NCBI GenBank assembly: GCA_902601545.1
Contig: CACKNR010000007.1
Coordinates: forward strand, 1 to 50,991
Length of the DNA: 50,991 nt
Origin: an uncultured Pelagibacteraceae bacterium
Lineage (GTDB): Bacteria; Pseudomonadota; Alphaproteobacteria; Pelagibacterales; Pelagibacteraceae
Direction: 5' to 3'
Shown: positions 1-50,991 of the stretch, in pieces
How positions within the stretch are numbered: position 1 is the first letter of the stretch
Layout of the letters: each line of letters opens with the position of its first letter
Notes under the pieces: generated by a model
What the model saw: the letters and a program-made list of their open reading frames with translations, nothing else
Told to the model about the DNA's origin: nothing
Database searches by the model: none
Position numbers and translations under genes: made by a program

Positions 1-927
1 AAAATCAGCAGTAAATAAGTCTTGTTTTTTTTTCGATTTTAAATGTAAATGAGACGGTTGAAATTTCATGTTGTTTTTCCATTTTGTTTTCGAAAAATAA
101 ACTGAGAAAATTCTAGGATGATGATTAATCTTAATTTCTTTTGAGTAGTTCAAATAATCCATTATTAGCTTTGTAGTAATTAGAGTCCCGCAACCTAGCA
201 CAAGTTTTTTTGTTAAAAAATTTTTATTTTGGTGCCCATTCGAACAATGTAAAGATAGCCCTTTTTTATGTTTCACGATTTTTTTTACAAAATAATTATG
301 AAATTTTATATTTTTATCTTTTAGATTTTTGTTATAAAAATTTATTGCCGTCAACTTATCTTTTTCCTCGTTAATTTTTTTTAAATCAATTTTTTCTCCC
401 TTGTTTGATTTTTTTTTAAACGCAATTACAGGTTCTGTAAGGATTATACTTTTATCGTTAATAACCAAATTTTTATCTATATATTCATTACGCAAAAATA
501 AATTTTGATTTTTTTTATCAATTTTTCCAAGTAAATGTTGTTTATTGAAAATTTCAATAAATGAATTTTTTATTTTATTTTGTGTTGAAATAGACAAATG
601 TGATATATCTCCCGAAATATTTTGATCTATTTGCAAACCCCAATAGTTAGACAAACCTCCAAACTCAAGCGCCCCAAAAAACTTGGATTTCGGATCAATT
701 TTAATTCTGTTTATACTAAAATAATCCTCAACTTGTTTCTCATGACCAATCATTTGTGGAGGTAAAATCTTTAATATATGTTTATTATTTATTTGGTTAA
801 AATTTTTTTTATTTTTTTTGAATGAAATTACATTAATTGACTTATTTTTTTTTAAATATCCATCAATGAAACATAAACTAGATAATCCAGAACCTACCAC
901 TAAAATATCATAAATTTTATTTTTCAT
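1..927 (-). CDS. FAD-dependent oxidoreductase, GMC-like (C-terminus cut by window edge)
   Basis: This reading frame runs from an ATG at 927 through 309 codons to base 1 without a stop, so the C-terminus lies outside the window. Residues 10-16 read VVGSGLS, the GxGxxS turn of an N-terminal FAD-binding Rossmann fold. The stretch GGLSNYWG near residue 110, and NHHPRILSVY near residue 270, resemble the GMC oxidoreductase / choline dehydrogenase-like flavoproteins often found in envelope polysaccharide regions. There is no signal peptide. The protein is very rich in Lys, Ile and Asn. The gene lies 32 bp downstream of mdh in the same direction and may be read through from it. The substrate is unknown. 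The flavin fold is well supported; the subfamily is tentative. Confidence 0.75.
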   Translation of the reverse strand, partial: MKNKIYDILVVGSGLSSLCFIDGYLKKNKSINVISFKKNKKNFNQINNKHILKILPPQMIGHEKQVEDYFSINRIKIDPKSKFFGALEFGGLSNYWGLQIDQNISGDISHLSISTQNKIKNSFIEIFNKQHLLGKIDKKNQNLFLRNEYIDKNLVINDKSIILTEPVIAFKKKSNKGEKIDLKKINEEKDKLTAINFYNKNLKDKNIKFHNYFVKKIVKHKKGLSLHCSNGHQNKNFLTKKLVLGCGTLITTKLIMDYLNYSKEIKINHHPRIFSVYFSKTKWKNNMKFQPSHLHLKSKKKQDLFTADF

Positions 928-959
928 TTTCGATTATAATTTATAAACTCAATGATTAA

Positions 960-3417
<2,458 letters not shown>

Positions 3418-3440
3418 GATGTAATTGAATAAATAAGGTT

Positions 3441-4217
3441 TTAGCTTGTTGCAAGCATTTTTTTAATAGATCCTATAGCTTTAGCAGGATTAAGGCCTTT
3501 AGGACATGAATTAGTACAATTCATTATAGTATGACATCTATAAAGCTTTAATTCGTCAGCTACTTTCTTTAACCTCTCTTTTTTATCACCATCTCTGCTG
3601 TCATTTATCCAGCGATAAGCTTGTAATAAAACTGCTGGCCCTAAATATTTATCACCATTCCACCAATAGCTTGGGCAAGACGTAGAACAACAAGCACATA
3701 AAATACATTCGTAGTATCCATCTAGTTTTTCTCTATCTCTCTGTGATTGTTTAAGCTCAGTTTTCTCTTGACCAGTTTGATCTACTTTTAACCAAGGTTG
3801 AATAGACTCATATTGTTTATATAAAGTTGAAAGATCACCAATTAAATCTTTTACTACTTTTAAGTGAGGTAAAGGATAAATATTAAGATCTCCATTTATA
3901 TCTGAATGAGATTTAATACATGCTAAGCCATTTACTCCATCAATATTCATTGCACATGAACCACAAACACCGTGAGCACACGATCTCCTAAATGTTAAAG
4001 ATGGATCTATTTCATTTTTAATCTTAAATAAAATATCCAAAACTTTTGGACCACAATTATCCATATCAACTTCAAATGTATCAACCCTTGGATTTTTACC
4101 TGTTGAAGGATCCCATCTATAAACGTTTATTTTTCTAAGATTTTTTGAGTTAGTTTTATCTTTAAAATAGTTACCTACCTCAATTTTAGAATTTTGCGGT
4201 AGGCTAAATTGAGCCAT
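3441..4217 (-). CDS. sdhB: Succinate dehydrogenase iron-sulfur subunit
   Basis: The 258-residue subunit passes electrons from the flavoprotein to ubiquinone in respiratory complex II. The N-terminal ferredoxin domain carries the [2Fe-2S] ligands Cys80, Cys85, Cys88 and Cys100 (CAHGVCGSC, then LAC). The C-terminal domain carries [11 protein letters not shown] (171-181) and [11 protein letters not shown] (228-238), which hold the [4Fe-4S] and [3Fe-4S] clusters. Its start lies 2 bp from the sdhA stop, and it is the last gene of the order sdhC-sdhD-sdhA-sdhB in the direction of transcription. All cluster ligands are present and the length is normal. Confidence 0.97.
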
Positions 4218-4219
4218 TA

Positions 4220-5995
4220 TTAATATACTCTCTCCTTAGGAGGAAAATACTGCACGTCATTTGTTAAAGTTCTTGAGTGAACATCCCTATATTTTATTTC
4301 TACTTTTTTTCCTTTTTGCCAAGCTAAAGTATGTTTCATAAAATTTTTGTCATCTCTTTTCGTAAAGTCTTCTCTAGCGTGAGCGCCTCTACTTTCTTTT
4401 CTGTTATAAGCCGAGTCCATGGTAGTAAGAGCCTGGCTAATTAAATTGTCGAATTCTAAAGTTTCAACTAAATCAGTGTTAAATAATAATGACTTATCTT
4501 TTACAGAGACATCACTCATTCCCTCAAAGGGTTTTCGGATTTGATCTACACCCTCCTTAAGAGTTTTTTCTGTTCTAAACACCGCACACTTTGATTGCAT
4601 AGTTTTTTGCATTTTTAACCTAAGTTCTGATGTTTTTGTGGAGCCATTCGAATTTCGAATTCTATCAAATCTATCAAGACACTTATCAGTTTCAGAGCTT
4701 GAAACTTCTTCATGGGGACTTCCAGGCTTCACTAGCTCTGCTGCCCTTTTTGCAGCTGCTCTACCAAACACCACTAGATCAATTAAAGAGTTTGATCCTA
4801 ATCTATTAGCGCCGTGAACTGAAACACAAGCTGCTTCTCCTATAGCCATTAATCCAGGCACTGTTTTTTCTGAACCATTCAAAGTGAGCACCTCAGCTTT
4901 GTAATTAGTAGGAATTCCTCCCATATTATAATGAACTGTTGGAACAACTGGAATAGGCTCCTTACTAACGTCAACATTTGCAAAAGTTTTTGCTGCCTCT
5001 GAAATACCTGGTAATCTCTCATCTATAACTTTTTTATCTATGTGATCTAAATGTAGGTTTATATGATCCTTATCTTTTCCTGCACCTCTACCTTCATTAA
5101 TTTCCATTTCCATTGATCTGCTTACAACGTCTCTAGAAGCTAAGTCTTTCGCGTTAGGTGCGTATCTTTCCATAAATCTTTCGCCTTTGCCATTTACTAA
5201 AAATCCACCTTCTCCTCTAACTCCCTCAGTTATCAAACAGCCAACTCCATAAATTCCAGTTGGATGAAATTGTACAAATTCCATGTCTTGTAAAGGTAAC
5301 CCTGCTCTAAGCACCATCGCGTTTCCATCTCCAGTACATGTGTGAGCTGATGTTGCAGAATAATAAACTTTACCGTACCCTCCAGTTGCTATAATTGTGA
5401 TATGTGATCTAAATCTATGTATTGTACCATCGGTTAAATTCCAAGCTATCACACCTTTGCATTCACCATTTTTCATAATTAAATCTAATGCAAAATATTC
5501 AATAAAAAATTCTGTTTGTTGCTTCAAAGCTTGACCATAAAGAGTATGCAAAATAGCGTGACCAGTTCTATCAGCAGCCGCACAAGTTCTTTGAGCAGTT
5601 CCATTACCATAATTTTTTGTCATACCTCCAAAGGGTCTTTGGTATATTTTTCCATCATCAGTTCTGCTGAAAGGAACTCCATATCTCTCTAATTCCACGA
5701 CAGCTCTTGGAGCTTCTTTGCAAAGATATTCTATTGCATCTTGATCGCCTAACCAATCAGATCCTTTAACAGTATCATACATGTGCCATCGCCAATCATC
5801 TTCACCCATGTTTCCTAAAGCAGCGGAAATACCTCCTTGAGCTGCTGATGTATGACTTCTTGTTGGAAAGACTTTAGATATGCAAGCAGTTTTTAATCCT
5901 GCTTCCGACAAACCAACTGCTGCTCTTAAACCAGAACCTCCTGCTCCAAGAACAACAACGTCATATTCGTGATCAATTATTTTATATGTGCTCAT
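4220..5995 (-). CDS. sdhA: Succinate dehydrogenase flavoprotein subunit
   Basis: The 591-residue catalytic subunit oxidises succinate to fumarate with covalently bound FAD. The dinucleotide motif is [13 protein letters not shown] near residue 15. The flavinylation histidine is in [12 protein letters not shown] near residue 45. The substrate site is seen in the HPTG motif, the ASRDVVSR segment and HYNMGGI. The late motif [20 protein letters not shown] is the second FAD contact. Start and stop overlap or abut sdhD and sdhB within 1-3 bases, consistent with one operon. The length is typical of alphaproteobacterial SdhA (about 590-600 residues). Confidence 0.97.
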
Positions 5996-6321
5996 TAATT
6001 AAGATTGTATATAGTTATTAATGTTAAAATTGGAACTACTATAGCAAATAAATTTAATACTTTATTTGCGACATTTTTGGTTTTCTCATCATGTAAATAA
6101 TCCTCAAAAATCTCACTAATAGTCAATGAGTAAAAAAGGGATGCAATAACAACTAGTAATGAGAATAATACTTTAGATAATCTACTTGAAAAAAAATCAA
6201 TTATTTCTAAATAACCTTTATCGTAAATGGATACGAAACTCACCAAAAACCAAATCATAAAAGGAATAAGAATTATTGAACTAATTTTGGTAAAAATCCA
6301 TTTTTTTGTAGAGTGATGCAT
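5995..6321 (-). CDS. sdhD: Succinate dehydrogenase membrane anchor subunit
   Basis: The 108-residue protein has three predicted transmembrane stretches (about residues 13-32, 47-70 and 84-106), the size and topology of SdhD. It anchors complex II and helps form the quinone/haem b site. The loop after helix 2 ([12 protein letters not shown]) matches the conserved EDY-H region of the family. It sits between sdhC and sdhA with a 1-base overlap with sdhA. Assignment rests on position and topology more than on sequence, since small anchor subunits diverge quickly. Confidence 0.88.
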
Positions 6322-6322
6322 T

Positions 6323-6706
6323 TTAAAAAAAATTTCTCCCGACCAAGTAAAATAAAATTGTTAATATAAAAGATCCAATTAAAGTAATAACTCCAGTTAT
6401 TTTTGCAATTTTTAAATCAAAGCCAAAACCAGCATCCCATGCCAAGTGTCTTATTTCATTTAAAATTTGGAAACTAAAAGTCCAACAAAGTGAAATAATC
6501 AAAAATTTTCCAAAGAAAGTATTCAGAATGTTTTCGAAGGGTTGATAGAAATTTTCACCAAAAAATAATGAAATAGCCCAAATACAAATTACTATTAATG
6601 CAAAATAATTTATTACACCTACTACTCTGTGCGTTATTGATAATAAAGATGATATATGCCATTTGTAAATTTGAAGATGTGGGCTTAATGGATTGTTGTT
6701 TTGCAT
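6323..6706 (-). CDS. sdhC: Succinate dehydrogenase cytochrome b556 subunit
   Basis: I start this gene at the internal ATG at 6706 (MQNNNPLSPHLQIYKWH), which gives 127 residues. A frame opening at 6748 exists, but it would overlap asd and add 14 residues before the conserved RPLSPHLQIY-like opening. Family signatures are SITHRVVGV (quinone-site Ser and Arg, first helix) and EIRHLAWDAGFGF, whose His is the expected axial haem b ligand. Three membrane helices are visible. It is the first gene of the sdhCDAB set and lies 20 bp after asd. No clear Shine-Dalgarno sequence precedes the chosen ATG. Confidence 0.92.
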   Translation of the reverse strand: MQNNNPLSPHLQIYKWHISSLLSITHRVVGVINYFALIVICIWAISLFFGENFYQPFENILNTFFGKFLIISLCWTFSFQILNEIRHLAWDAGFGFDLKIAKITGVITLIGSFILTILFYLVGRNFF

Positions 6707-6726
6707 AATAAATTTATAAACTATAG

Positions 6727-7719
6727 TTATAATTTTTTCATTAAACACTCAGCAATTTGCACAGTATTTAACGCCGCTCCTTTTAATAAGTTATCTGATA
6801 CTACCCATAAATTAATCGCTTTAATATTTGAATTATCTTTTCTAATTCTTGATATGTAGGTCGTGTAACTTCCCTCAGCCTCTAAGGGAGTCATATATCC
6901 TCCATCACTACGCTCATCAATAACTTTACAACCTGGGGCATTTTTTAATATTTTAATTATATTCTCGAAATCATAAAGATTATCAAACTCAATATTAATG
7001 GACTCTGAATGACCAGTTCTAACTGGAACTCTTACACATGTCGCAGAAACATCGATCTCATTATCCAAGATTTTTTTTGTTTCATTCGTCATTTTTAATT
7101 CTTCTTTAGTATATCCATCTTGATCAAAGGAATCGATATGTGGAATTAAGTTAAAAGCAATTTGTTTAGTAAAATTTATTAACTTAATTTTTTTTCCATC
7201 TAAATAATCTCTTGATTGTTCAAACAGCTCATCCATAGGATCTTTACCGGCACCAGAAACTGCTTGGTAAGTCGAAACAATAACTCTTTTTATCTTGTAC
7301 TCATCATGCAATGGTTTTAAAGGAAGAACCATTTGCATAGTTGAACAATTCGGATTTGCAATAATATTCTTATGTTTATTAAGTGCTTCTGAATTTACTT
7401 CTGGTACAACAAGCGGAACATCTTTTTGCATTCTAAAATAACTAGAGTTGTCTATCACAATAGTTTCTTTTGCTGCTTTAGGGACCCATTCTTTAGCTAC
7501 CTTACTTCCTGCTGCAAAAAAAGTAATCTGAGCTCTTGAAAAGTTGTAATTTTCTAAATCTTCGATTTCAATTTCTTTATTTTTAAATTTAATTTTATTT
7601 CCCGCACTTTTCGAAGATGCTACTAAAAAAAGATTATTGATAGCTAATTTAGATTTTTCTAAAATTTCTATTGTTTTTCTTCCAACATTTCCTGAGGCGC
7701 CAATAATTGCAAAATTCAT
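6727..7719 (-). CDS. asd: Aspartate-semialdehyde dehydrogenase
   Basis: The 330-residue enzyme reduces aspartyl phosphate to aspartate semialdehyde for lysine/diaminopimelate, threonine and methionine synthesis. The N-terminus has the NADP Rossmann motif IGASGNVGR. The catalytic cysteine is in NPNCSTMQMV near residue 130, and the catalytic histidine in RVPVRTGHSESI near residue 240. It lies between leuB and sdhC, 11 bp from leuB, as in other alphaproteobacterial leu-asd clusters. Together with dapF further on, it supports a complete diaminopimelate route in the organism. Confidence 0.96.
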   Translation of the reverse strand: MNFAIIGASGNVGRKTIEILEKSKLAINNLFLVASSKSAGNKIKFKNKEIEIEDLENYNFSRAQITFFAAGSKVAKEWVPKAAKETIVIDNSSYFRMQKDVPLVVPEVNSEALNKHKNIIANPNCSTMQMVLPLKPLHDEYKIKRVIVSTYQAVSGAGKDPMDELFEQSRDYLDGKKIKLINFTKQIAFNLIPHIDSFDQDGYTKEELKMTNETKKILDNEIDVSATCVRVPVRTGHSESINIEFDNLYDFENIIKILKNAPGCKVIDERSDGGYMTPLEAEGSYTTYISRIRKDNSNIKAINLWVVSDNLLKGAALNTVQIAECLMKKL

Positions 7720-7730
7720 AATTTCGTACT

Positions 7731-8834
7731 TTATTTCAATTTTGCGATAATTGCATCACCCATCTCTATTGTGGAAACCTCTTTCATATTTTTAGACATT
7801 ATATCCTTTGTTCTTAAACCATCGTCTAAAACACTTTGAACAGCTTTATCAAGTTGATCTGCCTCTTTTCCAAGGTCTAAAGAATACCTTAATGCCATAG
7901 ATAAACTTAAAATAGTAGCTATCGGATTAGCAATATTTTTCCCCTCAATATCAGGAGCAGACCCATGAACTGGTTCGTATAACGATCTAACTCTTCCATT
8001 TTTATCTTTTGCACCTAATGATGCAGAAGGTAAAAGTCCTAGAGAGCCTGTAAGCATTGCTGCCTCGTCGGATAACATATCTCCAAATAAGTTGTCTGCT
8101 AAAATAACATCAAATTGTTTTGGATATCTTAAAAGCTGCATTGCACAGTTATCAGCTAACATATGATTTAACTCGACCTTTTTAAATTCTTTATCCTTAA
8201 TTGCTTGTACTTCTTCTCTCCATAAAATACCTGCCTCCATGACATTAGATTTTTCGCAAGAAGTAACCTTATTTTTTCTTTTTTTTGCCAAATCAAATGC
8301 AACACGTGCAATCCGGTGAATTTCTGAAGTAGTGTATGAGTGAGTATTAATTCCTTTTCTTTGGTTATTTTCCATTGGTTCAATCCCACGCGGTTCACCG
8401 AAATAAATACCACCAGTTAACTCTCTTACAATCATAATATCTAACCCTGAAACTATTTCCGGTTTAAGAGTTGAAGAATCAACCAGTTGTTTGAAGCAAA
8501 TAGCTGGCCTTAAGTTAGCAAATAACTTTAACTCTTTTCTAAGTTTTAAAAGAGCTCTTTCAGGTTTTTTTGAAAATTCCAAATTATCCCATTTAGGTCC
8601 GCCACAAGCACCTAATATTACTGCGTCGGACTCCAAAGACTTATAAAAAACTTCATCAGTAATTGGAACTTTATTTGCGTCAATAGATGCACCGCCAATT
8701 AATTCTTGGCTTAAAACAAAATCTAAAGACTTTGTTTTATTCATCCATTCAAGTATTTTTCTAACTTCTGCAACCACCTCAGGGCCAATTCCGTCACCAG
8801 GTAAAAGCAAAATTTTCCTAGTTTTATTAGCCAT
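7731..8834 (-). CDS. leuB: 3-isopropylmalate dehydrogenase
   Basis: The 367-residue enzyme performs the NAD-dependent oxidative decarboxylation of 3-isopropylmalate in leucine synthesis. It has the opening [11 protein letters not shown]. The metal/substrate segment [19 protein letters not shown] sits near residue 245, and the NAD-binding stretch [19 protein letters not shown] near residue 285. The IPMDH-type loop is [10 protein letters not shown] near residue 140. It overlaps the end of leuD by 8 bp, so translation is probably coupled. leuC, leuD and leuB are consecutive; leuA is not in the window. Confidence 0.97.
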
Positions 8835-9435
8835 TATTAAGAACCCAAGGTTTTGAGGCTTGTAATTTTTTTTCGTAATTGTCTATGCTGGAAATTTTTT
8901 CCATAGAAAGTGCTATGTCATCTAGTCCTTCCATTAAACATTTCTTTTTAAAGGGATCTAGCTCAAAATTTGCAACTTTATTTCCATATTTTATTTCTTG
9001 CTTCTCTAAACTAATTTCAATTTCCTCTTTCCTGTTAGAATATTCGGCTAGTTCAATCACGATTTTGTCATCAATCTTAATTGGAAGAATTCCATTTTTA
9101 AAACAGTTATTGTAAAAAATATCTGCAAAGCTAGCACTTATTACACACTTTATGCCAAAATCTGATAAAGCCCATGGAGCGTGTTCTCTAGATGAACCAC
9201 ATCCAAAATTTTTTCCTGCTAAAAGAATTTTTGATTTATTATAGGGTTCTCTATTAAGAATGAATTCAACAATTTCTTTCCCATTTTCATCATAACGCAT
9301 TTCATAAAATAAACTTTTTCCTAAGCCTGTTCTTTTAATGGTTTTTAAAAATTGCTTTGGAATAATCATGTCTGTATCAATGTTTTGTAATGATAGATAT
9401 GATGGTATTGATCTTAAATTGTTAAACTTTTCCAT
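8827..9435 (-). CDS. leuD: 3-isopropylmalate dehydratase small subunit
   Basis: The 202-residue swivel-domain subunit pairs with LeuC to isomerise 2- to 3-isopropylmalate. The family signature [17 protein letters not shown] lies near residue 75, and the opening [18 protein letters not shown] is the usual LeuD start region. Its length fits the bacterial LeuD (about 200 residues) rather than the shorter archaeal form. It starts 1 bp after leuC and overlaps leuB by 8 bp, so all three leu genes form one transcription unit. Confidence 0.96.
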
Positions 9436-9436
9436 A

Positions 9437-10834
9437 TTATATTTCTCTTACATCAGTTAGATGTCCTTTGATTGCTGCTGCGATAGCCATCCCTGGACTG
9501 ACTAAGTGTGTTCTACCTCCACGACCTTGCCTACCTTCAAAGTTTCTATTTGATGTTGAAGCACATCTTTCTCTAGGTTTTAATTGATCTGGATTCATGC
9601 CCAAACACATTGAACAGCCAGGCTCTCTCCATTCAAAGCCTGCTTCTTTAAATATCCTGTCAATTCCCTCTTTTTCGGCTTGCTCTTTAACTAATCCAGA
9701 TCCTGGAACAACCATAGCACTTACATTTTTGGCAATTTTTTTGCCTTTTAAAAGATCTGCAGCTAATCTTAAATCCTCTATTCTTCCATTTGTACAGCTT
9801 CCTATAAAAATTTTATCAATTTTTATGTCTGAGATTTTAGTGTTTGCTTTTAACCCCATATAATCAAGAGATCTTTTCATGGCCATTTTTCTATCTTCGT
9901 TCTTTTCATTTTCTGGATCTGGCACAACACCAGTAACTGGTGATACATCTTGAGGTGAAGTCCCCCAAGTAACAAGTGGTTCTATATTTTTACCATCAAT
10001 ATTTACCTCTTTATCAAATTTGCAGTCTTTATCTGAATACAAAGTCTTCCAAAATTCTACAGCTTTAGTCCAATTTTCACCTTTTGGTGACATAGTTTTA
10101 CCTTTTAAATAACTAAATGTTTTCTCATCTGGTGCGATTAACCCTGCTCTCGCACCAGCTTCAATAGTCATATTACAAACAGTCATTCTCTCTTCCATGC
10201 TTAAACTTTTAATTACATCGCCGGCAAATTCAACTACGTATCCAGTTCCGCCTGCAGTTCCAATCGTGCCAATAATTTTTAAAATTACATCTTTTGCAGT
10301 AACTCCTTTTGGTAAATTGCCATTAACATTTATTCTCAAATTTTTTGATTTCTTTTGCATTAAAGTCTGTGTAGCAAGAACGTGTTCAACTTCAGATGTT
10401 CCTATTCCAAAAGCTAATGCACCGAATGCTCCGTGTGTAGCAGTATGGCTATCTCCGCATACTATTACTGTCCCTGGTTGTGTAAAACCTTGTTCTGGTC
10501 CTATAATATGTACTATGCCCTGACGCTTATCATTTACATCAAAAAGCTCTACTCCAAAATCTTTACAATTTTTTCGTAATGTTTCGACTTGTATTCTTGA
10601 ATCTTCATCATTAATACCTTTAGACCTATCAGTTGTAGGAACATTGTGATCAGGTACTGCAAGAGTTAACTCAGGTCGTCTAACTTTTCTTTTTTGTAAT
10701 CTTAGCCCTTCAAAAGCTTGGGGGCTGGTAACTTCATGGACTAGATGTCTATCAACATAAATTAATGACGTTCCATCGCTCTGTTCATGAACAAGATGGT
10801 TTTCCCATATCTTATCGTATAAAGTTTTAGACAT
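9437..10834 (-). CDS. leuC: 3-isopropylmalate dehydratase large subunit
   Basis: The 465-residue aconitase-family subunit carries the [4Fe-4S] cluster. Cluster cysteines are seen in IGSCTNGR near residue 345 and [11 protein letters not shown] near residue 405. The substrate-binding stretches are [20 protein letters not shown] near residue 126 and [12 protein letters not shown] near residue 430. The length and motif order match bacterial LeuC. It lies 6 bp downstream of rplS in the same direction, so leu genes may be partly co-transcribed with the ribosomal-protein cluster. No leader peptide or attenuator is visible ahead of it because the gap is so short. Confidence 0.97.
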
Positions 10835-10840
10835 TAAATT

Positions 10841-11350
10841 TTATTTTTTTTCGCTAGTTGGCTTTTCAGCTTTAGCTTCGACTTTTGGAGCCTCTTTTTT
10901 AATTTCTTCAGCTTTAGTCTCTTGCGCAGTAGGCTCGATCGGCTTTACTTTTTGCTCCTCTGGCTTTACTGAAACATCAACACCGATTTTCTTTTTAATT
11001 TTTTCAGCAATTCTTGCAGATTTTCCTTTTCTATCTCTTAAATAATAAAGTTTTGCTCTCCTTACTTTTCCTGTTCTGATTACTTTAATTGAGTCTACGT
11101 TTGGACTGTAAAGAGCAAAAGTTCTCTCCACTCCCTCACCGAATGAAATTTTTCTTACTGTAAAAGAGGAGTTTATATCTCTATTTTTTTTTGCAATACA
11201 AACGCCTTCGAAGTATTGAATTCTCTCTCTTTTACCCTCAACAATTTTAACACCAACTTTTATTGTGTCTCCAGGAGAAAAGTCTGTGATTTTTTTATTA
11301 GCAACTATCTTTTTTATTGCTGCTTTATTTATGTCTTCAATGTTTTTCAT
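10841..11350 (-). CDS. rplS: Ribosomal protein L19 with charged C-terminal tail
   Basis: Residues 1-121 are an L19 core: [46 protein letters not shown] and [18 protein letters not shown] are all family signatures. The protein sits at the 30S/50S interface of the ribosome. Residues 122-169 form a Glu/Lys/Pro/Ala-rich tail absent from the roughly 115-residue E. coli protein, although some alphaproteobacterial L19 proteins also carry extensions. The start overlaps the trmD stop by 14 bp. The order rpsP-trmD-rplS in the direction of transcription is the common bacterial one, but rimM is missing. Confidence 0.96.
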
Positions 11351-12038
11351 TTTTTTTCTCTAAATATTTTTTCCAAAGATCGGGTCTCTGGCGACGTGTT
11401 ATAGCCTCAGATTGAGATAAACGCCACCCTTTTATTTTGGCATGATCGCCTGAAAATAAGACCTCTGGTGGGCTTTTACCTTCCCATTCTCGTGGTTTAG
11501 TATATTGAGGATATTCTAAAAGATGATTTTCAAAACTTTCTTCTTTAACAGAGTCTTTATTTCCAAGCACTCCTGGCAATAATCGAACTAAAGCATCGAC
11601 TAATACAAAAGAGGCTGGCTCACCACCAGATAGGATATAATCACCTAAACTATATTCCTCAATATTTCTTGTCTCTAAGAGTCTTTGATCAACACCCTCA
11701 AAATGACCACAGATAAGATTTAAGTTTTTTTCTTTACTTAAAGATCTAGCAACACTTTGATCAAATTTTTTACCTCTTGGAGATAAGTAAATAATTTTTT
11801 CACCTTTTTTTGTATTCACATCAAGCGCTGATGCTAATATATCTGGACGTAAAAGCATTCCATTTCCTCCGCCGAAAGGAGTATCGTCTACAGTGCCGTG
11901 ATTATCTTTTGAATAATCTCTAATATTTATCACTTTTAAATTCCAAATCTTGTTTTCCTTTGCCTTTTTAAATATCCCTATATCTAAAGGTCCAGGAAAT
12001 AGATCTGGATATAAAGTAAAAATTTTTACCTCTAACAT
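11337..12038 (-). CDS. trmD: tRNA (guanine-N1)-methyltransferase
   Basis: The 233-residue enzyme methylates G37 of tRNAs, preventing +1 frameshifting. The knotted SAM-binding site is seen in [10 protein letters not shown] and [16 protein letters not shown] near residues 110-140. The N-terminal segments [19 protein letters not shown] and [16 protein letters not shown] also match TrmD. It lies between rpsP (17 bp away) and rplS (14-bp overlap). In many bacteria rimM would sit between rpsP and trmD; there is no room for it here. Confidence 0.97.
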
Positions 12039-12055
12039 CTCTAATTACCTTTTGG

Positions 12056-12637
12056 TTAAGCCTTTTTCTCTTCCTTCTTCGGTTCTTCTTTCTTAGCTTC
12101 TGCTTTAGGTTGTTCCTTTTTAGGTTCTTCCTTCTTCGGCTCTTCTTTCTTAGCTTCTGCTTTAGGTTGTTCCTTTTTAGGTTCTTCCTTCTTCGGCTCT
12201 TCCTTTTTAGTCTCCGCTTTAGGTTGTTCCTTTTTAGGATCCTCTTTTTTTGCTTCAGCTTTTTGATCAGGCTTTTTACCGTCAGCTGCTGGAGCGTCTT
12301 TTTTAGTTTCTTCTTTTTTATCTCCTTCAGCTTTTTTTCTATCTTTTTTTGGTATTGCCTTTTGAGGATTATTCCCAGGTTTTGGCATTGGCATTAACTG
12401 CACCTCGCCTAGTAATCTAGAAACTCTCATCGTTGGCTGAGCTCCTTTACTCATCCAATATTTTACTCTTTCTGCTTCTATTTTTATTCTTTCCTTTTTA
12501 TCTTTAGGAAGTAACGGATTGTAAGAGCCAATTTTTTCAATAAATTTTCCATCTCTTGGGTATCTACTGTCAGCAATTACAATTTTATAAATGGGTCTTT
12601 TTCTTACTCCACCCATTGATAGTCTTATTCTTAACAT
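12056..12637 (-). CDS. rpsP: Ribosomal protein S16 with long repetitive Lys/Glu/Pro tail
   Basis: Residues 1-80 form an ordinary S16 (MLRIRLSMGGVRKRPIYKIV, IEKIGSYNPL, WMSKGAQPTMRVSRLL), a 30S assembly protein. From about residue 95 to 193 the protein is low-complexity and highly charged. It is built from a 19-residue unit resembling KKEEPKKEEPKKEQPKAEA, present in two full copies and flanking partial copies. The matching DNA is a 57-bp tandem repeat. The E. coli protein is only about 82 residues, so the tail more than doubles the length. The tail's net charge is roughly balanced and it is probably disordered. It is the first gene after ffh in transcription order and starts the rpsP-trmD-rplS group. 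Confidence 0.95.
   Translation of the reverse strand: MLRIRLSMGGVRKRPIYKIVIADSRYPRDGKFIEKIGSYNPLLPKDKKERIKIEAERVKYWMSKGAQPTMRVSRLLGEVQLMPMPKPGNNPQKAIPKKDRKKAEGDKKEETKKDAPAADGKKPDQKAEAKKEDPKKEQPKAETKKEEPKKEEPKKEQPKAEAKKEEPKKEEPKKEQPKAEAKKEEPKKEEKKA
12071..12241. repeat. Tandem 57-bp repeat inside rpsP
   Basis: Three consecutive units begin at 12071, 12128 and 12185, an exact spacing of 57 bases. The first two are almost identical (one visible C/T difference near 12083/12140). The third has diverged. Each unit encodes 19 residues in the rpsP frame, so copy-number change would keep the frame open. The repeat is coding, with no spacers, so it is not a CRISPR array. Confidence 0.92.
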
Positions 12638-12647
12638 TTTATACCTT

Positions 12648-14000
12648 TCATTTTAGTTGATTGAGCATTTCATCTGGGATCATCCCGGATGGAATTTTTT
12701 TTCCTTGAGACATTTTTTTCATCATGTCTGACATCATTTTAAATTGTTTTAATAGTTTATTGATTTTTGAAACATCTACACCTGCTCCTTTAGAAATTCT
12801 TTTCCGTCTTGATCCACTAATAATTTTTGGATTTTCTCTTTCATTTTTAGTCATTGATAAAATAATTGCTTCATTCTCCACTAACATTTTTTCATCTATA
12901 TTTGCTTGATCCATTTTTGCTTTCATTTTATTCACACCAGGCAACATAGACATAACTCCTTCCATTCCACCCATTTTTTTCATTTGCCTTAACTGTGAAA
13001 GATATGAGTCCATTGTGAAAATTCCTTTTTTTAATTCGTCCTCTGTTTCTTTAATTTTTTCTTCGCTTAAATCTTGTTGGGCTTTCTCTACTAGGGTTAC
13101 TATATCACCCATTCCTAATATTCTATTAGCTAATCGATCTGGATGGAAAAGTTCAAGATCAGTAATTTTTTCTCCCACACCAATATATTTAATTGGTTTA
13201 CCTGTTACATGTTTCATGCTTAATGCTGCGCCACCACGTGCATCACCATCAACCCTCGTAAGAATAATTCCAGAAAGATTAACAGCAGTGTCAAATTCTT
13301 TTGCAACATTTACAGCTATTTGTCCTGTCAACGAGTCAGCTACTAAAATTGTTTCTGCTGGTTTTGTAAGGTCTTTAATTTGTTTAATCTCTGACATCAT
13401 GGGTAAATCTATCTGAGTTCTTCCTGCTGTATCAAAAATAATAACATCTGAGCCATTAAGATTAGCTGCATTTAATGCCCTTTTAGTAATGTCGATTGGT
13501 TGTTGCTTGTCAACTATAGGCAAACATTGAATTCCATTAGCTTCGGCAAGAAATTTAAGTTGTTCTTGAGCAGCTGGTCTATAAACGTCTAAACTAACTA
13601 ACATTACTTTTTTTTTAAAATTCTTCTCTATATTTTTTGCTAACTTTGCTGCAGACGTTGTTTTACCCGAACCCTGTAATCCAACTAATAAAACAGAGAC
13701 TGGTGGAACAGCTTTGAAGTTAAGTTCTTCGTTTTTAGAGCCTAAAATATTAACTAATTCATCGTAAACGATTTTAACTATCATCTGGCCAGCAGATGTT
13801 GATTTTATAATTTCTTTACCAATAGCTTTAGGTTTTACATTAGCTATAAACTCTTTAGTAACAGGAAGAGCTACGTCGGCCTCTAATAAAGCTAATCGTA
13901 TCTCTTTTAAACCAGAGTCAACTTGCTCCTCTGTCAATGAGGGAGCACTTTTAAGCTTAGAAAAAATACTTTCTAATTTATTTGTTAAATTTTCAAACAT
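12648..14000 (-). CDS. ffh: Signal recognition particle protein Ffh
   Basis: The SRP54-family GTPase binds signal sequences of membrane proteins and hands ribosomes to FtsY. I use the ATG at 14000 (MFENLTNKLESIF, 450 residues), the family's usual opening; the ATG at 14018 adds six atypical residues. The N domain is followed by the G domain with GLQGSGKTTSAAKLA (G1), DTAGR (G3) and TRVDGDARGGAAL. The C-terminal M domain is methionine-rich, with SGSRRKRISKGAGV as the SRP-RNA binding helix. FtsY is encoded just beyond dapF on the other strand, so both SRP GTPases are within 2 kb. Confidence 0.97.
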   Translation of the reverse strand: MFENLTNKLESIFSKLKSAPSLTEEQVDSGLKEIRLALLEADVALPVTKEFIANVKPKAIGKEIIKSTSAGQMIVKIVYDELVNILGSKNEELNFKAVPPVSVLLVGLQGSGKTTSAAKLAKNIEKNFKKKVMLVSLDVYRPAAQEQLKFLAEANGIQCLPIVDKQQPIDITKRALNAANLNGSDVIIFDTAGRTQIDLPMMSEIKQIKDLTKPAETILVADSLTGQIAVNVAKEFDTAVNLSGIILTRVDGDARGGAALSMKHVTGKPIKYIGVGEKITDLELFHPDRLANRILGMGDIVTLVEKAQQDLSEEKIKETEDELKKGIFTMDSYLSQLRQMKKMGGMEGVMSMLPGVNKMKAKMDQANIDEKMLVENEAIILSMTKNERENPKIISGSRRKRISKGAGVDVSKINKLLKQFKMMSDMMKKMSQGKKIPSGMIPDEMLNQLK

Positions 14001-14024
14001 TTTTATAACGTCCAACACCTATTG

Positions 14025-14118
14025 CACTAGTGGGCGAACCTTCGCTGACTAGTGTCGACACTCTTGTTGTCAAGAGCACCGCAAAAACATGTGTATTTGC
14101 GGAAAGTTTGTGGAAACT
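14025..14118. other. Cluster of four small hairpins between ffh and dapF; possible structured RNA
   Basis: Four inverted repeats follow one another with almost no spacing. Hairpin 1 is 14025-14054 (CACTAG/CTAGTG outer stem, GCGA/TCGC inner stem). Hairpin 2 is 14061-14076 (CTCTTG, loop TTGT, CAAGAG). Hairpin 3 is 14079-14102 (CCGCAAA/TTTGCGG). Hairpin 4 is 14105-14118 (AGTTT/AAACT). A perfect 12-base palindrome, AGTGTCGACACT at 14051-14062, overlaps hairpins 1 and 2 and could form a competing structure. The G+C content here is higher than in most of the window. It could be a small RNA or the 5' leader of ffh or dapF; the strand cannot be decided. I do not recognise a known RNA family. Confidence 0.45.
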
Positions 14119-14164
14119 ACAATTTGGGGTTTTAAAAGTCAATGAATAATTATACTAATCAATT

Positions 14165-14983
14165 ATGGCAACGATTAACGCATATAAAATGGATGGATTG
14201 GGTAATGATTTCATTATTATCGATAGAAGATCAAATCCTATTAACTTAACAAAAGATAAAATTATTGAGTTAGGAAAAAGAAGCAATATTGGTTTTGATC
14301 AAATAATTTTTATTGAAAAAGAGAAAGAGAATTCTTTTCCAATAACAATTTTTAATTCTGACGGGGGTGAAGTAAGTGCTTGTGGAAATGGTTCAAGATG
14401 TGTTGCGTATCTTTTGAGCAAAAATTTAAATGTTAACCAAATTAAACTAAAAACAAGTAATCGTAGTCTTAATGCTAAAATTGTTGGAAATTTAATGGTA
14501 GAGCTTGAAATGGGAAAGCCTTTATTTAATTTTGAAGATATTCCGTTATCAAAAACAGTAAATCCTGCTAACGTCTCGTTAAATGTACAAGGCGAAAAAT
14601 TTACTGGTGGATTTTGTCTAAACGTAGGGAACCCCCACATAGTTTTTTTTGTAGATGATTGCTTTAAACACGATTTGAAAGAAATAGGACCTTTAATTGA
14701 AAATCATGAATTATTTCCCGAAAAAACAAATGTAACATTTGCTCAAATTTTAGATAAAAGAAATATTTTAGTTAATGTTTGGGAGAGAGGTGCTGGGCTT
14801 ACTAAAGCATGTGGAACAGCAGCTTGTGCAACGGCCGTTGCTGGAAAAAATAACAAATTAGTAGAAAACAAAGTTGCAATTAAATTTAAAGAGGGGATCT
14901 TAAACATAGTTTTAGATGAAAAAAATAATATATTTATGACTGGTCCAGTGTCAGAAATAAAGAATATAAAAGTAGAAATATAA
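14165..14983 (+). CDS. dapF: Diaminopimelate epimerase
   Basis: The 272-residue, cofactor-independent racemase converts LL- to meso-diaminopimelate for lysine and peptidoglycan. The two catalytic cysteines are Cys73 in SACGNGSRCVAY and Cys216 in TKACGTAACA. The opening KMDGLGNDF and the segment WERGAGLT are further family signatures. It is transcribed divergently from ffh, and ftsY begins 1 base after its stop. In many alphaproteobacteria a MiaB/MtaB-type methylthiotransferase gene separates dapF and ftsY; it is absent here. A TATACT at 14151-14156 lies only 8 bases before the ATG, so a very short leader is possible. Confidence 0.97.
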   Translation: MATINAYKMDGLGNDFIIIDRRSNPINLTKDKIIELGKRSNIGFDQIIFIEKEKENSFPITIFNSDGGEVSACGNGSRCVAYLLSKNLNVNQIKLKTSNRSLNAKIVGNLMVELEMGKPLFNFEDIPLSKTVNPANVSLNVQGEKFTGGFCLNVGNPHIVFFVDDCFKHDLKEIGPLIENHELFPEKTNVTFAQILDKRNILVNVWERGAGLTKACGTAACATAVAGKNNKLVENKVAIKFKEGILNIVLDEKNNIFMTGPVSEIKNIKVEI

Positions 14984-14984
14984 A

Positions 14985-15905
14985 ATGGGAATTTTTGATA
15001 AGTTTAAATCAGGACTTGGAAAAAGTTCATCGAGCTTTTCAGAAGGATTTAAAAATATCTTTTCTAAAAAAAGGGTTGATTCCACCATTCTCGAAGAATT
15101 TGAGGAATTAATCATTTCTTCTGATGCCGGTGTTGATGTAGCAAAAGAGCTTAGAAAAGATTTAGAAAACTTTAAGGTTGATAAAAAATTAGACGATCAC
15201 AAAGAAATTTTAAAACTCTTAGCTGATAAGTTAGCGATAAATCTCCAAAAGTACGAAAAAGATTTAAGCCTAATGGGGAATGCAAAATCTGCTGTAATTG
15301 TTGTATCTGGTGTGAACGGCGTTGGAAAAACAACAAGTATTGGAAAACTAGGAAAGTATTTTAAAGACAATAATAGATCCGTTGTCTTTGGTGCCGCAGA
15401 TACTTTTAGAGCAGCAGCTATAGATCAGCTTCAAGTTTGGGCTGCAAAAGTAAAAGTAGATATAATTAAGTCAGAAATAAATAGTGACCCGGCTTCTGTT
15501 GCTTTTAAAACTGCAGAATTTGCAAAAAAAAATGAAATTGATATCGCCTTGATAGACACTGCAGGTAGACTACAAAATAAAAAAAATCTAATGGAAGAAT
15601 ATAAAAAAATTATCAATGTTCTGAAAAAAATTGATGATTCATTTCCTAACGAAGTAATTCTAGTTCTTGATGCGACTACTGGTCAAAATGCACTGAATCA
15701 AGTTGAAGAATTTAGTAAGATTCATAATCTTACAGGCCTTATAATTACAAAACTTGATAGTACTGCTAAAGGCGGAGTAGTTTTAGCAATTTGTAAAAAA
15801 TATAATTTACCTATAGTTGCAATTGGAATGGGTGAAAAAGAAGATGACTTGCAACCCTTTAATGCTGAATATTTTTCAAAAGCATTGTTAGGCATTAAGG
15901 CCTAA
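14985..15905 (+). CDS. ftsY: Signal recognition particle receptor FtsY
   Basis: The 306-residue protein is an NG-domain GTPase that docks SRP-ribosome complexes at the inner membrane. It has G1 GVNGVGKTTSIGKLGKYF near residue 105, DTFRAAAIDQL, G3 DTAGRLQNKKNLM and G4 TKLDSTAKGG. The acidic N-terminal A domain of E. coli FtsY is missing; only a short opening (GIFDKFKSGLGKSSSSF) precedes the N domain, as is common in alphaproteobacteria. It follows dapF by 1 base. Its 3' end overlaps the convergent hydrolase gene by 18 bp. Confidence 0.97.
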   Translation: MGIFDKFKSGLGKSSSSFSEGFKNIFSKKRVDSTILEEFEELIISSDAGVDVAKELRKDLENFKVDKKLDDHKEILKLLADKLAINLQKYEKDLSLMGNAKSAVIVVSGVNGVGKTTSIGKLGKYFKDNNRSVVFGAADTFRAAAIDQLQVWAAKVKVDIIKSEINSDPASVAFKTAEFAKKNEIDIALIDTAGRLQNKKNLMEEYKKIINVLKKIDDSFPNEVILVLDATTGQNALNQVEEFSKIHNLTGLIITKLDSTAKGGVVLAICKKYNLPIVAIGMGEKEDDLQPFNAEYFSKALLGIKA

Positions 15906-16691
15906 AAACTTTCTTAAAGAATTCATTAATTGATCGTTAAATTCCATCATATGGTCGTCGTTTTCGGAAAAGTAACTAAATTTTGGTTGATTAGCCTTGT
16001 CAAATAATTCTACGCCCATTTTGAAAGGAACAACATCATCTTTCTTGCCATGCATGATTAAAATAGGAGTATTAATATTTTTAATCTTTTTTGAAGAATC
16101 GTATCTATCTTTTATTAATAAATCGATTGGTAAATAAGGATAATAAATTTTTGCTGCATCAGCAATCGAAGTAAAAGGTGACTCTAAAACAATACCAGCA
16201 AAAGAATTGTCTTGGCCTAACTCTGTAGCAACACCAGTGCCTAATGACTCCCCATATAAAATTATATTTTTATTTTCAATTCCAGTATTATTAAGCCAAT
16301 CAACTGATTTTCTGGCATCATTATACAAATTCTTCTCTGATGGTTTGCCTAGATTACCGCTAAACCCTCTCCATGAAATAATAAGAATATTTACATCTAA
16401 TTTATTTAGTTCATTAAGCTTATGCACCCTATTTGTGAGATCGCCTGCATTACCATGGAAATATAAAATTGTTTTATATTTTTTTAAGTCTTTTTCCAAA
16501 AACCATGATTTAAGTTTTATATCTTTATCAACCTCAATAAAAACTTCTTTATATTCAAATTGAATTTCATCTCCGGTGTAGTTATTTTCGCTTGGATGAT
16601 AAAGTAATTTTCTTTGATACAAATAAGTAAAAAGTACAATTACAATATAAGCTAATATAATTGATGATAAAGCTAAATAAAGATACTTCAT
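15888..16691 (-). CDS. Membrane-anchored alpha/beta hydrolase (BEM46-like)
   Basis: The 267-residue protein has a single N-terminal membrane helix (about residues 5-24) followed by an alpha/beta-hydrolase domain. The oxyanion-hole region reads YFHGNAGD near residue 77. The nucleophile is Ser149 in YGESLGTG, the acid Asp219 in MHGKKDDVVPF, and the histidine His247 in ENDDHMMEF, so the triad is complete. The layout matches BEM46/YqkD-type serine hydrolases, whose substrates are mostly unknown. The start overlaps the DMT transporter stop by 4 bases (ATGA-type coupling). The C-terminus overlaps convergent ftsY. Confidence 0.88.
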   Translation of the reverse strand: MKYLYLALSSIILAYIVIVLFTYLYQRKLLYHPSENNYTGDEIQFEYKEVFIEVDKDIKLKSWFLEKDLKKYKTILYFHGNAGDLTNRVHKLNELNKLDVNILIISWRGFSGNLGKPSEKNLYNDARKSVDWLNNTGIENKNIILYGESLGTGVATELGQDNSFAGIVLESPFTSIADAAKIYYPYLPIDLLIKDRYDSSKKIKNINTPILIMHGKKDDVVPFKMGVELFDKANQPKFSYFSENDDHMMEFNDQLMNSLRKFLGLNA

Positions 16692-17590
16692 ACTTTTTTT
16701 CTAGCGAAATAAACTCCAGTAAAAACCAGTAAGCCACCTAAATAATGAAAACTTAGAAGAGGTTCTTCAAAAATTATTATTCCAAAGATAGATCCATAAA
16801 CTGCGAATAAATATAAGGTAAACCCAGCAAAGGATGCGCCTACATATTTTTGTAACCGTGTATATAAGGAGAAAGCAATAATACTAGGTGAAATAGCAGC
16901 AAAAACAATCCAGAACAAAAATGTCTGATTATAATTTGTCTTAGCAAAATAAATATTTTCCAAAATAAAAAATGGGAAAAGCGACATAAATCCAAACATT
17001 GCGATTAAAGTAAATCGAGCCATTAAACTAAATTTTGATTTCCAATTTAATAAATAAATTGAGTAAAGAGCCCAACCTAAAGCTGCTCCCAAAACCCATA
17101 AGTCACCTATTGTAAAATTTAAGTTTATTAAAAAATCTAAATTACCCTTAGATATAATTGTAAAAACACCTGCAATACAAATAAATAAGCCTAATATTCT
17201 AAAAAAATTAATTTTTTCTTTAAAGAATAAAATTGATAAAAAAATTATTATTACTGGTGAAGATGTATAGATTATACCAATATTTGCCATTGTTGTTGTC
17301 ATGCCTGCAAGATTTGGAAAAGCCCCACATATACCGCAACCCATTGAGCCTAAGAAAAAAAGCTTAAAAAACTCTTTATTGAAGTCTTTTTTATTTTTTA
17401 AGATTTCGTTAAAAAAAAATGGAAATAATATAATGAATACAGTAAACCATCGCCAAAATGCTAGAGATATAGGAGGTACTGACTCAACTCCACCTCTTGC
17501 TACAATAGTGTTTGTAGCCATAAAAATTGGCTGGATTAACAAAAGTAAATAAGGAGCGTAAGGATTATTTTTTGTCAATGAAGGCTTCAT
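16688..17590 (-). CDS. DMT-family (EamA) transporter
   Basis: The 300-residue, very hydrophobic protein has about ten transmembrane segments arranged as two EamA repeats. The first repeat opens with QPIFMATNTIVARG and W-RW-(T)V; the second with GDLWVLGAALGWALYSIYL near residue 165. The C-terminal motif EEPLLSFHYLGGLLVFTGVY is characteristic of EamA proteins, which export or import metabolites such as amino acids or nucleosides. The substrate cannot be told. The start overlaps the small membrane gene upstream by 26 bp, and the stop overlaps the hydrolase, so these probably form one transcription unit. Confidence 0.9.
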   Translation of the reverse strand: MKPSLTKNNPYAPYLLLLIQPIFMATNTIVARGGVESVPPISLAFWRWFTVFIILFPFFFNEILKNKKDFNKEFFKLFFLGSMGCGICGAFPNLAGMTTTMANIGIIYTSSPVIIIFLSILFFKEKINFFRILGLFICIAGVFTIISKGNLDFLINLNFTIGDLWVLGAALGWALYSIYLLNWKSKFSLMARFTLIAMFGFMSLFPFFILENIYFAKTNYNQTFLFWIVFAAISPSIIAFSLYTRLQKYVGASFAGFTLYLFAVYGSIFGIIIFEEPLLSFHYLGGLLVFTGVYFARKKV

Positions 17591-17744
17591 AGAACATCAT
17601 TACAATTACCAAACCCATTAAAATATAAACAGGAAGCACATCAAAAAATCCTATCATCATTGATCTAGTTAATGTTGTGGCTAAACCAATTAAAAAAAGG
17701 GTACAGAGACCAACGCCAATTATTATTGTAATTTTATCCTTCAT
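17565..17744 (-). CDS. Small two-helix membrane protein of unknown function
   Basis: Starting at the ATG at 17744 (MKDKITII) gives 59 residues; an upstream ATG at 17762 would overlap the amidase further and add MRKIVE. Two hydrophobic helices are visible (about residues 4-22 and 31-50), ending in the charged tail EAFIDKK. The gene lies tightly between the amidase and the DMT transporter, overlapping the latter, and is co-oriented with both. I recognise no family. It could be a real small protein conserved by context or a chance open frame; tight overlap and good hydrophobic patterning favour the former. Confidence 0.55.
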   Translation of the reverse strand: MKDKITIIIGVGLCTLFLIGLATTLTRSMMIGFFDVLPVYILMGLVIVMMFYEAFIDKK

Positions 17745-19068
17745 CTCTACAATTTTTCTCAAGCCAGTTAGCTGTACCTAAAAATCTTAAATCATCAAGT
17801 TTATCACCAACTAACTGAAGGCCTAATGGTAAGTCATTTTCACCTGTAAGTAAAGGTAATGAAATTGTGGGCAAACCAAGATAAGTCCAGATTTTTTGGA
17901 AGTCCGCACTTCCAGTAGATTTTAATCCTTTGTCAGCAACTCCGCTTGATGATGGAGTAATAATTCCGTGGTAATCTTCAAAAACTTCTTTATAGGACTC
18001 ATAACTTTGTTTCATAAAATCTGCAGCATCTCCGTACTCCTTTGCTGAATATTTTAATCCTCTAGAGATAGCTTCTCTCATTTCTTTTGAAAGTTTAGTT
18101 TTATCCTTTTTATAGTAAACTTGAAAATTATTTGCCATATCAACCTCATGAATGATTTGGTGATACTTTGGTATTTCATCAAAGTATGACGGAGTATCAA
18201 AAACCTCGATATTCTTTTTGAAATTTTTAATAAGAAATTCAAAAGCTTGCTGTGATTTTTTATTTATATTTTTCCAATTTTTCGTTTTATAAAAAATAAA
18301 CTTCGGATCAAAAACTGGTCCTTTCTCACATTCCTGGATCATGTTGTCAGCAGCGAAATAAATTGTTGAGGGGTCATGTAAATCTTTTCTAATTAGTGAT
18401 TTAGCTAATAATGCAACATCTTTCACACTTTTACCAAATACGCCCATTGTATCTAGTTTATCCGAAACTTTTAAAACACCGTTTCTAGAGATTAATCCAT
18501 ACGAGGGTTTATATCCAACTACACCGCAATATGATGCTGGTCTGATTACTGATCCTCCAGTTTGAGAACCCACAGATAAAGGTGCCATATGAGCTGCAAC
18601 TGCTGCTGCTGATCCACTTGATGATCCTCCTGGTGTTCTTGAATAATCATGAGGATTTTTTGTTTTAGATGGATGTATATATGCAAGTTCACAAGTAACA
18701 GTTTTACCCATGATAATTGCCCCTGAATTTTTTAATAAGTTTACAATTTCCGAGTCTTGTGAGTTAGACATTTTTTTTCTAAAGACTGTCCCACATTCGG
18801 TTGGCATATCATACGTACCTATAATATCCTTAATTGCAACTGGCATTCCGTGCAATGGTCCTAGAGGTTTTCCAGATTTTCTATAGGTGTCAGCTTCTTC
18901 AGCTTTTTCTAATAAAAGTTTTTTGTCTAAAAATTGCCAAGCCTGGACGTCTTTTTCGAATTTTTTAATTCTATCTAAATAAGCTTTGCAAAGATCTAAA
19001 GAAGAAATTTCACCAGAACGAAGTTTTTGCGATAAATCGTAAGCACTTAAAGATGTAACGTCTATCAT
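17734..19068 (-). CDS. Amidase (amidase-signature family)
   Basis: The 444-residue enzyme belongs to the Ser-cisSer-Lys amidases related to GatA. The catalytic lysine is Lys80 in PVAIKDIIG. The glycine/serine-rich motif TPGGSSSGSAAAVAA (145-159) supplies the cis-Ser, and GSQTGGSVIRPAS contains the nucleophile Ser173. It is probably not the GatA subunit because no gatB or gatC is nearby and the C-terminal half is divergent. It lies 8 bp downstream of the TRAP permease gene dctM in the same direction, so it may hydrolyse the amide or ureide substrate imported by that transporter. That link is inference. Confidence 0.88.
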   Translation of the reverse strand: MIDVTSLSAYDLSQKLRSGEISSLDLCKAYLDRIKKFEKDVQAWQFLDKKLLLEKAEEADTYRKSGKPLGPLHGMPVAIKDIIGTYDMPTECGTVFRKKMSNSQDSEIVNLLKNSGAIIMGKTVTCELAYIHPSKTKNPHDYSRTPGGSSSGSAAAVAAHMAPLSVGSQTGGSVIRPASYCGVVGYKPSYGLISRNGVLKVSDKLDTMGVFGKSVKDVALLAKSLIRKDLHDPSTIYFAADNMIQECEKGPVFDPKFIFYKTKNWKNINKKSQQAFEFLIKNFKKNIEVFDTPSYFDEIPKYHQIIHEVDMANNFQVYYKKDKTKLSKEMREAISRGLKYSAKEYGDAADFMKQSYESYKEVFEDYHGIITPSSSGVADKGLKSTGSADFQKIWTYLGLPTISLPLLTGENDLPLGLQLVGDKLDDLRFLGTANWLEKNCRDEG

Positions 19069-19076
19069 TTAAATTA

Positions 19077-20438
19077 TTAATTAGCGAATAATGTATCTGG
19101 CAACCAAAGAGCTATTCCTGGAAATAGATACATTAAAAACATGGCAAATATAACAATACCTAGGAAAGGCATAATACCTCTAAATATTTCCATTAACTCC
19201 ACATTTTTAGATTGGACACCTTTTAAATAGTAGGCGGACATTGCCATCGGCGGTGTTAAAAATGAAGTTTGTAAATTCAATGCGATAAGCATTGCGAAAA
19301 AATAAGGATTTACCTCGAAGAAAGCTACTAAAGGTAAAAATATTGGAACAAATATAATTAAAATTTCCGTCCACTCCAATGGCCAACCTAATAAGAAAAT
19401 AATTATTTGTGTGATTACTAAGAATTGCCATGGTTGTAAATTCATTGATTTAAAGAAATGCTCAAAAACTTCATGGCCACCTAAGTAAGAAAAAACAGAT
19501 GCGAAAGTCCAAGAGCCAATGAATAGCCACATTATCATTGCAGTTGTCTTTGCTGTTAGAAATACAGACTCTTTAAAATTTTTCCATTTTAAAGTCTTGT
19601 AAAAATAAGAAAGCACTAATGCACCAAAGGCTCCTACTGCTGCAGCCTCTGCAGGTGTAGCAAGTCCTCCTAAAATAGTTCCTAATACTAATATTATTAA
19701 TGAGAAAAGTGGTAAGAACGAAACCATAACCTCTTTTAAAATTTCAGATCTTGGCGGAATATCCTCTTTTGGAGGTTTAGGCGCTATTGATGGATTAAAA
19801 TAAGCAAGTGTGACTGCGTACATTATATAAAGACCAGCTAATAATAATCCTGGGAAAATTGCTGCTGCAAACAATCTTAAAGGTGAAAGCTGAGCAATAA
19901 CTGAGTAAACAATTAACATGATACTTGGGGGAATCAAAATTCCTAAACATCCACCAGAACAAATTACTCCTGAAGCAAATTTTTTATCATATCCTGCCCT
20001 TATCATTGCAGGCCATGCAAGTAATCCCATTAGTGTAACAACAGCACCAATAATTCCTGTCGCTGTTGAAAATAAAGCGCAAGTTACAAGCGCGGCAACA
20101 GCCATAGAGGCTGGTAATCTATGAGATGCTAGTCTGATCGCAAAAAACAATCTAGAAACTATTCCGGCTCTCTCAACTAAGTAGCCCATAAATAAAAAGA
20201 GTGGGACGGCGGTTAAAACAGTATTATCCATCACTGTATAGGTGTTCTGGACAAATAATTGGAAAATCCTATTATCAAAAAGATGTTCCATTCTAGTGGG
20301 ATCAAAATAAGCGTAGTAACCAAAACCAACTCCCATTGCCATTAATGTAAATGCAATTGGAAAACCAAGTAGAACTGCAAATAGGAATATGCTCATCATT
20401 AGAATTGCGATTTCAGGATTGGTTAAACTAAATAACAT
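19077..20438 (-). CDS. dctM: TRAP transporter large permease (DctM type)
   Basis: The 453-residue protein has around 12 hydrophobic segments and the DctM-family landmarks: the opening IAILMMSIFLFAVLLGFPIAF, the FLFMGYLVERAG segment near residue 85, GCLGILIPPSIMLIVY near residue 170, and LNLQTSFLTPPMAMSAYYLKG near residue 390. It uses the sodium gradient to drive uptake of a carboxylate delivered by the periplasmic binding protein. Its start overlaps the dctQ stop by 11 bases, so the two permease parts are translationally coupled. The length is slightly above the classic DctM (about 425-430), like the keto-acid/mannitol-type TRAP permeases. Confidence 0.94.
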   Translation of the reverse strand: MLFSLTNPEIAILMMSIFLFAVLLGFPIAFTLMAMGVGFGYYAYFDPTRMEHLFDNRIFQLFVQNTYTVMDNTVLTAVPLFLFMGYLVERAGIVSRLFFAIRLASHRLPASMAVAALVTCALFSTATGIIGAVVTLMGLLAWPAMIRAGYDKKFASGVICSGGCLGILIPPSIMLIVYSVIAQLSPLRLFAAAIFPGLLLAGLYIMYAVTLAYFNPSIAPKPPKEDIPPRSEILKEVMVSFLPLFSLIILVLGTILGGLATPAEAAAVGAFGALVLSYFYKTLKWKNFKESVFLTAKTTAMIMWLFIGSWTFASVFSYLGGHEVFEHFFKSMNLQPWQFLVITQIIIFLLGWPLEWTEILIIFVPIFLPLVAFFEVNPYFFAMLIALNLQTSFLTPPMAMSAYYLKGVQSKNVELMEIFRGIMPFLGIVIFAMFLMYLFPGIALWLPDTLFAN

Positions 20439-21012
20439 CTTTTTGATCCTCGTCTTGTGAAGTTCTCATTAACATTTTTTCTGTTTCCTCTGCCACAACC
20501 ATTCTTGCAGGCCAGTGACCGGTTTGAATACAAATAATTGCTCTACAAACTTCGCTAATACCTTGGATAATTAATAAAATTCCGGCAGCTGGTATCAAAG
20601 ATTTAGCCATATAAATTTGGATTTGTGCTGGACTGTTCCAGCTTGTTTCTTTTATCTTCCATGCAAGCGAAGCATATTCATAACCGTAAAACGCAAGCGC
20701 GAGTACGCCTGGGAAGAAAAATATAAAATATAAAACTAAATCGATATAACCTTGTGTTCTTGGTTTAAAAAGTCTGTAAATTACGTCACCTCTGACGTGA
20801 GCTTCTGTAGATAATGTGTATGCGCCTGCCATCATAAAGATTGCGCCATACATTTGTAAACTAAAATCGAAATTCCACAAAGTAGGAGCATTGAATGCAT
20901 AAGCCATAACGACTTCATAACAGGTTCCTCCCATTAAGATTACGATGCACCAAGAAAATGCCTTCCCTACGGAAGTACTTAAAGTATCTGCAAAATGAAT
21001 AAATCCTCTCAT
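20428..21012 (-). CDS. dctQ: TRAP transporter small permease (DctQ type)
   Basis: The 194-residue protein has four membrane helices in the DctQ arrangement (about residues 15-35, 52-70, 90-115 and 135-160). The segment TLSTEAHVRGDVIYRLF near residue 80 is the DctQ hallmark (HVRVD-like). It partners with DctM and the binding protein encoded just upstream. The gene lies between a hairpin terminator (21056-21081) and dctM, and a basal amount of read-through past that hairpin is probably how it is expressed. Confidence 0.92.
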   Translation of the reverse strand: MRGFIHFADTLSTSVGKAFSWCIVILMGGTCYEVVMAYAFNAPTLWNFDFSLQMYGAIFMMAGAYTLSTEAHVRGDVIYRLFKPRTQGYIDLVLYFIFFFPGVLALAFYGYEYASLAWKIKETSWNSPAQIQIYMAKSLIPAAGILLIIQGISEVCRAIICIQTGHWPARMVVAEETEKMLMRTSQDEDQKDVI

Positions 21013-21055
21013 GAAATTTTAAACTATTCTAATTTTTTTGTAATTTCCATAAAAA

Positions 21056-21081
21056 AAGGGGGCGCAAATACGCCCCCTTTT
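21056..21081. terminator. GC-rich hairpin terminator between the TRAP binding protein and dctQ
   Basis: The sequence AAAAGGGGGCG, loop CAAATA, CGCCCCCTTTT forms a near-perfect stem of about ten base pairs, with an A-run on one side and a T-run on the other. It can act as an intrinsic terminator for the minus-strand binding-protein gene that ends at 21097. In a three-gene TRAP operon such a hairpin lets the soluble binding protein be made in excess over the permeases. Confidence 0.88.
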
Positions 21082-21096
21082 ATGTTTAAAATATAA

Positions 21097-22245
21097 TTAA
21101 ATTTTAACTTTTGCTATTGAACCGAACTCATTCTCATAGGCCAACTTATAATTAGGTTGGTTCATGAGTAAGTATTTCATAACTCTCTTAGCATAAGCTT
21201 TTTGTGAGTCTACAATCTTTTTAAAGAATGGATCTTTCTTATTGAAATCACCGATTACTTTATCCCAACCTTTTAATTGTTGAGCTAAGATCGCATCTGA
21301 CGTTTGATACACATTTACTTTGTGCTGGTTCATCAATTTAGATAAGTCAGCTGAGTATCTTACTAATGCTTTAAAGTAGTTATCACTGTTCGCAGCATAA
21401 GCAGCATTTTTTAGGATAGCCTGGTGTTTAGGCGATAATCCGTTAAATGTCTTCTTATTTACTGGGATTTCAAACATCTCTTGTGATTGGTGGAAGCTTC
21501 CTAAGTGATAATGCTTAGAAACATCTTGCATACCAAACTGAGAGTCTGATGTTGGGTTGTTAAACTCAGCAGCTTCAATTAAACCTGTCTTCATTGCAGG
21601 CTGAATTTCACCTCCTGGTAATTGTCTTACAACCATTCCCATTGCTGTTAATACGTTAGTAGCTAATCCTACTGTTCTGTACTTCATACCTTTTACATCA
21701 GATACTTTTGTTACGTTCTTTTTGAACCACCCAAAAGGCTGTGCAGGCATTGGCATGTGAAAGAAACCAATATAGTCGAAACCAACTTTTGCAAGTGTTT
21801 CATCATAAAGTTTTCTACCTCCACCATACTCTATCCATCCCATAATTTCTTGAGATGACATTCCGTATGACGGACCAGTACCGAATAAAGAAGCCGCTGG
21901 ATTTTTTCCATACCAGTAAGCTGTTACCCAGTGTCCCATATCAAGTACACCTGAGCTTACTGCTTGTCCAATTTCCGAAGTCTTTACTACAGCTCCAACT
22001 GGCTGAAGATCAATTTTTAATTCACCTCCAGACATGTCGCCTACCATTTTTGCGTAGTCGCCAGCCATTTCAAAGAAAATGTTAGCGCCTGACGGCCAAG
22101 CCGCTTGCATCTTTAAAGTTTGAGGAGCACCAAATGCAACGTTAGGCATTGCAACTGTTGCTGCCGCTGCAGCACCCGTAGCTGCTGCTGCTTTAAAGAA
22201 CTTACGTCTTGATGGAGTTTTTACTCCTTTTTTTATTTTTGACAT
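21097..22245 (-). CDS. dctP: TRAP transporter substrate-binding protein, Tat-exported (TakP-like)
   Basis: The 382-residue protein has a twin-arginine signal (SRRKFFK, Arg13-Arg14) followed by an Ala-rich hydrophobic region ending near NVAFGA, so the mature protein is exported folded to the periplasm. FGWFKK near residue 175, the segment MKYRTVGL, and PGGEIQPAMKTGLIEAAEF near residue 210 resemble the TakP/SmoM branch that binds 2-keto acids and related carboxylates; the Arg in KYRTVG is the expected carboxylate ligand. A strong Shine-Dalgarno GGAGGA (22249-22254) precedes the ATG, which is uncommon in this window. Codons look more C-ending than in neighbours, suggesting heavy expression. The exact ligand is unknown. 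Confidence 0.92.
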   Translation of the reverse strand: MSKIKKGVKTPSRRKFFKAAAATGAAAAATVAMPNVAFGAPQTLKMQAAWPSGANIFFEMAGDYAKMVGDMSGGELKIDLQPVGAVVKTSEIGQAVSSGVLDMGHWVTAYWYGKNPAASLFGTGPSYGMSSQEIMGWIEYGGGRKLYDETLAKVGFDYIGFFHMPMPAQPFGWFKKNVTKVSDVKGMKYRTVGLATNVLTAMGMVVRQLPGGEIQPAMKTGLIEAAEFNNPTSDSQFGMQDVSKHYHLGSFHQSQEMFEIPVNKKTFNGLSPKHQAILKNAAYAANSDNYFKALVRYSADLSKLMNQHKVNVYQTSDAILAQQLKGWDKVIGDFNKKDPFFKKIVDSQKAYAKRVMKYLLMNQPNYKLAYENEFGSIAKVKI

Positions 22246-22257
22246 ATGTCCTCCGTT

Positions 22258-22269
22258 AGTTAATTAACT
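22258..22269. promoter_or_regulatory. 12-bp palindrome just upstream of the TRAP binding-protein gene
   Basis: AGTTAATTAACT is a perfect palindrome lying immediately upstream of the Shine-Dalgarno sequence of the dctP gene. Its location would suit an operator or a leader element. AT-only palindromes arise easily in such DNA, so the functional claim is weak. Confidence 0.25.
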
Positions 22270-22358
22270 CAAATATTTAAGCACAATCTTAAATCAGAGT
22301 CTCGATATATTTTAGAATAATTTTAAAGTAAAAATAATAGATTCAATCTATAGGTGTG

Positions 22359-23315
22359 CTAATTAACTTGATCTTGTGGTTTCTTTCCAGAGAAGAAGTC
22401 TTCTAAATTTTTTGTAGCCCTAAACGCCATGTCCCATCTAGTCCTTTTGGTTGCGCTTCCTAAATGTGGAAGTAAAAAAATATTTTTTAATTTTAAATAC
22501 TCTGGATGAATTTTAGGCTCACCATTGTAAACATCCAAACCGTAAGCAAATACTTTTCCACTTTTCAATGCTTCGATCATAGCTTCATCGTCTACTATAT
22601 CTCCTCTAGCAGCATTACCTACAACAGTATTTTCCTCTAAATAGCTTAGCGTTTCTTTATTTACAAGTTTTGTTGTTTCAGGTGTAGCGGGACAGTTTAT
22701 TGATAAAAATTCACTTTGCTTAAAAAGACTTTTTAAATCTTTATGATAAATTGCGCCGTCTTCTAAGTCTGGCGAAAGTTTGGATCTGTTATGATAATGA
22801 ATTTCCATATTAAAAGCCTTAGCTCTTTTAGCGACTGCTCTGCCTATTCTACCCATTCCTAATATTCCTAGTTTTTTATTTGACATTTGCTTTCCTAATA
22901 AGAAATCCCAAGACCATTTCCAACTTTGGGTTTCAGCTGCTAAACGTCCTTCATAAGCTTTTCTAGAAGCACCTAATAAAAGTAAAATCTGAATATCTGC
23001 TGTAGCATCTGTAAGTACATCAGGTGTATTCGTTACAGTAATTCCTTTTTCTTTTGCAGCTTGAATGTCTATATTACCAAAACCAACTGCACCATTAGCA
23101 ATAATTTTTATAGAGCTCGAAAGTTTAGAGATGGTGTCAGCGCTAATAGGATCTGAAACAGAACTTAATATTCCATCAAAATTTTTTGAACCATCTATTA
23201 TTTCTTGAGGTTTATAAATCTTATCATCTTTATTTAAAGTAACATCGAATAATTCTTTAAGTTTCTCCTCATTTTCTTTGAGAAGTCTTCTTGTAACAAA
23301 AATCTTTTTTTTCAT
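22359..23315 (-). CDS. D-2-hydroxyacid dehydrogenase (glyoxylate/hydroxypyruvate reductase type)
   Basis: I use the ATG at 23315 (MKKKIFVTRRLL, 318 residues), which follows the glcF stop by 1 base; the frame opens earlier only inside glcF. The NAD(P) motif LGILGMGRIGRA lies near residue 150. The catalytic residues appear as Arg in NAARGDIVDDEAM (near 237), Glu in the NGEPKIHPEY region and His in LLPHLGSAT (near 285). The family includes glyoxylate/hydroxypyruvate reductase and D-glycerate dehydrogenase, and linkage to glcDEF favours glyoxylate as substrate. It is the last gene of the glc cluster before the TRAP operon. Confidence 0.9.
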   Translation of the reverse strand: MKKKIFVTRRLLKENEEKLKELFDVTLNKDDKIYKPQEIIDGSKNFDGILSSVSDPISADTISKLSSSIKIIANGAVGFGNIDIQAAKEKGITVTNTPDVLTDATADIQILLLLGASRKAYEGRLAAETQSWKWSWDFLLGKQMSNKKLGILGMGRIGRAVAKRAKAFNMEIHYHNRSKLSPDLEDGAIYHKDLKSLFKQSEFLSINCPATPETTKLVNKETLSYLEENTVVGNAARGDIVDDEAMIEALKSGKVFAYGLDVYNGEPKIHPEYLKLKNIFLLPHLGSATKRTRWDMAFRATKNLEDFFSGKKPQDQVN

Positions 23316-23316
23316 T

Positions 23317-24615
23317 TTAAAAATTATTAAGTTTATATGGCTTGGGACCTCCAGTAAACCAATCAAGCAATTCTACGGTATGAATAATTGGTATTCGAGT
23401 ACCAGCTGAAATTTGTGTCATACAGCCTATATTGCCTGTTGAAATAAAATCAGGAGAAACTTTTTCTATGTTATTTACTTTATTTTTTAAAAGTGATTTT
23501 GCCATTTTTTGGTGTAAAATATTATAAGTTCCGGCAGATCCACAACACAAATGTCCCTCAGGAATGTCCAATACTTCATTACCAGTTTTTGAAATTAAAT
23601 CTTTCGGTTGATCGTGAACTTTCTGTCCATGTTGCATTGAGCATGCTGAATGATAAGCTATTCTATATTTTTTTTCGGAGTTTAAATTTATATTTAGCTT
23701 TAAGTTTTCATCAAGATACTCAGTAATATCTTTAGTTAGTTCTGAGATTTTTTTGGCTTTCTTTTTCAGGTCTTTATCATTTTTAAAAATATGACCATAG
23801 TCTTTTAATGTAGTACCACAACCAGATGTATTACTTATTATCGCATCCAATCCATTTCGTAGATACTCTTCGTGCCAGCTTTCAATATTTTTTTTAAATG
23901 AATCGTGCGCTAGTTTTTGTTTACCCAAATGATGATTTAAAGACCCACAACAGTTAATATCTGGCATCACAACAACTTCAACATTATGCCTATTTAAAAG
24001 TCTTATAGTGGCTTCATTTATTTCAGGAGAAATAACTCTTTGAACACATCCGGTTAGTAAAGCTACTCTCGAAACCTTCTTACCTTTTTTAACTTCATAA
24101 ACTTTCTGCTCTTTCAATTTTTTTCCTGGGATCTTGTCTGGCATTAAATTTAACGCGTTTCTAATAAATTTTGGAAATAAAAAACTGAATGGTTTTATTA
24201 ATTTAGAAGAGAACGCCATTAACAAAAAGACTTTTGGTCTTGGTAATACAAATGAAAGTATATTTCTAAATACCCTATCCAAAAAAGGTCTTCTGTACGT
24301 TTCCTCAACATAATTTCTACCATGATCAATTAAATGCATATAGTTTACCCCTGAAGGGCAAGTAGTCATGCATGAGTAACAAGATAAACAACTATCTATA
24401 TGTTTGGCTATTTCTTTTGTAGCCGGTTTCTTATTTTCTAACATATCTTTGATAAGATATATTCTGCCTCTTGGCCCCTCTAGTTCTTCTCCATTTATTT
24501 GATAAGTAGGACAAGTAGCATTGCACATACCACAGTGAACACACTTCCTAATAATTGTTTCACTGGTTTTATTGTCTTTGTTTTGAAGTTGTTTTTCAGT
24601 AAATGATGTCTGCAT
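23317..24615 (-). CDS. glcF: Glycolate oxidase iron-sulfur subunit
   Basis: The 432-residue subunit accepts electrons from the flavoprotein GlcD/GlcE pair. Two [4Fe-4S] ferredoxin motifs lie near the N-terminus: CVHCGMCNATCP near residue 25 and CLSCYSCMTTCP near residue 75. Two cysteine-rich CCG domains follow, ending in DINCCGSLNHHLG and GHLCCGSAGTYN. The length is close to the about 407-residue E. coli protein. It directly abuts glcE (0 bp) and precedes the hydroxyacid dehydrogenase. All cluster ligands are intact. Confidence 0.95.
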   Translation of the reverse strand: MQTSFTEKQLQNKDNKTSETIIRKCVHCGMCNATCPTYQINGEELEGPRGRIYLIKDMLENKKPATKEIAKHIDSCLSCYSCMTTCPSGVNYMHLIDHGRNYVEETYRRPFLDRVFRNILSFVLPRPKVFLLMAFSSKLIKPFSFLFPKFIRNALNLMPDKIPGKKLKEQKVYEVKKGKKVSRVALLTGCVQRVISPEINEATIRLLNRHNVEVVVMPDINCCGSLNHHLGKQKLAHDSFKKNIESWHEEYLRNGLDAIISNTSGCGTTLKDYGHIFKNDKDLKKKAKKISELTKDITEYLDENLKLNINLNSEKKYRIAYHSACSMQHGQKVHDQPKDLISKTGNEVLDIPEGHLCCGSAGTYNILHQKMAKSLLKNKVNNIEKVSPDFISTGNIGCMTQISAGTRIPIIHTVELLDWFTGGPKPYKLNNF

Positions 24616-25875
24616 TTAAATTCCTGTATACATTTTTCCCGGGTTAAAAATTCTTTTAGGGTCAAAACTCCTTTTAATTTTTTCACTTATTTTATACTTT
24701 ATTGGATCTATTGTAAAAATATCAGCAGAGGCTTTTAGATCCTCCTCAACTTTGATCAATGTAACATAACCTTGATGTTTTTTAACTATATCCTTAATTT
24801 CACTAAGAATTTTTGTATTCAATTGATCAAATGAAGCCCAGATTAGACTCCCTCCCCAATCAATAAAATATTTAATCTCATAATTTTTAAGTTTTTGAAT
24901 AACCTGCAACGTTTCACTAATTGGTAGAACTACTCTTAATAGATTGCTTTTTAAGCTTTTAAAAACTTCTAGATTTTTTGTTCTATTCCAAAAAATATTA
25001 CTTTGTTCGTTGTCTAAAATAGATATCTCTTGATCTAAGAGACTTAATTCTTTGGACAATCTGTTCAATCTTTGATCTACGGAATTTATTGGGCCCTCAA
25101 TCCTAATAGCTGTTAAACCGCCTTCATGAGTTAGATCGTTTAAAACAAAATTTTTTCCAAAATAATCAGGATAAAATACCCCTCCTGATGGATCTGTAGA
25201 AGATGACAGTGCTTTCCCAAGAAAATCTATTGCTTTTTTAAGATGAGGATTTTTGATTACCAAAGTTTTACTAGTTTCAGGTTTCGGTAATACTTTTATT
25301 GAAAGTTCTGTTAAAATTGTGAGCGTACCAAAAGATCCTGATATTAATTTACTCAAGTCATAGCCAGTCACATTCTTAACTACTGTGCCCCCAGATTTAA
25401 TAGTTTCACCTTTTCCGTTTACCCCTTGAAAACCAAGTATGTGATCTCGAACGCTACCAACTTTAAATCTTCGTGAACCAGCGAAATTGCATGATACTAC
25501 TCCACCAATTGAACCACTATTACTTTCTCCAGAAAAAAGATATCCAAAATCATTCGGTTCGAAGGCTAATTGTTGATTATTTTTATTTAGTTCAACTATT
25601 ATTTCTCTTAGGGGTGTGCCTGCTTTCACTTTTATATAGAGCTCTTCAGGTTTGTAATCAATTATACCCTTAAAATCTGATAAATCTAAAGTTTTTTCAG
25701 ATTGAAAGTTTCTTCCAATTTTATTTTTTGATTTTAATCCATTGATTTCAAGAGGTATATTTTTTTTATAACAATTTTTAACTATCTCTACTATTTCCTC
25801 TCTAGAAGTCGGTTTATAAATATTTTGATTAAAATCTAGGGATATCTGGGAATTTTGTTTTTCCTCCATGGACAT
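24616..25875 (-). CDS. glcE: Glycolate oxidase FAD-binding subunit
   Basis: The protein of about 419 residues belongs to the FAD-linked oxidases. The FAD-contact region SGSIGGVVSCNFAGSRRF lies near residue 120, followed by GGTVVKNVTGYDLSKL and GSFGTLTILTELSIKVLP. I start at the ATG at 25875 (MSMEEKQ), which has a purine-rich GGAAGGAAGAG ahead of it; an ATG at 25869 is also possible, and a GTG at 25896 is less likely. The 5' end overlaps glcD by about 47 bp, a long overlap even for this compact DNA. GlcE forms the membrane-associated glycolate oxidase with GlcD and GlcF. Confidence 0.93.
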   Translation of the reverse strand: MSMEEKQNSQISLDFNQNIYKPTSREEIVEIVKNCYKKNIPLEINGLKSKNKIGRNFQSEKTLDLSDFKGIIDYKPEELYIKVKAGTPLREIIVELNKNNQQLAFEPNDFGYLFSGESNSGSIGGVVSCNFAGSRRFKVGSVRDHILGFQGVNGKGETIKSGGTVVKNVTGYDLSKLISGSFGTLTILTELSIKVLPKPETSKTLVIKNPHLKKAIDFLGKALSSSTDPSGGVFYPDYFGKNFVLNDLTHEGGLTAIRIEGPINSVDQRLNRLSKELSLLDQEISILDNEQSNIFWNRTKNLEVFKSLKSNLLRVVLPISETLQVIQKLKNYEIKYFIDWGGSLIWASFDQLNTKILSEIKDIVKKHQGYVTLIKVEEDLKASADIFTIDPIKYKISEKIKRSFDPKRIFNPGKMYTGI

Positions 25876-27331
25876 GAACTCTTCCTTCCTCAGCACATTT
25901 TCTAAGTATTGGATAAACTTTTCCAGGATTTAATAAAGAATTGGGATCTAATGCTACTTTAATTGTTAGTTGTTGTTGGATATCTTTATCATTGAAAGCT
26001 TCACACATTAACTCTCTTTTCTCAATACCAACTCCATGTTCGCCGGTAAGCGCACCGCCAACTTTTACACAATACTTGAGAATATCCGCACCAAATTCTT
26101 CACATTTTCTTAGTGAATTTTTATCGTTTGCATCAAACATTATTAAAGGATGAAGATTTCCATCTCCTGCATGAAATGCATTAGCTACTGGCAAATTATA
26201 TTTTTTAGACAGTCTTGAGATTTCATTTAAAACCTCAGCAAGCTTTCCTCTAGGAATTGAACCATCCATACACATATAATCTGGTGCTAAAACTCCGCAA
26301 GCTGGGAAAGCAGCTTTCCTCCCAGCCCAAAATTTTAATCTCTCTTCGTTTGATTTACTAATTTTTAAACTTGATGAATTATTTTTTTCAGCAATATCTT
26401 TTGCCTTCTGAATGTAAGCTTCAACTTCATGTTCTGTTCCATCAAATTCTATTATCATCATTGCTTCGGCATCGGTTGGATAACCTGCTTTTGAGTAATC
26501 ATTAGTAGCTTTTGTTAATGCTTTATCCATTATTTCCATACCAGCTGGTATACATCCCTCTGCAATTATTTGTGCAACGCAGTTTCCTGCATCTTCAATT
26601 GATGGAAAGCCCACTAAAGCTGCTTTGACAACTTCAGGAGATTTTAAAATTTTCACGGTAACCTCTGTAATAACACCAAGTAAGCCTTCCGAGCCTGTCA
26701 TCAAACCCAAGAAATCGTATCCTTCAGCATCCATTGCTTTACCACCAAACCTCGTTATAGTTCCATCCATTAGGACTACTTCGATGCCCAAAAGGTTATT
26801 AGTAGTAGCACCGTACTTGAGAGAGTGAACCCCTCCAGAATTTTCTGCAACATTTCCACCGATAGAGCATGCAATCTGACTTGATGGGTCTGGAGCATAA
26901 TAAAAACCTTTGTCTTGAACAGCATGAGTAATTGCTAAATTTGTTACACAAGGTTGTGTGACTACACATCTGTTTTCGTAATCAATCTCAATAATTTTAT
27001 TAAATTTTCCCATTGCGATTAAAACACAATCTTCTAACGGCATCGAACCGCCAGATAGACCTGTCCCAGCTCCTCTTGGAACCACTTTAATTTTATTCTC
27101 GTTACAATATTTTAAAATCTGACTAACTTCTTCTACGGTCTCAGGCATAACTACGAGAAGAGGCATTTTTCTATACGCTGTCAAACCATCGGTCTCAAAA
27201 GGTCTTAGCTCATTAGGATTCGAGAGAACATTCTTTGAATTTATAATCCCGCGAAGATCTAAAGCAATTTTGTCTTTTTTAGACATAATTGAATTATCAA
27301 CTTTTGGCATTTGTAAACTGCTCATAATCAA
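25829..27331 (-). CDS. glcD: Glycolate oxidase catalytic subunit
   Basis: The 500-residue FAD-linked oxidase oxidises glycolate (and D-lactate in some relatives) to glyoxylate. FAD-binding motifs are VVPRGAGTGLSGGSMP near residue 80 and CSIGGNVAENSGGVHSLKYG near residue 155. The C-terminal part has HAGDGNLHPLI near residue 390 and GGALTGEHGVGIEKRELM near residue 430. Length and motif order match GlcD (about 499 residues in E. coli). The start could be ATG 27331 or 27325. It sits 2 bp after an aminotransferase gene, placing glyoxylate production next to a possible glyoxylate-aminating enzyme. Confidence 0.95.
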   Translation of the reverse strand: MIMSSLQMPKVDNSIMSKKDKIALDLRGIINSKNVLSNPNELRPFETDGLTAYRKMPLLVVMPETVEEVSQILKYCNENKIKVVPRGAGTGLSGGSMPLEDCVLIAMGKFNKIIEIDYENRCVVTQPCVTNLAITHAVQDKGFYYAPDPSSQIACSIGGNVAENSGGVHSLKYGATTNNLLGIEVVLMDGTITRFGGKAMDAEGYDFLGLMTGSEGLLGVITEVTVKILKSPEVVKAALVGFPSIEDAGNCVAQIIAEGCIPAGMEIMDKALTKATNDYSKAGYPTDAEAMMIIEFDGTEHEVEAYIQKAKDIAEKNNSSSLKISKSNEERLKFWAGRKAAFPACGVLAPDYMCMDGSIPRGKLAEVLNEISRLSKKYNLPVANAFHAGDGNLHPLIMFDANDKNSLRKCEEFGADILKYCVKVGGALTGEHGVGIEKRELMCEAFNDKDIQQQLTIKVALDPNSLLNPGKVYPILRKCAEEGRVHVHGGKTKFPDIPRF

Positions 27332-27333
27332 TC

Positions 27334-28497
27334 CTACTTAAGCATTTTTGATACTTTATCTAGTGCTTTTTGAATGTTATCCCTCGATGCGGCGAAGCTA
27401 AAACGTACATAATCTACTGATGTTTTGCCAAATGCTGTTCCCGGAACAATTGCCACACCTGCTTCATGCATACATTTCTTTGAAAATTCACTTCCACTCA
27501 TACCTGTTCCCTTTACATTTGGAAAAGCGTAAAACGCTCCACCAGGCATACTGCATTCAACACCAGGTAAATCGTTTAAACCTTTGTGTATTAATTTTCT
27601 TCTTTGATCAAACTTTTCCATCATATGATGAATAGAGTCGTCAGGCCCATCTAGTGCTGCTATTCCAGCAAACTGTGAAGGCGCATTTACACAAGAAAAA
27701 CTATTTATAGCTAATTTAGTTACATGAGGAATTAAATTTTCTGGCCACACGCTCCATCCCATTCTCCAGCCAGTCATAGAGTAAGCTTTGCTCCATCCAT
27801 CTAAAACTATCAACCTGTCTTGTAAATCTGGATAATTGAAAAAAGTCGGCATTTCTTTTCCATCAAAAATTTGTCTGCTATAAATTTCATCACTAAGAAT
27901 TGTAACGTTTGGATGTTTCTTTAAACCTTCAGCAAGAAAATCAATTGCAGGTTTTTCAACAAAACTTCCTGTTGGATTATTTGGATTAATCACAATCACA
28001 AGACGAGTTTTGTCTGTTATCAAAGATAAAATTTTTTCAGGATCAAATTTTAAATCTTTTTCTTTTGTTAAATCATACGGAACTGCTTTGGCGCCAGTAT
28101 AATTGATCATAGACTCATAAATTGGAAAACCAGGTGTTGGATGAACTATTTCTGCACCAGGCTCGCCAATCATTTGAATTGCAAAGTACATCGTTGGTTT
28201 TCCGCCAGGCATAATCATAATCCGATCAGGACTAACTTCTTTTTTGTATAAACTTTTAATTTTTCTTGAGACAGCTTGCCTACATTCAACTATTCCATTT
28301 GCTAAAACATATCCGTGATGTCCATCATCAATAGCTTTTTTTGCTGCGTCCATAATATGTTTAGGTGTCATGAAATCTGGCTGACCTAAACCCAAGTGGA
28401 TCATCTCTTTTCCTTGAGCTTCAAGTTTTTTTGCTTCAGCCAAAACACTAAAAGCTGTTTCCGTTCCAAGTCTATCTAAATTTTTCGCTAATTTCAT
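27334..28497 (-). CDS. Class I/II PLP-dependent aminotransferase
   Basis: The 387-residue fold-type I aminotransferase has the PLP lysine in GWSKAYSMTGWRMGW near residue 235. It also has the NPNNPTGSF motif near residue 172 and the conserved terminal Arg in YVRFSFA near residue 370. The opening (GTETAFSVLAEAKKLEAQG) is of the aspartate/aromatic aminotransferase type I-gamma sort. Directly upstream of glcDEF, it could convert glyoxylate to glycine using an amino donor, but the sequence alone does not fix the substrate. The alternative is a general aspartate or alanine aminotransferase. Confidence 0.9.
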   Translation of the reverse strand: MKLAKNLDRLGTETAFSVLAEAKKLEAQGKEMIHLGLGQPDFMTPKHIMDAAKKAIDDGHHGYVLANGIVECRQAVSRKIKSLYKKEVSPDRIMIMPGGKPTMYFAIQMIGEPGAEIVHPTPGFPIYESMINYTGAKAVPYDLTKEKDLKFDPEKILSLITDKTRLVIVINPNNPTGSFVEKPAIDFLAEGLKKHPNVTILSDEIYSRQIFDGKEMPTFFNYPDLQDRLIVLDGWSKAYSMTGWRMGWSVWPENLIPHVTKLAINSFSCVNAPSQFAGIAALDGPDDSIHHMMEKFDQRRKLIHKGLNDLPGVECSMPGGAFYAFPNVKGTGMSGSEFSKKCMHEAGVAIVPGTAFGKTSVDYVRFSFAASRDNIQKALDKVSKMLK

Positions 28498-28546
28498 ATT
28501 TTAAACCTAATATTTATTAATACTTTTGCAAACTAGTTTTTTTGCA

Positions 28547-29695
28547 TCACCTATATGCAATTTTTGTTTTATTTAGCTCTTTTATGCTTTTGCACCCTAA
28601 TAAAATCATATCTCTTCTTATTTCGTCTCTCATTCTTGTTAAAATCTGCTCAACACCTTTCTGACCACCTGCCCCTAATGCAAATAAAAAACCTTTCCCA
28701 AAGCTACATGCTGTGGCTCCTAAAGAAAGCGCTTTGAGAACATGAGTACCTCTTCGTATCCCACCATCTAAAATAATTTCTATTTTGCCTCCCACGGCTT
28801 CTGCAATTGCTGGAAGTTGATCAAATGGAGATCTTGATCCATCAAGCTGTCTGCCTCCATGATTTGAAAGCATAATAGCAGATGCACCAATTTCAACCGC
28901 TCGCTTTGCATCTTCAACTGACATAACACCTTTTAGAGCAAATGGTCCTCCCCATTTTTTCACAACATACTCTGCATCTTTCCAACTCATTGCTGGATCA
29001 TATTGCTCATTAATATATTCCATTACTCCTTTAGCAATGCTTGATCCTTTTTTTGTCCAGTGCGAAACATTCGCTAGCTGGAATTTTTCTCGCGTCAAAT
29101 AATTTAATGCCCACTTTGGATGCATTGCAAAACTCATTAAGCTCTTTAAAGTAAGCTTTGGAGGTGTTGTAAAGCCCCATCTATGATCTCTTTCTCGATT
29201 ACCAGCAACAACTGTATCAACGGTTAAACACATGGCTTTAAATCCAGAGCTTTTGCATCTATCAATTAAATTATCTGTAAGTCCTTGGTCCTTATGAATA
29301 TAAAGTTGAAATAGTTTTGGGCCACCAGAGATATTAGCTATTTCTTCAATTGATGAAGTAGCCATTGTAGACATGCTATAAAAAGTTCCAAATTTTTCTG
29401 CTGCTCTAGCTGAAGCCTTATCTCCATCATGGTGATAAAGTCTTTGCATAGCAGTAGGAGATAAAAAAATTGGTAAATCAATCTTTTGTCCAAAAACAGT
29501 AGTTGATAAATCTGGTTCACCAACACTTGCCAAAATATTTGGCACCAAGTCACATTTTAAGAAGGACTCAGTATTTCTTTTTAATGTAGTTTCGTCATCA
29601 GCTCCACCATCAATGTAATGAAAAATAGGAGCTGGTAAGTTCTGTTTCGCTAGTTTTCTAAAATCATCAAAATTATAACAATCTTTTAAATTCAT
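28547..29695 (-). CDS. FMN-dependent alpha-hydroxy acid oxidase/dehydrogenase (LldD/GOX family)
   Basis: The 382-residue TIM-barrel flavoenzyme oxidises an L-2-hydroxy acid such as L-lactate or glycolate. The N-terminal segment FHYIDGGADDETTLKRN is the family's FMN/substrate region. The active-site signature SNHGGRQLDGSRSPFD near residue 275 contains the catalytic His and the substrate Arg. DGGIRRGTHVLKALSLGA near residue 310 holds the FMN phosphate. It is co-oriented with the aminotransferase and glcDEF, so two unrelated enzymes for 2-hydroxy acids stand side by side. Its substrate is most likely L-lactate, which would complement GlcDEF, but this is inference. Confidence 0.91.
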   Translation of the reverse strand: MNLKDCYNFDDFRKLAKQNLPAPIFHYIDGGADDETTLKRNTESFLKCDLVPNILASVGEPDLSTTVFGQKIDLPIFLSPTAMQRLYHHDGDKASARAAEKFGTFYSMSTMATSSIEEIANISGGPKLFQLYIHKDQGLTDNLIDRCKSSGFKAMCLTVDTVVAGNRERDHRWGFTTPPKLTLKSLMSFAMHPKWALNYLTREKFQLANVSHWTKKGSSIAKGVMEYINEQYDPAMSWKDAEYVVKKWGGPFALKGVMSVEDAKRAVEIGASAIMLSNHGGRQLDGSRSPFDQLPAIAEAVGGKIEIILDGGIRRGTHVLKALSLGATACSFGKGFLFALGAGGQKGVEQILTRMRDEIRRDMILLGCKSIKELNKTKIAYR

Positions 29696-29700
29696 TGTTA

Positions 29701-30204
29701 TTAAAAATTTTTTGAGAAAGTTATTTGTTGATTGTCTGTTCCTGGATTTTTATCACCCCAATCATTGTTTGAAATATGACTGTAACTGTAGCTTAATTTT
29801 GAATTATCAAAAATGTCAAAACCTACTTTTAACTCGCTTTTAAACTCCAAAACACTACCAAGATCTTTACCATCACCTTTTTCGTAGTAGCCTGGCGTGA
29901 AGCTAGGTAAAATTTTGATTGGTCCAATTCCATATTGGCCTTCGATTCCGGTATACAAATAAACTGAACTATTGCCAGTAATAAAAGCTCCTGTAACAGG
30001 CTTAAATTTTCCTAATAAAGTATCTCTAAATAAATCAGGGTTTTTATGTTCAATACCGAACAAAGAAGTTTGATCATCACCCTCTTTATCAATTACATCG
30101 AAAGTTCCAGTATAAAATGAAACATTAGTATTATTCTCATCTGTCAACGCAGATGTGGATATAAATATTGATAAAAATAATATCGTAAAAATTCGAAAAT
30201 TCAT
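29701..30204 (-). CDS. PagL-like lipid A deacylase / outer-membrane beta-barrel (putative)
   Basis: From the ATG at 30204 the protein has 167 residues; a start at 30219 adds MYFFE. A signal peptide (NFRIFTILFLSIFISTSALT) is clear. The rest alternates like a small beta-barrel and ends in a Phe (FSKNF), as outer-membrane proteins do. Near the C-terminus, SYSHISNNDWGDKNPG carries the H-x-S pair (His143 and Ser145 in this numbering) and the NPG that mark the PagL lipid A 3-O-deacylase family. It is 5 bp upstream of the FMN oxidase gene and just after the ccm cluster. The overall match is judged by eye from the motif. Confidence 0.65.
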   Translation of the reverse strand: MNFRIFTILFLSIFISTSALTDENNTNVSFYTGTFDVIDKEGDDQTSLFGIEHKNPDLFRDTLLGKFKPVTGAFITGNSSVYLYTGIEGQYGIGPIKILPSFTPGYYEKGDGKDLGSVLEFKSELKVGFDIFDNSKLSYSYSHISNNDWGDKNPGTDNQQITFSKNF

Positions 30205-30248
30205 TTCAAAAAAATACAACTAAATGACTAATATGTACAGTTGGCAAT

Positions 30249-30617
30249 TTATGTTTTTTTTGACTTTTTTCTTAATAAAAAAACAATAATTATGCCACCT
30301 AATATAAATACCGCATAAGGTAGGCTCCAAAGTACAAAATTACCTAAATTAAACTTGGGATTATATAATATCCAATCACCATATTTATCTGACAAAAATT
30401 TGTAAATTTCATCCTCGGTCTTTCCTTTATCGATAAGATCTTTAACAACCATTTTTAAGGTAATTGCAAAATCAGAATTTGAGTCTGCTATTGATTGACC
30501 TTGACAAACTAAACATCGCAAATTTTTATGTATTTTGTTTTCATCCAATGACTTCTCTGCATATAAACTAGAGTTTAAACTTAGGAAAAAAATTATAAGA
30601 AAAATTTTTATTTTCAT
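30249..30617 (-). CDS. ccmH: Cytochrome c biogenesis protein CcmH
   Basis: The 122-residue protein has a signal peptide, a periplasmic domain and a C-terminal membrane helix (about residues 92-114). The redox motif LRCLVCQGQS (Cys35, Cys38) is the CcmH/CycL signature, used to reduce apocytochrome c thiols before haem attachment. Its length fits the short alphaproteobacterial form without the TPR (CcmI) domain. It follows ccmG by 2 bp at the end of the ccm run. Confidence 0.94.
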   Translation of the reverse strand: MKIKIFLIIFFLSLNSSLYAEKSLDENKIHKNLRCLVCQGQSIADSNSDFAITLKMVVKDLIDKGKTEDEIYKFLSDKYGDWILYNPKFNLGNFVLWSLPYAVFILGGIIIVFLLRKKSKKT

Positions 30618-30619
30618 AA

Positions 30620-31135
30620 TTAATTTATAATCTTTTTTATATTTAATAAGTCTTGTTTATCTATCGGCCCAATAAATTTTTTCACAATCTCCAATTCATC
30701 ATTAACTAAAATACTTTCAGGAATACCGTATATTCCAAAGTTAACCGATTCTTTTCCGTTGATATCTTGCGCAAGATAATCGTATGGATCACCCAAAACT
30801 TTTAGAAATTTAGAAGCATTAGTTTTTTTATCTTTAAAATTAACACCAAAAATTTGAATATTCCTCTCCTTTGATAACTCCATTAAATAAGGATGCTCTA
30901 CTTTACATGGAGCACACCAAGAGGCCCAAAAATTTATCAAAGAGTATTTAGTTTTTTTAAAGTCTTGTTCAGAATAAATTTTATTATCTTCAAAACTCAC
31001 TAATTTAATTTTTTCAATCTTATTTCCAACTAAATATTCAGTATCATAATTTGAACTTCTATTTAATGATAAGAAAAATATTCCTAAAATAAAAAAAAAT
31101 AGTAAAATTATTATAGATTTAATTATTTTTTGCAT
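30620..31135 (-). CDS. ccmG: Thiol:disulfide interchange protein CcmG/DsbE
   Basis: The 171-residue protein has an N-terminal membrane anchor (about residues 5-24) and a periplasmic thioredoxin fold. The active site is WASWCAPCKVEHP (Cys74, Cys77), and YGIPESILVN holds the conserved cis-proline. It keeps apocytochrome c or CcmH reduced during cytochrome c maturation. The start overlaps the ccmF stop by 17 bp, so expression is probably coupled. Confidence 0.94.
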   Translation of the reverse strand: MQKIIKSIIILLFFFILGIFFLSLNRSSNYDTEYLVGNKIEKIKLVSFEDNKIYSEQDFKKTKYSLINFWASWCAPCKVEHPYLMELSKERNIQIFGVNFKDKKTNASKFLKVLGDPYDYLAQDINGKESVNFGIYGIPESILVNDELEIVKKFIGPIDKQDLLNIKKIIN

Positions 31136-32993
31136 ATCTCATAAAACTTAAAAATCCTCCAAATGACAACATAACTACCGATATCCAAATCCAAATCATA
31201 AAAGGCTTTTTTTGAAATTTAATATTGTAGTAATCTGAACGATCTATATTGCTCATTGTCAAATAATAGTCCCTGAAAAAATTCGATTTAATTGAAGCTT
31301 CATAGGTCAAGGTTTGAGGGTTATCATAAATTCTTATCTCGGGGTTTAAAGTTTTTTTTTCTTTAGTAATCAAATCACTTATTTGAAGTTTGCCAATAAC
31401 AGCTTTATAATTTGTTTTCTGTTCTAATTTTAGATCTTGAAGGAAAAATTTATAACTATCAATTTTTTTGGTTTCACCCAATTTTATATTGAAATCTTTT
31501 TCCACCGAAAAATTATGGTTTAATCCAATAAAAAAAATTAATAAGCCGAATGATAAATGGGAGATAATCCTTGATAAATTAAATTTCGGTTTTTTAAATA
31601 AATCTAAAAAGGTTGAAATTATCAAAAATAATGATGAAACAATTATCAAATTAGATATAAGGCTATAACTTTTGAAAAAATAGATAATTAAAAAATTGAT
31701 AGCTATTGCCCCACAAAAAATAAGAAATAAATTTTTTAAATTTGAAAATTTATTCTTTATCCATTTTGCTTTAGGTCCAATTGCCATAAAAATTAAAAAA
31801 ACAATTACAATGGGTATTATTACAGAATTGTAAAAAGGCGGACCAACTGAGATTTTGTTATTAGAAATTGCGTCTGTAAAAATTGGATATAAAGTTCCCA
31901 ATAAAACTGTAATTAAATAAAACATCATAAACCAATTATTAATTAAAATAAAAGTTTCTTTACTGTTAGGATATATTTGATCATTTGTTTGTTTAAACTT
32001 AACAAATAATAAATAAACAGATGTAAAAATCATTAAGCTTAAAAATATCAAAATATATAGTCCTCTTGTTGGGTCATTTGCAAAGGTATGAACTGAATTT
32101 AATATTCCCGACCTAACTAAGAAGGTACCCATAACACTTAAGGTGAATGTTAATAAACATAGTATTACAGACCAAAAATAAAGCGTATTTCTTTTTTCTA
32201 AAACTAATAAGGAATGTAAAAGGGCAGTCATTGCAAACCAAGGTAACAATGATGCGTTCTCAACTGGGTCCCAAAACCAAAATCCTCCCCAACCTAACTC
32301 GTAATAAGCCCAAATAGATCCAACTAAAATTCCAAGCGTCTGAAATGACCAAGAAATTAATACCCAGCTCTTAATAGACTGTGCGAAAAACTTACCAGAA
32401 TAATCTGTAATAATTGAGGCCATTGCTGCGGAAAAATATATAGAAGATCCTACAAATCCTATGTAAAGCAACGGAGGGTGTATTGCTAAAGCAGGATCCT
32501 GTAAAATTGGATTCAATCCTAACCCTTCTTTTGGAATAGGACTTATAGAGCTAAAAGGATTTGAGTTAAAAAAAATAAAGAATAAAAAACCTAAAATTAA
32601 AATGTTTTGAATTATTAAAGTATAAATTCTATAATTTTTTGGATGATTTTTATTTTGTATTAGAAATAAAAATGAAAAAATAGTTAAAATAATTACCCAA
32701 AGCAATAAACTGCCCTCATGATTTCCCCAGGTTCCAGAAATTTTGTAAAAAACTGGCTTTAGTGAGTGTGAATTTTGATAAACATTCATCACAGAAAAAT
32801 CAGAAACTAAAAAAGCTGCTACTAATGTAAAAAAACAAATCAATATTACTGTGCTTTGCAATAAGCTTGTCTGATAAATACTTTTAAAAATTGAATTATT
32901 TGGTGTTTTTAGACAAATTAAAGATTGATATACAACGATAAAAGAACATAAAATGCTTATTGATAATAATAAATTTCCGGTATTACTTAGCAT
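31119..32993 (-). CDS. ccmF: Cytochrome c haem lyase subunit CcmF
   Basis: The 624-residue multi-span membrane protein ligates haem to apocytochrome c. The tryptophan-rich WWD-type domain reads WGGFWFWDPVENASLLPW near residue 235. Conserved haem-binding histidines are expected in GTWGNHEGS (near 88), HPPLLYIG (near 173) and the HSLLVLEKR region. About 14 helices can be traced, with a periplasmic domain near the C-terminus. The length is slightly below typical CcmF (about 650), mainly in the C-terminal domain. It overlaps ccmE by 11 bp and ccmG by 17 bp. Confidence 0.95.
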   Translation of the reverse strand: MLSNTGNLLLSISILCSFIVVYQSLICLKTPNNSIFKSIYQTSLLQSTVILICFFTLVAAFLVSDFSVMNVYQNSHSLKPVFYKISGTWGNHEGSLLLWVIILTIFSFLFLIQNKNHPKNYRIYTLIIQNILILGFLFFIFFNSNPFSSISPIPKEGLGLNPILQDPALAIHPPLLYIGFVGSSIYFSAAMASIITDYSGKFFAQSIKSWVLISWSFQTLGILVGSIWAYYELGWGGFWFWDPVENASLLPWFAMTALLHSLLVLEKRNTLYFWSVILCLLTFTLSVMGTFLVRSGILNSVHTFANDPTRGLYILIFLSLMIFTSVYLLFVKFKQTNDQIYPNSKETFILINNWFMMFYLITVLLGTLYPIFTDAISNNKISVGPPFYNSVIIPIVIVFLIFMAIGPKAKWIKNKFSNLKNLFLIFCGAIAINFLIIYFFKSYSLISNLIIVSSLFLIISTFLDLFKKPKFNLSRIISHLSFGLLIFFIGLNHNFSVEKDFNIKLGETKKIDSYKFFLQDLKLEQKTNYKAVIGKLQISDLITKEKKTLNPEIRIYDNPQTLTYEASIKSNFFRDYYLTMSNIDRSDYYNIKFQKKPFMIWIWISVVMLSFGGFLSFMRYAKNN

Positions 32994-33411
32994 TATCTTT
33001 CATTATGTTCTGAAGTTCTGGAGGCATATAATTTTCATCATGTTTTGCTAGAATTCTATCAGCAATAAAGAATTTCTTATCTTGTAACTTTCCTTCGGCA
33101 ACAACACCTTTTCCTTCGGAGAACAAATTGGGTATAGTTCCTTTGAAACTAACCTTTATCTCATTTTTCAAATCAGTTATTATGAATAATATTTCTTGAT
33201 CTTTTATATTTAAAGTATTTTTTTTTACCATACCGCCCACTCTTATCTTTTTATTAAAATCAATATCTTGACTGACCCGTATATCTGTTGGCGTCTTAAA
33301 ATATAAAATATTTTTATTAAGTGCATTTAAAATTAAAAAAACACAAATTATAGAAACTAAAAAAAATACAGCTAATAGTGATGCTCTTTTTTTTGCTTTT
33401 TTAGGAAGCAT
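32983..33411 (-). CDS. ccmE: Haem chaperone CcmE
   Basis: The 142-residue protein has a short cytoplasmic start with basic residues (KKAKKRA), one membrane helix (about 11-30) and a periplasmic OB-fold domain. The motif LAKHDENYMPPEL contains His124, the residue that binds haem covalently, and the conserved Tyr128. It receives haem from CcmC and passes it to CcmF. It lies 8 bp after ccmD. Confidence 0.95.
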   Translation of the reverse strand: MLPKKAKKRASLLAVFFLVSIICVFLILNALNKNILYFKTPTDIRVSQDIDFNKKIRVGGMVKKNTLNIKDQEILFIITDLKNEIKVSFKGTIPNLFSEGKGVVAEGKLQDKKFFIADRILAKHDENYMPPELQNIMKDNAK

Positions 33412-33419
33412 TAAAAGCT

Positions 33420-33653
33420 TTAAATTGATTTATTATATGAAGATAAAATTTTTGAGGCAATTTTAGAGTTTTCAAGAACTATTTTTTTCTTTTCAGTTGA
33501 AAGTTCTTCTATTTCTTTGGCAAACTCCTTTTCATACTTTTTGAGAGTTTTGCGAGTTTTGTAGTAAAAAACTCCGCAAGCTAAAAAAGTTATTATAAAA
33601 GAAGACCAAACAAAAACACCATATCCATTCATTAAAATTAAATCTTTAATCAT
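33420..33653 (-). CDS. ccmD: Haem exporter protein CcmD
   Basis: The 77-residue protein has one membrane helix and a charged, Lys/Glu-rich C-terminal tail. The opening MNGYGVFVWSSFIITF (from Met8) corresponds to the GGYA-YVW-AY opening of CcmD, which holds CcmE and CcmC together. The tail after residue 35 is longer than usual and looks like a coiled coil. The assignment depends on this motif and on its place between ccmC and ccmE (4-bp ATGA overlap with ccmC). Confidence 0.85.
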   Translation of the reverse strand: MIKDLILMNGYGVFVWSSFIITFLACGVFYYKTRKTLKKYEKEFAKEIEELSTEKKKIVLENSKIASKILSSYNKSI

Positions 33654-34357
33654 AATCTTTTTAAGTTTTTCTTCTTGATTCTAATGATTTCTGTCTTGTA
33701 TTTCATTAGAAAAATTAACGCACAATACATTAATAATACAAAAAACATAAGTAATAAGGGTGTTAACATTGAAGAATGTATTGTACTAGAGCCAGTAATC
33801 TTAATGCTTGCGGGTTGATGGAGAGTGTTCCACCATAAAACAGAATATTTGATAATTGGTATATTTATAAGTCCAGTTATTGCTACAATGCTTGAAATTT
33901 TGTTAGCATTGTCCTCCTCTGAAACTAATTTATGAACTGCAATAAAGATAACATAAAAAAGTGCCAGTACTAACATCGATGTTATCCTAGCATCCCAAGC
34001 CCAAAAAGTTCCCCAAGTAGGTCGTCCCCATATAGAACCAGTTACTATTGCAATACAAGTGAATATTAATCCAATCGGTGCGATACTTTTTGTAATTAAT
34101 TTTAAATTCTTGATTTTAAAAATAAAATTAAAAATAGATAAAATTGCTATTAGTGTAAATGATGCCAATCCAATCCAGGCTGCAGGAACATGCACATACA
34201 TAATTCTTACGCTGTCTCCTTGTAAATAATCTGGGGGAGAAAAAATTAAAGCAAATGAAAGACCCACTAAAAGTAAAGCAAAAAATATTGAATTTATAAA
34301 ACTAAGTAATTTTTCAATCCAAATAAAAATATTGCTATTGTAAAAAAAATTTAACAT
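33650..34357 (-). CDS. ccmC: Haem exporter/attachment protein CcmC
   Basis: The 235-residue membrane protein has six helices and the WWD-type motif TWGTFWAWDARITSMLVL near residue 115. It also has MYVHVPAAWIG near residue 53 and the LWWNTLHQPAS region near residue 178, whose histidines bind haem. It loads haem onto CcmE. It is the first gene of the run ccmC-D-E-F-G-H. The partner ABC components ccmA and ccmB, needed for releasing haem-loaded CcmE in known systems, are not adjacent. Confidence 0.95.
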   Translation of the reverse strand: MLNFFYNSNIFIWIEKLLSFINSIFFALLLVGLSFALIFSPPDYLQGDSVRIMYVHVPAAWIGLASFTLIAILSIFNFIFKIKNLKLITKSIAPIGLIFTCIAIVTGSIWGRPTWGTFWAWDARITSMLVLALFYVIFIAVHKLVSEEDNANKISSIVAITGLINIPIIKYSVLWWNTLHQPASIKITGSSTIHSSMLTPLLLMFFVLLMYCALIFLMKYKTEIIRIKKKNLKRL

Positions 34358-34403
34358 CAGCTTTAACTACTATAATAAATTTTTTTTGTGAAGCTGTATA
34401 ATA

Positions 34404-34457
34404 AGCCCAATTGAGAATTGGAGGGAGTAATAAAGGAAAATTATTCTCAATTAGGCT
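34404..34457. other. Long inverted repeat in the hspQ-ccmC gap; possible small RNA or leader hairpin
   Basis: AGCCCAATTGAGAAT (34404-34418) and ATTCTCAATTAGGCT (34443-34457) pair as a 15-position stem with a single mismatch. The 24-base loop is purine-rich on the plus strand and contains GGAGGGA. A TATAAT lies at 34397-34402 just outside the plus-strand stem. Neither strand shows a T-run directly after the stem, so this is not a usual terminator. It lies in the otherwise empty 174-bp gap between hspQ and ccmC, both on the minus strand, and could be in the ccmC 5' leader. Confidence 0.4.
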
Positions 34458-34531
34458 GAAACATTAAGTTTTTACTAAATATCTGTGTTCCAGATTTGAA
34501 TAAATGATGTTTTATTTTAGGCGTTTGTTAA

Positions 34532-34855
34532 TTAGTTTGAAATTTTGAAGTAACTAGCCCCTTTTTTGCCTGAAAAAATTTCCTCTATAAGAGGGTGTTT
34601 TACTGGCTCCTTAGAATTATCTAACAATAAATTTTGCTCTGAAACGTAAGCTTCATAAGTAACATCATTGCTTTCAGCTAACAAATGATAGAAGGGTTGA
34701 TCTTTTCTTGGCCTTACCTCTTTTGGAATTGATTGATACCATTCCTCAGAGTTGTTGAATTGAAAGTCAACATCATAGATCACTCCTCTAAAATCAAAAT
34801 GACGATGTTTGACTACCTCTCCAATAGAAAATTTAGCTTTATTGCTAACTGCCAT
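34532..34855 (-). CDS. hspQ: Heat shock protein HspQ (YccV-like)
   Basis: The 107-residue protein matches the HspQ/YccV domain: FSIGEVVKHRHFDFRGVIYDVD at the start, then the EEWY, RPRKDQPFYHLL and YVSEQNLL segments. In E. coli, HspQ binds hemimethylated oriC DNA in vitro and acts as a specificity enhancer of Lon protease. The gene stands alone, divergent from yciB, 174 bp from ccmC. No sigma-32-type promoter is obvious upstream. Confidence 0.93.
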   Translation of the reverse strand: MAVSNKAKFSIGEVVKHRHFDFRGVIYDVDFQFNNSEEWYQSIPKEVRPRKDQPFYHLLAESNDVTYEAYVSEQNLLLDNSKEPVKHPLIEEIFSGKKGASYFKISN

Positions 34856-34932
34856 AGCTTAAAGTTAGTAATTTTTTTGGTAAAATCAATATCTAATTTG
34901 TTAAAAATAAATAATATGTTAGTCTCTTTATT

Positions 34933-35478
34933 GTGAATAAGTCATTTTTAAAGTTTATCACAGATTTTGGTCCATTATTAATTTTTTTCGTTATGTATTA
35001 TAAAAGCGGCAATGATCTCACAGTCGCTATTCCTCCATTAATTGTGACAACGATTTTGGCTATTGCGTTGGTATATTTTATAGAAAAAAAAATTCCTTAT
35101 GTCCCACTTATTGGAGGTGTAATTATTACCTTATTTGGTGGCCTTACTTTATATTTTAATAATCCAGTGTTTATTTATATGAAGCCAACAATAGTAAATA
35201 TTATATTTGCTGGAATATTGATAATAAGTAAAACTTTTTTTCAAAAAAACTTTTTAAAATTTTTTTTACAATCTGCTTTTCAGTTAAATGAAATAGGTTG
35301 GGATAAATTAAATTTTAGATGGGCTTATTTTTTTTTATTTCTTGCTTTATTAAATGAAATTGTTTGGAGAACGCAATCAGAGGCCACTTGGGTAAACTTT
35401 AAGGTTTGGGGCATTCTACCAATTACTTTTATATTTACGGCTTTTCAGGTACCATTAATTAACAAGTATAAAATATGA
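34933..35478 (+). CDS. yciB: Inner membrane-spanning protein YciB (septation protein A family)
   Basis: The 181-residue membrane protein has five to six helices and the family signatures FITDFGPLLIFFVMYYK, IPLIGG-like segment VPLIGGVIITLFGGLTLYF and the late block LNEIVWRTQSEATWVNFKVW. The family was once called intracellular septation protein A (IspZ). It acts in the inner membrane and affects envelope integrity in enterics. Its start is a GTG at 34933. It overlaps the DUF2794 gene by 4 bp. It is divergent from hspQ. Confidence 0.92.
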   Translation: MNKSFLKFITDFGPLLIFFVMYYKSGNDLTVAIPPLIVTTILAIALVYFIEKKIPYVPLIGGVIITLFGGLTLYFNNPVFIYMKPTIVNIIFAGILIISKTFFQKNFLKFFLQSAFQLNEIGWDKLNFRWAYFFLFLALLNEIVWRTQSEATWVNFKVWGILPITFIFTAFQVPLINKYKI

Positions 35479-35822
35479 ACAAAATTAGATTAATTATTAA
35501 TAATAAAATTAAGAAGAGTGAAAAGCAGAAATTTTTTATTAAGAAAGAACTTCAATGTATTTTAAATCTTTATGCAAGAATGGTATCTAATGGATCTTGG
35601 AAAGATTACTCTTTTTCAACTGGCACAAAAGAAGTTTCATTCGATGTTTATCAAAGATCATCAGAAAAACCTGTGTTAAGAATTACAAAAAACTTAAAAC
35701 CAAATTATTTTAACGAAAAATATTTAATTAAAGATAAAGATGGAAAGGTAATTAAAAAATCAGAAAGTTTAAATTTTCTTATAGATAGAACTAGCTGGAA
35801 TAGATTAAAACTTATAAAATAA
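35475..35822 (+). CDS. DUF2794-family protein
   Basis: The 115-residue protein resembles the alphaproteobacterial DUF2794 family: KKELQCILNLYARMVSNGSWKDY (the FDR-EL--IL--YGRMVA-GEWRDY block) followed by FDVYQRSSEKPVLRITK. No function is established. It starts within the last codons of yciB (ATGA overlap), so the two are translationally coupled. Its stop directly abuts the convergent Bax-inhibitor-like gene. The basic N-terminus and absence of membrane segments suggest a cytoplasmic protein. Confidence 0.82.
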   Translation: MNKIRLIINNKIKKSEKQKFFIKKELQCILNLYARMVSNGSWKDYSFSTGTKEVSFDVYQRSSEKPVLRITKNLKPNYFNEKYLIKDKDGKVIKKSESLNFLIDRTSWNRLKLIK

Positions 35823-36575
35823 TTATCTTCTTTGACCGAAAAGTCTTAAAAGCATTATGAAAAGATTTATGAAATCAAGGTAAAGCGTTAAGGCACCCAT
35901 AACAGCTTTCTTTCCCATCAATTCGCCGCTATCACTTACAAGGTACATGTTTTTGATTTTTTGAGTGTCATAAGCTGTCAAGCCCACAAACACTAGCACA
36001 CCTATGATTGATATTACAAAATACATCATAGAAGATTTCATAAAAATATTTACTAATGAAGCAATAATAATTCCAAATAGGCCCATCATTAAAAATGAAC
36101 CAAGTTTAGTAAGATCTCGTTTTGTCGTGTAACCATAAATACTCATTGCTCCAAAAGTACCAGCTGTAATAAAGAATACTCTTGTAATACTTGCGCCGGT
36201 ATAAATTAAAAATATTGATGAAAGCGATGCGCCCATTAAAGCTGCAAAAACCCAGAAAGTAGTTTGCGCTTTAGCTGCTGACATTTTCGCTATTCCAAAG
36301 CTCATGTAAAAAACAATTGCGAGTGGAGCTAACATTATTACCCATTTTAAACCTGAAGCATATATTGAATTACCGAAACTAGTTAATCCAATTATTTGAC
36401 CTTCTGCTGAAGTAACAACTGCCATTTTGAAAAATAATAAAGCAACGAACCCGGTTAAAAGAACACCAGAAGCCATGTAGTTATACACTTTAAGCATATA
36501 AGATCTTAAACCTTGATCTATAACAGCTTCGGTCGCTGATGAACGAACGGTAGATCTTTGTTTATTGATTTCCAT
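35823..36575 (-). CDS. Bax inhibitor-1/YccA-family membrane protein
   Basis: From the ATG at 36575 (MEINKQRSTVRSS) the protein has 250 residues; an in-frame start at 36617 adds an atypical segment. Seven hydrophobic helices follow a polar N-terminus. The conserved family features are YNYMASGVLLTG near residue 30, YGYTTKRDLTKLGSFL near residue 145 and the C-terminal GLTAYDTQKIKNMYL, which holds the YDTQ motif. These BI-1/YccA (TMBIM) proteins are linked to calcium leak or FtsH modulation. It is divergent from the aldo/keto reductase with an 80-bp gap. Confidence 0.92.
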   Translation of the reverse strand: MEINKQRSTVRSSATEAVIDQGLRSYMLKVYNYMASGVLLTGFVALLFFKMAVVTSAEGQIIGLTSFGNSIYASGLKWVIMLAPLAIVFYMSFGIAKMSAAKAQTTFWVFAALMGASLSSIFLIYTGASITRVFFITAGTFGAMSIYGYTTKRDLTKLGSFLMMGLFGIIIASLVNIFMKSSMMYFVISIIGVLVFVGLTAYDTQKIKNMYLVSDSGELMGKKAVMGALTLYLDFINLFIMLLRLFGQRR

Positions 36576-36655
36576 AGGTAGATATATAAGTTTTTTTAAG
36601 TACTTTTCAATAGGCAAAAATTGACCTAAAAAACAGCTATAATTATTACAATTTT

Positions 36656-37693
36656 ATGAAATTTAAAAAATTAGGCACTACGGACTTGGACGTGAGTTTA
36701 ATATGTCTCGGAACTATGACTTGGGGCACACAAAATACTGAGAAAGATGCTTTCGAACAAATGGATTACTCCTTAAGTGAGGGGGTTAATTTTTTTGATA
36801 CTGCAGAACTTTACTCGGTACCACCTAACTCGGACTCTTATGGTAAAACCGAAGTAATGATTGGAAATTGGTTTGAAAAAAGAAAAAATAGAGAAAAAAT
36901 AATTTTAGCTTCAAAAGTTGCGGGTCCTGGATGTAGTTGGATTAGAGGTGGAGGAAATAATTTTGATGAAAAAAAAATTGGAAAAGCGATCGATGGGAGT
37001 TTAAAAAGATTAAAAACAGATTATATAGACTTATACCAATTACATTGGCCCGAAAGATCAACCAATTACTTCGGCAAAAGAGATTATACTGTTGATAGTG
37101 ATGAAGGAGAGTGGAATAGCTTTGAAAGCGTTCTCGAGGCTTTAGAAAAATTTATTCAGAGCGGAAAGATTAGGTACATTGGCATGTCAAATGAAACTCC
37201 ATACGGTTTATCAAAATATATTGAATTATCTAAAAATAAAAAATTACCTCGGATGATGTCAGTACAAAACCCTTACAATTTAGTTAATAGAACTTATGAA
37301 ATCGGAATGTCTGAAATTTCAATAAGAGAAAGATGTGGACTTCTAGTTTATTACCCTCTTGCAACAGGCGCTTTATCCGGAAAATATAGAAATGGTCAAA
37401 TGCCAAAGAATTCTAGACAAGCTTTGTTCAAAGGTTGGGAAAGACATCTAAATCCTTTAGCAATAAAAGCATACGAAGAATATTATAAATTAGCTAAAGA
37501 AAGTAATATGACAATGGTTCAGTTAGCACAGGCTTTTGTAAACACTAGACCTTTTGTTACGAGTAATATTATAGGGGCAACAACAATGGAGCAATTAAAG
37601 GAAAATATAGATAGTGTAAATATTGAATTGTCCGATGAAATTTTAAATAAGATTGATGTTATCCATAATAATAACCCAAATCCATCTCCTTAA
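36656..37693 (+). CDS. Aldo/keto reductase (Tas-like)
   Basis: The 345-residue NADPH-dependent reductase has the catalytic tetrad in the expected places: Asp and Tyr in FFDTAELYSVPP (near 48-55), Lys in IILASKVAGPG (near 86) and His in DLYQLHWPER (near 126). The segment SKVAGPGCSWIRGGGNNF and the RDYTVDSDEGEWNSFESVLEAL-like insertion, seen in two parts, are typical of the Tas subgroup. The substrate is unknown; Tas in E. coli was found as a suppressor of tyrosine auxotrophy. The following IalB-like gene is 43 bp downstream. Confidence 0.92.
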   Translation: MKFKKLGTTDLDVSLICLGTMTWGTQNTEKDAFEQMDYSLSEGVNFFDTAELYSVPPNSDSYGKTEVMIGNWFEKRKNREKIILASKVAGPGCSWIRGGGNNFDEKKIGKAIDGSLKRLKTDYIDLYQLHWPERSTNYFGKRDYTVDSDEGEWNSFESVLEALEKFIQSGKIRYIGMSNETPYGLSKYIELSKNKKLPRMMSVQNPYNLVNRTYEIGMSEISIRERCGLLVYYPLATGALSGKYRNGQMPKNSRQALFKGWERHLNPLAIKAYEEYYKLAKESNMTMVQLAQAFVNTRPFVTSNIIGATTMEQLKENIDSVNIELSDEILNKIDVIHNNNPNPSP

Positions 37694-37736
37694 TACTAAG
37701 CATTGAAATAGATAATTTTTAGTATAAAAATAAAAT

Positions 37737-38237
37737 ATGTCAGTTAAAAAAATTTTTATAATACTAATTCTATGTTTATTTTCTGCGAATTCTTTTGCCA
37801 TTACGCCAAGATCAACTGGAAAATATAAAAACTGGGAAAGCTTTGTAGCAGAAACTGATAAGGGAAAAATTTGCTTCGCTCAAACTGTTCCGACTAAAAG
37901 AGCGCCAGCTGCAGTAAAAAGAAATAAATCAAAGTTATTTGTAACTTTCAGGCCCTCTGAAGAAATCAAAGATGAAGTGAGTTTAACAAGTGGCCATGAT
38001 TATAAAACATCTAGTGTAACCGCTAGCTCTGGAAAAAGAAGATACTCTTTTTTTTCACAGAAAGATTTTGCTTGGCTATTGGATGATCAGGAAGAAAAAA
38101 AATTTATTCAATTGATGAAAAAAGCAACTGACATAATTGTAAAAGCAAGAACCACAAAAGGAGCTGAGACAACTGATCACTATTCTATGATGGGATTTAC
38201 AAAAGCGTATAATACAGCAAAAAAAGCTTGCAGCTAA
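37737..38237 (+). CDS. Secreted IalB-like (invasion-associated locus B family) protein
   Basis: The 166-residue protein has a signal peptide (SVKKIFIILILCLFSANSFA, then cleavage). The mature part has W--F---TDKGKICFAQTVP near residue 42 and ends in the block GAETTDHYSMMGFTKAYNTA, which is the C-terminal signature of IalB-family proteins. Two cysteines (Cys47 and the penultimate Cys165) could form a disulfide. In free-living alphaproteobacteria the role is unknown and the name does not imply invasion. argG starts immediately after its stop (0 bp). Confidence 0.75.
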   Translation: MSVKKIFIILILCLFSANSFAITPRSTGKYKNWESFVAETDKGKICFAQTVPTKRAPAAVKRNKSKLFVTFRPSEEIKDEVSLTSGHDYKTSSVTASSGKRRYSFFSQKDFAWLLDDQEEKKFIQLMKKATDIIVKARTTKGAETTDHYSMMGFTKAYNTAKKACS

Positions 38238-39422
38238 ATGAAAAAAATTGTTTTAGCCTACTCAGGCGGTTTGGATACATCTATAATTTTGAGATGGTTA
38301 CAAGAAAATTATAAAGCTGAAGTAATTGCTTACACCTCTGATATTGGACAAGTTTTAGATAAAAAAAAAATTATTAAAAATGCTAAGAGACTAGGTGTAA
38401 AAAAGATAATTATTGAAAATTTGAAAAATATCTTTGTTAAAGATTATGTTTTCCCAATGATAAGAGCTCATGCAGTTTATGAAGGAGTATATTTATTAGG
38501 CACATCTATTGCCAGGCCGTTAATTGCAAAAAGACAAGTTGAAATTGCAAAAAAATTTAGAGCTTATGCGGTTTCGCATGGTGCAACTGGAAAAGGCAAC
38601 GATCAAGTAAGATTCGAACTGGGTTACTCATATTTTGGTAAAAATAAGATTAAAACTATAGCGCCATGGAGAGAATGGAAATTACAATCAAGAGCAGATT
38701 TAATTAAATACGCTAAAAAGAATAATATACCAATACCTAAAGATAAAAAGGGAGCACCGCCATTTTCTGTAGATGACAATATTTTTCATACATCAACTGA
38801 AGGCAAGATTTTAGAGGACCCAAAAAACTCTGCTCCTGAATTTATTTATCAGAGAACAGTTTCACCACAGAAAGCTCCTAATAGACCTACAAAAGTAAAA
38901 ATTACTTTTAAAAACAGTGATCCAATTGCAGTAAATGGAAAAAAATTAAGTCCAGAAAAGCTTTTAAGTAAATTGAATATTCTGGCTGGAAAAAATGGAA
39001 TAGGGAGAGTTGATCTGGTTGAAAATAGATTTATTGGAATTAAATCTAGAGGTGTTTACGAAACTCCAGGTGGTACTGTGTTATATACTGCACATAGAGC
39101 TATAGAGTCTGTAACTCTTGATAAAGAGACCGCTCATAAAAAAGAGAGAATAATGCCAGAATATGCTGAGCTAGTATATAACGGCTATTGGTTTTCAAAA
39201 AGAAGACTTAAATTACAAAAAATAATTGATAAAAAAAGAAACAAAGTATCTGGTGATATTGTTTTAAGTTTATGCAAAGGTAACATAACTATTTTATCAA
39301 GAAGGACAAAAAATAAAGCTTATTCAATGAAAAAAGTTTCTTTTGAGGAGAATAAATCCTTTAATAAAAGAAAAGTTGAAAATTTCATAAAATTTCACTC
39401 TAAACAGTTAAATAAAGCCTAA
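38238..39422 (+). CDS. argG: Argininosuccinate synthase
   Basis: The 394-residue enzyme joins citrulline and aspartate with ATP in arginine synthesis. The ATP pyrophosphatase P-loop AYSGGLDTSIIL lies at residues 7-18. The citrulline/aspartate-binding block HGATGKGNDQVRFELGY is near residue 115. GVYETPGGTVLYTAHRA near residue 275 is another family signature. Codons 42-45 contain an A10 run (38361-38370) that remains in frame. It abuts the IalB-like gene; argH is not nearby. Confidence 0.97.
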   Translation: MKKIVLAYSGGLDTSIILRWLQENYKAEVIAYTSDIGQVLDKKKIIKNAKRLGVKKIIIENLKNIFVKDYVFPMIRAHAVYEGVYLLGTSIARPLIAKRQVEIAKKFRAYAVSHGATGKGNDQVRFELGYSYFGKNKIKTIAPWREWKLQSRADLIKYAKKNNIPIPKDKKGAPPFSVDDNIFHTSTEGKILEDPKNSAPEFIYQRTVSPQKAPNRPTKVKITFKNSDPIAVNGKKLSPEKLLSKLNILAGKNGIGRVDLVENRFIGIKSRGVYETPGGTVLYTAHRAIESVTLDKETAHKKERIMPEYAELVYNGYWFSKRRLKLQKIIDKKRNKVSGDIVLSLCKGNITILSRRTKNKAYSMKKVSFEENKSFNKRKVENFIKFHSKQLNKA

Positions 39423-39444
39423 ATTTTTGATAGATTAATATTAA

Positions 39445-39831
39445 ATGAACAGTTCGATTCGAAATATTCAGTTAGTTGCGGTTATAGTTGTTCTTGTATC
39501 AACTATTATTGCTTTCTTTTTAGAAATGAAAGAAATGTACGACAACAAAGACATTACGTTAGCTGATTTGCTTTTAATGTTCATTTATATCGAAGTAATT
39601 GGTTTAGTTAGATCTTATTGGGAAACTCAATCCGTAAGAATAACATATCCTTTAATCATAGCTATTACAGCGCTAGCTAGGTTCATAATATTACAAGATA
39701 AAGAGAGTGACCCTGCAAACTTGATTTATATTTCTTTAGCTATTTTAATAGTTGCGATTGCTACAGTTATTATAAGATTTAGAAATAGTAGGTACTTAAA
39801 AATTGAAAAGTCTAGGTCAAGCGAGCTTTAA
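39445..39831 (+). CDS. PsiE-like membrane protein
   Basis: The 128-residue protein has four hydrophobic helices (about residues 8-26, 40-57, 67-85 and 93-112) and a basic C-terminal tail. The segment ADLLLMFIYIEVIGLVRSYW and the following PLIIAITALARFIIL match the PsiE (phosphate-starvation-inducible E) family, whose molecular role is unknown. It lies 22 bp after argG and overlaps the convergent folD by 20 bp. No Pho box is evident upstream. Confidence 0.82.
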   Translation: MNSSIRNIQLVAVIVVLVSTIIAFFLEMKEMYDNKDITLADLLLMFIYIEVIGLVRSYWETQSVRITYPLIIAITALARFIILQDKESDPANLIYISLAILIVAIATVIIRFRNSRYLKIEKSRSSEL

Positions 39832-40654
39832 AACACATTAAAGTATTCTTTAATAAACATGCAATTGTCATTGGTCCTACGCCTCCAGGAACAGGAGTTA
39901 TTGCTTTAACATTATCTTTTAATGCATCAAAATTAACATCTCCTACTATTTTTTCTCCTACTTTATTAATGCCGACATCTATAACAATCGCATTTTTTTT
40001 TACCCAATCTTTTTTGATTAAATTTGGAACTCCGACAGCTGCTACTAAAATATCTGCTTTAAGGCACTCATTTTGTAAATCATTTGTTTTTGAGTGAACT
40101 ATAGTTACGGTGCAATTTTCCTTTAATAATAATTGAGCCATTGGTTTACCATTTAAATTAGATCTTCCTATTATAACAGCGTGTTTGCCTGCTAAATTTG
40201 GCTCTATCTTTTTAATCAATAAAAGACAGCCTAAAGGGGTGCAAGGAACGATGGAGTCATAACCTGATGAGAGATTACCAACATTTATTGGATTAAAACC
40301 GTCTACGTCTTTGGAAGGGTTAATTGCATTTATAATTTTCTCCTTACTAATCTGGCTGGGCAAAGGAAGCTGAACTAAGATGCCAGAAATTTCATCATTT
40401 TTATTCAGTTCTTCAATTTTTTTTAAAATATCTTTTTCGCCTATATTTTTTGGGTATCTAATTATTTCAGAGTTAATGCCAACTTCTCTAGCACTTTTTT
40501 CTTTATTTTTTACGTATATCAAACTGGGCGCAAAATCTCCGATCAAGATAACTGTAAGACTGGGTGTTTTACCGCTTTTTTTCTTTAAATCTGAAATCTC
40601 TTTTTTAATTTCACTTCTAATAATCTCTGCTTCTTTTTTTCCATCAATAATCAT
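39812..40654 (-). CDS. folD: Methylenetetrahydrofolate dehydrogenase/cyclohydrolase
   Basis: The 280-residue bifunctional enzyme interconverts methylene- and formyl-tetrahydrofolate with NADP. The N-terminal YVKNKEKSAREVGI contains the catalytic Lys and Tyr. GILVQLPLP, the GRSNLNGKPMAQLLL NADP loop (near 162) and the C-terminal PVPGGVGPMTIACLLKNT are hallmark motifs. It overlaps the yggT gene by 4 bp and converges on the PsiE-like gene. One-carbon supply from glycine and serine connects it to the glyoxylate/glycine enzymes elsewhere in the window. Confidence 0.97.
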   Translation of the reverse strand: MIIDGKKEAEIIRSEIKKEISDLKKKSGKTPSLTVILIGDFAPSLIYVKNKEKSAREVGINSEIIRYPKNIGEKDILKKIEELNKNDEISGILVQLPLPSQISKEKIINAINPSKDVDGFNPINVGNLSSGYDSIVPCTPLGCLLLIKKIEPNLAGKHAVIIGRSNLNGKPMAQLLLKENCTVTIVHSKTNDLQNECLKADILVAAVGVPNLIKKDWVKKNAIVIDVGINKVGEKIVGDVNFDALKDNVKAITPVPGGVGPMTIACLLKNTLMCFKARLT

Positions 40655-40947
40655 CTTAAAAATAATCCTGGTGCAAACATTTCAAAAACTAAATTTCTAA
40701 AAAACATTAATCCTAAAATAAGTATCACTGGAGAGATATCTATAGATCCTAAGTTAGGTAAAAATCTTCTGATAAAATTAAGAGGTGGTGCTGTCAATTT
40801 GTAAGAGATGTCTAAAACAGAATAAACAAAACGATTGCTTGTATTTAAAACGTTAAAAGCAACCAGCCAACTAAATATTACATGGATAATTAATATCCAG
40901 ATGTAAAGGCTAACTATATTGTCGAATAGAATTAATATTGACTTCAT
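40651..40947 (-). CDS. YggT-family membrane protein
   Basis: The 98-residue protein has two or three membrane helices and the YggT core: WILIIHVIFSWLVAFN near residue 17, then a TAPPLNFIRRFLPNLGSIDISPV block near residue 52, seen as two adjacent motifs. The family has been linked to osmotic or ion homeostasis in a few bacteria. It overlaps folD by 4 bp and shares 1 base with the mechanosensitive channel gene, which fits a membrane/osmotic theme. Confidence 0.9.
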   Translation of the reverse strand: MKSILILFDNIVSLYIWILIIHVIFSWLVAFNVLNTSNRFVYSVLDISYKLTAPPLNFIRRFLPNLGSIDISPVILILGLMFFRNLVFEMFAPGLFLR

Positions 40948-42038
40948 TAATTTTTCTCCACATAAACTGATGTACTTGGAAAAGCAAAAGACGCATTATT
41001 TTTTTCTACTATATTTTTTATTTCAAGGGCTAAAAGATCTTTTACCTTCATCCACTCTAAGTATTTTGAGGTTTTAGTAAAACATATTAGTTTAATATCT
41101 ATTGAACTTGCAGCAAATTGATCGATTTTCACTGATAGCATTGTATTTTCTGATTTTGAAAATAATTCACTATTTTTTATATAATCTTCTATCTGTTGTT
41201 TGATATCAATTAATTGTTTGCTTGTTGTTCTATACTCTAGGCCTATAATCCAATTAATCCTCCTATTGGTAATTAAAGAATTATTTATTACTGCTTTTTC
41301 TGCAAACTGAAAATTAGGGATTGTTGCAAGAGATTTATCAAATCTTCTAACAACTGTAGATCTAAAACCTATTGACTCAACTGTGCCTTCAATAACATCT
41401 TCAACATATATCCAATCTCCAACTTTAAATCTTTTCTCGACTAAAACTAATATGCCTGAAATTAAATTTTTAAATAAATCTTGTGCTCCGAGTGCAACGG
41501 CAACACCAAATAGTCCTAGTCCGGCTATAATTGGTCCAATTTTAATTCCCCAAAGTTCTAAAACAGCCGCTAATCCTAGAATTATTATTAAGACCTTTAG
41601 AGCTTTGATAATCCAATTAACTAAATCCCTTGAAAGTAAATCACTGACTGATTTTACAACAGTTGAAAAGGGTCCAATGATTTGGTGAAAGGTCCAAAAT
41701 ATAAGAATTGTAATTAAAGAACGATTAATAGTTTCTAAAAAATCTGCAGCTTTAGTTTCAATAGTTAGATAACTGGTAGCTACAAAAAAACCTAATACAA
41801 TCGGAAAAAACTTAGCTGGCCCTTCCATGGACTTTACAAGGGTATTATCAAAGTTATTTGAGGTTTTTGATACGTAATTCTCCAATCTTTTAATTACGAA
41901 TTTTGAAAAAATTCCTCTTAAAAAAAGAAAAAATAAAAAAATTATTAAAGCAATAATAATTTCGGAAATATTAACTCCTGAAATACCTTTATTCCAAACA
42001 TCTAAAAATAATATCTTAAAATTTTGTAATACTTCCAT
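40947..42038 (-). CDS. MscS-family mechanosensitive ion channel
   Basis: The 363-residue protein has an N-terminal set of about five membrane helices. It then has the pore helix and beta domain typical of MscS: GLGLFGVAVALGAQDLFKN near residue 175, GILVLVEKRFKVGDWIYV and GTVESIGFRSTVVRRFD near residues 195-235, and the ATIPNFQFAEKAVINNS block. The C-terminal cytoplasmic domain follows. It relieves turgor on osmotic downshift. It sits 0 bp after hemD and overlaps yggT by one base. Confidence 0.94.
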   Translation of the reverse strand: MEVLQNFKILFLDVWNKGISGVNISEIIIALIIFLFFLFLRGIFSKFVIKRLENYVSKTSNNFDNTLVKSMEGPAKFFPIVLGFFVATSYLTIETKAADFLETINRSLITILIFWTFHQIIGPFSTVVKSVSDLLSRDLVNWIIKALKVLIIILGLAAVLELWGIKIGPIIAGLGLFGVAVALGAQDLFKNLISGILVLVEKRFKVGDWIYVEDVIEGTVESIGFRSTVVRRFDKSLATIPNFQFAEKAVINNSLITNRRINWIIGLEYRTTSKQLIDIKQQIEDYIKNSELFSKSENTMLSVKIDQFAASSIDIKLICFTKTSKYLEWMKVKDLLALEIKNIVEKNNASFAFPSTSVYVEKN

Positions 42039-42737
42039 CTAATTACCAATTTTTATAAGTTCATCTCCAGCTTCGAAGGTTTCTAAGTTTTTCCATCCAG
42101 CTTCTTTGAAAACATTTATAACTTTTTCACTTATACACATAACTCTTGAGCCTGTCATCAGTCCATTGAGTGAGTACTTTTTTGCTAAATCAATAAAGCT
42201 TTCTGCGCTCCTTTTTGAGTAAACAAAAATTATGTCAGGAGGATGATCGTTGATTAAATTATTAGTATCTTCATTTAATTCTTTAATTTTTTCTGAAGTA
42301 TAATTGATAATTTTATCTATTTGAAAACCGTCCTTTTGCAGCTCTAGATCCAAGTCTGAGGTAATATTATCTCCACATATATACGCCAAGACTTTTTTTT
42401 TATCTAAATCACCTGTATTAAGAATAATATTTTTTAAAGCATTTATCGTCCCTCCAGCTGAAATAGTATTGTTAAAACCTTGTTGTCTTACAATCTTTTC
42501 TGTAATTGCTCCAACGCAGAAACAAAGTTTATTTCTATCTGGTTTTAATAGTTTCAGACTCCTTATTGCATTTGCACTTGTAAATATAAATGCATTGTAT
42601 TTCTCGGAGTCAATAGGATCAAGTTTAGCTTTAGAGATTTTTAAAGTAGGCACATGAATAATTTTATGACCTAAAGAAAGTAATTTACCCATTAAATCCT
42701 CAGCGTCTATTAAGGGTCTAGTTATTATAATATTCAT
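42039..42737 (-). CDS. hemD: Uroporphyrinogen-III synthase
   Basis: The 232-residue protein fits HemD in length and in its few conserved points: the opening IIITRPLIDAEDL, the NAFIFTSANAIRSL segment near residue 50, GDNITSDL near 122 and FVYSKRSAESFIDL near 168. HemD is poorly conserved, so the adjacent hemC (4-bp overlap) is part of the evidence. It cyclises hydroxymethylbilane to uroporphyrinogen III. The haem made here feeds the sdh cytochrome b and ccm-dependent c-type cytochromes. Confidence 0.9.
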   Translation of the reverse strand: MNIIITRPLIDAEDLMGKLLSLGHKIIHVPTLKISKAKLDPIDSEKYNAFIFTSANAIRSLKLLKPDRNKLCFCVGAITEKIVRQQGFNNTISAGGTINALKNIILNTGDLDKKKVLAYICGDNITSDLDLELQKDGFQIDKIINYTSEKIKELNEDTNNLINDHPPDIIFVYSKRSAESFIDLAKKYSLNGLMTGSRVMCISEKVINVFKEAGWKNLETFEAGDELIKIGN

Positions 42738-43651
42738 TTTTTTTTAAATTTTTCTCCGGCTAGATCTAATAATTTTTCTCCAACACTTTTTCCAATAAAA
42801 GATGCGTCAGCTTCTCTTCCTGTTAGTTCGTATTCAAAACTTTCCTGACCGTTATCTGAAAAAAGCTGAGCCTTAAGTTTTAAATTGTGGTTTTGAATTT
42901 CTGCTAACCCACCTATTGCAGTATCACAATCACCTCCAATGGTTTGCAGCATTTTTCTCTCGGCTGTTGCACATAAACTAGTTGCACTATCGTTTATTTT
43001 TCCTATTAAATTTTTAATGTTATCTTCCTTTCTACATTGCACAGCAATTATTCCTTGTCCCACTGCTGGTAAAATTTGTTCACAGCTAAAAGTTAAGCTG
43101 ATTTTTTTCTCGAGTTTAAGCGATTTAACTCCAGCAGCTGCAAGAATGATTCCGTCAAGATTGTTCTCGTTGATTTTATTTATTCTGGTGTCAATATTTC
43201 CTCGAATATCAATTACAGATATTTTATTATTAATTTTTTTTAATTGAAGCTCTCTCCTTTTTGAACTTGAACCAATTCTTACGCCATTTCTTAAATCAGA
43301 AATATTTTCAATTTTTTGACTGATTATTACATCTCGGTGATCGTTTCTTTTTAAATATGCTCCAATCAAAAGACTCTCATTTTCATTTGCCTCCATATCT
43401 TTTAGAGAATGTACAGCAATATCTATTTCTTTTTTTAACAAGCTTTCTTCAATTTCTTTGCAAAATAAACTTTTTCCACCTATTTCTGAGATTTTCTTAC
43501 TTAAATTCAAATCACCTGATGTTTTTATGGCTTTAAAATTAATATTTTCCTCTTTAAGTTCATTATTATTTTTTATCAATAGCTCTTTAACTTTTGCCAC
43601 ATAGGCTAATGAAAGTTTGCTGCCTCTAGCTCCAATTGTAATTTTTGTCAT
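42734..43651 (-). CDS. hemC: Porphobilinogen deaminase (hydroxymethylbilane synthase)
   Basis: The 305-residue enzyme polymerises four porphobilinogens. The dipyrromethane cofactor attaches to Cys242 in GGDCDTAIGG. GARGSKLSLAY at the start, DIAVHSLKDME near residue 80 and the RRELQL segment near 133 are hallmark motifs, with the conserved catalytic Asp in HSLKD. It is transcribed with hemD (4-bp overlap) and is divergent from tsaD with a 55-bp gap. The length is typical. Confidence 0.97.
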   Translation of the reverse strand: MTKITIGARGSKLSLAYVAKVKELLIKNNNELKEENINFKAIKTSGDLNLSKKISEIGGKSLFCKEIEESLLKKEIDIAVHSLKDMEANENESLLIGAYLKRNDHRDVIISQKIENISDLRNGVRIGSSSKRRELQLKKINNKISVIDIRGNIDTRINKINENNLDGIILAAAGVKSLKLEKKISLTFSCEQILPAVGQGIIAVQCRKEDNIKNLIGKINDSATSLCATAERKMLQTIGGDCDTAIGGLAEIQNHNLKLKAQLFSDNGQESFEYELTGREADASFIGKSVGEKLLDLAGEKFKKK

Positions 43652-43706
43652 TAATTGATTATATATTTGATAGAAGTATTTTATACTATTTTAATTTTTA
43701 GAAGAG

Positions 43707-44783
43707 ATGACAAAAAAGATTACATTTTTAGGAATTGAAACAAGCTGCGATGAGACTGCAGCATCTGTTATAAGGGAAAATGATAAGGGCACTGCAGACA
43801 TTTTATCAAATATCGTCTCAAGTCAGATTTCAGAGCATAAAAAATTTGGAGGTGTAGTACCGGAATTAGCTGCTAGAGCGCATTTAGAAAATATTGACTA
43901 CATAATTAAAGCTGCCTTAAACGAAAGTAAAGTTTCCTTAAAAGAAATAGATGGAATTGCGGCTACTGCAGGTCCAGGTTTAATTGTATGCTTAACAGTT
44001 GGATTGAACATAGGTAAATCAATTGCTGCATTTTTAAATAAACCGTTTGTTGCAGTTAATCATTTAGAAGGTCATGCTTTAAGTCCCGGATTAGAAAATT
44101 ATATTAAATTCCCTTATTTACTTTTATTAATTTCTGGAGGTCACTCCCAATTTTTAATTGTAAAAGATGTAAATCAATATGAACAGCTTGGAACGACTAT
44201 TGATGATGCTTTAGGTGAGGCTTTTGATAAAACTGCAAAAATGCTTGACCTAGGTTACCCAGGTGGGCCAAGTGTTGAAAAAGCCTCAAAAATGGGAGAT
44301 AAAAATTTTTTTAAACTTCCTGAACCAATAATAAATAAAGCAGGATGTAATTTATCTTTTGCCGGACTAAAAACTGCGGTTTTGAGAGAATCGAAAAAAA
44401 TAAATGGAAACGAAAAATTAAAATTTAGTCTTGCAGCATCTTTTCAAAATACTATTAACAAAATTCTTTATAAAAAAACAAAAATTGCAATTGAAATGTT
44501 TAAAAAAAAAATTAATACATCAAATGTAAATTTAGTTGTAGCTGGAGGTGTTGCAGCCAATATTTCAATACGAGATAATTTAAAAAAGCTCTCAAAAGAA
44601 ATAGGATTTACAACAATATACCCCAATTTAGAATTTTGTGGTGATAATGCTGCTATGATTGCCTGGGCTGGTATTCAAAGATTCAAAAAAAATTTATTAA
44701 ATAAAATTGATGTAGAAGCTAAATCTAGGTGGCCTTTGGACGAAAATGCTCCCTACATGAAAGGGCCAGGTTTAAAGTTATAA
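43707..44783 (+). CDS. tsaD: tRNA N6-threonylcarbamoyladenosine synthase subunit TsaD
   Basis: The 358-residue ASKHA-fold protein transfers the threonylcarbamoyl group to A37 of ANN-decoding tRNAs. It has the opening GIETSCDETAAS, the metal-binding His119 and His123 in NHLEGHALSP, ISGGHSQFL near residue 142, SFAGLKTAVL near residue 222 and the late CGDNAAMIAWAG. The length is typical of bacterial TsaD. An in-frame A10 run lies at 44502-44511. Its stop codon shares a base with the ATG of the EVE gene (TAATG). Confidence 0.97.
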   Translation: MTKKITFLGIETSCDETAASVIRENDKGTADILSNIVSSQISEHKKFGGVVPELAARAHLENIDYIIKAALNESKVSLKEIDGIAATAGPGLIVCLTVGLNIGKSIAAFLNKPFVAVNHLEGHALSPGLENYIKFPYLLLLISGGHSQFLIVKDVNQYEQLGTTIDDALGEAFDKTAKMLDLGYPGGPSVEKASKMGDKNFFKLPEPIINKAGCNLSFAGLKTAVLRESKKINGNEKLKFSLAASFQNTINKILYKKTKIAIEMFKKKINTSNVNLVVAGGVAANISIRDNLKKLSKEIGFTTIYPNLEFCGDNAAMIAWAGIQRFKKNLLNKIDVEAKSRWPLDENAPYMKGPGLKL

Positions 44784-45196
44784 TGAAATATTGGCTACTT
44801 AAGTCTGAGCCCGATGTTTGGTCGATTGAGCAACAAATAAAAGCTGGCATTAAAGGTGCTGCCTGGGATGGAGTTAGAAATTATCAAGCTGCAAACAATT
44901 TAAGAAGAATGAAAAAAGGTGATTTATGTTTTTTCTACCATTCAAACATTGGAAAAGAAATTGTAGGTATAGTTAAAGTAATTAAATCAGCATTTATCGA
45001 CAAAACTGATAAGAAAAATAGGTTTGTGGCTGTTCAAGTTAGGTTCGTGAGTAAATTCAAAAGGGCTATTTCTTTGGAAAAGATTAAAAAAAACAAGAAA
45101 ATTTCTCATTTAGCGTTAATAAAACAGAGCAGGTTGTCAGTGATGCCAATAGATTATAAAAGCTGGAAAATTATTTGTAACATGGGTAAAGTATAA
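44783..45196 (+). CDS. EVE-domain (PUA-like) protein
   Basis: I use the ATG at 44783 (MKYWLLKSEPDVWSI, 137 residues), which overlaps the tsaD stop as TAATG; an upstream GTG at 44729 lies inside tsaD. The opening YWLLKSEPDVWSIEQQ, the GVRNYQAANNLRRMKKGDLCFFYHS stretch, seen as two blocks, and VGIVKVIKSAF are signature features of EVE domains. EVE proteins are PUA-like and bind modified bases in DNA or RNA, though the role of the alphaproteobacterial stand-alone form is not known. Coupling to tsaD, a tRNA-modification gene, hints at an RNA role. Confidence 0.92.
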   Translation: MKYWLLKSEPDVWSIEQQIKAGIKGAAWDGVRNYQAANNLRRMKKGDLCFFYHSNIGKEIVGIVKVIKSAFIDKTDKKNRFVAVQVRFVSKFKRAISLEKIKKNKKISHLALIKQSRLSVMPIDYKSWKIICNMGKV

Positions 45197-45213
45197 AAAA
45201 ATTAGGGGTATTT

Positions 45214-45421
45214 GTGGCTAAAAAGAAAAAAAAGAAAAAATCAAAAGTTAGAAAGTCTAGAAAAGTAAAAAAGTCTAGAAAAGTTAACAGACCCAGAAAA
45301 AAAAAACAAGAAATCCAGAAAAAAGAAAAAATCTAGAAAAAAAGCTAGAAAAGCAAGACGGATTATTTTTAAAGCTCCTACATACTCAAAAGATAGTGAC
45401 GGTAATTCGGTTATAAGAGTG
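45214..45421 (+). other. Lys/Arg-rich coding leader of acs, frame broken at an A10 tract
   Basis: A GTG at 45214 opens a frame rich in Lys, Arg, Ser and Val (repeating KSRK-like units) that ends at TAG 45334-45336. The acs frame, read upstream of its GTG at 45419, is open back to 45269 and carries the same kind of sequence (NKKSRKKKK, then [10 protein letters not shown]) without any ATG, GTG or TTG. The two frames join smoothly at the A10 tract 45297-45306 if one A is removed. This reads as a single basic N-terminal extension of Acs, interrupted by a one-base shift. The cause may be a sequencing or assembly error, a recent mutation, or slippage that restores the frame. The leader falls in the largest intergenic gap of the window (222 bp). 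Confidence 0.7.
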
Positions 45422-47338
45422 TCAGATAGTTGGGCAAATCATGCCTATGTAAACGATTCTAAATATAAAAAGAAATATAAGATGTCCATAAAAGAAAACG
45501 ATAAATTTTGGGCTAAAGAGGGAAAAAGAATTACTTGGATGAAAAAGTATACGAAAATTAAAGACGTAAAATATAGTAAAGATGAGGTAAAAATAAAATG
45601 GTATTATGATGGAACTTTAAATGCTTCGGCGAATTGTATAGATAGACATTTAAAGAAAAATCCAAGCAAAACAGCAATCATTTGGGTCGGCGATGATCCC
45701 GCTGATACAAAAAAAATTTCTTACAAAGAATTGCACCAAAACGTATGTAAAGCTGCAAATGGTTTAAAAAGTTTAGGTATACAAAAAGGAGATAGAGTTA
45801 CAATTTATCTGACTATGATCCCCGAATTAGCTTACATTATGCTGGCATGTGCGAGAATTGGTGCTGTTCATTCAATAATTTTTGGTGGTTTTTCGCCCGA
45901 CTCAATAGCCACAAGGATAACTGATTGCGAGTCCGAATATTTAATAACTGCAGATGAAGGAGTAAGAGGTGGAAAAATAATTCCATTAAAAAAGATTGCC
46001 GACGAAGCATTGGACCAATGTCCGGGAGTAAAAAAATGCGTAGTTGTTGAAAGAACTGGAAATCAAGTTGATTGGGATAATGAAAGAGATGTTTCTTATA
46101 AAGAACTTATTTCATCAGCTCCCTCAAAATGTGAACCTGAGGAAATGAACGCAGAAGACCCTCTCTTTATTTTATATACTTCTGGTTCCACTGGGAAACC
46201 TAAAGGTGTTCTACATACTACGGGTGGCTACATGGTTTACGCTTCGATGACCCATCAGTATATTTTTGACTATAAAGCTAATGATATTTATTGGTGCACA
46301 GCTGACATAGGTTGGGTAACAGGTCATAGTTATATTATTTATGGACCTCTATCTAATGGTGCAACAACTATTATGTTTGAAGGAGTTCCAAATTATCCAG
46401 ATAGCTCTAGATGGTGGCAAATAGTAGATAAATATAAAGTAAATATTTTTTATACTGCTCCAACAGCAATAAGAGCTTTGATGCGAGAGGGAGATAAACC
46501 AGTAAAAAAAACAAGCAGAAAGACACTAAAATTGTTAGGCACAGTTGGAGAGCCTATTAATCCGGAGGCTTGGATGTGGTATTACAAAACAGTCGGAGAC
46601 TCTAGATGTCCAATTGTTGATACTTGGTGGCAAACAGAAACTGGAGGAATTTTAATTGCACCACAACCTGGAGCAATAGATTTAAAGCCCGGCTCAGCAA
46701 CTAAACCTTTTTACGGTATCAAACCAGTATTAGTTGATAAAGATGGTAAAACTATTAAAGGAGAAGGTAAAGGAAGACTTTGTATGGCTGCTTCATGGCC
46801 AGGTCAAATGCGAACAGTTTATGGAGATCATCAAAGATTTATAGATACCTATTTTTCTCAATTTGATGGAAAATATTTTACAGGTGATGGATGTCGAAGG
46901 GATAAAGACGGTTACTACTGGATCACGGGAAGAGTAGATGATGTTATTATAGTATCTGGTCATAACCTTGGTACTGCTGAAATAGAAAGCGCCTTTGTAG
47001 CTCATCCTAAAGTTGCTGAAGCAGCTGTTGTGGGCTTCCCACATAGTATAAAAGGAAATGGTTTATATTGTTACGTAACATTAAATGCAGGGGAAAATCC
47101 GACAGGTGACTTAGAAAGAGATTTAAAGTTATGGGTGAGAAAACAAATCGGGCCAATAGCTACACCTGATGTTATTCAGTTCGCTCCTGGTTTACCGAAA
47201 ACTAGATCTGGAAAAATAATGAGAAGAATCCTTAGAAAAATTGCAGCCAATGAGCCAAATAATTTAGGAGACACTACAACATTAGCTGATCCTAGCGTCG
47301 TAACTTCTTTAGTGGAAAATAGACAAAACAAAGGTTAG
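45419..47338 (+). CDS. acs: Acetyl-CoA synthetase
   Basis: From the first available start (GTG 45419) the protein has 639 residues, close to the about 650 of E. coli Acs. It activates acetate via acetyl-AMP. The P-loop-like motif [18 protein letters not shown] lies near residue 248, with [24 protein letters not shown] near residue 400 and [12 protein letters not shown] further on. The regulatory lysine is Lys599 in TRSGKIMRR, the acetylation site in enteric Acs. The conserved N-terminal region aligns slightly upstream of this GTG, so translation may begin earlier in the Lys/Arg-rich leader. Its last four bases overlap the convergent hypothetical gene. Confidence 0.95.
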
Positions 47339-47976
47339 TTAAAAATTAAATCTTTAGTTCTTTTCTTGAACTCTTCTTTAACTAATCCCCATTTTAAAGA
47401 AATAGAGTTCAGTACTATCTTTTTATCCAAAATTTTCAATTCATCGGCAATTGGAGACCAATAATACAATGCCTCACCGCTCTCTTTAAACGGATCATTT
47501 AGATAGTAATTATTGAAATTTACACCTTCAATTCTTTTTAGAAAATTAGATTTTCCATTTTTATAAATTTCGTCACTTATACCGTTCTCTCTTTCTTTTC
47601 CTAATATTTTAATGAACATTTCTTTACAATTATTTTCCTTTAGGTTTTTTTCTGCAATTAAATATGAAAAAACATAAAAAGAACAGTCTGCAAGAGCAAC
47701 AGTGTAAATATTCCACTTAGCAATGTTAATTGATTTAAGAAACCTCTCGTCTTCCATCATTGCGATATATTTTACTCCAATTCTAGTTTTAAGATATCCG
47801 TATAAAGTCGTCTGAGTTACGTGAGCTGATCTTTCTTGAATAAAATTTTCTAAGTCATTTTTTGATTTTATGCTTTTAAAAAGACCAGAAATTTTCCAAA
47901 TTGGAATGACATACTCCCACAGGTCAATTAGAGTAGTTCTAAGAGTGTTTCGCAATTTATCTAGATTCAATTTCAC
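47335..47976 (-). CDS. Conserved hypothetical protein
   Basis: The 213-residue protein starts at a GTG (47976; [15 protein letters not shown]). I recall similar alphaproteobacterial proteins of unknown function, but can assign no activity. It has no signal peptide and no clear membrane helix; the segment [18 protein letters not shown] near residue 90 is moderately hydrophobic. Recognisable blocks are [34 protein letters not shown] and [15 protein letters not shown]. It lies between acs and the symporter pair on the opposite strand, converging on acs with a 4-base overlap. Confidence 0.7.
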
Positions 47977-48091
47977 GTTGTATTTAAAAAACCCTTTATT
48001 TACTTGTATTATAGCATTTCAATTTGGTTTTGGGGTCCTTTTTTCTCTTTTAATTCAACTCATAATCAGTATGCTCCCCAGCAATAAGAGT

Positions 48092-48109
48092 ACTTTTTAC
48101 GTAAAAAGT
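48092..48109. promoter_or_regulatory. Perfect 18-bp palindrome upstream of the DUF4212/symporter genes
   Basis: ACTTTTTACGTAAAAAGT reads the same on both strands, centred between 48100 and 48101. It lies 23 bases before the ATG of the DUF4212 gene and in the divergent gap shared with the hypothetical gene at 47976. It could be an operator for a dimeric regulator or a leader hairpin. No match to a known site is claimed. Confidence 0.45.
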
Positions 48110-48131
48110 TAAAAAATAAATAGGGGGAAAT

Positions 48132-48389
48132 ATGTCAAATAAAGACGCATATTGGAATAAGACCAAAAACCATATGATAGTAACATTGGTTCTTTGGGCT
48201 TTCTTCTCATTAGTGATCTTCATGTTTGGTTCAGAACTGAACACGATGTCTTTTCTTGGCTATCCATTAGCATATTACATGACTGCGCAAGGTTCACTTC
48301 TTGCCTTTGTGATAATTTTGTTTTGGACTGCAAATAAACAAGAAAAAATCGACGAAGAACATGGTTACTCAGAAAGAGAGGATGACTAA
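48132..48389 (+). CDS. DUF4212 small membrane subunit of a sodium:solute symporter
   Basis: The 85-residue protein has two helices (about residues 15-34 and 46-65) and an acidic C-terminus. The opening AYWNKTKNHMIVTLVLWAFF and the later GYPLAYYMTAQGSLLAFVIIL resemble DUF4212 proteins, which are found immediately upstream of SSS-family symporters, like the small partner of acetate-type permeases. Its stop overlaps the symporter start by one base. A strong ribosome-binding sequence (TAGGGGGA) precedes the ATG, unusual in this AT-rich DNA and consistent with high expression. Confidence 0.88.
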   Translation: MSNKDAYWNKTKNHMIVTLVLWAFFSLVIFMFGSELNTMSFLGYPLAYYMTAQGSLLAFVIILFWTANKQEKIDEEHGYSEREDD

Positions 48390-50245
48390 TGTTTAAAGGA
48401 GATTTTATACAAAACCTTCCTAAAATATATGGTACCTACACTGGTGGCTTTATAGTGTTCATCATTTTGATGGCATTAGCAGAGCAAGCAGGTGTGTCAG
48501 CTAAAAACATCGGAGTGATGTTTGTAGCTTTCACTGTATTGATTTATGCCTTAATTGGTTATTTATCAAGAACCGTTCAAGTAGATGCTTACTATGTTGC
48601 AGGAAGACAAGTGCCAACCGTGTTTAACGGGATGGCAACAGCAGCTGACTGGATGTCAGGTGCATCATTCGTAGCTTTAGCGGGTGGAGTTTACTTTGGT
48701 GGCTATACTTATATGGCCTTCTTAGTAGGTTGGACAGGTGGATACGTACTTGTTGCAACTCTAATGGCTCCGTACCTAAGAAAGTTTGGATGTTACACAG
48801 TTCCTGATTTTATCGGAACACGATACGGTGGTAATCTTGTAAGAGCTTGCTCTGTATTCGTGCTTTTCATAGCATCATTTACTTACGTAACAGCTCAAAT
48901 TAATGCTACGGGAACAATTGCTTCTAGAGCTCTTGGAATTCCGTTCGAGGCAGGAGTATGGGTAGGATTAATAAGTATCCTTATCTGTTCAATGCTTGGT
49001 GGAATGAGAGCCGTAACTTGGACACAGGTTGCTCAGTACATTGTATTAATCATCGCATACTTAATACCAGTATTCTGGATTAGTTCTAACGTAGGTGGAG
49101 GAATCTTCCCTCACTTAATGTTAGGTGATGAAGTTGCAAGACTTGGTGAACTTGAACAACAATTTGGACTAGTTAAAAACAGCGCCGCAGATATGAAAGC
49201 AGCTGGAGTACCAGGAGGATTGAAATACATCTCTGGAACTCACTCTGGAGTACCTGAAGGTGGAATGGCTGTATGGAAATACTTATCGTTAGCGATTTGT
49301 ATGATGGTGGGAACTGCATCGTTACCTCATATCTTAATGAGATACTTTACAACTCCTACAGTTAGAGCAGCAAGAAAATCAGTAGCTTGGTCGCTATTCT
49401 TCATTTTCTTACTTTACTCTTCAGCGCCTATGTTAGCGACATTGTCTAAATTAGCATTGATGGATCCAAATCTACCAACTGGAATTATCGGAAAATCTAT
49501 TTCTGAAGTTCAGTCGATAGAGTGGGTACAAAGATGGTCTGAAGTTAAACAAGTATTTATCGCAGACTTTAATGGTGACGGAATACTTCAGTTGAACGAA
49601 TGGTTCATGAGAGGTGACGTTGTAGTATTAGCTACTCCAGAAGTAGCGGGTCTACCGTTCGTAATCTCAGGGCTAGTGTTTGCTGGTGGTATGGCTGCTG
49701 CCATGTCAACTGCCGATGGATTAGTTCTTGCGATCTCAAATGCGTTATCACACGACATTTACTACAAGATCATAAATCCAAAAGCGGAAACTGCTAAAAG
49801 ACTATTAGTTGCTCGTGTACTTCTAGTTGTCATCGGAGCTGCGGGTGCTTACATAGCCTCTTTCAGGCTAACAAGTATCTTAGGTTCAGTTGCTTGGGCA
49901 TTCGACTTTGCGATGTCAGGCTTATTCTTCCCACTTGTACTTGGTGTATGGTGGAAGAGAGCTACTAGAGAAGGTGCAATCGCCGGTATCATAGCAGGAA
50001 TTGTGTCAGGAACAGTTTACTTAACGTGGGTGTTCCCTAAATTCTCAGTTCCAATATGGGGCGGTGTAAATACTCCATTCTTAGGTATTGACCACTTAAG
50101 ATTTGGTTTAATTGGAGCACCAATTTGTTTAGTTGTAATGGTGGTAGTCAGTTTAATGACTAAAGAGCCAAGCCCAGCTACACAAAAATTAGTAGACGAT
50201 ACAAGAATACCAACAGGTAAGGCTATTCTTGGTAAGCAACACTAA
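48389..50245 (+). CDS. Sodium:solute symporter (SSS family, VC_2705/ActP-like)
   Basis: The 618-residue protein has about 13-14 membrane helices in the SSS pattern, including YYVAGRQVPTVFNGMATAAD near residue 70, the GGMRAVTWTQVAQ segment near residue 205 and GGMAAAMSTADGLVLAISNA near residue 435. Loops carry two insertions: a polar one near residues 245-300, and one near 375-410 with an EF-hand-like sequence (393-404). With DUF4212 and acs nearby, acetate or another short monocarboxylate is the likeliest substrate. Codons look more C-ending than in neighbours, suggesting high expression. A strong terminator follows. Confidence 0.93.
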   Translation: MFKGDFIQNLPKIYGTYTGGFIVFIILMALAEQAGVSAKNIGVMFVAFTVLIYALIGYLSRTVQVDAYYVAGRQVPTVFNGMATAADWMSGASFVALAGGVYFGGYTYMAFLVGWTGGYVLVATLMAPYLRKFGCYTVPDFIGTRYGGNLVRACSVFVLFIASFTYVTAQINATGTIASRALGIPFEAGVWVGLISILICSMLGGMRAVTWTQVAQYIVLIIAYLIPVFWISSNVGGGIFPHLMLGDEVARLGELEQQFGLVKNSAADMKAAGVPGGLKYISGTHSGVPEGGMAVWKYLSLAICMMVGTASLPHILMRYFTTPTVRAARKSVAWSLFFIFLLYSSAPMLATLSKLALMDPNLPTGIIGKSISEVQSIEWVQRWSEVKQVFIADFNGDGILQLNEWFMRGDVVVLATPEVAGLPFVISGLVFAGGMAAAMSTADGLVLAISNALSHDIYYKIINPKAETAKRLLVARVLLVVIGAAGAYIASFRLTSILGSVAWAFDFAMSGLFFPLVLGVWWKRATREGAIAGIIAGIVSGTVYLTWVFPKFSVPIWGGVNTPFLGIDHLRFGLIGAPICLVVMVVVSLMTKEPSPATQKLVDDTRIPTGKAILGKQH

Positions 50246-50264
50246 TTAACAATTATTTAAAATT

Positions 50265-50297
50265 AAAAGGGGCGATTTATTCGCCCCTTTTTTTTTA
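50265..50297 (+). terminator. Intrinsic terminator after the symporter gene
   Basis: AAAAGGGGCGA (50265-50275), loop TTTAT, TCGCCCCTTTT (50281-50291) form an 11-bp stem followed by more T residues. It is a textbook rho-independent terminator, beginning 20 bases after the symporter stop. Because an A-run precedes the stem, it might also work on the minus strand, but no minus-strand gene ends here. Confidence 0.95.
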
Positions 50298-50321
50298 CCT
50301 GAATCATGATAATTTAGAAAT

Positions 50322-50657
50322 ATGATACCAACTTGGGCAATAGTTTTAGATTATGTATTGGGAACAATTATGTGGACTTTAATCGGTAGAGCGTTCATGA
50401 ATATTTTTCAAAAAGAAGACTCTCAATTCTTTTTTATGAGAGTATTTGTTAAATATACAAATCCCATTATTAATTTATTTAAATTTATTACTCCAAGTTT
50501 CTTATTTGGTCCATTTATTGCGTTATATGTAGCTTGGTTTTTCTATTTATTCAGGTTTTATGCCATGCCGTATATACTCGGATATGATGTTTGGGGAATG
50601 CTTGCTTTTCCATTAGAAAGTGATTTTTCAAGACAATTATATCAACTGTTTAACTAA
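50322..50657 (+). CDS. Small membrane protein of unknown function
   Basis: The 111-residue protein has two or three hydrophobic helices (about residues 8-28, 53-75 and perhaps 78-98). The segment KYTNPIINLFKFITPSFL superficially recalls the amphipathic YggT motif, but the rest is unlike the YggT protein encoded at 40651, so I leave it unassigned. It stands just after the symporter terminator and 43 bp before rpe, probably with its own promoter in the 25-bp gap or by read-through. Confidence 0.65.
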   Translation: MIPTWAIVLDYVLGTIMWTLIGRAFMNIFQKEDSQFFFMRVFVKYTNPIINLFKFITPSFLFGPFIALYVAWFFYLFRFYAMPYILGYDVWGMLAFPLESDFSRQLYQLFN

Positions 50658-50666
50658 GCTTATTTT

Positions 50667-50694
50667 TTGACAAAATGTTGTATTAAAATATAAC
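50667..50694 (+). promoter_or_regulatory. Sigma-70-type promoter of rpe
   Basis: TTGACA (50667-50672, exact consensus) and TATAAC (50689-50694) are separated by 16 bases. The expected start of transcription, about seven bases after the -10, falls at 50701-50702, which is the ATG of rpe. The mRNA would thus be leaderless or nearly so. No Shine-Dalgarno sequence lies before the ATG. Confidence 0.6.
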
Positions 50695-50700
50695 TAAAGC

Positions 50701-50991
50701 ATGAGTAGTTCTATTAAAATTTCACCATCAATTCTATCAGCTGATTTTAGTAAATTAGGCAGCGAGGTAATATCTTTAGAAAAAGCTGGGGCTGATTATA
50801 TTCACATTGATGTAATGGATGGACACTTTGTTCCGAATTTAACCATTGGACCAGAAGTAATAAAAAAACTTAGACCACTTACAAAAAAAACTTTCGATGT
50901 GCATTTAATGATATCTCCAGTAGATCGTTTTATCAAAGACTTTGCAAACGCTGGGGCTGATATTATTACTTTCCATCCTGAAGCAACAGAA
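50701..50991 (+). CDS. rpe: Ribulose-phosphate 3-epimerase (C-terminus cut by window edge)
   Basis: The first 97 codons are present and open to the window edge. The opening [18 protein letters not shown] and the metal-binding motifs [17 protein letters not shown] (near residue 35) and FDVHLMI (near residue 66) are hallmark RPE sequences, with the catalytic Asp in DVMDG. The enzyme interconverts ribulose- and xylulose-5-phosphate in the pentose phosphate pathway. The rest of the protein (typically about 220 residues) is outside the window. Confidence 0.95.

Follow-up and report, generated by a model that had tools for sequence, protein, structure and literature searches.

The closest described relatives of the gene discussed here are the AMP-forming acetate-CoA ligases (Acs), for which the solved structures such as 2p2f and 1pg3 are presumably those of the Salmonella enzyme. 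Low-complexity Lys/Arg-rich sequence of the kind found in front of this gene is known from Lys-rich histone-H1-like bacterial proteins and from the Lys-rich extensions of eukaryotic aminoacyl-tRNA synthetases, and is often nucleic-acid binding. Frameshifts in endosymbiont genes are reportedly ancient and kept by selection, to go by the title of a study by Wernegreen et al. According to a review (PMC5009743), bacterial RNA polymerase slips efficiently where 9 A or T stand in a row, and 12-50% of the transcripts of endosymbiont genes are corrected; lacZ reporters with A7-A11 runs reportedly showed insertion to be at least twice as efficient as deletion (PMC6260861). A basic patch is also described for the mammalian acetyl-CoA synthetase ACSS2, whose ABC element is reported to be a putative nuclear localisation signal and a destabilising element (PMC8405932).

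The window considered here, the whole 50,991-nt stretch of DNA analysed, is contig 7 of an 844-kb genome assembly (29 contigs; completeness 71.6%). Its host belongs to SAR11 (Pelagibacteraceae), whose members are free-living, and is not one of the insect endosymbionts with which an earlier note on this DNA drew a parallel. The genes around acs are, in order, tsaD, EVE, acs, one for a 213-aa protein on the opposite strand, DUF4212, and an SSS symporter (Table 1); the names tsaD and SSS symporter are putative. In the set of 126 tailed loci defined below, the EVE gene is upstream of acs in 125 and DUF4212 is near it in 115; EVE is also found upstream in tail-less relatives. The 213-aa protein (47335-47976, minus strand) is near acs in 120 of the 126, and has no Pfam match at E 0.01 and no NCBIfam match. 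The only match in the window to pass an Rfam gathering threshold is RF01793 (ffh sRNA; 14017-14069, minus strand, 42.8 bits), and a search of a phage collection gave no match.

Table 1. Features of the acs locus, in window coordinates.
Feature	Position	Strand	Basis
tsaD-like gene	43707..44783	+	ORF; homologue adjoins acs in many relatives
EVE-domain gene, immediate upstream neighbour	44783..45196	+	Pfam PF01878, E 7.5e-45
Shine-Dalgarno-like AGGGG before the true acs start	45204..45208	+	Sequence; similar ahead of relatives' starts
Basic tail, first half: GTG, 40 codons, TAG in the shifted frame	45214..45336	+	Aligned with intact tails
A10 run, one base more than the relatives' frame	45297..45306	+	Sequence, alignments
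acs frame before the core: second half of tail plus linker	45269..45418	+	Useful part from the A10 run on
Acs core (ACAS_N, AMP-binding, AMP-binding_C), including stop codon	45419..47338	+	ORF, Pfam
Downstream genes for DUF4212 and an SSS-type symporter, possibly serving acetate uptake	48132..50245	+	DUF4212 by Pfam

The core is that of an ordinary AMP-forming acetate-CoA ligase (AcsA). Its three Pfam domains occur in the order given in Table 1, in the window as in four intact relatives. The window core was scanned with Pfam only; L002, an intact relative, scores 1011.3 bits against TIGR02188 (curated equivalog cut-off 724.95), and its residues 78-708 align to residues 14-646 of 2p2f (E 1.7e-286). 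K671 of L002 is invariant in 38 aligned relatives, and the window translation includes the C-terminal PKTRSGK motif, which we take to carry the catalytic lysine.

Upstream of this core are two overlapping frames with the same kind of basic sequence, as a direct reading confirms. One begins at GTG 45214 and encodes 40 residues, rich in Lys and Arg, before its TAG (45334-45336); the other is the acs frame, open from 45269 for 689 codons. They are put out of step by one base at a run of exactly ten As. The earlier note had proposed that one A fewer would fuse them, and this is what a relative contains: L043 encodes, at this site, an 11-residue sequence equal to the window translation minus one A. 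Between GTG 45214 and the core, the sole non-triplet indel separating the window from 11 close relatives, and likewise from the 11 nearest loci by DNA, is the one extra base in this run; as sequenced, the window acs is interrupted by it.

There is indeed no ATG, GTG or TTG in the acs frame ahead of GTG 45419, as had been noted, but 45419 does not stand as the start. The anatomy is settled by the relatives, in which acs begins with GTG or ATG, with ribosome-binding-like sequence ahead; on this basis the true start in the window is GTG 45214, preceded by AGGGG, which makes the basic tail the N-terminus of Acs itself. An internal start at GTG 45419 was considered and rejected: it has no clear ribosome-binding sequence before it, and relatives do not conserve it as a start codon, the 52 tailed relatives compared having GTT (36), GTC (11), GTG (4), or GTA (1) at this position.

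The relatives were drawn from 154 parsed Acs loci (L001-L030 and L041-L164); L031-L040, which repeat loci already included, and L165, which is partial, were left out before any counts were made. No N-terminus was obtained from eight of the 154, namely the window itself, L100, and six loci located at contig ends, and the remaining 146 gave 139 distinct rows when loci identical in the tail and the first 200 core residues were treated as duplicates. Among these loci, which are the best-scoring ones, nearest first (the best 30 per search, the best 80 in one), so that the tail set leans to near relatives, a K/R-rich tail is present in 126 of the 139 distinct rows and absent from 13. The 126 intact tails are 19-105 aa long (median 59), with 40-62% K+R and a net charge of +7 to +61; they start with ATG (66), GTG (57), or TTG (3), some contain tandem repeats, and they are found in genera g1, g5, g6, and g9 of the Pelagibacteraceae. 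The tail-less rows are L129 and 12 rows from two further genera of the family (g7 and g8) and a sister family (f2), most of these 12 beginning with short ends such as MSENEKFE or MSDKLFK.

Some individual loci are unusual. In L100 (AG-898-J15), the tail is broken just before the core by a stop codon (KTKK*WISKA), with no shift of frame. L129 has upstream DNA without the EVE gene and a short piece in the tail's place, and is either an amplification chimera or a rearrangement. L155 comes from a genome (G013) labelled as the window's genus, yet its Acs, with 72% identity to the window's and a 105-aa repeat tail, groups with g5; this could reflect either gene transfer or mis-binning. In other Alphaproteobacteria, several of them AT-rich, no K-rich tail was found in the 17 readable of 20 Acs N-termini (L229, L231, and L243, seemingly read in the wrong frame, were excluded as unreadable), and AT-richness alone was rejected on this ground as the cause of the tail; in the class-wide search, open-frame length was uninformative in high-GC genomes.

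The tail is under coding constraint, hypervariable in sequence and length and constant in charge. Every one of the 126 distinct intact tails is open in the acs frame, and none in either of the other two; the first of these counts holds by construction, the tails having been read off the acs frame, and the weight lies with the other frames and with shuffled sequences. Base-shuffled tails contain a mean of 615 stops per set, where the real tails have none, and 8.0% D+E, against 4.0% in the real frame. Comparing 11 close relatives pairwise (55 pairs) gives the tail a dN/dS of 0.23, against 0.012 in the core. When the tail is divided, its basic part has 0.31 and its linker 0.09. The replacements counted in the basic part are 208 K-R exchanges, 94 between K/R and neutral residues, 20 to or from D/E, and 289 between neutral residues. 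The earlier note's view of the basic leader as a genuine extension at the N-terminus of Acs is supported, and it is close to certain that the tail is real.

In the partial genome samples, the basic tail is peculiar to Acs. We scanned 400 kb of G006, the same length of G062, and about 313 kb of G037, which has no tail, for ORFs of 70 aa or longer that contain a 30-residue stretch with 15 or more K+R. The scan returned one of 410 ORFs in G006, which is acs; one of 398 in G062, a 360-aa ORF other than acs, acs itself being outside the sample; and none of 317 in G037. Used as a query, the tail matches acs alone, in 12 of 41 genomes, the other tails being too diverged for that query. A structure model has a mean pLDDT of 56.6, with low confidence for residues 1-54; in so poor a model, this points only weakly to the tail being, as is probable, disordered.

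The extra A occurs in the window alone among the loci examined, and the break is very probably private, an error or a mutation, with no conserved device behind it; we infer either that a base was recently inserted in this genome alone or that the extra A is an error of sequencing, amplification, or assembly. The earlier note considered a slippage-expressed Acs possible. As an evolved feature, the A10 run would be a switch at which slippage of RNA polymerase or the ribosome yields a controlled share of full-length Acs. The run is long enough for this, 9 A/T being sufficient for efficient slippage according to PMC5009743, but such a switch is highly unlikely here: an out-of-frame run is found in no relative examined, whether among the 126 intact tails or at the 11 nearest loci by DNA, all 11 of which are in frame at the A10 site. 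(These 11 overlap with the 11 close relatives compared with the window for indels: L248, L256, and L257 correspond to L043, L002, and L003, and the tails of L251 and L254 are identical to those of L070 and L065.) The window frame would be restored by losing one base or gaining two, and the required deletion is the less efficient direction in the lacZ data (PMC6260861). Runs of ten or more As are also depleted in the tails. In 52 tails close to the window's, there are 4 such runs against 54.3 expected from synonymous codon use (300 of 300 simulations higher) and 42 of A9 or longer against 69.3, while in 57 tails of genus g6 there are 44 of A10 or more against 82.3 and 109 of A9 or more against 106.9; the two groups (g1 and g6) were chosen by start codon and locus number and are approximate genera, and the rows are related, so that simulation counts are not to be taken as probabilities. 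The depletion of A10-or-longer runs is milder genome-wide (44 and 41, against 65.0 and 61.5 expected), and in the tails it is consistent with slippage being selected against within an important frame.

Of the two forms of private break, a sequence error, with an ordinary intact acs in the cell and the extra A arising in amplification, sequencing, or assembly, has about an even chance of being correct. A single-base homopolymer change private to one 71.6% complete assembly is in keeping with it, and in L014, L047, and L080 the contig stops 32-35 bases short of the core, indicating that the tail can be hard to assemble. Against it, two other A10 runs in the window (38361-38370 and 44502-44511) are inside intact ORFs, and 39 of the 126 intact tails contain runs of at least 10 (including two of the 11 nearest loci, L250 and L255), with runs of 10 to 14 assembled in frame; long runs are therefore not simply misread, and A10 might be the true allele. 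A real one-base insertion, by which Acs has been lost or lowered in this cell, is a tentative reading which we would put somewhat below even. A runs are mutation-prone, and the tail of another relative, L100, also contains a stop; the core, however, is intact, with up to 99% Acs identity to its nearest relatives (uncultured Pelagibacteraceae, e.g., AG-920-C13, AG-915-N04, AG-913-I14), so that any loss of Acs would be recent. In this one cell, low-level rescue by RNA polymerase slippage is possible.

A charge that stays constant while sequence and length vary freely would meet the requirements of a non-specific electrostatic contact, and suggests a tether. Acs begins with its own Lys/Arg-rich tail at GTG 45214, probably disordered, and the tail would act by charge alone to hold a soluble enzyme on a cellular polyanion, which is the least sure step of the proposal. 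Candidate polyanions would be RNA, the ribosome, the nucleoid, or anionic membrane near the symporter encoded downstream; tethering might cause acetate to be activated at one place, or make activity or stability dependent on binding. As an explanation of the locus, this anatomy and this mechanism taken jointly could be right or wrong with about equal probability, and are the best we have; the electrostatic contact itself, with nucleic acid or anionic membrane, is put forward tentatively, as short of an even chance. A putative nucleic-acid-binding role is possible. Neither the 40-aa frame nor the tail part of four intact relatives has a Pfam match. Two findings count against a tether: the enzyme can do without a tail, as the tail-less Acs of g7, g8, and f2 demonstrate, and the dN/dS of the tail is far above that of the core.

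An alternative is that the tail has no binding role at all, and is an expanding low-complexity end tolerated in AT-rich genomes. Its hypervariable length, the tandem repeats in some tails, the relaxed dN/dS, and its absence from sister genera all fit this explanation, which we nevertheless regard as unlikely, given that charge and frame are kept in 126 of 126 tails, that such tails are rare in other proteins of the sampled genomes, and that none is found in the 17 readable alphaproteobacterial N-termini, several from AT-rich genomes. Another possibility is an effect on translation, through speed or stalling, exerted by the A-rich 5′ end of the coding sequence or by the nascent poly-basic chain, with the finished tail incidental. 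A-rich starts and poly-lysine do affect ribosomes; K-R exchanges and codon changes, however, alter the RNA while charge is kept, and tails of up to 105 aa go beyond what an initiation effect needs, making this quite improbable. Less probable again is a histone-like tail that would bind nucleic acid or membrane and be discharged by acetylation from the enzyme's own products, acetyl-AMP or acetyl-CoA, such that acetate supply would move or switch Acs. Elsewhere, Acs is reset by a sirtuin; the sirtuin family PF02146 (SIR2/CobB-type deacetylase) was found in none of 16 SAR11 genomes, tailed and tail-less, and in 10 of 14 control genomes, so that its absence does not sort with the tail. The catalytic lysine of Acs is acetylated in other bacteria; SAR11 Acs keeps this lysine although PF02146 was not found in any of the 16 genomes.

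The origin of the tail can be followed to some extent on a tree of 107 Acs cores, on which the tailed rows fall into two separate groups, a large one of g1, g6, and g9 and another of g5 together with G013; the tail-less g7 and g8 lie near the second. The tree implies two changes in the tail without L129 and the long-branch L224, and four with both; a single tailed clade is not rejected (p-AU 0.40), and one or two origins are both compatible with the data. Since the EVE gene precedes acs with and without a tail, the tail grew in place, and fusion of a separate basic gene was rejected for the same reason. Judging by the tandem repeats that some of them contain, the tails may have lengthened through repeat slippage.

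In the literature searched, which included subscription papers to a limited extent and in which long lists were inspected at the top only, no description of the SAR11 Acs tail was found. The tail is a variant on a known enzyme, and the frame break is ordinary. SAR11 bacteria count among the most abundant cells of the ocean, and their genomes are very lean; that such genomes keep a long charged tail on one central enzyme calls for a reason. If the tail does tether Acs, it would be an example of metabolism being positioned by charge in very small cells. For annotation, a start called at the core would remove a real N-terminus.

Compared to the described AMP-forming enzymes (TIGR02188; 2p2f and 1pg3), the SAR11 protein shares the catalytic core, but a SAR11 relative has about 65 extra basic residues before it, outside the best-matching Pfam and NCBIfam models. 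Like the slippage-rescued genes of insect endosymbionts, the window acs lies in an AT-rich genome and has a long A run where its frame breaks. A run of about 9 or more is present at the junction, as in such genes; conservation in relatives is lacking, the window break being private to one genome among those examined, unlike the endosymbiont frameshifts. With the histone-H1-like proteins and the synthetase extensions, the tail has in common its low-complexity Lys/Arg-rich sequence, but it is on a metabolic enzyme, and has no Pfam family match. The ABC element of ACSS2 (PMC8405932) is similar in being a basic patch in an acetyl-CoA synthetase; it is in the carboxy-terminal part of that protein, while the SAR11 tail is N-terminal, long, and hypervariable.
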